Shown: piece by piece, positions 1 to 64,000 of the stretch
Position numbering within the stretch: position 1 is the stretch's first letter
Layout: every line of letters begins with the position of its first letter
From: Ichthyophthirius multifiliis
Lineage: Eukaryota; Ciliophora; Oligohymenophorea; Hymenostomatida
Assembly (NCBI RefSeq): GCF_000220395.1
Contig: NW_004087459.1
Location: 1 to 64,000 of the forward strand
Reading direction: 5' to 3'
Length of the DNA stretch: 64,000 nucleotides
The notes under the pieces: generated by a model
What the model saw: the letters and a program-made list of their open reading frames with translations, nothing else
Databases searched by the model: none
What the model was told of the DNA's origin: nothing
Program-made: the position numbers and the translations under genes

Positions 1-7
1 AAATATG

Positions 8-56
<49 letters not shown>

Positions 57-1296
57 TTTACTTTTTATCTATATATACATTTATATAAATATATTTATAT
101 ATATATTCTTTACATTTACAATTTTTTTATTTTATTTTTTCTTTTTTAATATTTATTATTATATTATTATTATTCATATTTATATGTTTTTTTTGATTTA
201 TATATTTTTTAATAATTAATATACCTATTAACTATATTTTTATAATATATATTTATTTATTTTTTATTTTTTTATTTATTTTTTTAAATCATAATATCTA
301 TATATCATATAATTGATATTTATATATTTTTTTCTTTAAACTTTTAAATTTTAATAGAATTTAAATAGTATAATAAATAGTTTTTTTATATAAATATTTA
401 TTTTATATTTTTTATATACAAAAACTACAAAAATATGATTAAATTTATATTTAAACTCAGATTCATAATTGAATTAAAAAAATGTTTTATTCATCCTATA
501 ATTTATTATTTTATTTTTATTTCAAAATCTATTTTTTTTTTTATAAATTGTCATTAAAATTTATGAATATAGAAATAATTTATTTTATTATATTTATTAA
601 TATATTTTTAAATAATAAAAATTCAATTAATATATATATATATATATATATTTTAAATATAAAAAAAATTTAAAAAATTTATTTTTCAGATACAAAACTT
701 TTATTAATTTGAATTATTTTATATTTAAGTTTTTCATGCTATTTTATTATAAATTTATTATAGATAATATAAAATAATAATTTTTACAAAATTACTTAAT
801 AAAAATATTTAGAATAGGAGCTTTTTATTAATCATAAACAGAATACTCTATATAAAACTTTTAATTTAAAATGATATTTAATTTGTATTTTTTAAAATAT
901 TTACGTTTTAAAAAATTAAAAATTATGCATATATGTATATAATTAAATTATTATTAAATTAAATAAATTAAAGCTTTAAAAATGTTTTAAAAAATAAATA
1001 TCCATTTTAATATATATAATTTATTAAAATTATAAATTTAACTCATAATTGTTTATATTTATAATTTTTTATGTTTTTGTTTTTTTTAAAAAAATTCTAT
1101 TATACAATTTTATTTATTCAGATTATAATTTGTTTGTTTTTTCTAAAGCATTAAGTTTAAGTCTAATTTCAGTTATAAAATTTTAATAAAAAAAGTGTTA
1201 ATTTAATAGATTAAATAATAAATTTAAATATTACTTTTTATAAATAATATACTTTAGTATATTATTTAAAAAGGAAAAAAATAAATAAAAAAAATA
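1..1296. other. AT-rich intergenic region
   Basis: I see no supportable gene here. The region opens with an imperfect (TA)n tract at about 9-50 and continues as A/T homopolymer patches. Reading frames that are open here are short and low in complexity, as expected when TGA is the only stop codon in DNA of this composition. No telomeric C4A2/G4T2 repeat is present at the left edge, so this is not a visible chromosome end. Confidence 0.6.
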
Positions 1297-2662
1297 ATGG
1301 AATTTAATTATCTGGAATATAAAATAAATTAATGTTAGCAATATTAAATATGTCAAATATATAAAAATAATTTATTTTAACTACCATATAAATGTATAAA
1401 CTGGCATTCCAAAGAGGACAAAAGACGACCAATAATATATAAAAATAAATAATTTAATTACACAAATTTTTATTATAGAGATACAGAAGATGAATAAGAT
1501 GAAAATTGTATGAATTATTTCGAATATTTATATCATCCATTAAATTATAAAACATAAAAATGCGATTATAAACAAGAATAATGTTAAAATTCAAATTATT
1601 GTTCATATTATCATACATAAGAGGAATAAATAAAATGGAAAAGTAAAAAAGAATTGTTTTTAAATGAATAAGAAGAAAAGGAATAATATAATAATGAATT
1701 ATAAGAGTATTAATTAAAAGAAAAACCATTACTTTTAATAAAAAACTAATCCGATTCAATAGACTATGAAAATTTTAATAAAATAAAAAATTAATAAAGT
1801 GTTTAAAAAAATAGTAAATTTTATAATTACAAATAATTTTTAGAAATCAGTGAAAGCGATTAGACTGAATTTAAAAATTACCAAAAACTTTCTTCTTGTA
1901 GAATTTAAAAAGATTTTATCGCAGCTATGAAACTATAATAATATGGAGAATATATTTGTGGATTTTTAAATAATAAAGGAGGAAAAATGTACATTATTTT
2001 ATTTAAAAATATAAAAATGAATTATTATACATAAGGTATATTGGAGTACATGATGATGGTTGGGTTGATGGAATATTATTAAATAGAAAATAAATTGATT
2101 GGTTTAATTTATATATTGATTAATTAACTTAAGATATTGAGCCTAGATTAATTCCAGGAGAACTTTCTTAAGAATTTATCGAAGTTAAAAATAAAATAAT
2201 TAATAATTGTTAGAGTTAGGATAAATAACATTAATAAAATTCATAATATAATAGTATTTATGAAAGCCGATTTTATATAATTAAAATGAAAATTACAAAA
2301 AGTAATTTCAATGAAATTTATACGTTTCTAAAGCAACCTTATATTAAAAAAAGTGCTTCTATTTATAAAATGGAAATTTCAGAAATTAAGTTATTTTTTT
2401 ATAATAATTTATTTAAACTTATATTTAAAATAAATAAATAAAGGTAAATGCTTGCATTTAAAATAAAAAATAAATAAAATATGAGTCTAAAAATTTAATA
2501 AAATTAGTATTTTTTAATTATATATATATATAAATATTTATATAGATTTAGGAATAAGATTAAGAATACTTAAAATAATTAAGTCATACTGAAATACTAA
2601 AATTATAATAATAATTAAAACAATCTTTAGTCCTTATTTAAATATACATGTAAAAATCTTGA
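1297..2662 (+). CDS. CCCH zinc-finger protein with AlbA_2 (Schlafen-type) domain
   Basis: The N-terminal part has tandem CCCH-like fingers of the plant/Unkempt type. I read HSKEDKRRP, then YLYHPLNYKTQKC, then a C...C...CSYYHTQEE finger; such fingers normally bind RNA. After a spacer comes FLNNKGGKMY, then a 47-nt GT...AG intron (1989-2035), then IGVHDDGWVDGI. This is the GGxIYIGVxDDGxVxGI core of the AlbA_2/Schlafen fold, which binds nucleic acid and in some relatives is a nuclease. The segment SASIYKMEISEIK matches the usual end of that domain. A last exon reading EYLKQLSHTEILKLQQQL ends at TGA 2660-2662. Its junction (intron about 2438-2551) is one base out of phase in my reading, so the C-terminus is provisional. 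Translation uses TAA/TAG as Gln. The combined domain architecture is the notable feature. The start is the first ATG that keeps the finger region open. Confidence 0.72.
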
Positions 2663-3108
2663 AATAATTAATTTATTTAAGATTAAACAAATTGATAATA
2701 AATTAAATCATTTAACAAAAAAAAAACAATAAAATAAATTATTTGTTTATTTTTATAACTAAAACAATTCAATTTGAAAATATTAATAATATTGTTTGTA
2801 ATTAATTTTTTTTGTTTATCTATATTCTAATAAATCAGAATTTGAAGATAAAATAATTATATAAATTTATATAAGTTATTTTAATATTATAATACATTTA
2901 TATTTATTATTTATATAATTAAATTTATTTTTATACAAATATTAAATTAATATTTTATATATAATTAATTATATATATTTTTTTTGCATTAAATACAAAT
3001 TATATAATAAGAAATATATTATCAATAAAATAAAAATATTTTGAATTATTTTATTTAATTTTTATTTAATATTTATTATTTCGATATCTTTAAACAAAAT
3101 ATTTTTAT
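2663..3108. other. AT-rich intergenic spacer
   Basis: No gene is recognisable between the AlbA_2 protein and the CX9C protein. It contains only A/T-rich low-complexity sequence. Confidence 0.5.
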
Positions 3109-3392
3109 ATGGAAAATTAGAAAGCAAACGAATTTTGTGATAAATGTGATTCAATTAAAGAAACAGATGTAAAATATGAAACGGCAAAACAATTAATGAT
3201 TAAGCAAGGTTGTTTATAAGAAAATTAATAATTAACTGATTGTTTATAAAAGCAAAAAAAAGATTGGAGATATTGTTAAGTAACCATTTTATTTTTAATA
3301 AGCTTTATAAAAATAAAAATATATAAATTATATATGTGTATAAGGAAGAAACTAAAAGATTAGCATAATGTATAAATACTTAAAATAAATGA
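3109..3392 (+). CDS. Small twin CX9C protein, COA4/CHCHD8-like
   Basis: Two exons (3109-3279 and 3345-3392) joined across a 65-nt GT...AG intron encode 72 residues. The protein has two CX9C motifs: CLQENQQLTDC and CQEETKRLAQC. The first is followed by KDWRYC, a signature of the COA4/CHCHD8 branch of mitochondrial intermembrane-space proteins. These are imported and oxidised by the MIA40 pathway and assist cytochrome c oxidase assembly. An extra CDKC pair sits near the N-terminus. Length fits the family. The gene ends in TGA and uses TAA/TAG for Gln. Membership of the twin CX9C group is clear from the spacing. Assignment to COA4 rests mainly on the DWRxC motif and is less certain. Confidence 0.75.
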
Positions 3393-3536
3393 AATTATAA
3401 AAAAAATTTATATTAAATAAAGACTATATTTTTTATATATTTTTAAATTAATTTTTATATTTTAGGTTAATTATAAATTTTATTCTTGTATAATTATATA
3501 AATAAAAAAAATCAATATATTTATTATGTTATAATA

Positions 3537-3538
3537 TA

Positions 3539-3582
<44 letters not shown>
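3537..3582. repeat. (TA)n microsatellite
   Basis: A nearly pure TA dinucleotide tract lies between the 3' ends of two convergent genes. Such tracts recur throughout the window in intergenic DNA and introns. Confidence 0.85.
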
Positions 3583-3585
<3 letters not shown>

Positions 3586-3743
3586 TTATTAATTTTTTAA
3601 TTTATTTATTTATATAAACTTAAATTATTAAATTCACTCATTTTTATCTTTACTTTATTAAAGAGAAGCATTATATTCCTAAATGATTACATATTTCTTT
3701 TATAACTTTATTTATATAATTTAAGGAAAAGTAAATAGTAGAA

Positions 3744-5197
3744 TCAAGTACTAAAAAAACAAGTAATTTCTAAATTTATAGATTAATATATTATCTAAAA
3801 AATAAATTCAATAAAAAAAAGATAATAAAAGGTAAAAATTCTAAATGATAAACTGGAAATTTCATCTATCAAATAAATTTTTAAAAATAAAATAAAAAAT
3901 AATACTCTAGTTAAAGAACAAACAATTAATTTAAAAGTAATTAAAGATCCCAAAAGTCCAAAACAAATTAAAATAATAGATGAGAATTCAAAATATAATT
4001 ATTTGTTTTAGAATATCGAAAATTCTAATTATATATATATGTTTATTACGTTTATAGAATATTTTTTATTATTTTTCTTAAAAAAAAATCATATTAAAAA
4101 TATTTTATCATATATAATACATTAGTTTAATTTATTTTTTTTTTTTTTTTTTTTTTTGTATTTTATAAAAAATTAAATTTATATAAAAAAACTAATTAAA
4201 ATATTAATATATATTATAATAAAAAATAAATATTTTAATTTAAATAAAATTTACCTAAAAAAACAACTAATAACATTGGAATCCATTATATTAAAGCTTC
4301 TATCTTTGTTATTTTAATCTTTTTTTTAGTTAAAATTTAATATTTTTTTTTTGTAAAAAAATAAAAAGAATTAAATAAAAATATTAAATACATTATTATT
4401 TTCCTTTGTTTTATTGAATTTAAATAGAGTATTATATACACAATATAAGCAAATTATTATAGACATAAATAATGCAAAATAAATTAATAAAACGAATATT
4501 TTTTCATTTAAAACTTATTATTTAATCTTATTTTAAATAAACTCTGGAAGCACATCTCCAATTTTTATATTCCATATTTATTATCCAAATAAAAAGGTTA
4601 TAAAATGTAAGAAAATAACTATATACTAAGCCTCAGTAACACCCACATTACAAAATTAAGTTTCAAGTACATGAGTATGGTATTCATTCCAATTCGAACA
4701 GAAGAAAGCAAGCTAAAATCCTATAAAAATATAAAAAACGTATTCAGCTTAAACATTCAAAGCCTCTGCGACACCCAAAATAAAAAAACATAAAGCAAAA
4801 GAATCACATCCATGATCAAATAACTGTCCTAAAGGAGAAGAAGTACCCGTTCTTCTGGCTTATTTTCCATCTACAGCGTCTAATGTTTAGTATATAAAAA
4901 TGTATATACTTGCAAATCCAAAAACCCAGGAAGGAAGTTATTTTGATAAAGTAATATCATAGAATAGCATTACTAAAAATTAAGAAACTATAAAGAAAAA
5001 TCCAATCAATGTAATAGTATTAGGAGCTAATGTCTTTTTTTTATTATTAAATTTATATTTTATTTTTTTACTAGTGGTAATTATTCAGCTATCCAAAACC
5101 AAAATTTGTTCATTTTTTAATCCAAAAATGAATATTCTCCACATATATATTTATAATTTTCAAGTTATATCATTCCTTAAGGAGATATAATTGTCAT
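3744..5197 (-). CDS. CDP-alcohol phosphatidyltransferase (choline/ethanolamine phosphotransferase)
   Basis: The catalytic signature D-x2-DG-x2-A-R-x8-G-x3-D-x3-D is present as DAVDGKQARR followed by SSPLGQLFDHGCDS. This is the hallmark of enzymes that transfer phosphocholine or phosphoethanolamine from the CDP form to diacylglycerol in the ER/Golgi membrane. Exon 1 (5072-5197) starts MTIISPQGM and contains YKYICGEYSFLD, the usual N-terminal region. Exon 2 (4392-5033) carries LAPNTITLIGF, the active site and several hydrophobic membrane segments. Exon 3 (4255-4318) reads EALIQWIPMLLVVF. A final exon from about 4024 encodes ICFGLLGSLITFKLIV and ends at TGA 3744-3746. Introns are 38 nt and 73 nt, then a longer third one whose acceptor has two in-frame options. 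The very C-terminal residues are uncertain. Confidence 0.85.
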
Positions 5198-5851
5198 TTT
5201 TTTTTTTTTGTAATATATATATATATATATGTGATGTTTATGTAAAAAAAAAATTATTATGCAAAAATAGTATAAAAAACAGGTATATGCGACATTAATA
5301 TGATTATATAAAATTATATTTTTAAAATTTATAATATATTAAATTATTTTATATTTTCTTTTTTATTGTAAAAAATTAATATATAAAAATTAGTTATAAT
5401 ATAAATTAAATAAATATATGTATATAATTTAAATAAAAAAAAATTATTAATAAATTTTTAAAAATACTAAAACAATTAAATAATTTATATTAAAAAAATT
5501 TTATAAATTTTAATATTATTATTATGAAAGTTTGAAAGTAATATTAAAAAAAATTGATGAATAGAAATATACTATAAAAAAGAAAATTAAAAGGTTTACA
5601 AAAAAAATAATAAAAATAAATGAAAATATATATATGAAAATATATATATACATATATATATATATTATATATATATATTATTTTATTACACATTTATTTT
5701 TATATTTATAAAATTTAATTTTTATTAAAAATTTCTATTCCATTTAATTTAATTAAAGTTTTTTTATAAAATTTTTTTTTAATTTATATTTAAATGTAAA
5801 ATTTTTATTTTATATTATTTTTTAATTAATATTAATTGTTTATTTTACATA
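5198..5851. other. AT-rich intergenic region
   Basis: Contains TA tracts (5216-5230, 5640-5680) and A/T homopolymers between two minus-strand genes. No RNA gene or coding segment is recognisable. Confidence 0.5.
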
Positions 5852-8684
5852 TCAATTTATTCCTATTTTTTTCTTCTTATTTGAATTAATTAATTCCTAT
5901 AAGTTTACTGATTTTCCTTATCTATTAGCATAAAATAACATATATGGAGTTTCTGCATTTCTTTTAAATTTAATTATAAATAATTAAATAATAAATAAAA
6001 AAAGAAAGAAAGAAATATACGCAAAATTTTATAGTAATTAATTAGAATCACTAATTTCGGTTTAAACAACAAAATTATCATCAAAAAGTAACCAATTACT
6101 ATTTATATTACTTTCAATATTTTTTACATATGCTAAATAATGTCCTGTATCTCCTGATGACCCCTTTTTTTTATTTTAATAAATTAAATAAAATTAATAT
6201 TTACTAAATGAATAATAATGGCATATAAATCATAATAAAATAAATGATTTTTGTTATCTATTTATATATGTGGAAAAATATCTTAAATATCAATATATTG
6301 AGGTAAATCAGTAATCTCAAGCAGTTTAATTCTTTCTTAACTTTAAACATCAAATCTAAATCTTCCAATCGTAACAATTAAATAAGTAGGAAGAGATTAA
6401 ACATTTATTTAGATAGTCGCTTATTACTTTGATTAACAATTTTCACAATAATATTAATTATTTTCATCAAACTATTTTTATTCAAATGTATTTTTTATAA
6501 GTTGAACTAAATTATATTAATTAGTGATTTAATTATATGCATTATTTGAAAAATTAACTAATATTTCTAAAATATTTTCCTAGTTTTATGCTTTTTATTT
6601 ACATTTTAAACACGTTATTATGTTTTATAAATTTCCTATAAAATATTCTTTTAAAATTCTTTCTTATTAAGTATTTTTTAATAATGTTTCTAAAAAATCA
6701 ATATACATTGTACCAAATTCACTAGCATCTTATTAATCATTAGATGATTTAAAAGGTTCAGGGAGTGAGTTTTTGAGTTCTTTCGGGTATATTTCAGTAA
6801 TATTTTTTTACGTATACATTGAAAAAAATAGTTTTATAAGTATTTCTAAACTATCTTTTTATTAATTTATTAATTTTTAAGGATTAAATTATGGTTATAT
6901 AGCTTTTTTTTTTTGTTATTTTTTTAATAAAAAAATAAAATAATTAATACTTAATATTAAATTTCTGAATTCTTTTGTATAATATAAACATTGTATAAAA
7001 GAATTCATATAACATGTATTTCCTAAATTATATAGACCACAAGTTTCATTTTATTGTATTATTATTGAATAATCATTTATAGGTTTATCTATCTTTAATT
7101 AATATTTTAAATAATAGTTTTCGTATTCTAATTGGTTTAAATCTGATATGGTGTATTTTCTTTTTATTTCTTTTATTGTTTCTGATAAGTCTGTATGTAC
7201 ATTTTATACCAGAATCTTAGTTTTATTTATTGCTTAGAGAAATTTTAAAAATTATTAAATGTTCTCTTTACTATTTTTAAATAGTATTATATTTGTTTAT
7301 CTTTTTATAGTATTTATATTTTCATTTGTTAAGCTATATATTTACGCAAAACCTATTTTTTTATATTTTTTATTTTTTTTATATTTTTTACCAAATTTGC
7401 ATTTAGTTAATATTTATATTGTATTATATAATGTATGTCTGTTTTAGAGTTTTTATAGAATCTTTTTAAGGATAAAATTTTAATATATATTAAAGACTAA
7501 GTCATATCTTTAGATTTTTATTAATTAATTTATTATTTGTAATATTATTTAGGATATTTCATTTGTATATCCACAATCTATCAAATTATTTAATATATTT
7601 TCAAGATCTTATTATTAAAGAAGTCCAATTATTATATTAAAACCTTTTTTTTCGAAGAAATCTTTTATATTGTTTTCTCCTAACTCATATTTAAAAAATA
7701 AATAAAAAATTATTAATTTTTTATAGTTTATTACTTTTTCAAATAAGGCAAAACAATTTTAATTTGCTCTTATTGGATCTTATGAATCCCATTTTATTTT
7801 TAAAGAATTAAAAATAAAATCAAACATTTCTTCTAAAAGATCATAATTTTTTTATGTATTTATAGAACAGCATTTATATAATATTAAATCGGTTAATTTT
7901 TCTATTTTTAATATTTCAATATGAAGAATTGATGGTAATATCATAAGCCATTTTAATAGAATCTTTTATGGTTTTATATTATATTTATATATTAAAATAT
8001 ACATATATATATGTAAATATAATATACATTTTACTTATATCATATAATTGGTTTGTAATATAGTTAATTAATCGGAATTAAAATATAATATTCCATCTAT
8101 TATGGCATATATTTTCTCATTTAATAAATGATATTCCTTTTTATTTATAAAATTCTCAGATTTACTTGATTTATATTATATCATATCATATAATATGTTT
8201 GTAAAAAAATAAGTATTTAGTTCGTTTTTCCTATTTAAAGAACTAATTTTATCATCTAATAATTAAACTATTTCTATTTTTTTAGAATCTTTAAGTTATT
8301 TATTTACTTCAATAACATTTTTAAGTATTAATCCTATTATTTCTAGATCTTCGCAATAAAAAACAATTTTTTATATTAAATCTGATGAAAAAATGATTCC
8401 AAATTCGTCTGTATTTTTTAATAATTAGTTAATTGTATTATTTAAAATCTCAAATTTGTATTAACACTATTTATTTATTATAATTTTTATTATTTTCTAT
8501 TTTATTTTTTTACTAATGAACTTATTGTTATTTAGAAAATTATTTAACCTTTTAATTTATAATATTTTGTATTTAAATATTTTTCGGTTAGTTTTTCTTG
8601 AAATTATTTATCTTCCTTTGAATTATATTATGTAAGAAATTATATTTCTTATTCTTCATAATCTTCTTGTCCAGGAGTTGTCAT
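5852..8684 (-). CDS. Ubiquitin-specific protease (peptidase family C19)
   Basis: The Cys box reads [20 protein letters not shown], with the catalytic Cys codon near 7012-7014. Downstream are NDQQDASEF (typical USP motif), a CxxC...CxxC pair (CLKC and CENC, the finger zinc site), the His box [22 protein letters not shown], and ETPYMLFYA at the C-terminus. All catalytic elements are therefore present. A poorly conserved N-terminal half of about 450 residues precedes the catalytic domain. Five short introns are visible: 8467-8513, 7963-8034, 6903-6950, 6164-6204 and 5961-6020, all GT...AG. The stop is TGA at 5852-5854. The enzyme should remove ubiquitin from conjugates; which subfamily (USP40/47-like?) cannot be settled here. 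The start ATG lies 188 nt from the ATG of the divergent adenylate kinase gene. Confidence 0.9.
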
Positions 8685-8872
8685 TTATATAAAAAAATAT
8701 TATATATGCACTGATGTTTATAATTATTATTTTTAAAATAAATAAATATATTGTAATATAATATATTTTTAATATTAATTTAATTTTTATTTTTAATATT
8801 AAAAAAAACTTATAAAAACTAGAAATTTTATAAAATAAAAATTAATTATTAAAAAACTAATAAAAAACATAA

Positions 8873-9904
8873 ATGTACTAAAATAAAACTAGCATAATCG
8901 TTCCCGGATATACTGGTCATATACCATTCCACGAAAACAACGAAGACTAATGTTAAATAAATGGATAGAAGTTCCATATTCCTGGATACGCAGGTTATAT
9001 TCCTAGTATAAAAAGTGAAAATGTATACGGTAAAACCTACGGAAAGTCTACTTATATGTCTATAAATAATTAATTACATAAAGGAATTAATTTCCCTAAA
9101 GAAATGAGATACACAACTACTGTAAACCAAGATTTTTAGGATTAAAAAATAATTCTAAAAAAGGAGATTTAGTGTCAAAATGAAATCTAAGATGCTTAAG
9201 AAAAATCACATTATTTACCAAAAAAAGAGAGAAGATATATTGATCCTATTGAATATAAAGAGAAATAGATAATTCCTGTCTCTAGATGTAATTTAACTTA
9301 TGAAGAAGCATATAAATAAGCTTATTTGAAAAAGCCTTAAGTCGTGTTCGTTTTGGGAGGACCGGGATGTGGAAAAGGGACTTAATGTGAAAAAATTGTG
9401 AGAGATTTTGGATTTAAGCATTTATCAGCAGGAGATTTGCTAAGGGAAGAAATGTAAAGTGGAAGTGAGCATGCTAAATTAATAGATTATTATATAAAAG
9501 AAGGGAAAATCGTACCAAAGGAAATTATTGTTTAGTTAATTAAAAATGCTATGGAAAAGCATGGATAGGAAAAGAACAAATTCCTTATAGATGGATATCC
9601 GAGAAGTTGGGAAAACGTATAAGGATGGAACTCTGTTATGGAAGATATTATTGATTTTAAGTTTATTTTATTCTTTGATTGTAGTGAGGATACTATGACT
9701 AAAAGAGTCATGAAAAGATCTTAAGGATCAGGAAGAAGTGATGATAATCTAGAATCATTAAAAAAAAGATTCAAAACATTTAGAGATGAAACTTTACCTG
9801 TTGTGGAATATTACAAAAAAACAGGACATGTTGTAGTTGTTAATGCTGAAGATAATCCGGAGGAAGTTTATAAGTAGATATAAGGGGTTTTTAAAAATAT
9901 TTGA
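8873..9904 (+). CDS. Adenylate/UMP-CMP-type kinase with N-terminal ciliary PGYxGxIP motifs
   Basis: An uninterrupted frame of 343 codons. The C-terminal two thirds is a nucleoside monophosphate kinase: P-loop VLGGPGCGKGTQC, NMP-binding SAGDLLREEM, IDGYPRSWENV, and LID region KRVMKRSQGSGRSDDN. It has the short LID of the UMP-CMP/AK1 group. It should interconvert adenine (or uridine/cytidine) nucleotides. The first ~70 residues carry IIVPGYTGHIPFHEN and then IPGYAGYIPSIKSENVYGKT. This resembles the short GYxGxxP motifs of ciliary microtubule inner proteins (FAM166/CIMIP2-like), suggesting attachment to axonemal doublets. The kinase call is firm; the axonemal role is inferred from the motif. No intron. 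The gene is divergent from the USP gene. Confidence 0.9.
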
Positions 9905-10024
9905 AGAAATTATTATATTATTTTTATTTGTTTTTTTATTTATGTTTATCATTTTTTTTTTTTTTTTAATAATTCCTTTTTATGTATATATAGATTTAAA
10001 TATGTATAAATGATTTTATTTTTT

Positions 10025-10656
10025 TCATTTAATGTCTTTATTTAAAGACATAACTTTTATTTTTCCGTTAGGAAGATTTTTAGTGTGTTAGATTTTTATA
10101 CATTTTGGTGATATAATTAAAAAATATTCACCATCAATTTAAAAATATGTCTTAATTGGTTATTTTTTTTTATCTTCTTCTTTTCGAAATCTCAAAACAT
10201 AAGGACCTGAACCTTAACTAACTTTATATGCTTAGCCTTTGAAAAATCTTTCAGAACCTAAACTATTAATAGAATAAAAAGATAAGAATTCAATTTATCC
10301 ATCTCCATGGTTTTGGTCTTTGAATTAATATGATATTTAATGATCTTATTTATCTTATAAAGCAATTTTATTTTTGCAATTTTTCCAAACATCATAAACT
10401 CCCCCTTAATAACTTGATATATTTAGAAGTAATATATTAATTGGATTTCCTTTTAAAATAATAGATTATTGATCATTATTGTTTTCTATTTAAAAAAAAT
10501 ATTTTTAAACTTTATTAAAAATAAATTTTAAGTAACTTAATGCATCTTCTTATGTTTATTATTTAAAATTTTAAGATTATGTAGCAAATTAACATTAATA
10601 TAAATTTTTATCTTATTATAATTCAATATCTATATCATTAATCTAAAAATAAATAA

Positions 10657-10689
<33 letters not shown>

Positions 10690-12157
10690 AATAAATATAT
10701 ATATAATTTTATTTTATTTTATTTTTTATTTTTTTATTTTATTTTAGGTTATTTTATTTTAATTTAATTTATATTATTTTTTTAGTCAAAAAAAATCCTA
10801 TTATTTTTAATAAATGTATTTACTAATATTTTTTTTATATCTTTTTTGCTTATTTATGTTTTTTTTTATATAATTAAATTATATAAAATTTAAATATTTT
10901 CTTTGTATAATATTTATATTATTTACATCATAATTATCATCTTTCTACACTACATCTAATTTTTCAATAACATCATTCATTTTTAAAGTATTTAAGAACA
11001 TTTTTTTAAAACCTTCCCAACAATAAACACATTTATTTGCGGCTTAACTTTATGTACGGTTTTTATCAAATCCAAGTCCTATTCTAGCATCTACACCTAC
11101 ACTCATATAATTGCACATTTATTTTTTTAATATTTTTACAGGTTCCATTATATTTTATTCGTTTCTTTTTTCATATACTTTTTTTTCTAGGAATTATTTA
11201 CCGTTTTTTGTTACTTTTTCTATTTTTTTAAATAATCCATCCTTTTTTATTTTGTTGATATACATATAATAACATAAATATATATATTGTTTTTAATTTT
11301 TTCTATAAAAAAACATACTTCATTAGTTTCTACTTATATATCCCAAATATCAAAATTTTCTATTTTTGAATTTATCCAGTTTTACATAATTTTTTTAAAT
11401 TAACACATATCTTTTCCTAATAATTATCCTTCTGACATACCTCCGCCCCAACCTAATACTCTTGCAAAATCATTTCCAGTCCCAAAAGGTATTATTCCTA
11501 TTGGGCAATTACTTATATCACATTTATAGTTCACCATTTCATTTACTACCCAAATTACAGTACCATCACCTCCACATACTATTGCTCTTACATTGGTTTA
11601 TTCTTAATTTATTTATTTTTATATTATTTCATATATTTTTATTTTACTTTCATCTATTTATTGCTTTAATTTAGTAAAACCAATTTAATGTTGTTCTTAT
11701 TTTTTTAAATTATAAAAATATGCAATTGTATGGTATTAAGGCCCTTCTTTTTCTCTTCCTAATATAAATTACATACTTTCAGTCTTTTTTTGTTTTTTTG
11801 TTTATTTAGTTTTTTCTTTATTATTTTGTTTTTTAAAATAACTTCTAATTTTGTATATGTAGATGCCAAATTGCCTCCACTTTCAGGATTTATAAATAAA
11901 AAAAAACTATAATGATTAGGTTAAGCTATATCCTTTAAATTTATTTCTTTCAATTATACTTTTTTATATTTTTTAAATTAAATAGTACTTAAATTTTATA
12001 CTTAAATTATTATTAATATTATTATTATTATTATTATTATTATATGCACTAGCATAAACGTGTTCTGTCTTATGAGGTGATTTAGAATCAAAAACTTTTT
12101 AGAAATTATATTTGAAATAATATTTTAAAATAAAGATATTTTTTATTGTTTACTCAT
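10025..12157 (-). CDS. Diacylglycerol kinase
   Basis: The catalytic domain shows FINPESGG, then [34 protein letters not shown] and an accessory domain with [16 protein letters not shown], as in DAG kinases that convert diacylglycerol to phosphatidic acid. The C-terminus includes [24 protein letters not shown] and TYFQIDGEYF, also typical. No C1 domain is visible, so this resembles a minimal soluble enzyme. Introns include one around 11240-11320 and a longer one across the low-complexity DNA near 10650-10920. The stop is TGA 10025-10027. The N-terminal part reads best in two different frames: [15 protein letters not shown] near 12090, and a switch inside the A-rich stretch near 11800. I take these as indels in A-runs or an unmodelled intron. 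Confidence 0.85.
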
Positions 12158-13226
12158 GTTAATTATTATAGTTAGATTTGATTAATTTTTGTTTTTTTTG
12201 TTTTTTATTAAAAATTAGATATTGATTAAATAAATTAATATTTTTAAAATGTATTTATTTAAAAAAATTACAATATTATATTATTTTGAGTTTTAAAAAT
12301 ATAGTTTTTTATTAAAATATATATTTTTCGATACAATGATTAAAAAATAATTATTTTTTTTGATAAAAAAAATAAGGTAAATATTATTATTATTATATTG
12401 TTATTTTTTTGTTTATTTTTTAAAAAAATATTGATATAAAATTTAATAGTTTATTATAAATAATTAAATTGATATGGAGTAAAATTTATATTATAAAAAT
12501 GTTAGGATTATTAAATATATTAGTAAAAGTTAAAAATATAAAATTCAAATAATTTTATTTTAGAGAAAAATAAAGCTCATTATTTTTATTTAATAAAAAT
12601 ATATAACAAATTATTTAAATAAATTTTAATTAAATTATATGTTATTTATCATTGTTAATTTATAAATTGCATATAATGGAAATTTTTACATTATAGGATT
12701 TTTATGATAATAATTAATATAATATAATTAAGTACAATTAAAAAGGAATAATTAAATATATTATTTATTTAACAATTTAAACTGTTTTCATTAATAAATT
12801 TACAAAGAAAAATAGAATTCTAAGTCATAATTAAACATATGTTTATTTTTTATACGAATTTGATTTAATTTAAAAATAAATAAAATTTATAATTTATATA
12901 ACTTTATATAAAGATAATATATCTTTTATATTTATAATTTAAATTTTAATTTAAAAATATAAATAAAAAATAACCATTTTTATTTAAATGTAAAATTATA
13001 AATAAATTTCAAAAAATTCAAAAAATATATTTTATATCTAAAAAAAATAGATTTAATAAATATAAAAATAAAAAGAAATAAAAACATAAATATATATAAT
13101 ATTTATTTTAAATTTTATTTCTTTATTTTATATATAAAATATCATATTAATCACATCTTTTTTTTTCTTTTATTAAAAAATAAATAAATATATATATATA
13201 AACATATATATTTATTTATTACAAAC
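12158..13226. other. AT-rich intergenic region
   Basis: About 1.1 kb of A/T-rich sequence lies upstream of the diacylglycerol kinase start and downstream of the acyl-CoA-binding protein stop. I see no recognisable coding segment or RNA gene. Confidence 0.5.
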
Positions 13227-13508
13227 TCAAAGATTACTTGCAACATTTGCAGGAAGTACAGTTTTAGCCAATTTTACATATTCTGTTTTAGCATCATTTT
13301 AATTCATTCCTTTTTTAGCATTCCAAGCTTCCCATTTGGCTTTATCTTTCAATGCAAGCATTCCAGGTTTATCTGTATTGCAATCACCTACAGTTCCTTA
13401 TTTATAAAAAGCATAAAATTACAATAAATTATCGTCAGAAACTTTTCCATTTCCTGCAATAAAATTCTTAATTTCTTCAGCGGCTAATTCAAAGTTTTCA
13501 GCGGACAT
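13227..13508 (-). CDS. Acyl-CoA-binding protein
   Basis: A single exon of 93 residues beginning [16 protein letters not shown]. The family signature is intact: [53 protein letters not shown]. The conserved Tyr/Lys/Trp residues that form the acyl-CoA pocket are all present. The protein binds medium- and long-chain acyl-CoA esters in the cytosol, buffering and delivering them to lipid synthesis. Length is standard for a one-domain ACBP. Internal TAA codons are read as Gln at conserved Q positions, making this gene one of the cleanest proofs of the ciliate code in the window. The next gene upstream on this strand is mitochondrial uL3. Confidence 0.96.
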
Positions 13509-14092
13509 TTTATATATTTTTTTTATTTGTTTTATTTTATATTTTTAATAAATTATATATTGCTTTTTATTTTTATTTTTTTTATATTGTATATATTTTA
13601 TTTTATGGTATAATAACAAATTTCTATCGTCATTTAGTTTTATTTAATTTTTTTTTTTCCACGTCGTTTAATTTTTGAATAGAAGATTTTTATTTAATGC
13701 ACAAAAATAAAAGTATTATTCTTAAACTAAATGAAGTTTTTATTTAAAATAAACTAATAATAAGTTTCTAATTCGAAAATGATAAAAAAAACTATAACAA
13801 ATTATTTTAATTATTATTAAAAATAAAGATATTTGAAAAAAATACATATATATTATTATAAAATAATGTAAATTTATATATAAAATAAATAAAAAATTTA
13901 TATTAGTTAATTTTTCATAAGTTAGTTATAAAAAATATTTTTCTTAAATAAAAAATTAAATCATTTAAATAAAAAAATTATATAAAATTTCAATTAAATA
14001 AACTAAAAAAATAAATAAATAAAAAAACATACACACACATATATTTATCTGAAAAATATTTCATTTTTTTTTTTTTTAAAAAAAAAAAAAAA
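13509..14092. other. AT-rich intergenic spacer
   Basis: A/T-rich spacer between the uL3m stop and the ACBP start, both on the minus strand. The poly(T)/poly(A) inverted pair at about 14064-14090 could fold as a hairpin, but nothing else is supported. Confidence 0.45.
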
Positions 14093-14708
14093 TCAATCTA
14101 TAACATCATTATCATGGATATATTCTTCCGAAGGATCTTTTTCAGGCGGATTAGCAACAATTACATTAGCTAATTTAACGTCTTCCATCTCAATAAATGT
14201 CGGGAAATTCAAAAACTCATTATTAAAATCTTTTTATAATAAAGCATCTTTAATAGAAATACAAGTACCTGGTTTTCCCGGTACATTCCCCCTAATATAA
14301 ACCAAAGAATTCTCTACATCAATTTTATAAACTTATAAATTATGAATATTAACCTTTTTGAAACCCATTCTTCCTGGCATTTTTTTCTATTTAAAAACCC
14401 TTCCCGGATCTTACCTTTATCCAGTAGAACCGGGAACTCTATGTGATAAAGAATTACCATGTGTCGCATCTTACATTTTAAAATTCCATCTTTTAACGCA
14501 TCCTTGGAAACCTTTTCCTACTGAAATTCCACTTACGTCTACTAATTAGCCGGGAGTGAAATGACGGGCACTTAACATAAAGCCAGGGGGAAGAAGACAG
14601 TCTTTTGACACTTTAAATTCGGTTAAGTCTTTTTTAGAAGGAATATTGCTTTTCATAAAATGACCGATTTAAGGCTTTTTTATTCGCTTAGGATTTAATT
14701 CACCAATA

Positions 14709-14744
<36 letters not shown>

Positions 14745-15453
14745 TTTTTTTTTTACCTAATTGTAAGGCATTATATCCTTCTTTTTCTTCAGTTTTTACT
14801 TAAACAACTTAACATCTATCTAGTTATATGACTGTTAAAGGGACTAAAGTTCCCCATTTGTCCCATATGGAGGTCATTCCTAGTTTATAGCCAAGAACTC
14901 CGGTTCTTTTGGAGGTTTTGGTTGGTGATATTGGCTTAAGTTAGCTTTTGAATTTCTAATTGACTAGATTTTCGGGATTGAAGTAAACTACGTCGGCTTT
15001 TCTAAAAAGACCAGGGGGTTATTTTTAAGGAATGGAATTTGGATTAGGGTAGATAATTTTTTTTTCCTCAATTTTTTAAAATTCTTGGATTTGTTCGGGA
15101 GTTTTTTTGGGTTAAACTAATCTTTTACCTTGAAAACGGAAATTATAATCAGAAAGAAGAGAAAAAAGCCTATCGTCAGTAAGTTATTAGTCATAATCTG
15201 CAATTTGGGTTTTTATATGTTTTTCTGGTTTAAATTAGTCGGTTTATAAAGCTTTTTCTTTGGCTTTTTTTTATTCGATTTCATTTTCGGATTATGAGAG
15301 TTTTGCGGCTTTTTCATCTGATATTGCATATCCGACTTTTCTTTGTTTTGGTTTGCTGGATTTCTTAGGCTTTGACCATTTAGAAAAATTAAATGAAATA
15401 TATGTGGGAAGGGTATTTGTAAATTTGGTGTATTTTTATAATAATTTTATCAT
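14093..15453 (-). CDS. Mitochondrial large-subunit ribosomal protein uL3m
   Basis: Two exons (14757-15453 and 14093-14709) separated by a 47-nt intron that is mostly poly-A/T encode 437 residues. The core reads RTGVLGYKLGMTSIWDKWG, VPLTVIQLDRC, then MLSARHFTPGQLVDVSG and GKGFQGCVKRWNF. Then follow ATHGNSLSHRVPGSTGYRQ, GRVFKQKKMPGRMGF and NVPGKPGTC, the diagnostic bacterial/mitochondrial uL3 series that contacts the peptidyl-transferase region of the rRNA. The N-terminus (MIKLLQKYTKFTNTLPTYIS) is basic, hydroxylated and lacks acidic residues, as expected of a mitochondrial targeting peptide. The protein is longer than bacterial L3 because of an N-terminal extension of about 170 residues and a C-terminal tail ending in DNDVID. 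Confidence 0.93.
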
Positions 15454-16243
15454 GATTTTATACTTTTGTTTTATTAAATTTGATTTTTTTTATTTTTAGA
15501 TAAAAGATATATATACATATATATATAGAGATTTTAATGAAATGTTTTTTTTTTTAAAAAAAAAAAATTAAATAAATAAAAAAAAATAAAAAAATTTTAT
15601 TATAAAAAAATAATAAAATTAAAAAATATTAAATGTAAAAAATAAGAAAAAATAATTTTCTAATTAATATATGAATAAAAAATATAATCAAAGTATTATA
15701 TAAATATTAAATTTGAATTGTATTTTATATATATATATATAGCAATAAATTATTTAAATATATATTTTATTTTGATATTTTAATATATATAGATCATTAA
15801 AATATATTATAAATAATCAGAAATTAATTATTTTATTAAATTATTTTTAAATTAAAGTTAACATAAATATTTTTTTATATTTAAATTTAATTTATTTTTA
15901 ATTAAAATATAATTAATTTTTTTGATTTATATAAAAGACTTTAATAATAAATAAATAAATAAATAGTTTAATTTTTAATTATATTAAGAAATGTATATAT
16001 TATATATATCTAATAAACAATTATAAATAAAAAATGTATATAATACTAAACTAAAATAAGGATAAAAGTTTAAATAATAATATACTTACAAATAATAATA
16101 TATATACAAAAGAAAATAATATAATAAATTAAAAAATAACTATTTTCTAAAAAAAAATATATTAATAAAGTTGAATTTATTTAATTCAAAAAAATAAAAA
16201 AAAAAATAATATAATAAAATAAGTTTATTTTTTAATTCAAAAA
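15454..16243. other. AT-rich divergent intergenic region
   Basis: Separates the divergent uL3m and CEP164-like genes and should therefore hold both promoters. It is almost pure A/T with TA tracts (15728-15741). I cannot point to a specific element. Confidence 0.45.
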
Positions 16244-16575
16244 ATGAAACGTTAAGCCCTCCAAAAATAACAACAACAATCCTAAATTTATTCTTAGAAA
16301 AACAACATTTAATAAAACTAACAACATTATTATCAAAACGAAGAATAAGAATATGAAGATGAATAAAATTATGATCCAAATTATGAAGAAGGTGAAGAAG
16401 AATATATATATGATAATTAAGAAATGGGTTAATTTGCAGATGAGGAAGAATATATGGAATATTTAAGGATGTAATAATAAAATTAATAATAATAAATTAT
16501 GATTATCGAAGATAATGATTTTGATCCTAATTATGAGCCAAATGAATAAGGTAAAAAAATAATAATTTATTAACT

Positions 16576-16625
<50 letters not shown>

Positions 16626-18446
16626 AAATCGAAGAATATGCGAAATATTTAGGAATGGATGCCGTTGAAGATCGAGAATTTTTTTATATTGCAAAAGAAG
16701 GACTTAAATAACCATTACCGGAACCTTGGAAACATGCATAAATAGGAGGACATGATGAAATATATTTTTTTAATATGGAAACTGAAGAATTTTAGGATGA
16801 ACATCCATTAGATGAAATTTATAGGAAAAAATTTATTGAATGTAAAAGGGAAAAAATAAATAAAAGCTAAATTAAGTCGAAAAAAAGATCGAAATTGTAA
16901 AATTTAATTTAGGAATATGGAAATGATGATAGTAATGTTGATAATAATAATAAATAAAAAGTTTAAAAATAAGATTTTGATGATATTGAAGAAGTTTAAC
17001 TAGATGATATGGTTATGGACAAAAATAATAAAAATAGTTTGAAAAATAAGGATAGCAATGGGAAATTATAAACTTTAAATTAAGAAGAAGAAAGCTAAAA
17101 TAGTTATAAGGAAAAATAAAATAAAATTTAAAATTAAATAAATAAAGAGGAAAAAAATAAAAGGAATTGGTAAAAAAACAAAAAGAAGAAGAAAAAAAAT
17201 AAAAGGAAACGAAAAAAAATAAAAAGAATTGGAAAAAAAATAAAAAGAAGACGAAAAAAAATAAAAAGAAGACGAGAAAAAATAAATGGAATTGGAAAAA
17301 AAATAAAAGGAAGACGAAAAAAAATAAAAAGAATTGGAAAAAAAATAAAAAGAAGACGAAAAAAAATAAAAAGAAGACGAGAAAAAATAAATGGAATTGG
17401 AAAAAAAATAAAAGGAAGACGAAAAAAAATAAAAAGAATTGGAAAAAAAATAAAAAGAAGACGAAAAAAAATAAAAAGAAGACGAAAAAAAATAAAAAGA
17501 AATCGAGAATCAATTATTGAAAAACTAAAGAATAGAAATTGAAAAAAATGAAGAATTAATAGAATAATTAAATTAAAAAAACAAAAAATAAAATCGTTTA
17601 TAAAAACTAAATAAATTATCAGAAAAAATAGCTGAAGAAATAGAATAAAATTCTGAAAAAAATCCTTAAACAATATAAAAAGACAAAAGTATTGAATTTT
17701 TAACTGAAAATAAAGAAACAATATAAACGACAAATTTTAAATAAGAAATATTAAATATAAGATAAGAAAATTAAGATTCTGATGAAGAATAAGAATAAGA
17801 AGAAGAATTAACCTATTTAGAATTAAAAGAGATTTAATTTTATTAATATGAGAAATAGAAATAACTAGAGGAAAAAAAGGAAAAAAATAAAAAAATTCTA
17901 AGGTAGTTTGAATTAAAATAAAGACAAATTATTAATAATAATATTGATATTTTTTACCAAAAATTATATTAAGCTTAATAAAAAATCGAGAAATTATAAT
18001 AAATTAAATAGGAAGAATTAAAAAAAAACTAGTAGAGGAAATTTAAGGGTAAAAGTTTATAAATAATTAAGATTTGGAAGAAAAAATAGAAAAGGAAATT
18101 ATAAAAATTTAAAATACTAAAAAAGGTAGAACCGAGAGAGAAATTTAATAAATAGAGTTTTCTTACTAATAGAAATTTTAATAGAGAGTGATTTTATTTG
18201 AAAAAATGAAAAACAATTTAAAAAATATTTCTATTAATAAGAAATAGAGTATTTAAGAAAATCTTTAAAGTTTATATTAAAACTTTCTTAAAAGATATTA
18301 ATAATAGTTAGTTTAACATTTTAATATTTATACTAAAAATTAACTGAAAGATTTGGAAATATAATTCGAAAATTTAAAAAAAATATCTTTTGGAATTAGA
18401 AAATGAATATTAAAGAGCTAAAAAAGTAAATTTGCTAATTTTTTTT

Positions 18447-18488
<42 letters not shown>

Positions 18489-18764
18489 TATTATTTTTAC
18501 CTTAAAANNNNNNNNNNNNNNNNNNNNNNNNNNNNNNNNNNNNNNNNNNNNNNNNNNNNNNNNNNNNNNNNNNNNNNNNNNNNNNNNNNNNNNNNNNNNN
18601 NNNNNNNNNNNNNNNNNNNNNNNNNNNNNNNNNNNNNNNNNNNNNNNNNNNNNNNNNNNNNNNNNNNNNNNAAATTACTTTAAATATTAAAATACATTAA
18701 AAATATTAAAAAAACAAAATAATGATGATAAAAATTAAAAAATTTAAGTATTTTTATTTTTAAA

Positions 18765-18795
<31 letters not shown>

Positions 18796-20048
18796 ATAAT
18801 AAAAATTAAACTAGGTTTTAGAAAATGAAAAAAATAAAAAGATTGAAGAAATAAATTATAATTATGAAAGAAATAAAATATTAGAAAAAGATGATAATAA
18901 AATTGTTAAAATAAAATAAATGGAAAATGATATTAATTTTAAAGAAAATTAAATATAGATTTATAAACAGGAAAAATATTAAAATGAAATTGATTTATAA
19001 TAATGTATATTATAATTTTAGTTAATAAAATAAATAAAATAAAATAAATAATACGATATTTATTAATATTTATAAAATTGCTTAAGAGATAAAAATGAGG
19101 TTTTAAAAGAATTGTAAATTAAAAAAAGTAATAATCAAAATAAGCTAAATTAAAATAAAGATGCAAAGTATATTTATATTTATATATATAATATTATTTT
19201 AATTTTTTGTTTTTATTTTAAATATAAGAAAGTTTTGGATTTAAGAATTAAATAATAGCAATAATATTTTAAAATAAATGAAAGCTAATATTAATATAGA
19301 AAAAAATGAATTATATTAAATATATTAAAAATTAATGTAAAATTATGAAAAAATAAATAATCCGAATTAAAAATAAAATATTTATTAAAGAGAAAATTTA
19401 AAATAAGATATTGAAATATATAATAATGACGTAAAAATAATAAAATAAAATGAAAATTTTATAAGGAAAATCGAATAAGTATTATTAGAATTATAAAAAT
19501 AATTTAATAAAGCAATAAACAAGAACCTAAATGATGAAAATTTATAAAAAACATATAAAAATTTAATATAAGCTTTAAATGAAAACAATATATAAAAATT
19601 AAGTTTAATAAATTCAAATGTAAAAAATAAATTAAAAATAATAATATATTAATTAAAAAAGAATAAAATTTCAAGTGAATCTTTAATTATTTATTAATTC
19701 AATGAAAATTTATAAGAAATTAATATAGTTTTTTAAGATTAATAATAATAAAATAGCTTAAATACATAAAAAATAAATACAGAAATTAACATGAATAAAT
19801 AACATAAAAAGAACATTATTTAATAAGAAAATATAAAGAAAATATTAGAAAAAGCCGAATATGAACGCAAATAAAATTAAATAAAAATAAATAATTTAAC
19901 TTAAAAAAACCAATAGAACTATAAAAAATAATACAATGAATAATTAAATAATACATTCAAATATCATTAAGAATAATTAAAAGACTTAAAATAAACATTA
20001 AATAAAATAGTAGAAAAAAGAATAAATTAATAATATAAAGTATACTGA
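16244..20048 (+). CDS. CEP164-like WW-domain coiled-coil protein
   Basis: After a Gln-rich start (MKRQALQKQQQQ) and an acidic stretch, the protein has EIEEYAKYLGMDAVEDREF, IAKEGLKQPLPEPWKHA, then EIYFFNMETEEFQDEHPLDE. This is the extended N-terminal WW module of CEP164, a distal-appendage protein of basal bodies that recruits TTBK2. The second WW Trp appears replaced (EFQDEHP instead of SxWxHP). An intron containing a long (TA)n tract sits at about 16550-16625. A run of heptads E(L/D)EKKQK follows at 17226-17500, then a long coiled coil rich in E, K, Q and N. The run of N lies in an intron. The last exons end ...VEKRINQQYKVY before TGA 20046-20048. A-run indels (near 17145, 17210, 18020) break the frame in my reading. 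The whole is about 1,100-1,200 residues. Confidence 0.78.
16577..16622. repeat. (TA)n microsatellite inside an intron
   Basis: A pure TA tract makes up most of the first intron of the CEP164-like gene, just before its TATAAAG acceptor. Length variation here would be harmless to the protein. Confidence 0.85.
17226..17500 (+). repeat. 21-nt (7-residue) tandem repeat with a 105-nt higher-order unit
   Basis: Thirteen units of 21 nt encode ELEKKQK (L) or EDEKKQK/EDEKKQM (D). Their order is L-D-D-L-D repeated: copies begin at 17226 and 17331, and a third, partial copy at 17436. The 105-nt period marks a recent duplication on top of the heptad duplication. The 7-residue period matches one coiled-coil heptad, so each unit adds about two helical turns. 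Confidence 0.9.
18508..18671. other. Assembly gap (164 N)
   Basis: A run of N inside a large intron-like, TA-rich stretch of the CEP164-like gene. Sequence on both sides (GTAAATTTGC... before it; ...AAACTAG before VLENEKNKKIEE after it) is compatible with one intron spanning the gap. Confidence 0.98.
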
Positions 20049-20144
20049 CTGAGTTATTTTTTTTTAAAAAAATAAAATAAAAAAATAACATTATTTATTT
20101 ATTTATAAAAAAAAAAAAATACACTTTTTTATATAAATATATAT

Positions 20145-22275
20145 TCAAAATAAATCTATTGGTATTATTTATAAAGCTTTTCTAGCTCTAATTATACTTT
20201 AAGGCATGTTTTTAATAAGTTTAAATTAAATCCATAAATAGGCTATAATAATCATAAAAAAACAACAATACCAGCTATATTTTTTCCAATTAAATAACTT
20301 TTACATTTCTTCCTCAATAATAAGCCTTAATCCATCTTTAAGAGAAAGAAATCCTTTTTTAATATAATGATTATTAAGTTAATTAATATCTAGAATAGAT
20401 TAATTAATTTCTTATATTTTTTTTTATTTTAATAATGGTAATATTTCTTATGTTTTCTAAACAAATAAATCCATACCGTCTTTTAAACCACTTTTATAGA
20501 GAATTCCTTATGAAAATGTTTCACATTCTTTAATATTTTCTATTTCTTCTTTAGGGAAAAGTTAAGGGCATAAATTAGAAAACATGTAATTATTGAAAAG
20601 TTATTTCATGTTTATATTATTAATATTTTGTTAGAAATTTTATATATGTTCTTCTTTTTGTTTAATTTATTCGATGTTTTATTCTAATATTAATAATTGG
20701 TCTTTATTTAGGACTTATATTTTATCATTTATGATATTAAGTAATATTATATTATTGGTTAGCATATAAAAAGATTCAGAAACAGACGTTGAATTTTCAA
20801 TTATTACGTATTATTTCATGTCATCTGCAAGGAATTTTTATACTATATAATTAGAAAATAAATAAATGGTAAAAAGTATTATTAAAAGTGTTAAAATGAT
20901 GATGTTTTTAACTTTATTTTTATCACTTAAAGATTTATGAGTTATATTTTTTTAAAGTATTTTTTTTAAGCAAAATCTTTTTTTTTTCTTATATATTTTC
21001 AAGTTCATTATCTTCTTCATCGAAATTCTGAAATTCATCATAATTGGAATTTTTTAAATAATTAATAATATCATTTTCAGTTTATCCACAAATAATAAGA
21101 AGTTATTTGGAAAAAGTATAGAATTTTTTCTATATATTTTAAGGAATTTCAATAAATAAATTATAAGCTTTATGTCTATGTTTATTGACTTTTTAAATTA
21201 ACTAAATACTCATAAAAATGATTAAAAAAATAATAAAAAATGTAAAAATTAACATTATCATATTTAAATCTTCCACATCTAATGCATCTTTTTCAAAAAT
21301 AAGTATAAATTATGAATAAAAGGACTCTATATTTAAATATAAGTCATTTAGGAGGTTTAATTACATAAAAAGAAGGAAATTTTCTTGTTTTTTTTCATCT
21401 CCAAGTATTTTTTTCGAAGCTATTATTATTTCATTCATTGAGTTTTTAAAAGTATATGTTTTTTCCTCTTTTTCATTTATTTTTAACTATAAAGTTTCCT
21501 TCTCGAAATTTTTAGTAAATGAAGAGTAATTTTAGTCTAAAAAATTATTAATTTCTTCGATATTTTATGTACTTTTTTTCATATCAGTTTTCCATTATTT
21601 ATTTTGCTAAAAAAGTTCATATTCTTAAGTGTAAAAAAGAAGACTCTAAAATTCAGTTTACAGTTTATTTGTTAAAGCAATTAATTCCACATTACTTTTA
21701 TGGTCTTTAAAATTATATGTTGTATAATGCCATTCCGCAAAAATTACGCAGTTTAGAATTACAAGGAAAACTATACCTATTATTCTTAATATATAGGCAC
21801 TTCGAGGTATATTTCTTTTATTTTAAAGCTTTATTATATCAGCTTTTATTTTTTTAGTCTTTTTATCATCTATGTTCTCACTACCTATTAAATGTTGTGA
21901 AATATTATATTCAGGAAAGTATTATTTTAAATCTTTTTCGTTCGTTTTTAAAAGCTCGAAACCTTCGTCTTTATATTAGGAAATCTCTATTAGATATTTT
22001 ATATATTAGACTTTTAAAGTATTGGGTATTTCCGCATGTTATTAGTTTATTTAAATCCAAATTTAGTGAACGTATTCATTATTTTACTAGATTAATTAAG
22101 TTAGAAAATCTAGTTTTTCTAAGTCTATTTGTTCGTTTTGACAAAGATCCCATAGTTATAGATAATAATAAGTTCCGGTAGTTATTTATTATCTTAGTTA
22201 ATTAAAATCACTAATATTAAAATTCTCTAAATCTATTGAAATGTTGGAATTATTTTAATTTAATTTCATTTACAT
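20145..22275 (-). CDS. Multi-pass membrane protein with coiled-coil linkers (ciliate family, function unknown)
   Basis: I do not recognise a characterised function. The start (MQMKLNQNNSNISIDL) leads into a helical region (YYYLQLWDLCQNEQIDLEKL). Four hydrophobic segments follow: YILRIIGIVFLVILNCVIF, MIMLIFTFFIIFLIIFM, NIIILTLLIILFTIYLF and WYCCFFMIIIAYLWIQF. The loops between them are long, charged and helix-forming. The tail, RARKALQIIPIDLF, is reminiscent of the C-terminus of large ciliate TmcB/TmcC-like or PAS-S-box membrane proteins, though no PAS domain is visible. I infer a plasma- or cortical-membrane sensor-like protein, weakly. There is one frame break near 20955 within an A-run (seven A where six restore SLSDKNK). 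No introns were needed. The stop is TGA 20145-20147. Confidence 0.6.
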
Positions 22276-22451
22276 TTATTTTTGTTTTGTATATATTTTA
22301 TTGAAAAAATATGTTTTTTGTTTTGTTTTTGTTTTTGTTTTTATTTTTTTTTTATTATAAAAAAATTGTACTTTTATACTTTTTTTATTTATTTATTCCT
22401 TTTTTTTTTTATTAATTAAAAAAATTTATTTTTTATAAAAAAAAAAAAACT

Positions 22452-23650
22452 TCAAAATAATTTTTAACAAATATCTTCTAAAATTTAACTTAATTCAGTA
22501 TATTTTTCTTCATTTATAGTTAAAAATAAAATAAAATCAATTATTCCTTATTATTGAAATAAAGAGAACATTTTTTCTTATTTTTAATTAACATTTAGTA
22601 TTATTATAATATAATAAATGCTCAAAACTACATAAAATCTTGTTTAAAATTCAATTTCTTCATATATCTATTTAAAAATCTATAAAAAATTATATTTTTG
22701 AATTAAACTAAGTATTTATTAATCATCCGAGTTTAAAATAAGTTTACAAAAAAATAAAAGTGTTTAATTCTAATCTTAATGAATAAAATTAATTAATAAA
22801 GGAATTATCTATTCGTATTATTTAAAAAACAAGTCAATTTATTCTAAATGAATTTATTTATTTTCGTCAAAAAAAGAACTAAAATATAAACAATTTATCC
22901 TTAAAATTATAAAAATACTGCTTTCGAATTTAAAATAATTAATAAAATATCAAAAAAACCCCAAAAAATCAACTAAAAATATGTTTAAGAATCACCTTCT
23001 TTAGCCAAAATTAAATATAAATTTAAAAAAGTGTTTATTAATGAGAAATTTTATATATTATTTTTCACAAAAACATTTATTTGTATAATAAAATCATGCT
23101 ATAAATCTATAAAAAATGCTATATTATCTTAAAAAGATTCCTTATTGAGATTTTCGAGAATATTTGTGAATATTCTAATTATTAATTCCTAATTATTATA
23201 TATTGAATTTTTTCTTTTAAAAAGCTCATATAAAAATCTTGTTGTCAAAAAAATATTATCTATTTCTTAATTATAGGTTATTATTTCTATAAAATTTAAT
23301 GTTTTTTCTTGTATTTGAGGATTCTATTCTTAATAATTTATTAAGTTTTTGAAAATTCCATTTAAAATTAAAGAGTCTTTATTTATTAAATACTCTTATA
23401 TATATTGAATATTTTAGTATATTAGTTCAGTTGATAGTCTAATTATTTAATAAGTTTTTTATAAATCAAAATCATTTTATAGATATTCTATTAAATGATT
23501 ATTTAATTGAGTATTAGGTAAAAATAGTTATATTATTATTTAATGTAAATCATTAAATTATTGATACTAATTATTTGAGATTATTTAAATAAGTATTTAT
23601 AAACATATTTTTAATATCTTTTTTATATTATTTAAAAAAAATATAAAGAA
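22452..23650 (-). CDS. Armadillo/importin-like helical-repeat protein (5' end uncertain)
   Basis: A long frame reads as repeated amphipathic helices: ILIQIISNNQYQQFNDLHQI, LIYQNIQYIQEYLINKDSL, LNFIEIITYNQEIDNIF, LLINFIHQDQNQTLLFFCKL, ending EDICQKLF at TGA 22452-22454. This pattern fits ARM/HEAT-type repeats and loosely resembles importin-alpha, but lacks clear NLS-binding W/N arrays, so the substrate is unknown. A one-base frame change occurs near 22835, between FIQNKLTCF and IDLFFKQYEQIIPLL. I could not find a convincing start codon. The frame continues to about 23650 and an upstream exon may exist. Confidence 0.5.
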
Positions 23651-24049
23651 AGAATAAATATTATATTATATAAATTTGAACATTTTTTTTTTTTATAAAT
23701 ATAAAAAATATAAACAATAAAAATAAATATAATAAAATGTATTAAATACATTTTTATACAGATTTTCAAAAAAATATGAAAAAACTTTATAATAAAAATA
23801 AATAAAAATGGAAAAAAAATATTAATATCAATCATATAATAATTATTTTATGTAAATTTTCAATATTATAAAAATGAATAAATGAAATATCAATAAATAA
23901 TTGAATTTATGTTTATATTAAATAAATAAAAGAAATAATTGATAAAAAAATAAAATATTAAATGAATAAAAAATAATATATATATATATAATATATATAT
24001 ATATATATTTATTTATATATTTATATATATATATTTATATATATATGTT

Positions 24050-24455
24050 TATATTACTTCATCTTCTTCATAAAAATTTGAATATTTTTATTATAATATA
24101 TATTATATTTAAGAAGGAAATTAATTTTAATTTTCACTTTTTATTATATTTATATTTTATTCTAAGGATTTTAATATTTCTTATAAGTTTTTTTTAAATC
24201 ATAAAAGTTTCTTTTTGATATATCTTTTCTTTATATTATTATTTATAATTAATTTATTTATTACTGCTAACTTATTATTTATACATTTTTTTTTATATTT
24301 GTTTATTACATTCTATTCATATTAATTATCTACGTATTTTTTCTCTTTCTTATTTCTTTTTAAAATTTAGTTTTTTAGTTATATAAATGCCTTTTTATTA
24401 TATCTTAGTTTTCTTAATAATAATATTCTTAATTTATTTTTTCCATATTTTTTAA
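24050..24455 (-). CDS. Doubtful hypothetical frame
   Basis: From an ATG on the minus strand (MEKINQEYYYQENQDIIKR...) a Lys/Gln/Asn-rich frame runs about 130 codons before becoming pure TA repeat. It has no recognisable motif, and open frames of this size occur by chance here because only TGA stops translation. It lies just downstream of the poly(A) polymerase stop. It may equally be 3' untranslated or intergenic sequence. Confidence 0.15.
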
Positions 24456-24566
24456 TTTTTTACTATAATATTTATTTAGCTTAAAAACTTAATTAAATAT
24501 TTTTTTTTTTTAATTTAGAAAATTTTTATATTATAATTAATTTTTGCTAAATATTTTAAATATAAA

Positions 24567-24597
<31 letters not shown>

Positions 24598-24632
24598 AGC
24601 ATTTTAATTTTATTATTTTTTTATTTTCATTT

Positions 24633-26859
24633 TCAACACATTTAAATATAATATTATTAACTTTAATACATAGGCTAAAAAGATGGTAAATTTACTATTA
24701 CTTTATTAGGTAAATTAAAAAATCTTTTAAGTATCATACAAGTTTATAATTGATTAGGAATATTTTATTTATTTTTACAATTTGTATCACATTAATATAC
24801 TTAATGAATAATACTATAACCAATCGCAAAAGCAGTCTAGTATATATATATATTTTTTTTAATAAAAATACAAATATAAATAGAAATTACTTTTATATTT
24901 TAATATTTAAAAGTTGATCTAGACACATTATTTTATGGATATAATGGGTCAAATATTTATATTTTTCCTTAATTTAAAAGATCCTATATTTTATTAAAAT
25001 ATAAATATGTATATATATATAAATATATATATATAAATAAATAAATATATATATATATATATTATTTTTTTACATAACTAGTATCTATTATATAAGAATT
25101 GACATTATTCTATGATTCGATTCTATAAGGTTTAACATATTTATATTTATAATCATCCATTCCATAAAATAATAAAAAATCTACTAGAAGTTAACCTAAA
25201 CAAGGCCAATTATATTCATTATTTTCATTTAATCGAATATCTTCAAATTTTAATTTCATCTTTTTTTTATTTTTTTAAATAAATAAAAAAAAAAACACAC
25301 AAAAATAAAAATAAAAACAAAAACAATAATAATAAAAAAATACTTATAAAAAATAAACAATCATTAAAATTAAAGAATATGAGCTTAATCCACCTGTATA
25401 AGTATCATTTAAGTCTGAAGTATAAAGGAATTATTTCAGTACCAAAGCTAATCCTTTTAAAGGTTTATAAAAGCCTAAATATTCATTAACTAAATCCACA
25501 CATTTTAATCCATTATGCATTGGTTCTTAGATTGTAATATCTAATCTTTTGCCTTTATATTCTTTAGTACATGTAATTTTGAGTACTTAAATAATTGCTT
25601 TGGAAATATGTTATGTAGAAAAAATAAAATCCTTTTGTTTTTTTAATAAATTTTCTATATTCATTAATATTTGATTTTGGTTTTCACTAAAAGACTCGAT
25701 TTAAATAACTAAATCAATATCAGACCAAGGCAGGCAAAGCTAAGTTGCAAAAGATCCATATATATGTATTTTAGCATTTTAATATTCCTAGTTTATTGTA
25801 TTAGTGAATTTATTTATTAATTGATCGAATAAAAGCTTATTTAAACTATTATAAGAGTCTACTTCCTATTCAAATTGCTTTATTTCTTATGTTAAAAATG
25901 GAACTAATTATTAACAGTTCATAATTTGAGTTTCTTATAATTCAACATCGTAACGAGGGTATCTATCGAAACATTTTTAATCTAAAATATCATCTTAACA
26001 ACTTATTAGGATTTAATTTTGGTTTTATGTTATTTAATTTTAGGGTAATGGTTTGTTTTCTAGCAATTATTATTTTTCAGATATTTGTAATTTTTCTGAA
26101 TTTTTTTATTGTTTTTGTTAATTTTATAAATCCTTTTTGGTGAGTTTTTTATTTTTTATAGAAAATAAAAATTTACTTTTATTTATTCACTTGCCATTTT
26201 TAATCTCATTTCTGTATCTTTTATTCTCGCTTCCATATCTTTTAGTCGAGATTCTCTGTCTTTTAATTTGATTTCTAATTAAATGCATTTTGCTTAACAA
26301 TTTTAATTTGAATATTATTAACTGTTTTAATACAATTCTATTATTCTCTTTTATTTATATTGTTTAAAGTTTATTATTTTTAAAAATAAAATAATACTTT
26401 AGTATCTTCTTTTAATTCTTTCATATTTTATTATGTTGATATATTCACTACGTATACATTTGGCTCATTATTACACTTTTTAATTATATTATTATTTACT
26501 TCTATATATTATCTTGGAGGTTGATTATTATTATAAATTTGCTAATTAAGATAATTCTAAACATCTTTTTTTTTAATAAAATAATATAAATAAAATAGAA
26601 GTTAATTATAATTAAAGAGTATTGTTAAAAAATATCAATATATGTTTAGTTTTTAAATTCAAATTAAATATTTTATATTTATTTGTATTTTATTTACTTT
26701 CTTTTTTTTCATTTCTAATAATTTATCTTATTTAAAATAAAAAAATTGTAAAATTTATTAATATTATTTATACTATGATCCATCAATGATAAAATCTACT
26801 GAATTTAATTAATTTTGAATTTAATTATCTCCTTCTTCTATGTATTTATCAATATTCAT
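24633..26859 (-). CDS. Non-canonical poly(A) polymerase / TRF4-Cid1-type nucleotidyltransferase
   Basis: The catalytic core reads IYGSFATQLCLPWSDIDLVI (pol-beta fold with the DxD pair), with the third carboxylate in KGKRLDITIQEP. A PAP-associated region follows: LVLKQFLYTSDLNDTYTGG, LSSYSLILMIVYFL, LGQLLVDFLLFYG, DPLYPQNNVSRSTF and TAFAIGYSI. This is the TRF4/PAPD5-type arrangement, so it should add nucleotides to RNA 3' ends. Introns interrupt the C-terminal half (about 25263-25348, 24993-25078 and 24835-24890). Upstream is a coiled-coil rich in E/K/Q (IKLKDRESRLKDMEARIKDT). An N-terminal exon, MNIDKYIEEGDNQIQNQL, probably belongs to it, though that junction is one base out of phase. The start is 26859 if that exon is included. 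The stop is TGA 24633-24635. Confidence 0.83.
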
Positions 26860-26997
26860 TTTAATAAAATATTAATATATTTTTTTTTAATTTTATATAA
26901 ATATATAAATTAAATTTTTAATTTATTATATAAAATAAATAGATTTGAGGAATATAATACAATATAAAATAAATTATAAAATTATTTATTTAATATA

Positions 26998-27049
<52 letters not shown>

Positions 27050-27147
27050 CTAAAAAAAGATAATGACTAAGAATAGATAAATAAAAATTATTTAAAAGAT
27101 ATTAATAAAATAAAATAATTTTAATAATGATATAATAATAAGCAAAA
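26860..27147. promoter_or_regulatory. Short divergent promoter region with (TA)n tract
   Basis: These 288 nt separate the divergent start codons of the poly(A) polymerase and CAND1 and must contain both 5' control regions. A TA tract occupies about 26997-27045. No specific factor site can be named from the sequence. Confidence 0.4.
27000..27046. repeat. (TA)n microsatellite
   Basis: A nearly pure TA tract of about 45 nt, positioned upstream of CAND1 in the divergent spacer. Confidence 0.85.
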
Positions 27148-30100
27148 ATGGATTAAAAAAGATTCGAGGAATTAGTATAAGATGCAAAAGATTGCGATCC
27201 TGATAAAAAATTTATGGCCGCAAATGATTTATCAAATGCTTTATCAAAATATTAACTTTAAGCAAAAGACTATGATAAAGTTGTATCTATATTATTAACT
27301 TAATTAAATGATGAATCTTCTGAAGTTTAAGGTTATATATATTTTATTTTCAATTTGAGTTAAATTACAAATACATAGGAAATTCTATTAGATGTCTTTC
27401 AAAAATTATTTCAAAATTATAAGAAAGTTAAATAGAGAATGTGGCTAAGACAATGATTTAAAAAGTTATAGAAGACAGAGGAGAATATAAAGATGTATAT
27501 GCTACTTGTTTAAAAACTCTTATAAATGATGTTCCTTCTAATTATGCTAAATCTGTCTAGCCTGTATTTTTACATGCAGTTACCAGTATTATATAATATA
27601 ATTTTTTAAATAAAAAAATATTATTTAGAGATGGAATAAAATAAAGGAGAAAAAAATTATGAAGTTGAAGAAGAACTTTGTGATATTTTAAATATTCTTT
27701 TCAAAAAATGGGCATAAGTACTTTCTACTTAAAATATGAGTATGAAAAGCTTGACTAATATTCTTATGAGTAAAAATATATACATATTTAAACAAATATA
27801 TATATATAAATATAAATATAAATATAAATATATATAAATATAAATATATAACTTATTATATAATTAATTATATATATATATACAAATATATATATTTAAT
27901 AATATAAAATTTTAATTTAAAACAGATAATATTCTTAATATTGATAGAGTTTCTTTAAAAAAAAAATCTTGTAGTTGCTTAGGTAGTTTAGGGCTTCTTT
28001 TGCCTAAAGATGAAGTAATAAAAACTGTAAACACACTTTTAGAAAATTTAAAAAAACCTCCTTTAAATTAATTAGTATTTAATATTAATATATTCTTTTT
28101 TATATTATTATTTTTTAAAATAAAAATTATTAGTATTATTATTTAAAAGAAAAATAAATTTTTATTATTCATGCTATAAGTGCTTTATCAAAAACAGTAT
28201 CAAGAAAATTAGGAGTCTGTTTAAAATAGATAGTTTAATTGATAGTATCTAATATATAAGAATATATGACTGGAATAGAAGAATATGATTAAATTATAAT
28301 TATTTCGGAAATGTTTGAATTATATTTAGGAATACTAGAAAATTTAGTTAAAAATTCACATGACGAGACAAAAGAATTTTTCAATTAAATAATTGATTTA
28401 ACATCTGAATTAATAAATTATGATCCAAACAGAACTGCATAAATAGATGATTAATAAGAAATGGAAATCGAATGTAATATAATTTTATAAATAAAATAAC
28501 ATATTTATTGTAATATTCATTAAATATTTTAGAAGATGAAGAAGATTATGATTATTATTCAGAAGATTAAGATTCAGATGAATGTTCATGGAGAGTAAGA
28601 AGAGCATCTTTATAATTAATAGAAACTTTAGTAAAAAGTGATAGCGAATTAATAAAATATATATTCGAAAAATGTATTTCTTAAAATACTTAAAAAAATA
28701 TCATTTAAAGGTTAATGGAAAAATATGAAAATATTAGATTTGCTAATTTCTAATGTTTATAAACAGTTATTAAGTCAATAGTTATTTCTGACGGAAATTA
28801 AGATAAAATAGAAGATGAAGATTTAGATTTTGGGTAAACTCTGTTTTTGGTTCGTGTAAAATCTTCAGTAAAAGATTTTAATATATCAGAAATTATTAAT
28901 GACATATTAACTAAAATAGAAATAATTATAACTAAAGTATTTTTTTTAAAAAAAAATAATAAAAAATATAATATTTTATAATTAAATATATATAATAAAA
29001 AAAAATATAAAATAAAAAAATTAAAATTAAAATTAAATATAAAATATTATAATTATTAAAAATAATTTTATTAATTAATATGAATTATTAAATAATATAC
29101 TTATATATATATATATAATATATAAATATATATTTATGTATATATATATTTATTTTATATCATAATTATTTTTTTTAAATTCAATTTATATTTTTTTATT
29201 ATTTTTAAATAATACTTTTATTTATTTATATTAGGAAAAAAAAAATTCATAAGCTGTATAAGTAAGCGCTTTTAAATTAATTGAAAGTGTATGTGGAAAT
29301 TTAAGCAGATAAATAATAAGCGAACCTAAAATTTGGCAAAAAGCCTTAAATTTAATTTAAAATACAATTTAAAATAAACTAAGTGCAAACGAATTAAAAG
29401 TTTTATCATTTATTAGTTTAAGAAAATTATTAAAAAACTAAAATGAAAATTCTAACTGCATTTAGCATGTTTAAAAGAATGTTTTTTAAATTTTCAAATT
29501 ATGTTAATTAGGTTTAACCTAGGAATATTTTAAAATAATAAGTGAAACATTTAGATGTTTGAACTCTTTATTTGAAATTATAAACAAATAATTTAAAAGT
29601 TAAGATTATATATAGGAAATTCAGACAATTTTCCCCTAAATATTAAGTAGATTGAAAAGTTCTGATATTGATCAAGAAATAAAATAGTCTGTTTTAAGTT
29701 GCAGTTCTTCCCTTTTACTTAATGTTCATTTAAATTTGAATGTTTAATAATTAGAGGAAGTTTTTAGTGCAGTCAGTGAAAAAATAAAGAGCGAAACTAA
29801 AAAGATTCCCGTTTTAAAATTGATTAAAAAAGTCCCTGTTTCAATCACCTCATAAATTTAAAGTAGTAGTACTATTTTGGCTACTTTAAATAAAATTTCT
29901 TTGGATATTTCAGACTTTTTATAAAAATAAGATAGATCTTTAAGAGTCTCGTCTTTGGAAGCTTTGGAGAAGTTAATTTAAATTCTAAGTGAATCTAAAA
30001 ATGTACTCAATGAATAAACTAAAGACAATATTATACAAAAATCATGTGATTTCTTAAATGATAAAGACACATATATAGCTCAAATTGCACTTTAGTTAAT

Positions 30101-31624
30101 CCGAAAAGTAATTTAAAACTCGCCTAAAAATTCAAATTCTTATATTTAATTATAAAATACTATAATATAATTATGTAGTTCTTAAATAGTTTCCTCTACA
30201 TCTTCCTTTAATTCCCTATATGATGTTTTTGGAGAATTATCAGCTAAAAATGTGCTTAATAGAAAATAATGTATAGATAAATTATATGAAAACTCAAATA
30301 AAGATTCTTTAAATTCCATTTCTAAGGCTATTTGTGCTATTATTTTATAATCAACTGAAAATGACTTTTTGGACTTTTTATGCACATCAGCCTGTAATAT
30401 AAATGAAAATAGTCTCAAGAGATAGGTTTCTTTATATACTTTAGGCGAATTAGGTAGACATATAAATCTATGTAATGTAAATAATATTCTTAGTAAAGTA
30501 GAGGAAATTGTCAATAATAACAAAAATAATAACGAAGATATTCGAATTGCTGCCTCATTAGCTTTAGGAGGTATTGCATTTGGGAATTTAGAGTAGGTTT
30601 TACCTTAAGTAATATAGACTATTAATATAGGGTAAGAAGGGCAGTATTTAATGTTGAATGCCTTGAAGTAAATTATTGAACATTCTAGTGTTTTATCTCC
30701 TTCTATTATATAGATTATTCCGAATTTATTTAAAGCAGCTTAGAAAGATGATGAGTCTTTATGTAATATTATTTCGTATATTATCGGGAAGGTATGTCTT
30801 TTGGATATTAGGAGTATGAAATAATTAATTATTTAGAATTTGAAAAATAAAGAAAATAATAATATTAGATATACAACAGCCAGTTCTTTTAAATATTTTT
30901 GTGTTAAAAATGTTAAAGTCGAAAATGAAATTAAAGAATTAACTTTTGAATTGTTAGAGAATATCTAAGATTCCAATTTTAGGACTAGGGCAGCTATTTT
31001 AAAGTCTCTAAATGTAATTGCATATAATATTCCACAAGCGATATTACCTCATGTTAGTAAATAAGAGTTCTTCTTGCCTTTATAGAAAAGCTTGAAGCTG
31101 TTTTAGGTTAAAGAAATTGATTTTGGACCGTTTAAATAGAAAAATGATGAAGCTGAACCGGTTAGAAATGCAGCATTTTCACTAGTAGATACTGCTATTG
31201 ATCATTTACATTATAGAGGAGTTGAAAATTTCGAAAGGGAAATTATTTAAGAGGCTTTAGATTAATTTGGTATGTTATATTTTATATATATTTATATAAT
31301 AATATATATATTATAGCATGTGAATCTTCAGAAGATATTAAAATTTTGAGATTTTAAATTATTAAAAAATTGGCTTTAAAAGTACCTCTTAAAGTTACTC
31401 CTTTCTTAGATAATATTTCAGAAGTTTTTCTTAATGTACTTAAACCTTATGCTAGTAAAAGTGATGGTGATAGAGCTGCTGATATGATTAGAATTGGGTT
31501 AAAGACTGTTGTGACACTTAAAAATATTGCTGAAGATGAAAATAATTAGAAATATATATAATTTTGGGAATTAGTTATGAAAACCGAGAAATTTAAGAAT
31601 ATTATTAATTAAATGTTTAATTGA
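27148..31624 (+). CDS. Cullin-associated NEDD8-dissociated protein (CAND1/TIP120)
   Basis: HEAT-repeat protein of about 1,200 residues. The start reads MDQKRFEELVQDAKDCDPDK, then KFMAANDLSNALSKY and LTQLNDESSEVQGNSIRCL, matching the N-terminal HEAT repeats of CAND1. An acidic loop with EDEEDYDYYSEDQDSDE precedes SWRVRRASLQLIETLV, exactly the D/E-rich loop plus SWKVRRaA element of the family. The C-terminal TIP120 region shows EIDFGPFKQKNDEAEPVRNA, AFSLVDTAIDHLHYRG and DIKILRFQIIKKLALKVP. CAND1 binds cullin-RBX1 and exchanges SCF substrate adaptors. Several short introns are visible (for example about 27331-27377, 27777-27924, 28940-29234 and 31269-31317), some filled with TA repeats. The stop is TGA 31622-31624. 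Confidence 0.9.
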
Positions 31625-32137
31625 TATTATTCACTTCTTTTTTTTATTTTTTTCTTTTTTATTATTATTTAATTTTTAATTATTATAATTTTTTTATTAT
31701 TAATAAAAATTTATTAATTTAATTTTTTTTTTTTATAAATAATTTTAATAAATAAATTTTTTATTTATAAATTTTTTTTTTCTAAATAATATTTTATTAA
31801 TATAGTTAATATTAATTATAATTTAATTAAAAATTATTATTAATTAATCATATTAATAGAAAAAATACAATATTTTTATTAATTTATATATTTAATAATG
31901 ATTTATATAGTCTCTAAAAATACATATCAAAAATTTATTATTAGATACATAAATAAAAAATATTAAATAATAATATCTTTTTTTCAAATAAAACAAATAA
32001 ATACCGAATTTTTAAATTAATAAATTTAATATATAATTTTTCAAAAAAAAAAAAAAAAATTATCAAAATATTTTCAAAATTTAAAAATAATATATAAAAA
32101 AATATATATATAAAAATAATAATAAACGATAATAAAA
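31625..32137. other. AT-rich intergenic spacer
   Basis: About 0.5 kb of A/T-rich sequence between two genes on the plus strand, with a poly-A run near 32045. No gene is seen. Confidence 0.5.
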
Positions 32138-32984
32138 ATGAATACTTTTTTTAGATGTTTTAAACATCCATTAAAGAAAGTAGAAGCCTTATGTACAGAT
32201 ACAACTTGTAATAATTATAGGTTTTTTTGCATTTAATGCTTTTTCGATTATTCTGATCATTTTATAAATCATAAACAAAATATTCATGAAGTCAATAACA
32301 TTTTAGAGTTTTATATAAAAAATATATAATAGAATTCTTATATAGATTAAAGTTTATAAAATATGTTTAAGAGTATAAAAGATTATGAAATATAAATCGA
32401 ATAAAAACGTAAAGAATATATAAAAATAATAGATGATATATAAAGAACTTTTGAATAGGAAAAAAAATAAATAATAACAGAGATACATTCATATCTTTCG
32501 CATATTTAATAAAGTTTATATTAAAACTATGAAATTATTAATTAAAAATATAGAATGTAAAACTTAGATTGTTTAGATTTGAGCAAAATTGAAAATGAGA
32601 AGGAAATAACAGATTATTTTGAGAAAATTATTTTTAGCTAATAAATATATGTAAAATAAGAATATGATAATGAAGCTTTTTAATTTTATAATAATATTTA
32701 AAAAATATTATTAGAATTAGAAATTGTTTAAAATAATTAAGTTTAGAATTATATAATAAATTAATAAAATATATTCAAAAATAAGTTTAAAGAACTTAAA
32801 AATTTACTTTTTTAATAATAAAATAACAATCTCTCATTTATTAATAATAAAGAACAATATTCTAGTATAAAAAAAATTAAATCCCCATCTTCGTTTGAAA
32901 ATAGTATAGCTAATTATTTTTCTATAAAAAATTAAGATGTAAATAATATTATAAATAGCAAAAATATCAATAATAATAATAATA

Positions 32985-33022
<38 letters not shown>

Positions 33023-34573
33023 TATAGATAAATTTTTAATAATATTGAAAATAATTTTATGAATAATTAAAATAAATAATATTAATAAAATTTATAAAAT
33101 TAAACTCTTAGTTTAAAAAATAATTAAGCTTTTTATTCTAAAGGTTAACCTTAAATTAATAAAAATAATATAATAAATCAAAATAAAAATTAAATTGAAT
33201 AAAATATGGATTTGATAGTTTAAAAAAATAAAAATGAGATTAATGCTAATAATATAGAAATTTTACAAATTGATAGTTATATAGATGATTAAAATTAGTA
33301 TGACATAAATAAATATGAAAATTAAAATAATATATTAATTAAAAATTTAAAAAATTTAAAAATAAATAATAATAATAATAATAAAAATAATAATAATAAT
33401 AATTTTAATAATAATAATAATTATAATAATTCATTTATCTAAAATACAAATAAAAATTAAAATAATAACATCAGTTAAAATAACATTAATAATAATTTTA
33501 GTTAAAATAATATTCACTACATTAGTTCAAGAAATATAGATTAGAAATTAAAAAATTCTTCTCAATCAGCATCTATATTTCCGTAAAACCCTATCGAAGA
33601 CACCGACTATCTTCACACTAAAGGAATATTAGCATTAATAGTTTTTCAAGAAGATAACTTAAAAAAAATTATAGCCTCAGGATCTTTAGATTGCACAATA
33701 AAAATATGGAAATTACAATCAAATAGCTTTGATTTAATAAAAACTTTAAAAGGACATAAAGCTTATATATCTTGTTTACTCAAAATAGAAAAGGACAATA
33801 ATATATTTCTTGTCTCAGGTTCATAAGATGGCGCAATAATAATATGGAATCCTATTTTATAAGGGCATGAATTACTTTTTAAATTTGAAGATCATACAGA
33901 TTTAATTTGTTAAATTATATATTATGACAATGAAATATATACATGTAAAAAAATTATATTTATTTTAAAACAAATATTTTAAAAATGAGGTTCATTAGAT
34001 AAAACTATAAAAATATTAAATGTAGATACATTGAATTATACATTTGAAATAAAAGAGGAATAAATTGCAATTACTAATATGTGTTTATTTTAAAATTTTT
34101 AAACGAAATCTGTTTATATAGCAGGAGCTTAAGGTACAGGCTTTAAAATTTGGCAAAAGAAAGAAAATTAACAAAATTTTAGACTTAATTTTTATAATAA
34201 TCAAGCTCATAAAAGTGGAATTTCATGTATTGAAAAAATAAGAAAAAATAATGTGGATATAATAACTGCTGGAAACGACGGAATTATTAAATTATGGAAT
34301 TTATAATAAGGATAATGTATTTAATAGTTATTTGGACATTGTAATATTGTGTTTTAATTTTGGTATGATGATATTTTGGGAATTTTGTATACTGGAAGTA
34401 CTGATAAAAGTCTAAGAGTTTGGGATATGGAGAAAGAAATTAAAATCATAAAAAATGAAAATTTATATAATGAAGAATTTATTAAAAAAGGATAGTTTAT
34501 TGTTTTTAAAAATAATAAATTTATACTAGCAGCTTCTAATAATTCTAATATTATATCAGTAATTTTATTTTGA
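32138..34573 (+). CDS. B-box-like zinc finger, poly-Asn, WD40-repeat protein
   Basis: The N-terminus has a Cys/His array: FRCFKHPLKKVEALC, NNYRFFCIQCFFDYSDHF, NHKQNIHEVN. This resembles a B-box zinc finger. A coiled-coil of about 200 residues follows, then Asn-rich low-complexity sequence (33000-33500, many AAT codons). The C-terminal half is a WD40 propeller: ASGSLDCTIKIWKLQS, GSQDGAIIIWNP, SLDKTIKI, AGNDGIIKLWNL, GSTDKSLRVWDM. One intron (33945-33989, 45 nt) cuts the third blade. B-box plus coiled-coil recalls TRIM architecture, but no RING domain is visible, so E3 activity is not implied. The propeller probably binds protein partners. The stop is TGA 34571-34573. Confidence 0.82.
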
Positions 34574-34658
34574 ACAAAAAATAAATATGTATATAAAATT
34601 TTATTTATATTTTATATAATTATTATTCTTATTAAAATATTATATATTTAATTTTTTT

Positions 34659-35534
34659 TCATTCGTTTTCTTCTTATAATAATATATATGACTCTCTATC
34701 CAGAATTTAAAAAGCAATAATTAAAGGTTTTATACTAGATATAGTGGAATTATTTTATGTCATTTTTTCAAGTAAAATATCTGTGATATTAAGCCAATCT
34801 TCTTTTTATTTATCATCTATAGACTTTATATTGGAAAATCTCTATTTTATTTCTTAAATATTAACTTCTAATTATTAAATTATTTAATCATATTTTTATT
34901 TTATTTAATATTAATTTGTTATATTTAAAAATCTATCTTATGATTCATCTGTAAATAATTCATATTCTAAACTTATTACTGCAAATTTATCAAAAGAGAA
35001 ATTCTTTTCTCCTTCATCATCTATTATATCTGCATTTTCCTAAAATATTTAATATAATTGATAATCATCGAATTTGTCAGGTTCTATATGTCTATTTAAA
35101 AGACTCCATTCTGAAAAGTTACATTTTTTATTTCCATCTAAATCACAAGCATTAAAAGCATTTATTACATATTATTTTGCTCTGTTTATTAATATTTTAT
35201 ATGTCTGGAGTAATCTAAACATATATTAATCGAAATCTATTATTTATACTTTATTATTGTCATAAAATTTTAATTATTCCAAATCTATTCGCAATTCTTA
35301 ATTTTCATCAGGTTTCATTCTAGAATCGCCAAATTAACTTATATAATGAACAGCTTTTATATATGGTACTATATATTCCTAATCATTTTCTGAATTTAAA
35401 TAATGTTTTCCTATTATATAAAATTAAAATAAACTAAAATATATAAATAAAAATTTTATATATAGAAATTAATATAAAAAATATAAATATAAATATTTAT
35501 ATAAAAAATGTAAATATATAATATATACATATAA

Positions 35535-35566
<32 letters not shown>

Positions 35567-38526
35567 ATTTATATATATATATTTATATTTATGAATCTTA
35601 TTTACCTGCTTATGAAACATTATTTATAAAATCAAGAACATCTATATATTTATTAAATTCTTCTGTAGAATAATTTTAACTAATTTCTTATAAATTTAGA
35701 AATTTAGAGAACATATTAACTCTGAAAATATGTAAATATTTTTTTACTGAAAGAATTAAAATTAAAAATTTTTAATCCGCAATTTTTTTAATTGCATACA
35801 TTTAACTATAATAATTATATGAATAATTACAAAATTCTATGTCTTTTATGCTTGCGTTTTCTTTGGTCTAGTTTAATCTTTCATTATATATAGTATTTAT
35901 CTATTTAAGAACAGTTTTTAGACTCATATAGTTATTAAATTTAGTTATTTTTAAATTTTTAGTTTATTCTATTATTTTTTTTCCTACATTTGTATTCTTT
36001 TAAAATTCATAAGCTATATTTATTTTTTTCCCTAATTCAAATCCTTTTGGTATAATTTATGCTTTTCTAACTTTTTATAAATTATGATCATGTTAATTTT
36101 AAATGTTTTTTTTTTTATGTTCATTTGGAATTTCTTCCTCGGATTTTTTTTTTTCGATAGGATTTTCTTGTTTAGTATTTATTTCTTGATTTTTTAATTT
36201 TTCTTTTATTATTTCTTCATTTATTTATATTATTAAATTTTCTTTTTCGTTTAATTTACTTTTTAAAACCTCTATTTGATATTCTAGCTCTTTTATTTTT
36301 ACGTTTAATTTTCCGTTTTAAATTATCGTTAATTAATACATTTAATTTAATTCTGGTTGATTTTCGTTTGACTATTCTTAAAAAAAATTAAATTATTTAA
36401 TTTCTTATATTATCTTTATTATATTATTCTAAGTTAATATTTATTTTAAGCAATTTTTAATTATTTAATTGTTTTTTTCTTGTTCGCTTTTTTGAATTTC
36501 CATTAAATTTTTTTCTATTTAATTATCATTTTGATATTAATTTATATTTTATTCATTTTAAACCGAAAAATTCAAAAAGAATGGCTCAAATAGATTTTCA
36601 ATAATATTTTTGAATTAACATACAAATGAAGTATTGATTTTAGATTTATTTTCATTTTATTTTTAATTTGTGTTTTATTCAATAATTAATTATTATTTAC
36701 ATTCAAAAAGTTAAAAATAATCATCAAAAACTTCTTAAGAAGTAAAGATTTAATCGTATTTTAAATCTAATAAAAGCACATTATCTGTTTGAGTATTTTT
36801 TTCGAAAAAAAAAGAATTTAAAAATTCTTAATAATCAATTTAAGTAGTTTTATTTTCTATTTTTATATTAATTTCATTATTTATGAAATTTAATTATTGA
36901 ATATTTATTATTTCTTAATTATCATTTTCATCATTTTAAAAAATAAAATTATTATTCTCAATTTCATCTTAATTTTCATCTTCTTCTTATTCATCTACTT
37001 ATATTTTTAAGTTTTAAGAAATATTCTGTTATTTTTTTATTTGTGTTTCAGATAAGTTTATACTAATGGCTTTTTCTTAAGAAAGCTTTCTTTATTATTA
37101 TATTTTCAATTTTTATAATTTTATTTTTTCGCCATAATTTTCGATTATATTGTCTACTTTTTATTTTTAAAGAAAATGTTTTTTTTTTAAATATTAACAA
37201 ATAAGTTTTGTTTTAGTTAACTCTTAAAGATTTTCTTTAATTTTTAAGTCTTTTTCGTTTATTTATTCTAGTTTTTCTTTTATTGTTTATTCAAATTCAT
37301 TTATTTAGTAATATAGACTAACTATTTTTTAATTTTTTTGAAATAATTAATCTTTTTATATATATATTAAATCATTTTTTTCTTTTTCTAATTTTTATTT
37401 CATATTAGAAAGTTATATTTGAAGTTATTTTTCCTTTTTTTAGGAAAAAGATTTTCTTTGATTTTCCAAAAAAACAAAAAACTCATATTTTTCAAGGCAG
37501 TCATTTTTAAGTATTTTTTCAATTTCTAAAATTCCGATTTTGACAATTTCTTCATATTATTTTTAATCAAATAATAAATCATTTATTTTAAAAAATTCTT
37601 CGAATTTTTTTTACAATTATTTTATTTCTGTTCTTGCTTTTTTATATTTTTTTTTTTAAAAAAAAAAGTTTTTTATTTACTTGAATTTCCATCCTATATA
37701 CGGATTTATTATTAAATTTAATTTTTTATAGTTTCAAAATTTTTTTAAAAAGAAGGATTTTTTTCTTTAGATTTTTAGTTAGTTTCTTCTTGACTGGTAG
37801 TTGTAATTCTTTGTGAAAAAAATATGTTTTTTTCAATTTTTTATTATAATGTATTTTCTCTTGTACGAGTAGTTTTTATAATATTCCTTGCTGAATTCGG
37901 AAAGTCTAAAATTTTTTTATATTGTTGAATTTCTTATAAAATATTTTGTTTGAAAAAATTTTTATCTTAATTGATTTTATTTTTTTTTATTTAAGTTAAT
38001 AGTCCTTAGTTTTTATTAGCATTTTTTTTTCTTTCTGTTTTTGGCGTATTTTATTAAGAAAAAACAGTTTCTTACGAATTATTATGTAAAAAGGTTTTTG
38101 TAAAATTTCTTTATGAAAATTCACTTGAATTGTTATATTTTTAAAATTGAAAAAAACGTTCACACCTCTATTTTAATTCATTAGTAATAAAGTTTTTTTA
38201 ATTTGATCTATTTATTTTTATGTTTATTTATATAATAAATAGTTAATGTTTATTTCATTATTTAAAAAAAAAAAATATACTTATTACGAATATTAAGTAT
38301 TTATTTTTAATTATAAAAATTCTTTTTCTTAAGATACGTTTTTTAAGTTTTATCTTTATTGTGTTTTTTATTATATTAAATACTTAAAGTTATTTGTTTA
38401 AGACTTGTTCATTTATTTGGTTATTTTTTCTATTTATTATATAGATCTTATTGTACTTTATGTTTAAGCAAAGCGATTAGTTGTGCTTACTGATAAGCAT
38501 CTTTAATCTTTTAATTTACTTTACAT
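34659..38526 (-). CDS. Long coiled-coil protein with C-terminal EF-hand
   Basis: The start (MQSKLKDQRCLSVSTTNRF) is Ser/Thr/Gln-rich. It is followed by a low-complexity segment with SARNIIKTTRTREN, then about 700 residues of E/K/Q/N-rich coiled coil (about 37700-36100). A more conserved block follows: VRKAQIIPKGFELGKKINIA, DIEFCNYSYNYYSQMYAIKK. An intron of about 190 nt rich in TA/TTTA lies near 35412-35604. The C-terminal part contains a good EF-hand loop, NACDLDGNKKCNFSEW (D-x-D-x-N-x-K-C-x-F-x-E), preceded by VINAF. A second, weaker helix-loop-helix may surround FDDYQLYQIFQENADIIDDE. I infer a calcium-responsive structural, perhaps ciliary or cortical, protein, but do not recognise a named orthologue. 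The stop is TGA 34659-34661. The reading frame of the first exon is uncertain because of A-runs. Confidence 0.65.
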
Positions 38527-39088
38527 ATATATATATATATTTATTTTAAAATTATAATATTTTTTTTTATTTATTTATATTTGAAATTAATTATTCAATT
38601 ACAAAAAAATACATAATTAAATTAATCGTTTAAATAATAAAATTTATAAATAAATATAAAAGCATAAAAAAATAAATTTAATAAAATATTAGTTAGTTTA
38701 ACTTAAAAATATAATATATAATTTTTTAAATAAATTTTTATTAATTAATTTATTAAATTAATTATTGATTTTTTCGTTTCTTTTTCTATAACTAATTTAT
38801 TATTTTCTATTTAATTTTATTTTATATAAATAAAACATTTACTTTACATATATATGTTTATAATCTTTTATAAAAAAGATAATTATTATATTGTTTTTTT
38901 ATCAATATTTTTTTTTTTTTTTTTTTTCGAAGAAAAAAAAATATATATAAAAATTTACTTTTTAGTTAAAACTAAAAAAAAATAGTTCTATACAAATTAA
39001 CAAATTATATATAAAGAAATAAAAATTTTAAATAAAATAATTTATTAATATTTTTTTATATTTAAAAAAATAATAAAAAATACAAAAT
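38527..39088. other. AT-rich intergenic spacer
   Basis: A/T-rich sequence between two minus-strand genes. It holds a poly-T/poly-A pair at about 38911-38942 (T-run, CGAAG, A-run) that could form a hairpin downstream of the Rab gene. Nothing else is recognisable. Confidence 0.45.
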
Positions 39089-39928
39089 TCAACTAAATCC
39101 ATCTTTCCCACAACAAAAATTTTTTCTTGGTAAATAAACTCCATCTTATAATTTTTTATTTTTATTAGTAGAAGTATTATAATCATTAGAAATACACAAA
39201 TCATATATTTCTAAAAATAAAAAATGTATAAAATTAATATATAAAAATATCTATTTTTATTTTATTTTATTTTATTTATTTTATTTTTAAAAAAACCAGA
39301 AACTAATTAAGTAAATGCTGTATCAATATTAACGTCTTCTAAAGCGCTTACTTCTATATATTATATTCCACAAGCTTAAGCAAAATCACAAGCTTCATTT
39401 AAACTTACAGCCCTTAAATTAATTAAATCGCATTTATTTCCAACCAAAAGAATTTGAGTATGTTTTTCACCATAATCTTTAATCATTTATAACCATTATT
39501 CGCAACTTTAAAACGTTGATTTTTTTGATATATCATATATCAACATAGCACCTATTGCTCCTCTAAAATATTATTAAGTTACAGCTTTAAATGTTTCCTA
39601 ACCGGCTGTGTCCCATATTTATAATTATATTATTTTATCTTCGGCCGTTATAACTCGGTTAGCGAACTCGACTCCGATTGTTGACGTATTGTCTATTTGG
39701 AAATCTTCTCGAGTAAATCTTGATAATATATTACTTTTTCCTACTGCTATGTCTCCTTTTATTTTTTATTTTTTCAGTTTTTTTTTTCAGTTTTTTTTTT
39801 TCAGTTTTTTTTTTATTTTAATATTTTTATTTATATGACTATATTTGCTATTTTAAATTTTATTATTTACCTACTAATACTATTTTAAATAAAAAATCAT
39901 AATTATATTTGCATTATTCAATTTCCAT
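39089..39928 (-). CDS. Rab-family small GTPase (Rab11/Rab2-like)
   Basis: Three exons (39871-39928, 39297-39755, 39089-39210) encode 212 residues. All GTPase motifs are present: G1 GDIAVGKSN, switch I TSTIGVEF (the effector Thr), G3 WDTAGQETFKAVTQQYFRG, G4 VGNKCDL and G5 [15 protein letters not shown] and the [14 protein letters not shown] segment place it in the Rab group near Rab11/Rab2, which direct vesicle traffic in recycling or secretion. The P-loop has Ile-Ala where Ser-x is usual (GDSxVGKS). The C-terminus reads [10 protein letters not shown]: the prenylatable Cys pair is present but followed by six residues instead of lying at or near the end. Divergent from the desaturase gene. Confidence 0.9.
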
Positions 39929-40313
39929 TTTTTTTATTTATAATATTTTATTTTATTAATATTTTTGTTTTATATATATATATTTTTTTTTATTTATTTA
40001 AAATTTATATTAATTAGTAAATAATTTATTTATTTATATTAATTTTTTATTTATTTAATTATAAATTAAATATATTAAATTATTATTTAAATATTTTTAT
40101 TTATTTACAAAAAAAAAAAAAATATAATTTATTTATAATAATTAAAATTATAATTTTTTTTTTAAAAAAAATTATAATAATAAATTAAAATTAATTTAAA
40201 AAAATAAAATTATAAAAATGCAAATTTTTCTAGAATAATATATAAAAATAAAAAAAACCTAAAAAATCTAAAACGCATCAAAAGAAAAACATTTTAAAAA
40301 AAAAAAAAAAAAT
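39929..40313. promoter_or_regulatory. Divergent spacer between the Rab and desaturase genes
   Basis: A 385-nt A/T-rich spacer holding the 5' regions of two divergent genes. It includes a poly-A run immediately before the desaturase ATG. No defined element can be named. Confidence 0.35.
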
Positions 40314-41405
40314 ATGCCGGAAATAAAAAACTCGATTTTCAACGGAGAACGTGAAATAACTCTATCTGATATAAAAGATGCTATACCAGCCCATTTATTT
40401 AAGAGATCTGAGCTCCGTTTTTTTATCTCAGTCTTCAATTCTGTGAGCCTAACCCTATTAACAGCTTACATAGCACACAAAGTAATACCTTTATAACTCT
40501 CTTATACCCCTTTATGGCTATTATATGGTATAATAAATGGTACAATAGCAGTAGGAATATGGATTTTAGGACATGAATGCAGTCATGGTGCATTTTCTGA
40601 AAAGAAATGGGCTAATGATTTATTAGGATATATATTACACACTATAGTTTTCGTGCCTTATTTTTCATGGTAATACTCCCATAATATCCACCATTCGAAA
40701 TGTAACAATATAATCGAGGATGAGACTCATGTTCCTAAAAAAGAAGGAAATCCTAGACTTTATGTATGGTAGAAAATCAAGGAAAAACTTGGTACTGAAT
40801 CTTTATCTATTATTTATTTACTTAATTTAACTTTAATTGGATTGCCATTATATTTAATGTTCGGAGCCTCAACAGGTTCTTCTAGAAATTTTAGTTCTCA
40901 TTTTATTGTACCTAATGATCTTTTTAATGGAAAAATGCTGTTTAAAGTACACTTATCGAATTTAGGAATAGTCTTTGTAATCTATTTGTTATATTTATGG
41001 GCTAAAGCTACATGTTTTATGTAAGTTTTGTTCATTTATTTGATTCCTTATGTTGTTGTAAATGGGTGGATTTCAATTATTACTTTCCTATAACATAATG
41101 ATGAAGATGTTCCTCATTTCGATAATAGAACTTGGAGTTGGCTAAAGGGTGCTATGTGTACTATTGATAGAAATTATCCAGAATACATTAATGCATTGCA
41201 TCATAATATTGGAAATACACATGTTTTACATCATGTTTTTCATGAATTACCTCATTATCATGCGAGAGAAGCAAATGTTTATTTTAAATAAATTGTAGGA
41301 AGTGCATATATTTAAGATAAAAAAACTATATGGTAGGCTATATTATCAAATAGTAAATTAATTTGTGTTAAAGAAAAGGAAGAAGGAGTTTATTATTATA
41401 AATGA
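40314..41405 (+). CDS. Delta-12 (omega-6) fatty acid desaturase
   Basis: A single exon of 363 residues. It has the three His boxes of membrane di-iron acyl desaturases in the plant/protist FAD2 pattern: HECSHGAFS, HNIHH and HVLHH. The spacing and flanks (WILGHECSHG, YFSWQYSHNIHHSKCN, NIGNTHVLHHVFHELPHYHA) match delta-12 enzymes that make linoleic from oleic acid. Hydrophobic segments (SLTLLTAYIA, WLLYGIINGTIAVGIW, FVIYLLYLW, ISIITFL) fit four membrane spans. The start MPEIKNSIFNGEREITLSDI aligns with the usual N-terminal ITLSDIKKAIP motif (seen here as ITLSDIKDAIP). Its base composition is noticeably less A/T-rich than its surroundings, as expected of a conserved enzyme. No sign of disruption; the stop is TGA. 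Confidence 0.94.
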
Positions 41406-42807
41406 TGTATTTAATAATATATATATATATATATATATATAAATATATAAATAAATATATAAATAAATATTTATATATATTTATATATATTTATTTTATT
41501 ATAATTATTTATGTATTTATTTTTTATATTTTTTATGAATTATTTTTTAAAATTTTCTATATATAATTTTTAATCTATAATATATTATTTCTTAAAGTGC
41601 ATAAATTATTATTTTTCAAATATAATATTAAAAAATAATAAATTTGTGAAAAAATGTATATAATAAATATATTTGTACTTTTAATAATATATTTTTATTT
41701 ATAATACATATTTATTTAAATATTTTTTTTTAATATATTTATTTTTTATATTATTAAATTTATTTATTATAGACAAATTATATAATAATAAATAATATTT
41801 TAGTAATTATAAATAATAAAAATATTAAGATATTTAATATATTTTTATGTTTAAAAATATTTTTAATTCAAATATTAATAAAAAATATCTATGATAATAG
41901 GAATTTTAAATAAATATGGAAAATAAATAAAAACATAGCAAATCTATATTATTTCGTATGATATTAACTTAATAAGTAAAAATAAATATAACATTTTTTT
42001 TTTTTTTTATTTATTCAATTATTAAATAAAATTATAAATTTTTGTATTATATATAATAAAAATATCTTATTTTCTATTTATTTAAATAATTTAATACTTT
42101 AAATAATAATTTTAAATTTTAACTTCTATATATGTAAACAATATAAGAGAGCTTTGTGAAATAAAAATATATTACAATTCATATAAAATTAAATATACAA
42201 GAACTTGAATGGTTTTAAAAATAAGTATAGCTTATTATTTTTAATTTAGATTGATAAAAATTAATGATACACTCGATTAAACGGAAATTAAGAATAAGAA
42301 TATACTAAATTATATAAATAAAAATGTATGAAAACAAAATAAATATAAGAAAAAAAAAAAAAAAATAGTTACTTAATGAATATTAATTAAATTGTATGAA
42401 TAACTCAATTTAATAAAAATATCGAAATTAAAGTATTTTAAAGTAAAAAAGAAAAAATAAATTTAATTAATATAGTTTTAAGAGTTTTGAAATAATTTTA
42501 AATACTTAAATGTTTAAATATAATATATATAAATTTAAAAACATAATAAGAAAAAATAATATAAATGATATAAAAATAATTAGAAAATATATAATTTATT
42601 ATAAAAAAATATTTAATAAAATGAAGGATAGAAAATATTGATGACAAAATAATTTTAAAAATTAGAAAAATTATATATTATAGTACTTTAAATTTAAATA
42701 AAATTAAATGATGAATTTTATAATAATATTAAATATTGAAAATTATATAAAATATATATATAGGAAGAAAACATAGTAAAATAAAAATAAATAATATATA
42801 AATAATA

Positions 42808-42844
<37 letters not shown>

Positions 42845-43144
42845 ATATATATATTTATTTTTAATTATTTATATATATTTTTATATATATTTTTTTTTTT
42901 TTTTTTATAAATATATATTTATATTCTTTTTTCTTTTATTTAAAAAATTCTCTATACATTTATAGATAAAAATTATTTTCTTTTTTTTAATATAAATATA
43001 AATAAAAATATAATATATTACTATGTTTAATATAATATTTTTAATTTTTGTTAATTTAATTTGTTGTGTATTCTTATATTTTTTTTAATTTTTGTACTTT
43101 TTATTTTGATTCTTTTTTAATTAATTTTTCATTTATAATATTCT
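41406..43144. other. AT-rich intergenic region
   Basis: About 1.7 kb with TA tracts (41417-41440, 42806-42830) and T-runs (42831-42845, 42890-42906). No coding segment with protein-like character is recognisable on either strand. Confidence 0.5.
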
Positions 43145-43548
43145 TCATATTTATCCTTTTTTTAAATTTTATAATACTTTATTTACAATATTATCTTTAT
43201 TGTATGTTTTTATTTCATTTAATTCCTATAATTAAAATTGATAAAATTATTTTATTAATTTTTAATTTACATCATCTATAGTTGGGTTTTTTCTATTAGA
43301 TATATAATTATCATATCTTTTTGTAGAAGGGTGTAATACTTCAGGATGTAAATATTTTAAATCATTTTTGAACTATCGAAAAAATATTTTAAATAATATA
43401 AAATAATTTTATACCCATATTTCATTCATATAATAACACCAATAACAATAGATAAGAGGATAAATTAAAATAAATTATGACCAAAATAGTTTTTAAACAA
43501 ATTAATTTTTTTTTAATAGTAAAAATTGTATATTTTCGTAAAATTCAT
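43145..43548 (-). CDS. Possible small membrane protein
   Basis: Two segments look protein-like on the minus strand. The first, starting MNFTKIYNFYYQKKINLFKN, runs into the hydrophobic span FGHNLFQFILLSIVIGVII. The second, after a plausible GT...AG intron (about 43374-43415), reads FKNDLKYLHPEVLHPSTKRY and then NPTIDDV. A basic aromatic N-terminus plus one transmembrane span resembles small mitochondrial inner-membrane subunits. The two segments are not in one frame as I read them, so an indel or a different splice is needed. I do not recognise the family. Confidence 0.35.
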
Positions 43549-43951
43549 TTGAAAAACTAAATAAAATCTTAAATTAGTTTTTTTTTTTTTTTTTTTTTTA
43601 ATTTTATATAATATATATATGAAATTTTTTAATTTAATTTTTATTCTTTTATAAATAAATTTATTTTTATTGTATAATATTTATAAGAAATAATTAATTA
43701 GATTTTTTTATTAAAATAATATTCAAATTAAATTTTTATGATTATATTTTATTATTATTTAATAATTAATTGTATTTTATTTTATTATTCAAAATAAATG
43801 ATTTTTTTTTTTTGTAAATATTACTTTTAGTAATAATCTATATAATGAAAACATTTTCTATATAATGTCCTACAATTAATGTTAAACTAAGTTAAATTAA
43901 ATAATATATTTTTAAATAACATTTTTTTTATTTTAACAATAATAGATTTAA
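43549..43951. other. AT-rich divergent spacer
   Basis: A/T-rich sequence with T-runs at 43580-43600 and 43803-43813, between a possible minus-strand gene and the large plus-strand gene. Nothing else is seen. Confidence 0.4.
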
Positions 43952-44814
43952 ATGAAGATTAAGAAATTATTTAATTTATTTATATTAGTATGTCGAATTT
44001 ATTACTTATTCGTTCTTAAGATAAAAAGTCGGGATCAACTACTTTAATTTATTTTAATATTCAAAAAGAATCTTATTAATTTCATACAATATGTAGACCA
44101 TATTTTTTTTTTTAACTAATAATAAAATTAATACATAATACTAAATAAAAATAATTATAAAGTACAAAGTAGTTATCTTGATATGTAATATAACTTTGAT
44201 ATAGAATCTTTAGTTGCTTTGACAAATAAAATGTTATATATTTTAGATCCTTGTAGTTTTAAGTTAATAAATTCGTATGAACATTAAGAATTTTTTTAGA
44301 ATATAATAGATTTAAGGTTAAGAGCTTATACTCCTTACTGCGATTACTTTTCAAACTGCTCTAGTAAACATAAGGACAGGATAATCTATTAAATATTTTT
44401 ATGCTTGTATTTTTTTTTATTAAATATATAAAATATTCTAAAATTAAATATTAATTAGATAACTGGAAAGATATAATTGAAGAATATATGAGTGATTCTT
44501 AGTATATAATTTTATAAAGCGAATAGAATTTGATTATACTTTTAAAAAAGAGCAAAATCGAAGTATTTGATATTTAAAACATTTATTTATTTTAGATTGA
44601 AACAGGTAATAAATATAAATAATAAATGATTTAATAAATCCAAAAATAAATAAAGTTCCTAAAAATAACTAATATTAGTAAAAAATATATGGTTTTTTAA
44701 GAATAGATAATACAGATTTCGTATTTACTTTTAGTGCAAATATAATTAGAGCATGGAATTTCGAAGATCCTTAAAATTAAAATATTGAAAGACTAATTTT
44801 TGAATTAACAGGTA

Positions 44815-44845
<31 letters not shown>

Positions 44846-47800
44846 TTTTTTAGTTGGAGAAAAAACCTCCAGTTTAAGAAATGCAAATAAAATTAAAAAA
44901 AATGATGAAATTTATATATATTTTAGTGAATTTATTGACAATTAACAAAATTCAGTATCAAATAAATTACATATATATAAATTAGTTATAAACAAAGAAA
45001 ATAAAGAATGCTCTATTACACATTTTCTGACTCATAATATAACTTATAAAGTATTTGTTTTAATTGAGGGAACATTTTAAATGTATTTTGCTTATAAAAA
45101 TTAAGTTTTTACTATGATTGATATATTTAATGAAAAAACTGAAATTAAATAAATTAGTTGTATTTAAATATTAATCATTAATTATTTTATTTATATATAC
45201 TTTTTATTAATGTTATATATAGAACATTTAAGTTTTGAAACACTTCCTTCATATGTTATTCATGATTAAAAATTACTTTTATCAATAGATAATGAGGCTA
45301 AAGGATTAATATTTAAAGATTATAACTTTAATTTAATAAAACGTAAGTTTTTTGATAAATATGTTACTAATTTACCTAGAGGATTCAGCTAGTTTTATGG
45401 AGATGAAAGCTCCTTTGTAATAATTTCAAGGATTGAGGCAAAAATGGTTTCTTATTATCCTCATGGTTTTTATTATTTCAATATAAATACAAATAAAGTA
45501 AATTTAATAATTTTAAAATATATAAACAAAAAGAAAAATTAAAAAAAGGAAATATATTATTCATTAAATCATCCATCTTAAGTCAGAAAAGAAATAGTAG
45601 AATCATTTATATTTGAATAAGAATATTTCGTATGTTTTTTAATAAATCCTTATTATATACTATATGACAAAGATATATAAAAAATATAAGAATAATATAA
45701 ATATCATAAGTATGAATGCATGAAAATCTCTTTAACATAATCATCCTATTAAGTATATGAACTTTCTCTAAAAGAAAAATATCCTTAAGGATATAGTGAT
45801 GAACCTTATAGGTGTAAAGTTCATATTAAAGATAAATATCTGATATGTTTTGATTTAAGAGGTTAATTTCATAAATGGTCTATTCCAGATTTTAAACTTA
45901 TATATTATGGAAAAAGTATTTTAAACCAATATATAAATTATTTTATATTAGTAAAAAAAAATATATATATATTTTTAGTTGATTGCCAAGACATGTTTTA
46001 AATGTAAATTTTAGAAAAGTAAAATATTATTGTAATGGATTGTAATGTTTAACAACACATAATAGCATTCAATTTAATAACTTTTGAGTTTATTATCTAT
46101 GAAAATCATAATACTTGGATGTATACAAGTTTTGTTGATGATGTGAGTGGATTTGTAGGCTTTAATGGCTAAAATGATCGTTAGATACGTATTTTTAATA
46201 CAAATGCAAAGTATGGTAACTATTTAGTTTTAAGAATTGAGGAATTGTATAGTGTTGATATAACAACTTTAAATTATGATAAATATAATAAGGATATTTT
46301 TTAAGGGACTACTGTTACTAGCAGACGTATTAATATAAAGGAATGTTTATTAGATCTTAATAATTGTAAATAATGTGAATAGAATTTTTATTTTGATATA
46401 AATAAAGATTATTATGAAGACAAATTTCCCGATATTAATAAAGATATATATTTTTATGGAAATGGAAGTTAATAAAACCCTTATGCAACTCATAGATAGT
46501 TGATTGAATTTTAATTAATATTGAACTATTTATCACTTAATTTTATATTTATCGAAGATATTAAATGTATTATATATATAAATACTTCTTCATTCCAACT
46601 CTAAATATAAAACTCGCTTTTCTAAAATAGTTATCTAAGTAAAGTTTTAATTACTTTCAATTCTTACTAAAGTGATTAATAGGCTTTATTTTTATATTAA
46701 AATATTGTTTAGTTTTAAAATTTAAAATTTTTAGAATTTAATGGTATTAAATTTTAATTTTAAATTAATGATCAAATAAGATAATCTTAGTATTGTGGAT
46801 TTAAATTTAATAATATATAATAGATAAATTTAATTAATATTTATCAAGAAAATTATGATAAAAGTTCTAATATTTTCTGCGGGAAAATACATGTAGAAGC
46901 ATCTTAGATTAAAATTTAATAATTGATTTATTAAAACCATTTTTTTGATTAAACTATGATTTCAGTTATAAACTCTCCGATTGTATAATAAAATTATATT
47001 AATATAAATTACTTTTTAGTATAGTTTTTTTTAATTTTTTTTTTAAATAAAATGAAATAATCCATTTTTTTCAATAATTTTTTTTAAAAAAAAAAAAATA
47101 TTAAAAAATAAAGTATATTTTTTATTTTTCCTTTTTTTAAAAAATAAAAAAAAGATTGAAATAATAAATCTTTAATTAATAGGAAACGTATTTGAAAATT
47201 GTTAGTTTTTTGAAATATTAAATGGTGAATCATAATTAATTTTAGAAGAAATATAACTTTTGAATAATAAAATTTATTAAATTAATGAAATTTAAGGATT
47301 TTTTACTTTTACATCTATAAATGTAAAACATGGAGTATTTAAAAATAACGAATTCGTTAATGTTTTATTATTTAACAGTAAAGAAACAACCCCTGATTTA
47401 ATTTAAGAATTCTATTTTGAAACGATAATATTTGAAAATAATAATATAATTACAAATTCATAAACATTTTTTCTTTCTATGAAGTTTCCTTCATTTTAAA
47501 AACCAGAGTATTAATTATAAATATACGATTTTTATTTTAAAAATAATTAAATTTTATATGATTCAAAAGAATTAGAAATTAATTATATTTATTTAATTAG
47601 TATTTTTAATGTAGCTGAAATTTAAATATTTTAATTTAAATTATTAAATACTTAAAATTTAGGCATATTAAATTCTTATAATTCAAATAAATTTGAAATG
47701 TAAAATGTTCAAATAAAAAACGATGAAATTAAATTAGATCAAAAAATAACTCCTTCATTATTTTTTTTAAATGAAATTAGAAATTTTAAAATATATTAAA

Positions 47801-50800
47801 TCGAAATAATAAATAAATATTAATAAATTAATCTTTAATAATAATAAATAATGTATATTTATCAAGGATTATAATAATAATAGAAAAAGTTATTTTTAAA
47901 TCAAATTTTATGGAATCAACCTAACCATTTTATTCTTGCAATCCAGTATAGATAATTAATGAAAACGCTGCGGAAATTTTTATTGATGAAACATTATTTT
48001 AAGATGGATATTTGAAAGCAACTTCTAATAGTATTTCACCTTCTACAAATGCGTTTTGGATTAAAAATATACAAGGAAAAACTTCTATTAAAAATAGTTA
48101 ATTTTTTAATAATTATTCGACAGGTATTTATAATAATTTAAAGATTTTTTCTGATTCGATTATTTGTGAGAATAATATTTTTAGAAATAGTTCTTTTCCT
48201 TTGGTTAATTAAAATCAGAATTAATAATTAAATTACAAAAATATTAGAATAATAGGGGGATTTATTAATGCTGTTACATAAAATATATAAATTTTAAACA
48301 CATCTTTTACTGATTCTTATGCTAATGAAGCTTCTTTTATTTAATTATAGACTTTTTCAAATAAGATTTATTGTTTAATTTCAAATTCATTCTTTAGTAA
48401 TGGATTTTCTTTAAAATCTGGGGCAATATTTATTGATGTATAATTACTTTAAGGTAAATTAGAAATAATAAAAACTGAATTTAGAAATATTTATTTAACA
48501 AAAAATAATGAAAATTTAATATAATTTAGGTATTTTTTTGTAATAAAAAAAAAAAAAAAAAAATTTTGTTTTTTTTTTTTTAAAAAAAAAGTAATAATTA
48601 GAATAAATAAAATTATGATATTTTAATTTTTTAAGATATTTTATTTGAAAATATATTTTCTAATTATTAATGTAGTTTATTAGAATTAATAAATACTAAT
48701 ATTTTTATTGCGGATATTAAAATTTAAGGATCTTAATCTAATTTACTTATTCATAAATATTTTGAAAATCAATATTAAGATTTATTTCCTTGTAGTCAAA
48801 TAAAAACTGAACAAACTAAAATTTTAATTTAAAATTTATAAATAAGTTATTTATTTTATAAAACTAGTAACTTAATAAAAGACATTTCATATAATATATT
48901 ACTTACAGATACATTTTCAGAAATAAGCTTAAATAATATAAAAATATCAAATAATTAATTATTATTAAATTAAAAAATAATATAAGCTTTAAAATCTAAA
49001 ATAAAAATGCAATAAATATTCATAGAATAAATAAACTAAAATAATGAATTAAAATTTGATTTAGACAATATCTAAAACGGAATGATTTATTTATAATAAA
49101 GTACATTATTCGCATAGGAATTAAAAATTAAATAAGTTAATTGCTTTAATTGCCTTGGTGGTATATTTAGCTTATATGAATCTCCTTCAGATATATTCGA
49201 TAGTATTTTTGAATAAATAATCGTAAATATATTTAATATAGAAAATATTATTATTATTATTATTATTTTTTAAAAAAGGCAATTAATGGTGGTTCAATAT
49301 ACATAAATAATCCTTTAGATAATACTAATATTATTAATTGCTAATTTATTGGAGGTTAGTCAAAAAAAAATGGAGGTGCGATCTCAGTTGAAATTGATAT
49401 AGATAGATAATATAAAATAAATATAAATAAAAGTATTTTTAAATAATTAAAAGCAGATGAAAAAGCAGGAGCAATATACTTATATTAAGAATTCCTTCCT
49501 TCTATATAAAATGAAATTTTAATATAAAATTCAACCTTTTAAGAATGTCAAGCTAAAATAGGTGGTTCTTATACTTATACTGGAATAATCCCTAAAACAA
49601 AAAATTTGTATAATATATAAAATAAAGCTTCATTATTTGGATAGAATCAGTATTCGTTTCCCAGTAAAATTAATTTAATAAATACTAGTCCTTAAATAAT
49701 TGTTAAAAATGAAACATTTGCAATAATTTAAGATTTTAAAAGTGGAGATTTTATTGGATAATTATAATTTTAACTTTAAGATTAATTTGGAGAAAATATT
49801 AAATTGTTAGACTTTGAAGATATTGTAATTAAAAAAAGCTATTTAGAAATCGATCCAAATCAGGATAAAATAGAAGAGTATTAAATATAAGGATCTCATA
49901 ATTTTATTTATGATACAGATAAATATATCTTTATTGTTTAAAAAAATAAACTTATTGGAATTCCAGGATCAGTTTTAAATTTATTATTACATGTAGAATA
50001 AATAAAATAAATTTAAGATTATTAAATTATTGAAAATAAATATATATTTAAAATTTAAATTAATATTAGAGAATGTTAATTAGGTGAAATTTAGAAAAAA
50101 TCTGAATAAATAATTAACTAATGTATATATTTAATTTTATTATATTTATTTTTTTATAATAAAACAAAACAAAAAAAGAAAATTATTAAATAATTGAATG
50201 CTCAAAGTGTGAAAAAACTACTTATTCATTAGGAGATAATAATGAATGTAAAAAATGTCCAGATGGTGCCGAATGCTTAGGAGGAAATTAATTATATATA
50301 TTACCTGGATATTGGAGAGTAAGAGAAACATCAAATTTAATTGAAAAATGTTTTTAGTTAGAGACAAATTGTATAGGAGGTTTATTCACAGGGAATAATC
50401 TTTGCTATGAAGGACATATAGGTGCATTATGTGAGGAATGTGATGTAATAAAATAAAATATAATTTAATTTAATACGAATTTTTTTGTTTTTTTTTTGTT
50501 TTTTTTGTTTTTTTTTTCTTCTTCTTAAGATTGAGGGTATATATTGGCCTCAAAGATTTGGAAAGGCCTAAAATTTTTCATGTACAAATTGCAAAAATAT
50601 TAAAGGAAATTTTTATTGGTTAGTAATTAGCTATTTTGTAATATAAGCTTCTATTTTTATAGCTATTAAAGACGATATATTTGCAAGATAAGAAAAAGTA
50701 TTTATATTAATATTTTATTAATTATTATTTATTTTCTTATTAAAAAAATTAAAAAGTATATTCTAAAATAATTCCTTGAAAATGGAACTTATTTAAATAA

Positions 50801-51927
50801 GAAAAAAGATAATATTGATTCAAAAACAACTACATATTTAAAGTTTTTTTCACATTATTTTTAAATAATTACTTCTTTAGCAGATTTCGATATACAAATA
50901 CCCCATGGATTATTAACAATATAAATTCTTGCAGCTTAGCCAATTAGAAATGCTTTAAATAGTTTATAATGTGCTTTAATAAATCTAAATTTTTAAATAC
51001 CAATTCATTATTTCTTATATATATTTTCATGTGTACTACCATTTGCATATTTATTGTCATTTTATATTCTAATTAGAATATATTATTTATATAAGAAAAT
51101 AGTATTTTCACACTATATTTTGATAACAGCAGGATTATTTATATTCTTTTACATTTAAACTGATTTAGCCTCAATGATGATATAACTATTAAGTTGTAGA
51201 AAAATCGCAGATAAATTTTATTTAATAGGAAATATGTCATATGAATGTGATGAAAAATTTGATTATTATGCAATTGTTTTGGTACTTCCAACATTATTTA
51301 TTTTCTTAATTATGATTCCTCTTCTTTTTTTAATAATTCTTTACTAAAATAGGTTTAAGTTAAAAGATTATAAAGTCATATTTAAATATGGATATTTATT
51401 AAGAGAATATAAATAAAGTACTTATTATTGGGAATTTGTTAAAATGATGTAAAGAATGCTCATTATTTTTGCAATTAATTTCTATTCTTAATATTAAATT
51501 ATTAAAGGTTTCCTCATTTTAATGATTTTACTTATATATCTGATTCTTATTAATTAGAAAAAACCTTATCTAAATCCAGATAATAACCTAATTGATATTT
51601 TTTTGACTTCTACGTGTTTTGTTACATGCTTTTTTGGTGTTTTTATTTATAAAAATGAATTTAAGTATTTTAAATATTCTTCTCTTATTCTAATTATTGC
51701 TATAAATATTGCATTTATGTGTTTCATAACTAAAAAAATAGCATATGTTTATATTTTATAGTTAAAATAAATTTTTATAAACCTAATACTTCATAGAAAA
51801 ATAAGAAAGTTTTTTAAAATAAAATACGATCCTGAAAAAAAATAAAAAGAAATAAATTAAAAAATTAGAAATGTTAAAAATAAAATATGTAGTGGAATTT
51901 AACTAATTAGAAGTATTTATTTATTAA

Positions 51928-51998
<71 letters not shown>

Positions 51999-52890
51999 AA
52001 AAGGTTTTACTAAAGAAGAAAAACTAAATATTTATTTGCTTATTTATTGTAATTTTATATTTTATTAAATTTTATACTCATAAAAATTAATATTAATATA
52101 GCACATTTTAATTATAAATAGAAGATTCCTGTTTAAAAGATATAAAAACAAAGTACTACTAATAAAAAAACTTTTGATAAAATAGATGGATTTAATACTA
52201 ATAAAAATGAATTAAAACAATGTAAATTTTTTTATATTATTTTTTATTTGATTAATAAAAAGATAATTAAAGTAATAGCCTTGATATTTTTAATAGTTTG
52301 AAATTAAAATATATTGAAAAATCTAAGGGCATAACTCAAATTTCTGCTTTTAGAGATATTCCTTCATAAAAAATTCTATAATTTTCGATGAACAAAAATA
52401 TTTAATCTATCCAAAAAGAGCTTTATTAAAGTAATTCGAATGATTAATTAAGTAAACAAATTTACTTATAAAAAATGCCGATTTTTAAAACTTAAAAAAT
52501 GCAAGTTTAACTTACTGATTGTAATAAATATAATTCAAAAACAATCAAAAATAATTAAATTTTTTTAAAAAAGTAAAATATTAAGAAACAGAATAATAAA
52601 TAAATTAATAAACAGAATAATAATTATATTAAGAAACAGAATAATAAATAGATTAAGAAATAGAAAGATAAGAAAAAAAATTAGAATAAGAATAAGAATA
52701 AGAATAAGAATAAGAATAAGAATAAGAATAAGAATAAGAATAAGAATAAGAATAAAAATAAAAATAAAAATAAAAATAAAAATAAAAATAAAAATAAAAA
52801 TAAAAATAAGAATAAGAATAAGAATAAGAATAAGAATAAGAAATAGAAATAGAAAAGGAAATAAAAAAAGAAAGAGGCTTAAATGAATGA
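43952..52890 (+). CDS. Giant cysteine-rich, multi-TM surface protein of ciliate type
   Basis: About 2,600-2,800 residues over many short-intron exons. The start has a hydrophobic leader (MKIKKLFNLFIL); an alternative start is the ATG at 43990. A region rich in beta strands (LVALTNKMLYILDPCSF, FVFTFSANIIRAWNF) is followed by pectin-lyase-like repeats of short N-rich strands (46400-49900). Then comes a Cys-rich module at about 50195-50445: IECSKCEKTTYSLGDNNEC, KKCPDGAECLGG, LPGYWRVRE, CYEGHIGALCEECD. Seven or eight membrane spans follow (YWLVISYFVIQASIFIAI, FSCVLPFAYLLSFYILI, LVLPTLFIFLIMIPLLFLII, CFVTCFFGVFIY). The cytoplasmic tail ends in E-Q/K-Q repeats. This architecture is common in Tetrahymena 'transmembrane protein' families of unknown function. 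A receptor or surface role is inferred. The stop is TGA 52888-52890. Confidence 0.75.
51936..51995. repeat. (TA)n microsatellite in an intron
   Basis: About 58 nt of pure TA within what must be an intron of the giant surface-protein gene, between RSIYLLI-like coding sequence and the tail exons. Confidence 0.85.
52684..52839 (+). repeat. Hexanucleotide repeat coding (EQ)12-(KQ)9-(EQ)5
   Basis: Twelve GAATAA units (52684-52755), nine AAATAA units (52756-52809) and five GAATAA units (52810-52839) lie in frame. With TAA as Gln they encode alternating Glu-Gln, Lys-Gln, Glu-Gln blocks, giving an acidic-basic-acidic tail. In the standard code every second codon would be a stop. The clean G-to-A block change suggests a substitution spread by slippage. 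Confidence 0.93.
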
Positions 52891-53184
52891 AAAAACAAAA
52901 ATTAAATTACATAAAAAGTTTAAAAATTATAATTTTTATTATATTAATTTTTTATAACAAAAAAATAGAATAATGCTATAAGCTATAATTAATTTTTAAA
53001 TATTTTTTGTTTTTATTTAAAAAAAATTAAAATTACTCTTATTTATGTGATTTTGCTTAAAATATAATTTTAATATATTTTTTTTTATTAAAAAAAAAAT
53101 GCATAAATTATAAATAAATTTTTTATATAAAAAGATAACATTTATTTATTTTTTAAATTTTTTTGTTTTTTATAATAACTATAT

Positions 53185-54428
53185 ATGGAGTAATAAATAA
53201 AAAGATTAAAAAAACTTTATAATTTATTATAATAATTAAACTTTTATCCATCAAAAATTAATGAAGAATATAATTTGCCGAAATTAATGGACCCATAAAA
53301 AACTATTGATGATGAAAAAGAATAAGTTATCATTTTATTTATTTATTTTAAACAAAAAAAAACAGGAAATTTTATCTTAACATTTAATGAATTATATAAA
53401 ACCAACCGAACAAAGATTAGATCTATTAGAATATTTATTAATAAAGTATTAAATAAATAAAAAATCCTATATAATAGAAAATATCATTACAAATTATTTA
53501 AAAATATAAAAAGATTAAATAAAGACTTTTTTGATTAAATAGATATAAAGGAAACTAATATACATGAATATAGAATAAAAAGTACAAAATAATAAGTTTA
53601 TTTATCTTATTTAAATAATAAAAAAGGAATAAAATAATTATTAACTTAAATTGGATTATTATTCGAATCTAAATTTAGTAAAAACATTTAATTTCATAAA
53701 GTTATTGAAGGAAAGAGTGGTCTTGAACCTTGTTTAAAATTAATTTATGAATTAGCTAAATTAGCTAGAAAATTTTATAAAACAAAATCAAGTTAAAGAG
53801 AAGAATTTCATTAATAATTATTTTAAGAATGCATTTATAATATGGTATTAACATATTATATATATAAGAAAAAAAAAAAGGAAAATCTAATAAATGTTAG
53901 CTGTAATTTATTTTCTGTAGATTTTCCAGCTTAAAACGAAACACTATAACATGAAGATGCTATATTTTTAGTCAAAAATATTGAAGAAGATTTAAATATA
54001 TAATATAATGATGAGGAAAACCAAAACTTAAATGAAGATATAACTTAGTTTAATTAATTTTTGAATAAATAATTTGAAATATAACCTTAAATAGCTAAAA
54101 CTTATTAGTTTTAATTAAATAATTTAAACTAATAAATAAATAGGTAATCGAAAAAATATTTAAAATTTAATTAATTAATTTATTAAAATTAAGTATTTTC
54201 AATAAAGAGACAAATAAATAAGAAAATTTTATTAAATAAATATAAGATCTTAATTTTGATAAAGAAAACGAGAAAAAAATAATTTTAAATTAAGACTTCA
54301 TTAGAAAATACAAATAATTATAAAAATAAAAAGAAATCATAATTGAGTCTAATAAAAGTGCTTTAAACTTAAAAATAGAAAATTTAAACTCATAAATATA
54401 AATTATTAACACAGATTAAAATTAATGA
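53185..54428 (+). CDS. Coiled-coil protein of unknown function
   Basis: The start MEQQIKRLKKLYNLLQQLNF is followed by a short intron (53326-53365) and YIKPTEQRLDLLEYLLIKYQ. A conserved-looking middle reads FHKVIEGKSGLEPC, then LKLIYELAKLARKFYKTKS. The C-terminal third is helical and E/K/Q-rich (KETNKQENFIKQIQDLNFDK), ending NTDQNQ at TGA 54426-54428. Total about 390 residues. EQRLDLLEYLL followed by helices recalls augmin (HAUS) or IFT-type subunits, but I cannot name an orthologue. The frame changes near 53650 and 54140 as I read it, so introns or A-run indels are unresolved. Confidence 0.5.
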
Positions 54429-54950
54429 ATATATGATTTTAAAGTATTTTTTTTTTTTTTTAAAAAAAAAAAAAATTATATATAAATAAATAAAGATTTT
54501 CTTTATATATATTTTTAGTTATTTAGAATATATATTACCAATCTTTAATAATCAATAAAAATAATATAATTTTAAAACAAATATAATTTTAAAACAAATA
54601 GTTAAAGATAATAAAAAACCTAAATTAGAAAAAATAAATTTTTATTAAATTTATAATTAGAATTTATTAAAATAATATTTATTTATAATAATTATTTTTT
54701 TAAAAAAAAGAAACTTACATATATATTTGTATAAATAAATTATAATAATTAAAAAAAAAAAAAATTAACTATTTATATATCTTTAACTTTTTTAGTTTTT
54801 TAAAAATAAATAAATAAAAAATACAAAAAAACAAAAAAATTAAAAAACTTTTATAAAAAATAACTAAACAAAAAAAAAAGTGCAAATAAAATTTAAAATA
54901 CAAAAACAAACACTAATATTCAAAAAAATAAAATAAAAAATAAAAAAAAA
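54429..54950. other. AT-rich intergenic spacer
   Basis: A/T-rich sequence with a T-run/A-run pair at about 54447-54475 that could act as a hairpin. No gene is recognised. Confidence 0.45.
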
Positions 54951-56930
54951 ATGTTTTTATAAAAATAATAGTAATAATAATAATAATATAATTAATATTC
55001 TCAACGTCCCTAATCAGCAATGCCATTTAAAAGCCGAAACATTCTTGGTTCATCATGTCCAATAATAATTAAACATGAATTTCCTAATGAGGCTAATTTA
55101 TATATAGATAATATGGATTAGGAAATGAGCTCTACAAAACGTCGAAATATATATGATCGTCCTAACACAGCAAAGATTTAATCTGCATTTGTGAAAAATA
55201 TTTCAAATAAATAGAAACCTTTAACCAGTGTAAATGCATACTAGAATGGTATATAATAAATGAATTCAGCAGAGTTATATATGAAATTAATTGAAGGTTA
55301 GAAAATTGCAAAAGAAGCTAAGTTTGTTATAAAGCCAGCTAGAAAATTGAACACTTTATCAATTCATTCAGCTCTTTTTAAAATTAAAAAACAAAAGGAA
55401 TAACTTGATTTAAAGATAAGATAATTAGATGATTTTAAATCAAACTTTAATGAAATGGATTTCTATTTGATTGCTAATTCTGGAGCTATAGACTATTTAT
55501 TTAATAAATAGGTCTAATAATCAAATTAAGTTTAAAATTAAAAATCTTATTAATAAAAAAATTCAAACTAAATATAACATCCTAAGTCTTCTACAATGGA
55601 AAAAAAAAATAATGTAATTAAAAAAAATAATTCAAGAGACTAAATAACTATGTTAAGAAATGATTCTTCACTTTAAAGTAATAGCGACCTAAATGATGTA
55701 GATTTAGAAATTTTAGGTAATTGTGCTAAGTTTTTCCATACAAAAGAACGCGCTTAAGTTAAATATTGGGGAGAACCGATTGATTAATAAGATAATATAA
55801 GAACTTCTATAGAAAATATGGGACAGAATTATTAGAATATATAAAGACTATTGAGTGCCAAATAAAAGTCATCTTTTGTACAAGAAATAAAGGAGGAAGA
55901 TGAACATGAAGATTAAGTTTTAAAAAAACATGAATTTTAAGACCAAGAAAACATTAAAAAAGAAGAAGAATTAATTATTGGCGAAAATTAATTATAAGAA
56001 ATTAGTAATTCTAATAATATTTCTCATAATTAGTAATATTAAAGCGTAAAATTATTTAATAATAATGATAATAACAGTTAACAAAGTAAAGGAATTTATC
56101 CAATGTTACCAAAGAAGAAAAAATTCAAAAGAATTCATAGTGCAGCCAATCAATCTTTATTAAAAAGTACTTCCGTTCCTATGTTTGTTGAAAAATCAAT
56201 TATTCCTAGACCATAAACTGCATATTTAAGATAAACACCTTAGCATGCTCTTTTAACTTATGGACCTGTTTAAGTAATAAAAGAAAGAATCACAAGGAAT
56301 TTCGATCATTTAGAAATATTGAAGGAATAGGAAAATTTAGAAAAGTTGAAGTAAATTAAGAATTAGGAAAAATTTTTATAGAAAACTGAACAATAATAAA
56401 TGAAAATTACCGGAATGAAACTCTCAGTAGCTACAGAATAGGAAAACATGTATAATCTTCAAAATAAAGCTTAGTAAGCAATAGAGGCATAGTAAAACTA
56501 AATTGAATTAGAGTCTTAAAATAATAATTATTATTAAGACAACAATTAAGTTATTAATAATAGTATTTCGATTAATAGTTAAAATAGAACTCCTTTAGAT
56601 TTAAATATTATGCAAAAAAATAAAAATATTATAAAAATAAATAGACCAGCAACTGCCAATAAGACTTTTTAACAAAAAGAAACAATCACACATATTTAAA
56701 CTAATAATAATAATGAATTAATTAATTAAGGCTCATTAAATTAGTCTGTTAATGATTCTGCTAACAAAATACATAACAATAATTAATAATAAACGTGGAT
56801 GGTCCTTGAATAATAGTAATACTAATTTGGTAAATATACATAAAATTAAAATGAGGAAGATAATAATGAAGAAGATATAGTAATCTAAAAGAAATATAAG
56901 AGACCCTAAACAGCAATCAAAAGAATATGA
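54951..56930 (+). CDS. Protein with five RPx(S/T)A motifs and coiled coil, probably ciliary/cytoskeletal
   Basis: A single uninterrupted exon of 659 residues, starting MFLQKQQQQQQQYNQYS. Five copies of a short motif are spread along it: RPQSAMPF, RPNTAKIQSAF, RPQTAYLRQ, RPATANKTF and RPQTAIKRI (the last at the very C-terminus). Between them are a helical block (AKEAKFVIKPARKLNTLSIH), an acidic linker, and a coiled coil (HLEILKEQENLEKLKQIKN). R-P-x-S/T-A motifs recur in flagellar and cortical proteins of ciliates and algae. I therefore infer a microtubule- or cilium-associated scaffold, with no known catalytic domain. The frame from the first ATG to TGA 56928-56930 is open without indels, which makes this one of the best-supported unassigned genes here. 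Confidence 0.8.
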
Positions 56931-57603
56931 TTTTTGCATTTATTTTATTTTTAAAATAATTTTTTATATTAAAAAAAATAATAATATATGATTGATAATT
57001 TTTTATTTTTCTTTAGAATTATTGTTTTTAAAAGTAATTTTTTTTTATTATATATATATACGATTTAAACATAACTTATTATAAAAAACATTAAATATGT
57101 TTGACATATAAATATAATTTCAAATATAAATAAAATAATTGTATTTATAATAATTTAAATCCATTTGATTTTTTATCATTTTTTTATAGTATTAGTTAAT
57201 ATGTATTATTTAAATATTATATATTAGTTATATTAAGTATAATTTATTTTTTTCGCCAATTAAATTAAATTAAATATAAATTTTATTTTATATTAAAAAG
57301 TAATTTACAATAGGATTTTTTAAATTAAATAAAGAAGTAAATTTTGAAACAAATTAAATTAATTTATATATATATATTAATTAAACGCATTTTTAAATTA
57401 TATATATATATATTTTTTTTTTCTATTTTATATAGTTATTATTTATTTTAAAAAAATATTATTTCCTTTTTATTGTTTGTACAGCTAGTATTATTATTAT
57501 TTTTTTTCTAATAATATGTATTAATTAATTTCCATTTTTTTTTTTACAAAAAATAATAATTTATTCAATAATTTTTTATAATATTATTAAATAATTTAAT
57601 AAA
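56931..57603. other. AT-rich intergenic region
   Basis: About 0.7 kb between two plus-strand genes with no recognisable coding or RNA feature. T-runs occur near 57534-57545. Confidence 0.5.
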
Positions 57604-58897
57604 ATGGGTTGTTGCATATCTCGCTATTAAATGTAGAAAGGAAAATAATTAAAAAATTAATATGATAAATATCCTATAAGTAAAGAAAAAAAGCTTTAGA
57701 TTTTAGTAAAAGCAAATATAATTTAAAATATATAAGAAGATGATTAAGAATTTCATACTCCCTTTTAAATAAATAATCATTTACAAAGATAATAATTATT
57801 AGATTTTAATAACTAAATACATAAGGAAGAATATAAAGAACTTTTAAAAAATACAGAACCTTAGTTTACTATACATTTATTAAATTAGAAAACTTTAATA
57901 ATTTCATAAAATGATAATATTGATATTGAATAATTTATAACTGAAGCAGAATAAGCATTAATAGAATATCAAAAAAAATAAGAAGAAGAATATAGAATAC
58001 TTATGTAATGGGATTACTTAGATATTGAGTAAAATTTATATTTTTTCTATTATATTACATAATAAAATATTATAGAAAAGAAATACCTTAAAAAAATTTA
58101 AAAAAATTTAATGAATTTAAAAAATATTACTAATAAATTAAAAATAATACTTTTTTTAATGATTGGTATTTGTTTAGATTTTTAAAAAGCTAATAATATA
58201 ATCTAAACACTTCTAAATAAATGTTAAGTTAACATATATAGTGGTATTAAAAAAATAAAATCTCATATATATTTGAAGACATTTTCAATGAATAATAAAT
58301 GCTTAAAAAGTTAAGTCCTCATGGTTTTCATTTTATAGATTTTTAAGGGAGGCCGATATTTATATGGAGAGTTAAATCTTTTACTAATGATTATATTTTA
58401 TAAATTATAGATAAGGAAAGACTAATTAAATACATAATTTATTATTTAGAAAGATTAATTGTAAATGTATTTCAATTATGTACAGCACTTAAGAAAAAGA
58501 GAATTGATTAAATCGTTTTAATAATAGATTTTAAAAAATGCAAAGCAAAATTAAAAGATATATTAAATGTATTTAATATTATTTAATAAATTGGCTTAAA
58601 TAATTATCCTGAAATACTCAATTAAATATATATACTTAATTAATCTTATATTAAAGACATTAATTTTTCTGAAATAAACAAATTAATTCCTAAGTTCTTA
58701 AATGAGAAAATATAAATACTTGGTGAAAATTATTTGAACTTTATGAGTTAAAAAGTATATAAATAATAATTTTTATTATTTTTTTAAGATTATTTATAAT
58801 TTAAAAGATTCCAATAGAAAATATTCCTAACTTTATGGGAGGAAAATGTAAATGCAATACAAAATACTGTATTAACAATGATTATGGTCCTAATTGA
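57604..58897 (+). CDS. SEC14-like CRAL-TRIO lipid-transfer protein with MGCC N-terminus
   Basis: The CRAL-TRIO_N helix region is DWYLFRFLKS. The lipid-binding domain follows: LSPHGFHFIDFQGRPIFIWR, RIDQIVLIIDFKK, GLNNYPEILNQIYILNQ, then KIQILGENYLNF. The C-terminus reads IPIENIPNFMGGKCKCNTKY, CINNDYGPN, the classic LPxxFGGxCxC...GPW ending. The family exchanges phosphatidylinositol/phosphatidylcholine between membranes and links lipid supply to traffic. The N-terminus MGCCISRYQ has Gly2 and Cys3/Cys4, a textbook arrangement for N-myristoylation plus palmitoylation. About 110 poorly conserved residues lie between it and the domain. An intron at about 58030-58075, and another near 58755-58787 whose phase is off by one in my reading, separate the exons. 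The stop is TGA 58895-58897. Confidence 0.82.
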
Positions 58898-59346
58898 AAT
58901 ATAAAAAAAAAAATTTAGTTTGTATATATGTTTTTAAAATTAAAATATATATATATGTAATATATATATATAAATTAAATATTATAATAAATAAATTAAA
59001 AAATTTTTTTTGAGTGAAATTTAATATTTAAAAACAAAAATTATATAGGAAAGAAAAAAATTGTAAAATATATATTTAATTATAAATAGAAAAATAAAAT
59101 ATGCAATTTAAAATTATAAATAAATATATATATATAAATATTAAAATAAAAAAAAAACATATAAAAAACAAAAATTAAAAAATAAAAAAATAAAAAAAAT
59201 ATTTTTATAAATTATAATAGTTAACATTTTAAATAATAAAAAATATAAAAATAATATACAAAATATAATAATATAATAATATGTAAAAATTAATATAAAG
59301 AATATAAAAATATAAAAAAAAATTATATAAGTAATAAATATATTTT

Positions 59347-59384
<38 letters not shown>

Positions 59385-60114
59385 TTTATATATTTTAATT
59401 TATACATTTAATTTTTATTTAAAATATATACTTTCATATATTTATAAAAGATATTATTTTTTTTTTTATTTTTTTTTTTTTATATATTTTTTTTATTTTT
59501 TTATCTCTTAAAAATATAAATAATATTTTTCTATTGTTAATTATATTTATTATTTTTTATAATCTCATATTAAATTTTTTTTTAGTATTTTTTTTTTTTC
59601 TTTTAAATTTATAATATATTTATTTAATTATGTATTTTAGATATATTTAATTTTTTTTTGTATATTGTATTGTATTTTTTTTATATATATATATTTTTAT
59701 TTAATATATTATTTTAATTGTAAAAAAAATTTAATATTTCTTTATTATATTATATAAAATATTTTTATTTTATTTTATCATTATTTAATTTTTTATTTTT
59801 AAACTTTTTTTTTGAATTGTAAATAACATATATATTTATAATTTTTAATTTTTCTTTTTTTTAAATGAATAAATTAATTAAAAGTTTACCAATATGTTTA
59901 ACTTTTATTTTTTTATAAAAAAATTAAAAATTAGTTTTTTTTTATAATATGACAATAATTATATTAATATTAATTAAATTACATATAAAAACTATTATTT
60001 TTTATTTTTTTATTCAATTAATAATATTCTTTTTATATTAAAATAATTTTTTTATAAATTTTTTAAAAAGATTATATTAAATATATATAAAGATGATTGA
60101 AATAACTATTAATA

Positions 60115-60150
<36 letters not shown>

Positions 60151-60345
60151 CAGAGAATAAATTAGTTAAAATTTTATTATCTATTTTATTATAAATTCTC
60201 TAAAGTAAAATTATATTATCTTTAAACTGCTTAATTTATATTATTAAAAATTATTTATACTATATTAAATTATAATTTTTTTTCAATTCTTTAACTCATA
60301 AACATAGAATTAATTTTAATAATTCCTTAAACTTTATCAACTATT
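58898..60345. other. AT-rich intergenic region
   Basis: About 1.4 kb between two convergent genes: extremely A/T-rich, with TA tracts (59357-59380, 60119-60146) and T-runs. No gene is recognisable. Confidence 0.5.
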
Positions 60346-61963
60346 TCATATAATGCTATATTTAATATCAACTTATAATTTATAAATAAAGTATATAAAA
60401 TTACCTTCTTCACCTATACATTTAATCTTATCAACAGATAAATATCTTAAAAATTTTGGATTACTATTAATAAAAATAGTTTAACTAAGAAAATTAAGCT
60501 TTTTACATTCTAAAAATATATAAAAATGATATAAATTCTATTAAAAAATATATATTTTACCATCAAGATTAAGTGATTTTAACTATACTATATTACTTAG
60601 TAAATCATTTAAATTATTATTATCAAGATTAGTGTTTTTAAGGCATAAATAAATTAACTTTTTATTATTTCTAAGCTTATGTATATTTTGAAAACTAAAG
60701 TTATTAATATTATTACTTAAATCAAGCCTTTCAAGAGAAACCATAGTAGATATTAGTTCAATACTTTTATCAGTAAGTTCTGGACAATGAGAAAGTTATA
60801 ATATTTTAATATTTTTGCATCTACTACAAATACTATGTAAATCACTATCTGTTATATCACTTTTTTTATTTTTATACATATAATATAAAAAGATAATAAT
60901 AATCTACTAATTGCTTTAAAGTTAAAGATTTTATAAAAGCCTTAAATTAGGTATAAATGAAGAAATTTATGGAGTTAGTTAAAGTGATTTAAGTATTAAT
61001 ATTTTTATTGAATTTCTACTTCGATATAAAATTTAATATAAAATTTTTGTTTTTATATATTGCTGTTTATTTGGATATTTTGATATACAAGCAAATATTT
61101 CAAACATTTTATCAGAAATATTCTAACTATAATCTTTTGATAATTCAGCTTTAAAATAAAATGTATCATATATTTTTTTAATTGAAAATTATCTAAAAAT
61201 TGCTTAAATGAATTTTATATGAGTTAATTCAGAGTTTTTTTATAAGAAGTCATACTCTTATAATGAAATTTTGCTAAAATTAAATTCATGAAAGTACAAA
61301 TGGTAGTTTTTTATTACTTTTAAAGATATTTATCTCCAACATTTACATACTTATTATAAATTTATTATTTCTTTCATTTCTAAAAAACTAAAAATGTCAA
61401 CAATTATTTTATCAGGTAATTATAATCTTTTTTATTTATATAATGTAAATTTAATATTTTATTTAAATACATATAAAAATTTCTAAATTTATTTTTCAAA
61501 TAAAAAAAAAAAAGAAAGAATAAAAAAGAAATAAACATTTTATTTATTTAAATAACTATAATTAAAATTGTTTTACACTCTTGATTCTTTTAAGTTCTCT
61601 TGATTTAATTTTTCTTTTTCTTTGACTTTTCAAATAATTCAAAAATAGAATTTTATTCTAAAACTGAATATTTACTAGGAGTCATAATTGTATTTGATTT
61701 TTATGAATATTCTTTTTTAAAAGAATAGTTTGCACGTGATCTATTAATTTTCTCTACATTGAAATAATCAATTATGCTTTTTTCCGGACTATCTGAAGAA
61801 TTTTGACGTTTTCTCTTTTTTAAACTAATTAATCTGTTTAATCATATATATTTATGGTCTTACTACTATTTATGTTGATATCTTTGCTATCTTCACTTAT
61901 TTTTATAGGCGAGTTATAGTTTTTGTTCTTTTTAAAAAAATGGAGAATTTGTTTTTAAAGCAT
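60346..61963 (-). CDS. F-box/LRR protein with N-terminal PCNA-interaction-like (PIP) motifs
   Basis: The N-terminus MLQKQILHFFKK is a canonical PIP box (Q-x-x-I-x-x-F-F). It is followed by a basic NLS-like KKRKRQNSSDSPEK and two further PIP-like motifs, KSIIDYF and QNSIFELF. After a probable intron (about 61439-61557) comes an F-box: LPDKIIVDIFSFLEMKEII, NLQQVCKCWRQIS. Leucine-rich repeats follow: NIKILQLSHCPELTDKSIEL, MVSLERLDLSNNINN, KKLIYLCLKNTNLDNNNL, LKSLNLDG. The F-box should bind SKP1 and the LRRs a substrate, making an SCF adaptor. The F-box exon has no upstream in-frame ATG of its own, and both parts share a strand, so I join them. Two one-base shifts in A-runs (near 61817 and 61625) are needed. 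If the join is wrong, these are two genes, split at about 61500. The stop is TGA 60346-60348; two further introns lie at about 60376-60411 and 60511-60560. Confidence 0.62.
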
Positions 61964-62991
61964 GTATTTTTTATAAATAAATAATTAAATAATAATTATT
62001 ATTAATTATAATTACTTTTTATTATATAAATTAAATATTATTTAAAAAAAAAAAATTTGAGAAGTTTTTTCAAATTACATAACTTTTAGATAAAATCTAA
62101 TTGTATTTTCTCGCTATTAAAAAAAATTAAATTAATCATTTTACCGCTCTAAAATATAAATTTGAAATATATAATATTTATAAGTTATTTGGTTATATAA
62201 TTTAAATCATTTATTATTTATATTTTATAATAAAAATATTATTTATTTTATATTAATAGATTATATTAATGAATATTTTTCAAACATTTTTTATTAATAA
62301 TATAATTCAATATATTTTTGGTACTTTTTTAAACTGAAATAAAATTATATAATTTATATATTTTTCAAACAAAATATAGTTTTTAAATATAATCTTTAGT
62401 ATATTAGATAATGGGCTTGTATATATTTAATAATTTTATTGAATAATTGCATGATCATTATTCATTAATATAAATTATTTTATTAATATTCTATAATATA
62501 TTAATTTTATATTTAGTATAACATTTTTCTAGAAATGTTTATTAGTTAAAAATATTTATTAAATTCTCAATAACTAATATTAATATAAAAATTTAAGTTA
62601 ATTGTATGGAATTAATATAAAATTTAATTTAATTAAACATAATTTTTTATAAAGTAAATATAAATGGTTTAAATTAATATATATAAAATTATTATTTATT
62701 ATATTTTTTATATATTATTATTATATATAAATATTTTATTAAAGTTGTCTTTATAAAATATATTTAATGTTTTATTCTTTAAACTTAATTTAAACTTAAA
62801 CGTATTATTTAACAAAAATAATTATTTATTTATAATATTAAATAATTTATAAAATATTAATTTAAATCAAAATATATTTTATTTTATTTTTGTTATTACA
62901 ATATATATATAATAATAATAAGGATATAAATTTAAAGGAAATACAAAAAATAATAAAAGAAAGAAAAAAAAAAAAAAAATAAAAAAAAAAA
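61964..62991. other. AT-rich divergent intergenic region
   Basis: About 1 kb of A/T-rich sequence between the F-box gene and the divergent eL37 gene. It ends in poly-A runs (62967-62991) just before the eL37 ATG. No other feature is seen. Confidence 0.5.
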
Positions 62992-63377
62992 ATGGTAAAA
63001 ACATATAAAATATTAATATATTAAATTAAAATAATTTTAATATAAGACAAGAGGTACCCCTTCATTTGGTAAAAGACATTAAAAAACACACACATTATGC
63101 AGAAGATGTGGCAGAGCAACATATCATAAGCAAAAGCTTAGATGCGCCTAGTGTGGTTTCCCAGATGCTAAAACACGCAGATGTATTTAATATATAATAA
63201 ATAAATAATTTTATATTAATTATAATAAAAAGATGATGGATGGGCATAAAAGCTAAGGATAGAGTTGGATAAGGTACTGGAAGAATGAGATATATGAAGA
63301 CTATTGCATGAAGAGCTAAAAATGGATTCAGATCTGGAACAACCGCTTAACCAAAAGCAAAAGCTGTATCAAAATGA
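62992..63377 (+). pseudogene. Ribosomal protein eL37, disrupted (or sequence errors)
   Basis: Three exons encode the small zinc-ribbon protein of the 60S subunit. Exon 1 is only ATG; an intron follows (62995-63046). Exon 2 reads TRGTPSFGKRHQKTHTLCRR, then CGRATYHKQKLRCAQCGFPD, with the four zinc-binding Cys. A second intron (63183-63232) follows, then YDGWAQK. Then a one-base loss in an A-run (about 63246-63250) is needed to reach AKDRVGQGTGRMRYMKTIA. An in-frame TGA at 63309-63311 occupies a position normally Arg, followed by RAKNGFRSGTTAQPKAKAVS and a TGA stop. Two lesions in an essential gene suggest either a decaying duplicate or draft-sequence errors. The protein identity itself is certain. 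Confidence 0.8.
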
Positions 63378-64000
63378 TTATGAGGTATAATGATATAATT
63401 TTTTTCTTATATTTTATTAATATAAGCATTTAAATTTATTATTAAATTAACAAATATTAAGATTATGTTATTTAGTGTTTATTTTTTGTCATTCTTGTAT
63501 TTAAAAAAATATTTAAATTAAAGTATTTTATTTTTATTTTAATTAATATTAACACTCATAATTATCCATCCTCCTTCCCTCAAATAAAAATATAAAACAT
63601 AAATCATATACAAATTATATAATCAAAATCTTATATATACTATTTTTTTATTTAAACTAGAATACTTATTAAATTGTATTTAATAAAGATTTTATAATTA
63701 GTTTAATTTTAAATTATATTAGTTTATTTTTTTCAATAAAAGAAAAAAAAATTCAAAAATTTTAAAACTGACTTTATTAAAAAAAAATTAAATTTATTCT
63801 AATATTATTTATTATAATACTCAAATAAAATATAATTAACAAACTTTTTATTTAGAATTTATTTAAAGATAATTAAATAGTTGATTTTATAAAAAAAAAT
63901 TCTTCATAATTTTTTTTTTCTACACATTTAAATAAGAAAGTAAATATGTAAATTAAAATAAATGAATTCATATTAAGGCATAATAATTATAAATTTAAAC
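63378..64000. other. AT-rich right flank
   Basis: No gene is recognised in the last 0.6 kb. There is no telomeric repeat at the right edge, so the chromosome probably continues. Confidence 0.5.

What the first reader, a model, noticed from the sequence alone, without database searches (positions are those of the whole stretch)
60346..61963. F-box/LRR adaptor that appears to carry three PCNA-interaction motifs and an NLS
On the minus strand the first ATG opens with QKQILHFF, which fits the PIP-box consensus Q-x-x-(I/L/M)-x-x-(F/Y)(F/Y) exactly and sits at the N-terminus as in DNA ligase I or UNG2. KKRKR, KSIIDYF and QNSIFELF follow. About 120 nt further on is an F-box (LPDKIIVDIFSFL...VCKCW) and LRRs, with no start codon of its own. 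If one gene, it would be an SCF substrate adaptor tethered to the replication clamp, which I do not know from any described family. Ciliates replicate two nuclei on different programmes, so a PCNA-coupled degradation adaptor would be of real interest. The weak points are two assumed A-run indels and the assumed intron.
Basis: partly seen in the sequence, partly recalled or inferred. Interest (0 to 1): 0.75.

Follow-up and report, generated by a model that had tools for sequence, protein, structure and literature searches.

The report
Ciliate PCNA-docking F-box adaptor candidate
A ciliate gene, shared with three Tetrahymena species, joins a likely docking tag for the DNA-replication clamp to an F-box protein of the kind that marks other proteins for destruction; the docking itself has not been tested.

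Summary
Three Tetrahymena proteins (548 aa each) carry the same order: N-terminal PIP box, PIP-like motif 2, hydrophobic motif 3, F-box, leucine-rich repeats.

Motif 1 (QKQILHFF; QRQIDQFF in Tetrahymena) fits the strict PIP consensus in 4 of 4 proteins at residue 3. Motif 2 (EKSIIDYF; ENSLLNYF) has E for Q. Motif 3 fits poorly and varies within Tetrahymena. KKRKR falls inside a putative intron in the unbroken model and has no counterpart in Tetrahymena, so that NLS is doubtful.

Best reading: an SCF substrate adaptor docked on PCNA, working like CRL4-Cdt2. PCNA binding, SKP1 binding and the substrate are inferred. An F-box protein with a PIP box (FBH1) and an E3 receptor with a PIP box (Cdt2) are known; an F-box/LRR version did not turn up in my searches. 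Relatives outside Tetrahymena were not found.

The parts
60150..61963 (-). Whole gene, ATG at 61963, TGA stop ending at 60150; 480 aa with five introns
   Evidence: Unbroken translation of the window letters and global alignment with P0002 (197 identities in 476 aligned positions)
61934..61957 (-). Motif 1, QKQILHFF, strict PIP box at residue 3
   Evidence: QRQIDQFF at residue 3 in P0001, P0002, P0003
61761..61784 (-). Motif 2, EKSIIDYF, PIP-like with E in place of Q
   Evidence: ENSLLNYF in three Tetrahymena proteins; tail YFxVxKIxxSxAN shared
61632..61655 (-). Motif 3, QNSIFELF, doubtful PIP-like motif
   Evidence: QSSILDLL, QSSIMDIF, QSSILEII in Tetrahymena, 4 of 8 positions invariant there
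61806..61820 (-). KKRKR in one frame; inside putative intron 61863-61793, so perhaps not translated
   Evidence: the segment around it aligns to the Tetrahymena linker no better than shuffles
61315..61425 (-). F-box
   Evidence: PF12937 1.8e-10, PF00646 8.3e-9
60430..61020 (-). Leucine-rich repeat region (approximate limits, introns included)
   Evidence: Matches to FBXL2, FBXL17, Skp2; alignment with Tetrahymena
61793..61863 (-). Putative intron 1, 71 nt, GTAAGAC...TCTTCAG, joins frame 1 to frame 2
   Evidence: its GC of 22.5% is exon-like, which speaks against it
61427..61578 (-). Putative intron 2, 152 nt, 8.6% GC, joins frame 2 to the F-box frame; other boundaries possible
60860..60907 (-). 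Intron 3, 48 nt
   Evidence: Removes an insert against Tetrahymena
60510..60560 (-). Intron 4, 51 nt
   Evidence: Removes an insert against Tetrahymena
60356..60404 (-).

Best explanation
The gene encodes an SCF substrate adaptor of the F-box/LRR type whose flexible N-terminus docks it on the replication clamp PCNA through an N-terminal PIP box, probably helped by a second, E-type PIP-like motif. The F-box would hand it to SKP1 and cullin 1, and the LRR arc would bind a substrate, so that ubiquitination is restricted to replicating or repairing chromatin, as with CRL4-Cdt2. Shown here: one gene, motif order and conservation with Tetrahymena, F-box, LRR, and SKP1, cullin, PCNA and FEN1 genes in the same genome, FEN1 with a canonical PIP box. 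Inferred: PCNA binding, SKP1 binding, nuclear location, substrate.
For: Same order in three Tetrahymena proteins. Unbroken 480-aa reading of the window. Strict PIP at residue 3 in 4 of 4, expected in 0.024-0.031% of shuffles. F-box above cut-off. LRR nearest to FBXL2, FBXL17 and Skp2. PCNA, SKP1 and cullins in the genome; FEN1 PIP QSRLDNFF. SCF was purified with its Skp1 from Tetrahymena (PMC6562869, passage). E3 receptor with PIP: Cdt2 (PMC6312923, abstract).
Against: No binding data. Motif 2 is off the strict consensus, motif 3 fails it. Motif 2's 8-residue core is 4 of 8 identical to T. thermophila, not above the remainder of that piece (21 of 51). 139 of 172 N-terminal positions are invariant in Tetrahymena, so full invariance of motifs 1 and 2 is weak (2.7% of shuffles). 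Homologues found only in Tetrahymena. The structure model is poor (mean pLDDT 48.7), the F-box included.
Confidence: 0.6

Rival explanations
1. An ordinary F-box/LRR adaptor whose N-terminal motifs bind something other than PCNA, such as another nuclear protein, or its own partner; the PIP likeness is incidental.
For: PIP boxes are short; relaxed forms are common, also in the folded part. Motif 3 is not PIP-like in Tetrahymena. No binding data.
Against: Strict PIP with following KK at the same extreme N-terminal place in 4 of 4 proteins; FEN1 here uses the same consensus.
Confidence: 0.3
2. Two separate genes lie close together: a short PIP-bearing protein and an F-box/LRR protein.
For: About 150 AT-rich bases lie between the parts.
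Against: One 548-aa gene model in three Tetrahymena species; a GT-AG intron joins the parts in frame.
Confidence: 0.03
3. The PIP box acts as a degron: the protein is itself a PCNA-bound target of another ligase, such as CRL4-Cdt2, rather than a clamp-docked ligase.
For: FBH1, an F-box protein with a PIP box, is degraded through PCNA and CRL4-Cdt2 (PMC13200063, passage).
Against: Neither the window nor Tetrahymena has T-D inside motif 1, which PIP degrons usually carry (recalled); sequence shown. Presence of Cdt2 in this genome was not tested.
Confidence: 0.07

Closest known systems
Tetrahymena F-box protein P0002 (T. thermophila), P0001 (T. utriculariae), P0003 (T. malaccensis)
   Same: Same motif order, F-box and LRR; window protein 193 to 197 identities in 476 aligned positions
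   Different: Longer N-terminal linkers (548 against 480 aa); SNSVFTYL stretch not found in the window protein; named only F-box or hypothetical protein
Cdt2, receptor of CRL4-Cdt2
   Same: E3 substrate receptor with its own PIP box docking on PCNA (PMC6312923, abstract)
   Different: Cdt2 is a WD40 protein of CUL4-DDB1 (recalled) with a C-terminal PIP; here F-box, LRR, N-terminal PIP
FBH1 (FBXO18)
   Same: F-box protein with a PIP box in a disordered N-terminus (PMC13200063, passage)
   Different: FBH1 is a UvrD helicase with an APIM; no helicase domain was seen here and no LRR is described there
Dia2 of SCF-Dia2
   Same: F-box/LRR protein tethered to the replication fork by its N-terminus (PMC11048390, passages)
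   Different: Dia2 is tethered by a TPR domain to Mrc1 and Ctf4; no TPR match here
FBXL2, FBXL17, Skp2
   Same: Best sequence and fold matches of the F-box/LRR part
   Different: No PIP box known to me in them (recalled, not tested)

Membership tests
F-box/LRR (FBXL) SCF adaptors | F-box domain | tested here: met
   PF12937 1.8e-10 and PF00646 8.3e-9, both over cut-off; PF00646 over cut-off in P0001, P0002, P0003
F-box/LRR (FBXL) SCF adaptors | Leucine-rich repeats after the F-box | tested here: met
F-box/LRR (FBXL) SCF adaptors | Binding to SKP1 and cullin 1 | not testable with these tools
   SKP1 and cullin genes are present; binding needs an experiment
PIP-box PCNA clients | Q-x-x-[ILM]-x-x-[FY]-[FY] | tested here: met
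   Motif 1 in 4 of 4 proteins; motifs 2 and 3 do not meet it in 4 of 4
PIP-box PCNA clients | Direct PCNA binding through the motif | not testable with these tools
   No complex prediction or binding assay available
Cdt2 | WD40 domain | tested here: not met
   No WD40 model at E up to 1 in the window ORFs or P0001-P0003
FBH1 | UvrD-type helicase domain | tested here: not met
   No helicase model at E up to 1
Dia2 | N-terminal TPR domain | tested here: not met
   No TPR model at E up to 1; a very divergent TPR could be missed
Dia2 | LRR that binds Mcm3, 5 and 7 | tested here: inconclusive
   Dia2 is not among the 50 fold rows shown, which does not exclude it

The most novel reading that the evidence does not exclude
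Tetrahymena and its relatives use an SCF ligase docked on the PCNA ring by two or more PIP-type motifs as a replication-coupled or checkpoint destruction machine, an independent version of the Cdt2 principle on an F-box/LRR scaffold. It could be the unknown ligase behind the S-phase loss of Orc1, or the hydroxyurea-induced loss of Orc1, Orc2 and Mcm6, reported in Tetrahymena.
Probability: 0.15. Interest if true: 0.85.

Novelty: new variant of a known kind. Interest (0 to 1): 0.55.

Why it matters
PCNA-coupled protein destruction is best known from CRL4-Cdt2. An F-box/LRR adaptor with its own PIP box would show the same logic built on SCF, in cells that replicate two different nuclei. It also offers a named candidate for an open question: Tetrahymena degrades Orc1 in S phase (PMC4287346, passage) and Orc1, Orc2 and Mcm6 under hydroxyurea (PMC4517752, passages); the words ubiquitin and proteasome do not occur in the main text of either paper.

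Tried and rejected
Rejected: two separate genes. Gene end at 60346. Two A-run sequencing errors as a necessary assumption: at first I held that no intron could explain the frame changes, by eye; a full listing of GT-AG pairs of 16 nt or more gave 4 choices for the first join (1 of them with a stop) and 8 for the second, and the pair 61863-61793 plus 61578-61427 gives an unbroken protein. The errors stay possible: the published Ichthyophthirius genome rests mainly on 454 reads (PMC3341644, passages), and the first putative intron has exon-like GC (22.5%). Three full PIP boxes (motif 3: 4 of 8 invariant in Tetrahymena). Paralogues in the same genome: none reported (only best candidates are scored there). 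P0005 (E 0.16) is another F-box/LRR protein whose N-terminus starts close to the F-box, without the motifs; P0006-P0009 (E 2.4 to 6.5) were not followed, though P0006 was fetched.

Led nowhere: the AlphaFold model of P0002 on 4 sequences is poor (mean pLDDT 48.7; blocks from about 321 to 440 above 70), so the PIP region and F-box could not be judged. Three protein searches gave no significant homologue outside Tetrahymena; the tool only reaches relatives sharing short exact words. Literature searches showed no F-box/LRR protein with a PIP box in titles or abstract starts; I read passages of eight papers and the outline and abstract of one, no full text; PMC5859106 and PMC10741905 added nothing decisive. 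The PCNA pocket residues were not compared one by one; PIP boxes were sought in 1 of the 5 XPG-type matches.

Full report
What is in the sequence. The window lies in a 45-Mb genome of 937 contigs, mostly 10-23% GC in 2-kb steps, read with ciliate code 6. On the minus strand the ATG at 61963 opens MLQKQILHFFKK in one frame; a second frame gives KKRKR, EKSIIDYFNVEKINRSRAN and EQNSIFELF; a third gives the F-box and LRR part. The F-box is well above the Pfam cut-offs.

One gene. The F-box/LRR ORF found two significant homologues among 7540 candidates, from Tetrahymena utriculariae (P0001) and T. thermophila (P0002); an alignment search over 7988 candidates added T. malaccensis (P0003). All three have 548 aa, start MVQRQIDQFFKK, and carry ENSLLNYF, then QSSILDLL, QSSIMDIF or QSSILEII, then F-box and LRR, the order of the window. 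The window's N-terminal pieces align with these N-termini better than nearly all of 2000 shuffles (2, 0, 1 and 0, 5, 2 reach the scores). P0002 matches only this locus among the candidates scored in the genome (1.0e-49), so the relation looks orthologous.

Gene model. Three small AT-rich introns (60907-60860, 60560-60510, 60404-60356) remove the inserts that the window has against Tetrahymena. The last one moves the stop from 60346 to 60150 and gives a C-terminus that follows the Tetrahymena one. A listing of GT-AG pairs shows that introns 61863-61793 (GTAAGAC...TCTTCAG) and 61578-61427 join the frames. With these five introns the letters of the window give one unbroken 480-aa protein, 197 identities in 476 aligned positions with P0002. 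The segment that the first intron removes, KKRKR included, does not align with the Tetrahymena linker better than shuffles (974 to 1978 of 2000 reach the score). Against this model: that intron has 22.5% GC, while the other four have 8-10%, and Ichthyophthirius introns average 12.3%. At the second join the third-frame reading KLNQENLKESR is somewhat closer to two Tetrahymena proteins (70 and 54 of 2000 shuffles; 924 for P0001) than the second-frame reading (1055 to 1790). So the splice sites need cDNA, but in each reading the PIP motifs and the F-box belong to one protein.

How good are the motifs. Motif 1 meets the strict PIP consensus in 4 of 4 proteins at residue 3; by composition this place is hit in 0.024% or 0.031% of shuffles (the window pool included the disputed segment). 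Between window and T. thermophila, 8 of the first 12 residues are identical, against 12 of 37 in the rest of that piece. Motif 2 has E for Q in 4 of 4; its core is 4 of 8 identical, with its tail 10 of 19, against 11 of 32 outside motifs 2 and 3 in that piece. Motif 3 lacks the aromatic pair and is 4 of 8 invariant within Tetrahymena. Motifs 1 and 2 are fully invariant there, but so are 139 of 172 N-terminal positions, so this is weak (2.7% of shuffles). Relaxed PIP hits also fall downstream of residue 172 (3, 4 and 5).

Partners. The genome has two PCNA matches, one of which matches solved PCNA chains over its length (1axc 5.1e-76); two SKP1 matches, the best 1.3e-15; and 17 cullin matches on seven contigs. 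A FEN1-type gene carries QSRLDNFF, so a canonical PIP box occurs in this genome. In Tetrahymena an SCF ligase was found with its Skp1 (PMC6562869, passage).

Most likely mechanism. F-box to SKP1 and cullin 1, LRR to a substrate, N-terminus to loaded PCNA. That is the Cdt2 principle, where receptor and substrate share PCNA as docking platform (PMC6312923, abstract). Dia2 is nearest in domain order but tethered by TPR to Mrc1 and Ctf4 (PMC11048390, passages). FBH1 is the nearest F-box protein with a PIP box (PMC13200063, passages). By tested features the gene belongs to none of these three; it is an F-box/LRR protein that carries a PIP consensus. Its substrate is unknown; Orc1, Orc2 and Mcm6 are worth testing (PMC4287346; PMC4517752).

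Verdict.

Noticed in passing
62969-63376 (+): Ribosomal protein L37e gene, exon with PF01907 at 7.7e-21, upstream of the F-box gene on the other strand.
   Followed up: partly
58029-58907 (+): CRAL/TRIO domain protein, PF00650 at 1.1e-15, downstream of the F-box gene on the other strand.
   Followed up: partly
P0001, P0002, P0003 residues 134-141: SNSVFTYL, a fully invariant hydrophobic stretch between motif 3 and the F-box in Tetrahymena, without a clear counterpart in the window protein.
   Followed up: partly
L006 and L007: Two PCNA genes in this genome that look almost alike in their first exons; whether they serve different nuclei or stages was not examined.
   Followed up: no
L010 and L011: Two FEN1-like genes with near-equal XPG_I scores; the PIP box was looked at in L010 only.
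   Followed up: partly
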